A stretch of DNA of 6,976 nucleotides from Actinomycetota bacterium. Its GTDB lineage: Bacteria; Actinomycetota; Thermoleophilia; RBG-16-64-13. Positions 1 through 6,976 of the stretch are shown here, piece after piece. Location of the stretch: the NCBI GenBank assembly GCA_023488925.1, contig JAMDDA010000095.1, forward strand, positions 1-6,976, read 5' to 3'. Positions within the stretch are counted from its first letter, which is position 1. Each line of letters begins with the position of its first letter. The translations under genes and the position numbers were made by a program. The notes beneath the pieces were generated by a model. That model was not told the DNA's origin. It searched no databases and was given only the letters and a program-made list of their open reading frames with translations.

Positions 1-591
1 GGGTGGGCGCCCGGTTCCGCGCAAGTAACGCAGGGCATGAAGGAACAGATCCACGTCACGCAGAGGGCGACCGTCGTCGGAGAAGGCGGCCGCCCCGGCT
101 TCCGCCAGCTCCCGCAGTTCGGCCAGGGCCTCCCCGCGCAGACCCCGACTGACCGCACCCACTTGACCCACGCGCACGGAGGCCCGCTCTGCGGCCTGAT
201 CGAGCACCCAGGTAGCCAGGGGGCCGGTGTCTACCACCGGGTCGGTGTTGGCCATGCCGACCACCACCACGAATCCCCCGGCCGCCGCCGCCCGAGTCGC
301 CGAGGCCAGGTCTTCCTTGTACTCCTGACCCGGAGTACGCAGGTGGGCGTGGATATCGACGAATCCGGGGAATACGGCGCACCCGGCGGCTCCCTCCACA
401 ACCCGCGCGCCGGAGGAGACAGGCAGGTCTTCGCCGACGGCGGCGATGCGCCCCCCGTCGAGGAGCAGGTCGGCCAGGCAGTCGAGGCCGAGCTCCGGGT
501 CGAGCAGGCGGACGCGGGGCAAGAGGAGACGCACGGGTGGCGCCGGCCGGCAGGCCAGCCGCGGCGCCGGCGGAAGAGCGGAGGGCGACAT
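1..591 (-). CDS. pyrC: Dihydroorotase, class I, N-terminal 197 residues (runs off left edge)
   Basis: Open from an ATG at 591 to base 1 without a stop, so the C-terminal half or more is missing. Dihydroorotase interconverts carbamoyl-aspartate and dihydroorotate in de novo pyrimidine synthesis, in the cytoplasm. Visible family marks are LLDPELGLD near the N-terminus, the metal-binding VDIHAHLRTPGQEYKED (His81, His83), a GMANTDPVVD segment (about 112-121) and AAFSDDGRP (about 168-176). The last includes the Asp that serves as metal ligand in class I enzymes in place of the carboxylated lysine. The ATG at 591 is chosen because an AAAGGA Shine-Dalgarno lies 7 nt upstream and the PyrR element is placed as in pyrB. 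It gives about 18 more residues than most family members have; a GTG at codon 20 would give the usual length but has no visible ribosome binding site. Family identification is firm; the start is likely but not certain. Confidence 0.95.
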   Translation of the reverse strand, partial: MSPSALPPAPRLACRPAPPVRLLLPRVRLLDPELGLDCLADLLLDGGRIAAVGEDLPVSSGARVVEGAAGCAVFPGFVDIHAHLRTPGQEYKEDLASATRAAAAGGFVVVVGMANTDPVVDTGPLATWVLDQAAERASVRVGQVGAVSRGLRGEALAELRELAEAGAAAFSDDGRPLRDVDLFLHALRYLRGTGRPP

Positions 592-598
592 TGGGGTT

Positions 599-628
599 CC
601 TTTCGGTCTCACGGGACACGTTTAAAGG
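599..628 (-). promoter_or_regulatory. PyrR-binding RNA hairpin in the pyrC leader
   Basis: Read as RNA on the minus strand, this 30-nt element folds as a lower stem CCUUU/AAAGG, a three-base AAA bulge on the 5' side, a CG/CG pair block with one bulged U, and an upper stem GUC/GAC closed by the hexaloop CCGUGA. The hexaloop fits the CNGNGA loop of known PyrR binding loops, and a purine bulge on the 5' arm is also typical. The 3' arm AAAGG is part of the pyrC Shine-Dalgarno, so PyrR bound with UMP or UTP should block ribosome access. It differs from the pyrB copy at one base only, in a degenerate loop position. Confidence 0.85.
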
Positions 629-635
629 CGTCCCT

Positions 636-644
636 ATGGTATCA
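636..644 (-). promoter_or_regulatory. pyrC promoter, extended -10 (TGATACCAT)
   Basis: The -10 hexamer TACCAT (641..636) fits TANNNT and is preceded by TG one base upstream, an extended -10. No good -35 is seen at 17-18 bp spacing, as often with extended -10 promoters. The same hexamer lies at the same distance (7 nt) from the PyrR hairpin at pyrB, which supports both. Transcription would start near 629, giving a leader of about 38 nt. Confidence 0.6.
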
Positions 645-708
645 GTACCCGGGACCGAGGATCCACCACCGGCGACCCGGGCGCTCGGAGGGCGCGGCCT
701 ATTTCGGG

Positions 709-724
709 CCCGTACGGGTAGTAT
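709..724 (+). promoter_or_regulatory. Possible promoter and 10-bp palindrome before the zinc-ribbon gene
   Basis: A perfect palindrome CCCGTACGGG (709-718) directly abuts a TANNNT-type hexamer TAGTAT (719-724), about 47 bp before the GTG start of the downstream gene. No convincing -35 is seen. The palindrome could be an operator, but this is a weak single-site prediction. Confidence 0.3.
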
Positions 725-770
725 GGATGTGTACGGAGTGCCGGGTGTGGTTGGGGCGAAGGAGGAGCTC

Positions 771-1172
771 GTGAGCAAGACCTGCTACAACTGCGGAACC
801 GAGAATGGCGACGTCGAGAGGTTCTGCCGCACGTGCGGTGCCGCCCTCGGGTCCCTGGCCGGCCTGCAACAATCAGGCATTCAGGCCGGAGCGGCCGAGG
901 AGCGCATCCTGTGGGAGAACGGCGAGATCAGCCTCACCACCGCCGCCGTCCTCATCGGCATGGACACCGACGCCCCCGACGTCGTGCCTTTGGAGACCAT
1001 CTACGACGTCGTGCTCGAGGACAGGTGCGTCATCCTCAAGGTAAAAGACGGCGACGACAGGTATTGCATGCTCGACGACCCGAACGAGCTCGCCACCCTC
1101 ATTCGGGAGCACATGTTGCGCCCCCGCCTGGCCCACGGCCGGAAAGACCTGGGGTATATCCCCCCGGAGTGA
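771..1172 (+). CDS. Small zinc-ribbon protein of unknown function
   Basis: Encodes 133 residues. The GTG at 771 is chosen because AAGGAGG ends 5 nt upstream and because translation from it begins directly with the conserved-looking domain; in-frame ATGs further upstream have no such site. Residues 5-22 form a CxxC...CxxC zinc ribbon (Cys5, Cys8, Cys19, Cys22) of the type found at the N-terminus of many small bacterial proteins. A linker (about 25-44) follows. Then residues 45-115 alternate short hydrophobic strands (ILWENGEISLT, VVPLETIYDVVLED, CVILKVKDGDDRYCML) and end in a helix (PNELATLIREHM), reminiscent of a PH-like or GRAM-like fold. There is no membrane segment or signal peptide, so it is probably cytoplasmic. 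It is transcribed divergently from pyrC and converges on the iron permease gene. The function is not known; the PH-like assignment is an inference from the strand pattern. Confidence 0.8.
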   Translation: MSKTCYNCGTENGDVERFCRTCGAALGSLAGLQQSGIQAGAAEERILWENGEISLTTAAVLIGMDTDAPDVVPLETIYDVVLEDRCVILKVKDGDDRYCMLDDPNELATLIREHMLRPRLAHGRKDLGYIPPE

Positions 1173-1178
1173 ACGATC

Positions 1179-1191
1179 CACCCGAAGGGTG
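1179..1191 (+). terminator. Short hairpin just after the zinc-ribbon gene
   Basis: CACCC-GAA-GGGTG forms a 5-bp perfect stem with a 3-nt loop, starting 6 nt after the stop codon. It has no T tract. It may act with the larger hairpin downstream. Confidence 0.3.
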
Positions 1192-1205
1192 AGGGTACGC
1201 CCGGG

Positions 1206-1233
1206 GGTCGCCCGGGGCGAACCCCGGGCGACC
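1206..1233. terminator. 12-bp perfect hairpin between convergent genes, probable bidirectional terminator
   Basis: The left arm GGTCGCCCGGGG (1206-1217) and right arm CCCCGGGCGACC (1222-1233) are exact reverse complements around the loop CGAA; on the minus strand the loop reads TTCG. It lies 33 bp after the stop of the plus-strand zinc-ribbon gene and 109 bp after the stop of the minus-strand permease gene. The lack of a T tract is common for terminators of high-GC bacteria. The stem is certain; the terminator role is inferred from stability and position. Confidence 0.5.
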
Positions 1234-1260
1234 GGTCTGGGAGTGAGAGTCAGGGCGGGG

Positions 1261-1300
1261 GACCGGCTCACCGGGCGGCGGACCGGCTCACCGCCCAGGT
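1261..1300. repeat. Two tandem 20-bp units sharing a 13-bp identical core
   Basis: GACCGGCTCACCG occurs at 1261-1273 and again at 1281-1293. GGGCGG (1273-1278) can also pair with CCGCCC (1291-1296) around a 12-nt loop. The rest of 1173-1342 holds no gene. The tandem copy could be a chance duplication in GC-rich spacer, or part of the 3' end of the permease transcript. Confidence 0.5.
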
Positions 1301-1342
1301 TGTCTCCCCCTTGCCCGGCGAAGCTCGGCGGCCCGCCCGCCT

Positions 1343-2206
1343 TCACCGCGCCGCCGGCTCTTCCCCGGTGACCCGCTCCACTCCCGAGGTGCCGCTCGTA
1401 AGGCCCACACTCCGCGCGGGGCGCAAGAAAAGGAAGCCCACGGACAGCAGGTAGGCCCAGTACGCCGCCACCTCGACGAGCGAAGGATCGCCGTTATAGC
1501 CCACGAGTCCCTTGAGGAGGGCGCCCCACCCGACTTTCTCGTTCAAGATGCCGTTCGTGTCCCAGAGATGCTCCACCACGGCCGGCAGCAGGCCGAACTC
1601 CTGCAGCTCGTGGATGCCGTACGCCAGCAGGCCGGCGCCCAAGACCAGGAGCAGCGCGCCCGTCGCCCAGAAGAACTTCCCCAGATCGAGCCGGATACTC
1701 CCCCGGTAGAGGGCGTAGCCGACGGCAACGGCCCCGACCAGGCCGAGAACGGCCCCCCCGGCGCCGGCCGCCGTGCCGGTGGACGTGAGCGCCGCGAACA
1801 GGAAAAGGGCGGTCTCGAGCCCCTCCCGCAGAACGGCTGCGAAAGCCAGCAGCCCCACGGCCCAGCCCGAACCCAGCCCCGCTGCCGCGCTCACCTTGGC
1901 ATCGATCTCGGCGGCCATGTAGCGGGCCTGCCGACGCATCCAGAAGATCATGAAGGTGAGTACGCCCACGGCCGCCAGACTGGCCGCCCCTTCCACGGCC
2001 TCCCCGACATCGTCGGGCAGGCTGCCCACGGTCAAGCCAAAGCCGAGTCCGGCCGCCAAGCTCAGTCCGACGGCGGCACCCACCCCATACCAAACCGACC
2101 GCACCATTCGCTGGGCGCCGGCCTTCCGCACCGCCGCCAGCACGAGACCCACGATCAGGGCCGCCTCCAGACCCTCCCGCAACGTGATCAGGAAGGATGA
2201 AACCAT
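1343..2206 (-). CDS. efeU: FTR1/EfeU-family iron permease
   Basis: Encodes a 287-residue polytopic membrane protein. Two REGLE motifs mark the FTR1 family: REGLEAALIV (residues 10-19) in the first membrane helix and REGLETALFL (127-136) in the fourth. In yeast Ftr1p and bacterial EfeU these glutamates bind iron during transport. About seven membrane segments are visible (roughly 4-27, 38-60, 73-93, 115-140, 150-168, 178-197 and 247-262), as expected, and the length is normal. The ATG at 2206 has AGGAGG 4 nt upstream and puts the first REGLE at the usual distance from the N-terminus. EfeO and EfeB, the periplasmic partners in the Efe system, are not encoded beside it, so it stands alone here. 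An iron box over its promoter supports iron as the substrate. The symbol is used for the family; transport of Fe2+ versus Fe3+, or of lead as in PbrT-like relatives, cannot be told from the sequence. Confidence 0.92.
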   Translation of the reverse strand: MVSSFLITLREGLEAALIVGLVLAAVRKAGAQRMVRSVWYGVGAAVGLSLAAGLGFGLTVGSLPDDVGEAVEGAASLAAVGVLTFMIFWMRRQARYMAAEIDAKVSAAAGLGSGWAVGLLAFAAVLREGLETALFLFAALTSTGTAAGAGGAVLGLVGAVAVGYALYRGSIRLDLGKFFWATGALLLVLGAGLLAYGIHELQEFGLLPAVVEHLWDTNGILNEKVGWGALLKGLVGYNGDPSLVEVAAYWAYLLSVGFLFLRPARSVGLTSGTSGVERVTGEEPAAR

Positions 2207-2303
2207 GGAACCTCCTCACGGGCGCGAAGGCGACGTCCCCGTTGCCCATTCGTCGTGGTGATACCGCGGGGCCGCCGCGCTTCCTCATGGCTAACGTCGC
2301 GTA

Positions 2304-2317
2304 TTAGGCTACCCTAA
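2304..2317. promoter_or_regulatory. Iron box (DtxR/IdeR-type operator) upstream of efeU
   Basis: TTAGG-CTAC-CCTAA is a perfect 5-4-5 inverted repeat. It matches 13 of 14 bases of the right part of the DtxR/IdeR consensus (TTAGGCTAACCTAA); the outer left arm of the 19-bp site is poorly conserved. It covers the predicted -10 of efeU, so a metal-loaded DtxR-family repressor would occlude RNA polymerase when iron is plentiful. Confidence 0.65.
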
Positions 2318-2334
2318 GGCACGGCCGAAGGCAA
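2306..2334 (-). promoter_or_regulatory. efeU promoter (TTGCCT - 17 bp - TAGCCT)
   Basis: The -35 TTGCCT (2334..2329) matches TTGACA at 4 of 6 positions, and the -10 TAGCCT (2311..2306) fits TANNNT, with an optimal 17-bp spacer. Transcription would start near 2299, leaving a leader of about 90 nt. The leader contains one small hairpin (CGCGG/CCGCG, 2265-2279) but nothing recognisable as a riboswitch. Confidence 0.55.
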
Positions 2335-2374
2335 GGGCTTTTTCCCGACAGATATCGCCTCGCTTGCAGAGGGC

Positions 2375-2387
2375 GGGCGGCTCGCCC
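2375..2387 (-). terminator. Small GC hairpin right after pyrB
   Basis: GGGCG-AGC-CGCCC, read on the minus strand, is a perfect 5-bp stem starting 1 nt after the pyrB stop. No T tract follows. It may end pyrB transcription before the efeU promoter, but so short a GC stem could easily arise by chance here. Confidence 0.25.
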
Positions 2388-2388
2388 C

Positions 2389-3300
2389 TCAGGCCGCTTG
2401 CGGATGGGGCGCCAGCACGTGGTACAGGATGGCCATGCGCACGGCCAACCCCGACTCCACCTGATGCAGGATCAGTGAGCGGTCGCTGTCGGCCAAGTCG
2501 CCCGTGATCTCCACGCCTCGGTTGATGGGGCCCGGGTGCATCACGCGCTGGTCGGGGCGCAGTCTTCGCGGGGAAAGCCCCCAGAGCCGGCTGTATTCCC
2601 GCAGACTGGGCACCGGAGGCACCTTGCCCTTGGCCCGCTCGAGCTGCATGCGCAACACGTAGACCACGTCCACCTCGTCCAGGGCCTCCAGGTCGTGGTA
2701 CACGGGGACCCCCCAGTGCTCGATGCCGGGAGGGATGAGGGTGGGCGGGCCCACCAGACGGACGTCGATGCCCATCTTCCGGAAGCCGAATACATTCGAA
2801 CGGGCCACCCGGCTGCGGAGGACGTCCCCCACGATCGCCACCTTGAGACCCTCCAGCCGGCCGTAGGTGCGGCGCAGGCTGTAGAGGTCGAGCAGGCACT
2901 GCGTGGGGTGCTCCCCGGCCCCGTCGCCGGCGTTCACCACGCGGGCGGTGGTGTACCGCGCCGCCATGCGGCAGGCCCCCACCTGGTGGTGGCGCATCAC
3001 GATGATGTCCGGCCGGTAGCTCTCCAGGGTGAGGATGGTGTCTTTCAGGCTCTCGCCCTTGCTGACGCTCGATCCCGAGGCTTTGATGTTCACCACATCG
3101 GCCGAGAGACGCTTGCCGGCCAGCTCGAACGAGGTGAGGGTTCTGGTGGAGGCTTCGAAGAACATGTTGATCTGGGTACGGCCCCGCAGGGTGGGGACCT
3201 TCTTGATGGGGCGCGAAGCCACCTCCAGGAAGCCGTCGCTCAGCCGGAAGAGGGTGTCGATGTCGGCCGGGGAGAGATCGTCGACGGAGAGCAAGTGCAT
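2389..3300 (-). CDS. pyrB: Aspartate carbamoyltransferase catalytic subunit
   Basis: Encodes 303 residues, the normal length. It condenses carbamoyl phosphate with aspartate, the committed step of pyrimidine synthesis. Carbamoyl-phosphate binding motifs are FFEASTRT (47-54), KGESLKDT (81-88) and HPTQ (131-134). Aspartate-side and domain-closure motifs include VGDVLRSRVARSN (157-169), YVLRMQLER (214-222) and HPGPINRGVEI (255-265). All are intact, and the aspartate-side signature separates it from ornithine carbamoyltransferase. The position after STRT is Leu, where Arg or Lys is frequent. No pyrI regulatory subunit is nearby. The ATG at 3300 has AAAGGGA as ribosome binding site with 7 nt between the G run and the start, inside the PyrR hairpin. 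The gene has its own promoter and is separated from pyrC by efeU and the zinc-ribbon gene, so it looks monocistronic. Confidence 0.97.
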   Translation of the reverse strand: MHLLSVDDLSPADIDTLFRLSDGFLEVASRPIKKVPTLRGRTQINMFFEASTRTLTSFELAGKRLSADVVNIKASGSSVSKGESLKDTILTLESYRPDIIVMRHHQVGACRMAARYTTARVVNAGDGAGEHPTQCLLDLYSLRRTYGRLEGLKVAIVGDVLRSRVARSNVFGFRKMGIDVRLVGPPTLIPPGIEHWGVPVYHDLEALDEVDVVYVLRMQLERAKGKVPPVPSLREYSRLWGLSPRRLRPDQRVMHPGPINRGVEITGDLADSDRSLILHQVESGLAVRMAILYHVLAPHPQAA

Positions 3301-3308
3301 GGCGGTTC

Positions 3309-3338
3309 CCTTTCGGTCTCACAGGACACGTTTAAAGG
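3309..3338 (-). promoter_or_regulatory. PyrR-binding RNA hairpin in the pyrB leader
   Basis: It has the same structure as the pyrC element: lower stem CCUUU/AAAGG, 5' AAA bulge, CG/CG with a bulged U, and upper stem GUC/GAC, here with hexaloop CUGUGA (fits CNGNGA). Across 30 nt it differs from the pyrC copy only at the second loop base (U for C). The 3' arm is the core of the pyrB Shine-Dalgarno. No terminator-like hairpin with a T run follows before the start codon, which argues for translational rather than attenuation control. Confidence 0.87.
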
Positions 3339-3345
3339 TCGTCTC

Positions 3346-3351
3346 ATGGTA
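3346..3351 (-). promoter_or_regulatory. pyrB promoter -10 (TACCAT)
   Basis: This hexamer is identical to the pyrC -10 and, as there, ends 7 nt before the PyrR hairpin. The -35 region (TTCTCG at 17-bp spacing) is poor and there is no TG extension. The start would be near 3339, giving a leader of about 39 nt. Confidence 0.5.
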
Positions 3352-3396
3352 GCGCCTGCCGGCGCCCGCGAGAAGGGCTCCGGTTCACCATGCGGT

Positions 3397-3432
3397 GCGA
3401 TCCCCCCGAATAACCGCAGCGCCTCGTGCTAC
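3397..3432. repeat. 36-bp imperfect direct repeat, copy 1
   Basis: This matches 3468-3503 at 32 of 36 bases, and its last 21 bases (3412-3432) are identical to 3483-3503. The two copies have a 71-bp period. The stretch between pyrB and the next gene contains no reading frame I can support. Confidence 0.8.
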
Positions 3433-3452
3433 TCGGTACGAGCGCGAGGCGC
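3419..3452. repeat. Inverted repeat spanning the end of repeat copy 1
   Basis: GCGCCTCG (3419-3426) is the exact reverse complement of CGAGGCGC (3445-3452). A competing inner pairing is CTCGT (3423-3427) with ACGAG (3438-3442). It could be a terminator-like or operator structure between divergent promoters. Copy 2 of the direct repeat lacks the right arm. Confidence 0.5.
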
Positions 3453-3467
3453 GGACGCTCACGACCC

Positions 3468-3503
3468 GCGATCCACCCCAGCAACCGCAGCGCCTCGTGC
3501 TAC
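3468..3503. repeat. 36-bp imperfect direct repeat, copy 2
   Basis: This is the partner of 3397-3432. Its 3' end runs into a good extended -10 sequence (TGCTACAGT), while copy 1 reads TGCTACTCG at the same place and does not fit TANNNT. Copy 1 may therefore be a decayed or silent promoter copy, or both may be binding sites for one regulator. Confidence 0.8.
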
Positions 3504-3506
3504 AGT
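3498..3506 (+). promoter_or_regulatory. Extended -10 promoter of the Trp-rich orphan gene
   Basis: TGC-TACAGT is an extended -10 of the TGNTANNNT form. No clear -35 is present. Transcription from about 3513 would give a leader of about 40 nt to the ATG at 3553. Confidence 0.45.
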
Positions 3507-3552
3507 GCACCTATCCCTCGGTGAAGCCGCGTCGCTCCGAAAGGGGGCCGCC

Positions 3553-4137
3553 ATGTCCAAGACACTCACCCTGCCCGCCCGCCACGAGGGTCCCCACGCC
3601 TGGCTCGGCCGGCTGGTGCGCGCCGACGCCGAACGTCGCCTCGCCCGGGGCCACTCGGTGGGGATCACCCTGGCCGCACTCACCCAGGCGGAATGGGACT
3701 GGCTCAAGAACGGCTGGTGCTGGGCTCGGCCGGACCGCACCCGCCTCACCTTCGACGAGCCCAACGACTACCTCGACACGCTGGTGGCCCGCCACGCCGA
3801 GAAACACCTGGCCGTCTCCGACCAGCTCGACGCCTCGTTGCCCGCCGACCACCCCGCCCGCCTCGAGAAAGCCGCCCGACCCCGAGAACAACGCCTCGCG
3901 GCGCTGCGCGCGGCCATCTGGGCCCATCTGGCCCACGGCTTCTGCCGGATCGAGGACGACGGCGACGACATCGTGTGGTGGCATCTCACCAAGGAGACTT
4001 TCGTGCCTTTTGACGCCGACTACAACCTGGCCTACGTGGAGTGGCAAGGTCTCTTCCGGCAAATCGGCCAGTCGGTGCAGCACCCGGACAACCGGCCGTA
4101 CCTCGGACCCTCCCGGCCCCGCAAACCGCTGCCGTGA
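3553..4137 (+). CDS. Trp-rich hypothetical protein, 194 residues
   Basis: I do not recognise the family. The ATG at 3553 has AAGGGGG 5 nt upstream and follows the only good promoter in the spacer; the open frame extends far upstream but only as antisense to pyrB. The protein is soluble, with no signal peptide or membrane helix. It holds nine Trp (17, 48, 50, 55, 57, 123, 142, 143, 164), among them the clusters EWDWLKNGWCW (47-57) and DDIVWWHLT (138-146). A long charged, probably helical middle part (about 70-128, from NDYLDTLVARHAEKH to AALRAAIWAHLAH) is followed by a short acidic hairpin-like segment IEDDGDDIVWW. The Pro- and Arg-rich C-terminus (about 182-194) is probably disordered. Its coding use looks like that of its neighbours, with C or G in most third positions. 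It converges on pyrR with only 16 bp between the stops. No function can be assigned. Confidence 0.8.
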   Translation: MSKTLTLPARHEGPHAWLGRLVRADAERRLARGHSVGITLAALTQAEWDWLKNGWCWARPDRTRLTFDEPNDYLDTLVARHAEKHLAVSDQLDASLPADHPARLEKAARPREQRLAALRAAIWAHLAHGFCRIEDDGDDIVWWHLTKETFVPFDADYNLAYVEWQGLFRQIGQSVQHPDNRPYLGPSRPRKPLP

Positions 4138-4153
4138 CTCCGGGAATCCCGTC

Positions 4154-4744
4154 TCACTCCGCGGGGGCGCGCCGCTCCAGCACCACCTCGTCTACCCCGT
4201 CCAGCTCGACCAACCGCACGCTGATCCGTTCGCTGCGGCTGGTGGGCACGTTCTTGCCCACGAAATCCGGGCGGATGGGGAGTTCGCGATGACCGCGGTC
4301 CACCAAGACAGCGAGCCTCACGGCGCTGGGACGACCATAGTCGAACAGGGCGTCGATGGCCGCCCGGATGGTGCGCCCCGTGAAGAGCACATCGTCTACC
4401 AACACGATCGTGCGCCCTTCGACGGCGAAAGGTACCGAGGTGGAATGCACCACCGGCTGGTCGTAGGCCGACCCGGGCACGCGGGTGTCGATATCATCGC
4501 GGTAGAAGGTGATATCGATCGCCCCGGTGGGCGGACGGATGCCGTAATGCTCGGCAAGCAGGTCGGCCAGGCGGGCGGCCAGCTCCACCCCGCGGCGCTG
4601 GATACCGACCAGGGCAAGATCACCCAGCTCCGGAGACTGTTCGGCGATCTCGTGAGCGATGCGCGTGAGCGTGCGGCGCAGCCGCCCGCCGTCGAGCAGG
4701 ACCTTCTCACCACCCTCCGCTCCGGTCGCCCCTCCGCTCAACAC
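4154..4744 (-). CDS. pyrR: Bifunctional pyr RNA-binding regulator / uracil phosphoribosyltransferase
   Basis: Encodes 196 residues; PyrR proteins are usually near 180. PyrR binds hairpins in pyr mRNA leaders when charged with UMP or UTP; PRPP counteracts this. Many PyrR also convert uracil plus PRPP to UMP. The PRPP-binding motif [12 protein letters not shown] (114-125) is intact. Other family marks are [12 protein letters not shown] (22-33), [12 protein letters not shown] (45-56), TFYRDDI (79-85) and [23 protein letters not shown] (147-169). The GTG at 4744 overlaps the opcA stop by 7 bases (GTGTTGA), pointing to translational coupling; an adjacent in-frame TTG at 4741 would give better spacing to GGAGG and is an alternative. 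About ten N-terminal residues rich in Gly and Ala are extra. No PyrR hairpin or promoter is seen in front, so it should be expressed with opcA and zwf. Targets are very likely the two hairpins before pyrB and pyrC. Confidence 0.95.
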
Positions 4745-6003
4745 GCCTCCACCCCCCCTTGCCGGCCACGCAGGCCCTGCGCGCCGGGCAACGCAGCCAA
4801 GGCGGCCGCCATGCGCAGGGCTTCCTCGTACACCGGGTCGGGACCCAGAAGATCGAGCTCCTCGGAGAGGAGCCGGTCCTCCGGCCGGGGCGACACGTCC
4901 ACCGTGCGTACCAGCTCTTCCGCGCCGCCCTGCCCTCGACGCACCCGGGCCGCGCACACACACGCCTCGCCCATCCGCGCCACGGAGAGCACGGTCGGGG
5001 CGGAGGCTCCCCCGGTCGGACCGACGTACAGGTGCACGCCCACCAGACCACCCGGCACCCCGCAGGGCGTCTCCCGGGGTGCCAGCAGTACCTCTATCTC
5101 GCCGGCCTCGGCAGTTGCCCCCCGGGCGAACCGGACGCGCAGGGCCTGGTCGTCGCCTTGTCCGGCGTCACCGACCGGCCTCCAGCCCAGACGCGAGGCC
5201 AGCCACCCCACGAGTAAGAGGGCCCGGGCGGCGGCCGGCTCGAGGGCCCGGCGGGGGCTGGCGTAGGTGTCCTCACTGCCGTACTCCACCAGTACACGCT
5301 CGATCCGGGGGAGCCAGACTCGCCGCGAGGGATCTTCGAAGAGGTCGGCGGTAACCTCGCGCCAGGGCGTAAGGCGCGCCCAGTTGAGATCATCGAGCGC
5401 GAAGTTGCGGGAGCGGTCGGCCGCCACTCCGGCCAAAGCCACCAATCCGCCCAGAGGATCACGGAAACCGGCACTGTCGACCAGCACCATATCCGAAACC
5501 TCGCCCAGTTGGCGGAAGATGTGCCCGTCCAGCACGGGCTCCCCCGGCCACCAGAGAACCGTGGGCAGTTCCGGGACCAGCAGCCGCATGGCGGCCGTGT
5601 GCAACAAACCGACGGCCTCTCCGCGCGCCGGCACGGTCACCTGCTCCCAACAGACGTGGCGCCCGCCCTCCCGGGTCCGGTAACACGCGGCCGACACCCA
5701 GGCTTCGACCAACTCGGCACCGGCCTGCCCCGGGCCGGCATCCAGCAGAACGATGGCACGGCCCGGATGGCGCTGCGCGAGGCGGGCCACCACGGCCGAT
5801 ATTCGGTCAGCCATGTCCTCCCCGCCGGCGTAAGCGACAAAGTTGAACTCGCGCAGGCGCAGGACCCCCTCCTCCCCCTGACGCCGGGCTTCGTCGCCGG
5901 CCGCGTGCCACAACTCCTGCAGCTCCTGCTCGGCCCGGCCCAGGTCGACCTTGCGCGAGCTCCCCAAGGTGAAAACCAGTTCTTCGTCGGCGATGGCACC
6001 CAT
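4738..6003 (-). CDS. opcA: Glucose-6-phosphate dehydrogenase assembly/activator protein OpcA
   Basis: Encodes 421 residues, somewhat longer than many OpcA proteins. OpcA associates with glucose-6-phosphate dehydrogenase and is required for its full activity or assembly, best known in cyanobacteria and actinobacteria. Recognisable segments are [13 protein letters not shown] (50-62), [11 protein letters not shown] (78-88), [11 protein letters not shown] (146-156), DSAGFRDP (176-183), [18 protein letters not shown] (205-222) and the C-terminal [16 protein letters not shown] (381-396). The ATG at 6003 has GGGGAGG 5 nt upstream; the frame stays open further upstream but only antisense to itself within the end of zwf. 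It follows zwf after 34 bp and overlaps pyrR, making a zwf-opcA-pyrR transcription unit. The C-terminal tail (about 397-421) is Ala- and Gly-rich and ends in the overlap with pyrR. Confidence 0.92.
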
Positions 6004-6037
6004 ATCCGCCTCCCCGGGAGGGCTCACCCCCGCCCCC

Positions 6038-6976
6038 TCACAGCCGCCGCCACTGGCGACCGTCCCGGTCGACCAGTTGCTCCGCTCCGGGCGGGCCCCA
6101 GCCGCCCGACTCGTACGGCTCGGGCGGTGGATACCCGGGACTGCGCCAGCGCTCGACGATGCCGTCGATGAAGGTCCAGGCCGCTTCCACCCCGTCGTCA
6201 CGGGTGAAGAGCGTGGAGTCCCCCAGCATGCAGTCGAGGAGGAGGCGCTCGTAGGCGTCGGCGGTCCGCACTCCGAAAGAGGTGCCGTAGCTGAAGTCCA
6301 TGTTCACTTGGTGCACGTGCACCACCGGGCCGGGCACCTTGGAACCGAACTTCAAGGTGATGCCTTCGTTCGGCTGGATGTGCATGGCCAGCACGTTGGG
6401 CTCGAGCTCCGCGGCCGCCTCTGCCCCGAACAGCAAGAGGGGAGGCCGTTTGAACTGGATGGCCACCTCGGTGGCACGCTTGGCCAGCCGCTTGCCCGTG
6501 CGTAGATAGAAGGGCACATCGGCCCAACGCCAACTGTCCACGAAGACCCGCATGGCCACGAAGGTCTCGGTGCGGGAGGCGGGAGCCACCCCTTTCTCCT
6601 CGCGGTAGCCGGGCACCCGCTGGCCGCCGGAAAGCCCGGCCACGTACTGCCCCCGCACGACGTCGGCGTCGACCTGCCCGCCCACAAGCGGGCGCAGGCT
6701 GCGCAAGACCTTGACCTTCTCGTCGCGCACCGGCCCCGCCCCGAAGGCCGTCGGAGGTTCCATGGCCACCAGGGCCAGCAGCTGCAGCATGTGGTTCTGG
6801 ATGATATCCCGCAAGGCCCCGGCTTCCTCGTAGTAGGCACCCCGGCCCTCCACTCCGAGATCCTCGGCGACGGTGATTTGCACGTGGTCCACGAACTGGC
6901 GGTTCCAAACCGGCTCGAAGATGGCGTTGGCCAGCCGGAAGACCAGGATGTTCTGCACCGTCTCCTTGCCCAGGTA
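6038..6976 (-). CDS. zwf: Glucose-6-phosphate 1-dehydrogenase, C-terminal 312 residues (runs off right edge)
   Basis: The frame is open to the last base of the window; about 190 N-terminal residues, including the NADP-binding Rossmann part, lie outside. The enzyme oxidises glucose 6-phosphate to 6-phosphogluconolactone with reduction of NADP+, the entry to the oxidative pentose phosphate pathway. The fragment begins with YLGKET, the end of the DHYLGKE active-site motif, and continues with [18 protein letters not shown] and [10 protein letters not shown]. Further family marks are [20 protein letters not shown], the [11 protein letters not shown] segment, [18 protein letters not shown] [17 protein letters not shown], and [26 protein letters not shown]. 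The end, [25 protein letters not shown], is typical of actinobacterial-type Zwf. It is the first visible gene of the run that includes opcA and pyrR; its promoter is outside. Confidence 0.97.

Follow-up and report, generated by a model that had tools for sequence, protein, structure and literature searches.

How can a single RNA-binding regulator keep hold of a pathway whose genes stand in separate operons? The window, by which we mean the whole stretch of 6,976 nt analysed here, raises this question with two nearly identical 30-nt elements, one in the leader of pyrC and one in that of pyrB. Read by coordinate, its minus strand carries pyrC (cut), a gene for an EfeU-type iron permease, pyrB, pyrR, opcA and zwf (cut). 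The main genes are:

1..591, minus strand: pyrC (dihydroorotase), first 197 codons, truncated at the edge of the window
2389..3300, minus strand: pyrB, aspartate carbamoyltransferase (NF002032 above cut-off)
4154..4744, minus strand: pyrR (NF003549 above cut-off), start at GTG 4744 or TTG 4741
4738..6003, minus strand: opcA, a pentose-phosphate gene directly upstream of pyrR
6038..6976, minus strand: zwf (glucose-6-phosphate dehydrogenase), truncated at the edge of the window

The profile match confirms that pyrR lies in the same window, as the preliminary description of this DNA had claimed. Its product aligns with solved PyrR proteins at a best E of 1.7e-57, and a stretch of 24 residues, which we take to be the RNA contact region, is identical between the window protein and a solved PyrR. 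Some neighbouring features deserve mention in their own right. Both Pfam domains of OpcA (4738-6003, minus strand) pass, and TIGR00534 gives 102 bits against a cut-off of 256; judged by these scores, the protein is a divergent OpcA. Between pyrB and pyrC, on the strand opposite to both, lies a small gene with two CxxC pairs (771-1172, plus strand), which has relatives at the same place in genomes G001, G004, G010, G012 and G014. Another plus-strand gene (3553-4137), between pyrR and pyrB, is without a match to any Pfam or NCBIfam family and was matched in G001 only among the loci of the window's own family, f1. A direct repeat, aaccgcagcgcctcgtgctac, occupies 3412-3432 and 3483-3503 in the gap upstream of pyrB.

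The two elements and the putative signals that surround them are:

599..628, minus strand: predicted PyrR binding-loop hairpin, pyrC leader, CCTTTAAACGTGTCCCGTGAGACCGAAAGG (53.8 bits, E 1.3e-7, covariance model, own genome)
598..603, minus strand: Shine-Dalgarno-like AAAGGA, pyrC, 5 of 6 bases within the hairpin 3' arm, putative function
636..641, minus strand: -10-like TACCAT, pyrC, 7 nt upstream of the hairpin, putative promoter
660..665, minus strand: possible -35 TGGATC, pyrC, weak (3 of 6 to TTGACA, spacer 18)
3309..3338, minus strand: predicted PyrR binding-loop hairpin, pyrB leader, CCTTTAAACGTGTCCTGTGAGACCGAAAGG (53.1 bits, E 1.8e-7, covariance model, own genome)
3308..3313, minus strand: Shine-Dalgarno-like AAAGGG, pyrB, 5 of 6 bases within the hairpin 3' arm, putative function
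3346..3351, minus strand: -10-like TACCAT, pyrB, 7 nt upstream of the hairpin, putative promoter

The coordinates of both 30-nt elements proved exact, and their only difference, at element position 16, falls on position 2 of a CNGNGA hexaloop, as had been claimed; this hexaloop is the motif of PyrR binding loops. The window holds 2 matches within 3 mismatches of the element, vs none in any of 200 dinucleotide shuffles, and throughout its own 65%-complete assembly the same pattern (up to 3 mismatches) finds only these two sites. As the flanks of the two sites are dissimilar, agreeing at 16 of 40 nt upstream and 10 of 30 nt downstream, sequence identity ends at the element borders. The bulged stem-loop described earlier was also recovered at both elements, with the fold (((((...((.(((......)))))))))) at -5.6 kcal/mol each. 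In this fold, an AAA bulge separates a lower and an upper stem of 5 bp each; the upper stem carries a single bulged U and ends in a six-base loop. In a PyrR binding loop, the 5' strand bears a purine-rich bulge between its two stems. Both stems and such a bulge are found here, with UUUAA invariant save for one base in three carB sites (see below), and the elements stand in leaders of pyr genes within a pyrR-bearing genome.

Folding energy was dropped as a line of evidence, with z-scores of -1.4 and -1.2 for the two elements, which is not significant. When the pyrC site is folded within 86 nt of context, some bases further upstream included, a different structure is favoured; we set it aside because most of these bases precede the start of the predicted mRNA. 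For the predicted 60-nt transcripts of the window's pyrB and pyrC, 24-31% of the modelled ensemble contains the lower stem. The modelled hairpin is weak by itself, as would be expected of a switch that is clamped by a protein. Across 48 f1 leaders, the modelled probability of the lower stem is scattered from 0.01 to 0.95.

The check proposed in the preliminary description, i.e. recognition of both sites by the Rfam model RF00515, failed: neither site reached the cut-off of 54 bits, the window alone gave no match at E 10, and in the window's own genome the pyrB site was the sole match at E 10, with 19.2 bits. The name RF00515 refers to the same PyrR-binding element; the model spans 115 positions vs the 30 nt of the element here, and it scored above cut-off in just 2 of 14 control genomes. 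RF00515 therefore misses PyrR sites of the f1 kind. The scores listed above come from a covariance model built on 33 sites (32 from f1, 1 from family f3); across many genomes, its search scores part of the candidates, and site counts are to be read as lower bounds.

Are these hairpins kept in relatives? We searched 60 of them, 17 in f1 and 43 in seven other families of the class; f1 counts are given for 18 genomes, the window's own included. The preliminary description had named the orthologous pyrB and pyrC leaders as a decisive place to look, and the hairpins are present there, before pyrB in 15/18 and before pyrC in 17/18 genomes, the latter count including G003 (loop UCGUGA) and G007 (loop-closing pair A-U, not C-G). 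Hairpins are missing before pyrB in G010 and G014, where pyrB follows about 15 nt behind pyrR, and the degenerate element before pyrB of G002 was counted as missing. The one pyrC without an intact hairpin, that of G008, lies about 49 nt behind pyrB and retains a remnant only. For pyrC of G008 and pyrB of G010 and G014, the need for a hairpin may be gone, with the element decayed or absent.

The covariance model additionally found a third type of site, in carB leaders, with at least 16 sites in at least 15 of the 18 f1 genomes; the downstream frame is carB at all 16 (L281 among them). carA lies downstream of pyrC in 16/17 f1 relatives and was unmatched in L214. In relatives, the PyrR regulon would thus comprise at least three operons, pyrB, pyrC-carA and carB. 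carB was not found in G014, nor in the window's own genome, where its absence is uninformative given the 65% completeness of the assembly; in G001, a member of the same genus, carB does have the third hairpin. The only carB detected in G017 is 53% identical to that of G003 and lies on a short contig, on which no hairpin was visible. The G003 carB product passes the carB profile, and a pyrK-like gene (below cut-offs) comes next downstream. In G010, carB is present twice; the two genes differ from each other, are separated by about 6.6 kb and both have a hairpin (L276:1277-1306 and 7934-7963).

Conservation within these sites follows the structure. The alignment of f1 sites (A4; 48 sites, 36 distinct) has standard pairs in 99.2% of its pair cells; a further alignment, A3, was excluded from all counts. 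The hexaloop CNGNGA occurs in 47 of the 48 f1 sites, both window sites among them, the exception being pyrC of G003 with UCGUGA. Both sides change together at pair 13-22 (U-A, C-G, G-C), at pair 14-21 (C-G to A-U) and at pair 3-28 (U-A to G-C), pairing falls to 28-63% when the partner is slid along the alignment, and the covariation score was reached by none of 500 shuffles, in a test that is inflated by relatedness. With three pairs showing compensatory changes, an RNA hairpin is supported. At position 8, 16/17 pyrC sites have A and 16/16 carB sites have U, and because of this split by gene the copies look inherited gene by gene.

The position of the hairpins suggests what they might do. In both window sites, a Shine-Dalgarno-like sequence lies within the hairpin just 5' of the start codon, as in the Mycobacterium smegmatis type of PyrR control, and the distance from hairpin to AUG is 7-8 nt. 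Among f1 pyrB and pyrC leaders, the first ATG comes 3-10 nt past the hairpin in 30/32, with GTG in the other 2. The carB leaders (n=16) are less uniform, with 0-38 nt between hairpin and first ATG, and since the stem of three of the 16 reads AACGG, not AAAGG, the Shine-Dalgarno sequence lies outside the stem there; these carB hairpins (L270, L278, L279) have the compensated stem CCGUU/AACGG, from which the Shine-Dalgarno sequence is shifted out.

Upstream of the hairpin, a TANNNT box lies at 7 nt in 15/17 f1 pyrC leaders (8 nt in 2) and in 4/15 f1 pyrB leaders (10-21 nt in 11); for f1 carB, the nearest such box is 7-9 nt upstream in 15/16 and 13 nt in one. As a possible -35, nine of the 17 f1 pyrC leaders have TGGACC with a spacer of 17. 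A strict sigma-70 scan of the window returned zero promoters, so that those of the window's pyrB and pyrC are putative and deduced from sequence. If transcription started about 7 nt past the box, the hairpin would form the 5' end of the pyrC mRNAs and of the mRNA from the window's pyrB.

These features bear on the choice between several explanations. Attenuation of transcription in the Bacillus style, in which bound PyrR favours a leader terminator, is the best-known use of the PyrR hairpin (PMC4347634, PMC6296669), and it finds a precedent in the sister family f3, where a short reading frame comes after the hairpin and then a terminator-like stem ending in a T run. Yet not one of the 48 f1 hairpins has a terminator-like site within 150 nt downstream, vs 3.1 expected from base shuffles, the nearest same-strand site in the window is located about 535 nt past the pyrC hairpin and inside the gene, and the 7-8 nt between hairpin and AUG also argue against attenuation, which we consider improbable in f1. 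A Shine-Dalgarno-like sequence in the hairpin, together with the lack of a terminator, fits better with translational repression.

In f3 itself, the script used for f1 detected terminator-like sites within 150 nt at 5/9 usable sites (L255 was left out), and more were seen by eye. Its pyrR leaders (L216, L230, L138, L282, L284, L285, L286) show hairpin, short frame, and GC stem with T run, and f3 thus seems to couple leader translation to termination. One kind of hairpin thus seems to serve attenuation in f3 and to act directly at the start codon in f1. A second PyrR-type hairpin was noticed in f3 (L283:1355-1445 in G049; L284:1243-1330 in G059), followed by a short frame (MMQ...), a stem with a seven-T run and a small Cys-rich frame; this arrangement resembles a PyrR attenuator with a leader peptide that serves a new target. 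L138:1260-1460 of G049 (contained in L003, the only locus that we used from one set of 80) includes a pyrR ahead of pyrB whose match to the window's PyrR is confined to residues 122-188; on a different contig of this genome, L282, there is a more complete pyrR, which has a hairpin of its own.

Equally improbable in our view is that the hairpins are inherited relics which outlived PyrR control, with PyrR serving only as a uracil phosphoribosyltransferase. The f1 pyrR genes, without hairpin and behind pentose-phosphate genes, would suit such a loss, as would the two pyrB genes without hairpin and the one with a degenerate element, but loop and pairing are conserved over 48 sites with compensatory changes, and this conservation points to continuing selection. 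Least probable of all is a DNA operator for some repressor beside the -10 box, with an incidental hairpin shape: in many leaders a -10-like box does lie directly upstream of the element, but its pairs are kept through both-side changes, it never varies in orientation or in its position with respect to the start codon, and the same PyrR hairpin precedes pyrR elsewhere in the phylum.

In our view, the hairpins are likely PyrR binding loops, and each of the separated pyrimidine operons would have one of them as its own translational switch. In the mechanism that we propose, each gene would have its own promoter, with the mRNA beginning at the hairpin or just before it. PyrR bound to UMP or UTP would hold the hairpin closed and thereby mask the Shine-Dalgarno sequence, which would prevent synthesis of PyrB and PyrC. 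Once uridine nucleotides drop or PRPP competes, PyrR would release the RNA, and the weak hairpin (-5.6 kcal/mol) would open.

A wider survey indicates where this arrangement may have come from. All 23 loci from families f2-f8 carry pyrR, pyrB and pyrC in that order on one strand, followed by carA in 22 (the L231 stretch ends early). A single hairpin precedes pyrR in 21 of the 23 by pattern, with variants recognized by eye in L220 and L233. No pentose-phosphate gene was matched near pyrR in these 23 loci, some of whose stretches reach only 0.2-1 kb upstream. Across the phylum, a strict pattern matched 274/396 genomes, with control matches in 3 genomes, and among the matches listed all 30 phylum hairpins stand before pyrR; a loose 19-base pattern with 2 mismatches, run on 61 genomes, had been dropped, its real and control counts being similar in size. 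Two or more strict matches occurred in 5 of the 6 f1 genomes drawn vs 5 of 390 others, in a draw that contained zero f3 genomes. In none of these five non-f1 genomes does the extra match represent a hairpin before a different pyr operon: G074 and G101 have sites without a matched pyr gene, G264 and G416 have an identical hairpin repeated on another contig, and G386 has two pyrR operons. The preliminary description had argued for a PyrR regulon with at least two targets at separate promoters, rather than a single attenuated operon. This reading is supported by the f1 orthologues, the covariation, the -10-like box at each site and the phylum-wide hairpin before pyrR, with the promoters themselves remaining predictions.

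In f1, no hairpin was found before pyrR. Going upstream from pyrR along its own strand, the first gene matched in all 18 genomes is one of opcA, pgl, tal and tkt, and the tblastn matches are separated by 0 to about 520 nt; this survey covered a chosen gene set, and small intervening genes are possible. In the window, opcA and pyrR overlap, at the stop of the former and the likely start of the latter. An ancestral operon pyrR-pyrB-pyrC-carA-carB may have broken up within f1, with a hairpin coming to stand before each of pyrB, pyrC-carA and carB, while pyrR would have lost its own hairpin and ended up behind pentose-phosphate genes. Ribose phosphate is the source of PRPP, a ligand of PyrR. It is conceivable, and we propose this tentatively, that the operon was split with a self-contained hairpin at the 5' end of each mRNA, and that pyrR, freed from self-control, is made together with pentose-phosphate enzymes, so that the ribose-phosphate pathway, from which PRPP derives, sets the amount of the sensor.

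The family would then represent a natural experiment on how one RNA-binding regulator can retain its hold on a pathway once the operon falls apart. It offers the contrast between one hairpin per intact operon in sister families and up to three in f1, along with hairpin decay where a gene again closely trails pyrB and the terminator-wired hairpin of f3. It also puts pyrR beside genes whose pathway yields the precursor of PyrR's ligand.

Judged by titles and the openings of abstracts, a literature search brought up no description of a translational PyrR regulon with one hairpin per operon, or of pyrR beside zwf or opcA; this is a weak negative, as most subscription papers lie outside the search. 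The closest relative in mechanism may be M. smegmatis, for which Fields and Switzer, in 2007, reportedly described PyrR-dependent translational repression of pyr genes. M. smegmatis has a single pyr operon led by pyrR. The f1 system resembles it in using PyrR in an actinomycetote with predicted control at translation, not attenuation, and differs from it in that a hairpin stands at each separated operon and none before pyrR.

In arrangement, the predicted f1 regulon resembles that of Lactococcus, where one PyrR likewise acts on several separate pyr operons, carB alone included (PMC10986495). Lactococcus differs in using attenuation with terminator and antiterminator, and in that pyrR heads one of the operons, pyrRPBcarA (PMC10986495). 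Several PyrR elements per genome are also described for Streptococcus pneumoniae, where they precede two pyr operons and a uracil transporter; there, control is by attenuation and the gene set is another one (PMC6296669). As far as can be judged from sequence comparison, both the regulator and the kind of hairpin in f1 are known from other bacteria, whereas their arrangement appears to be new.
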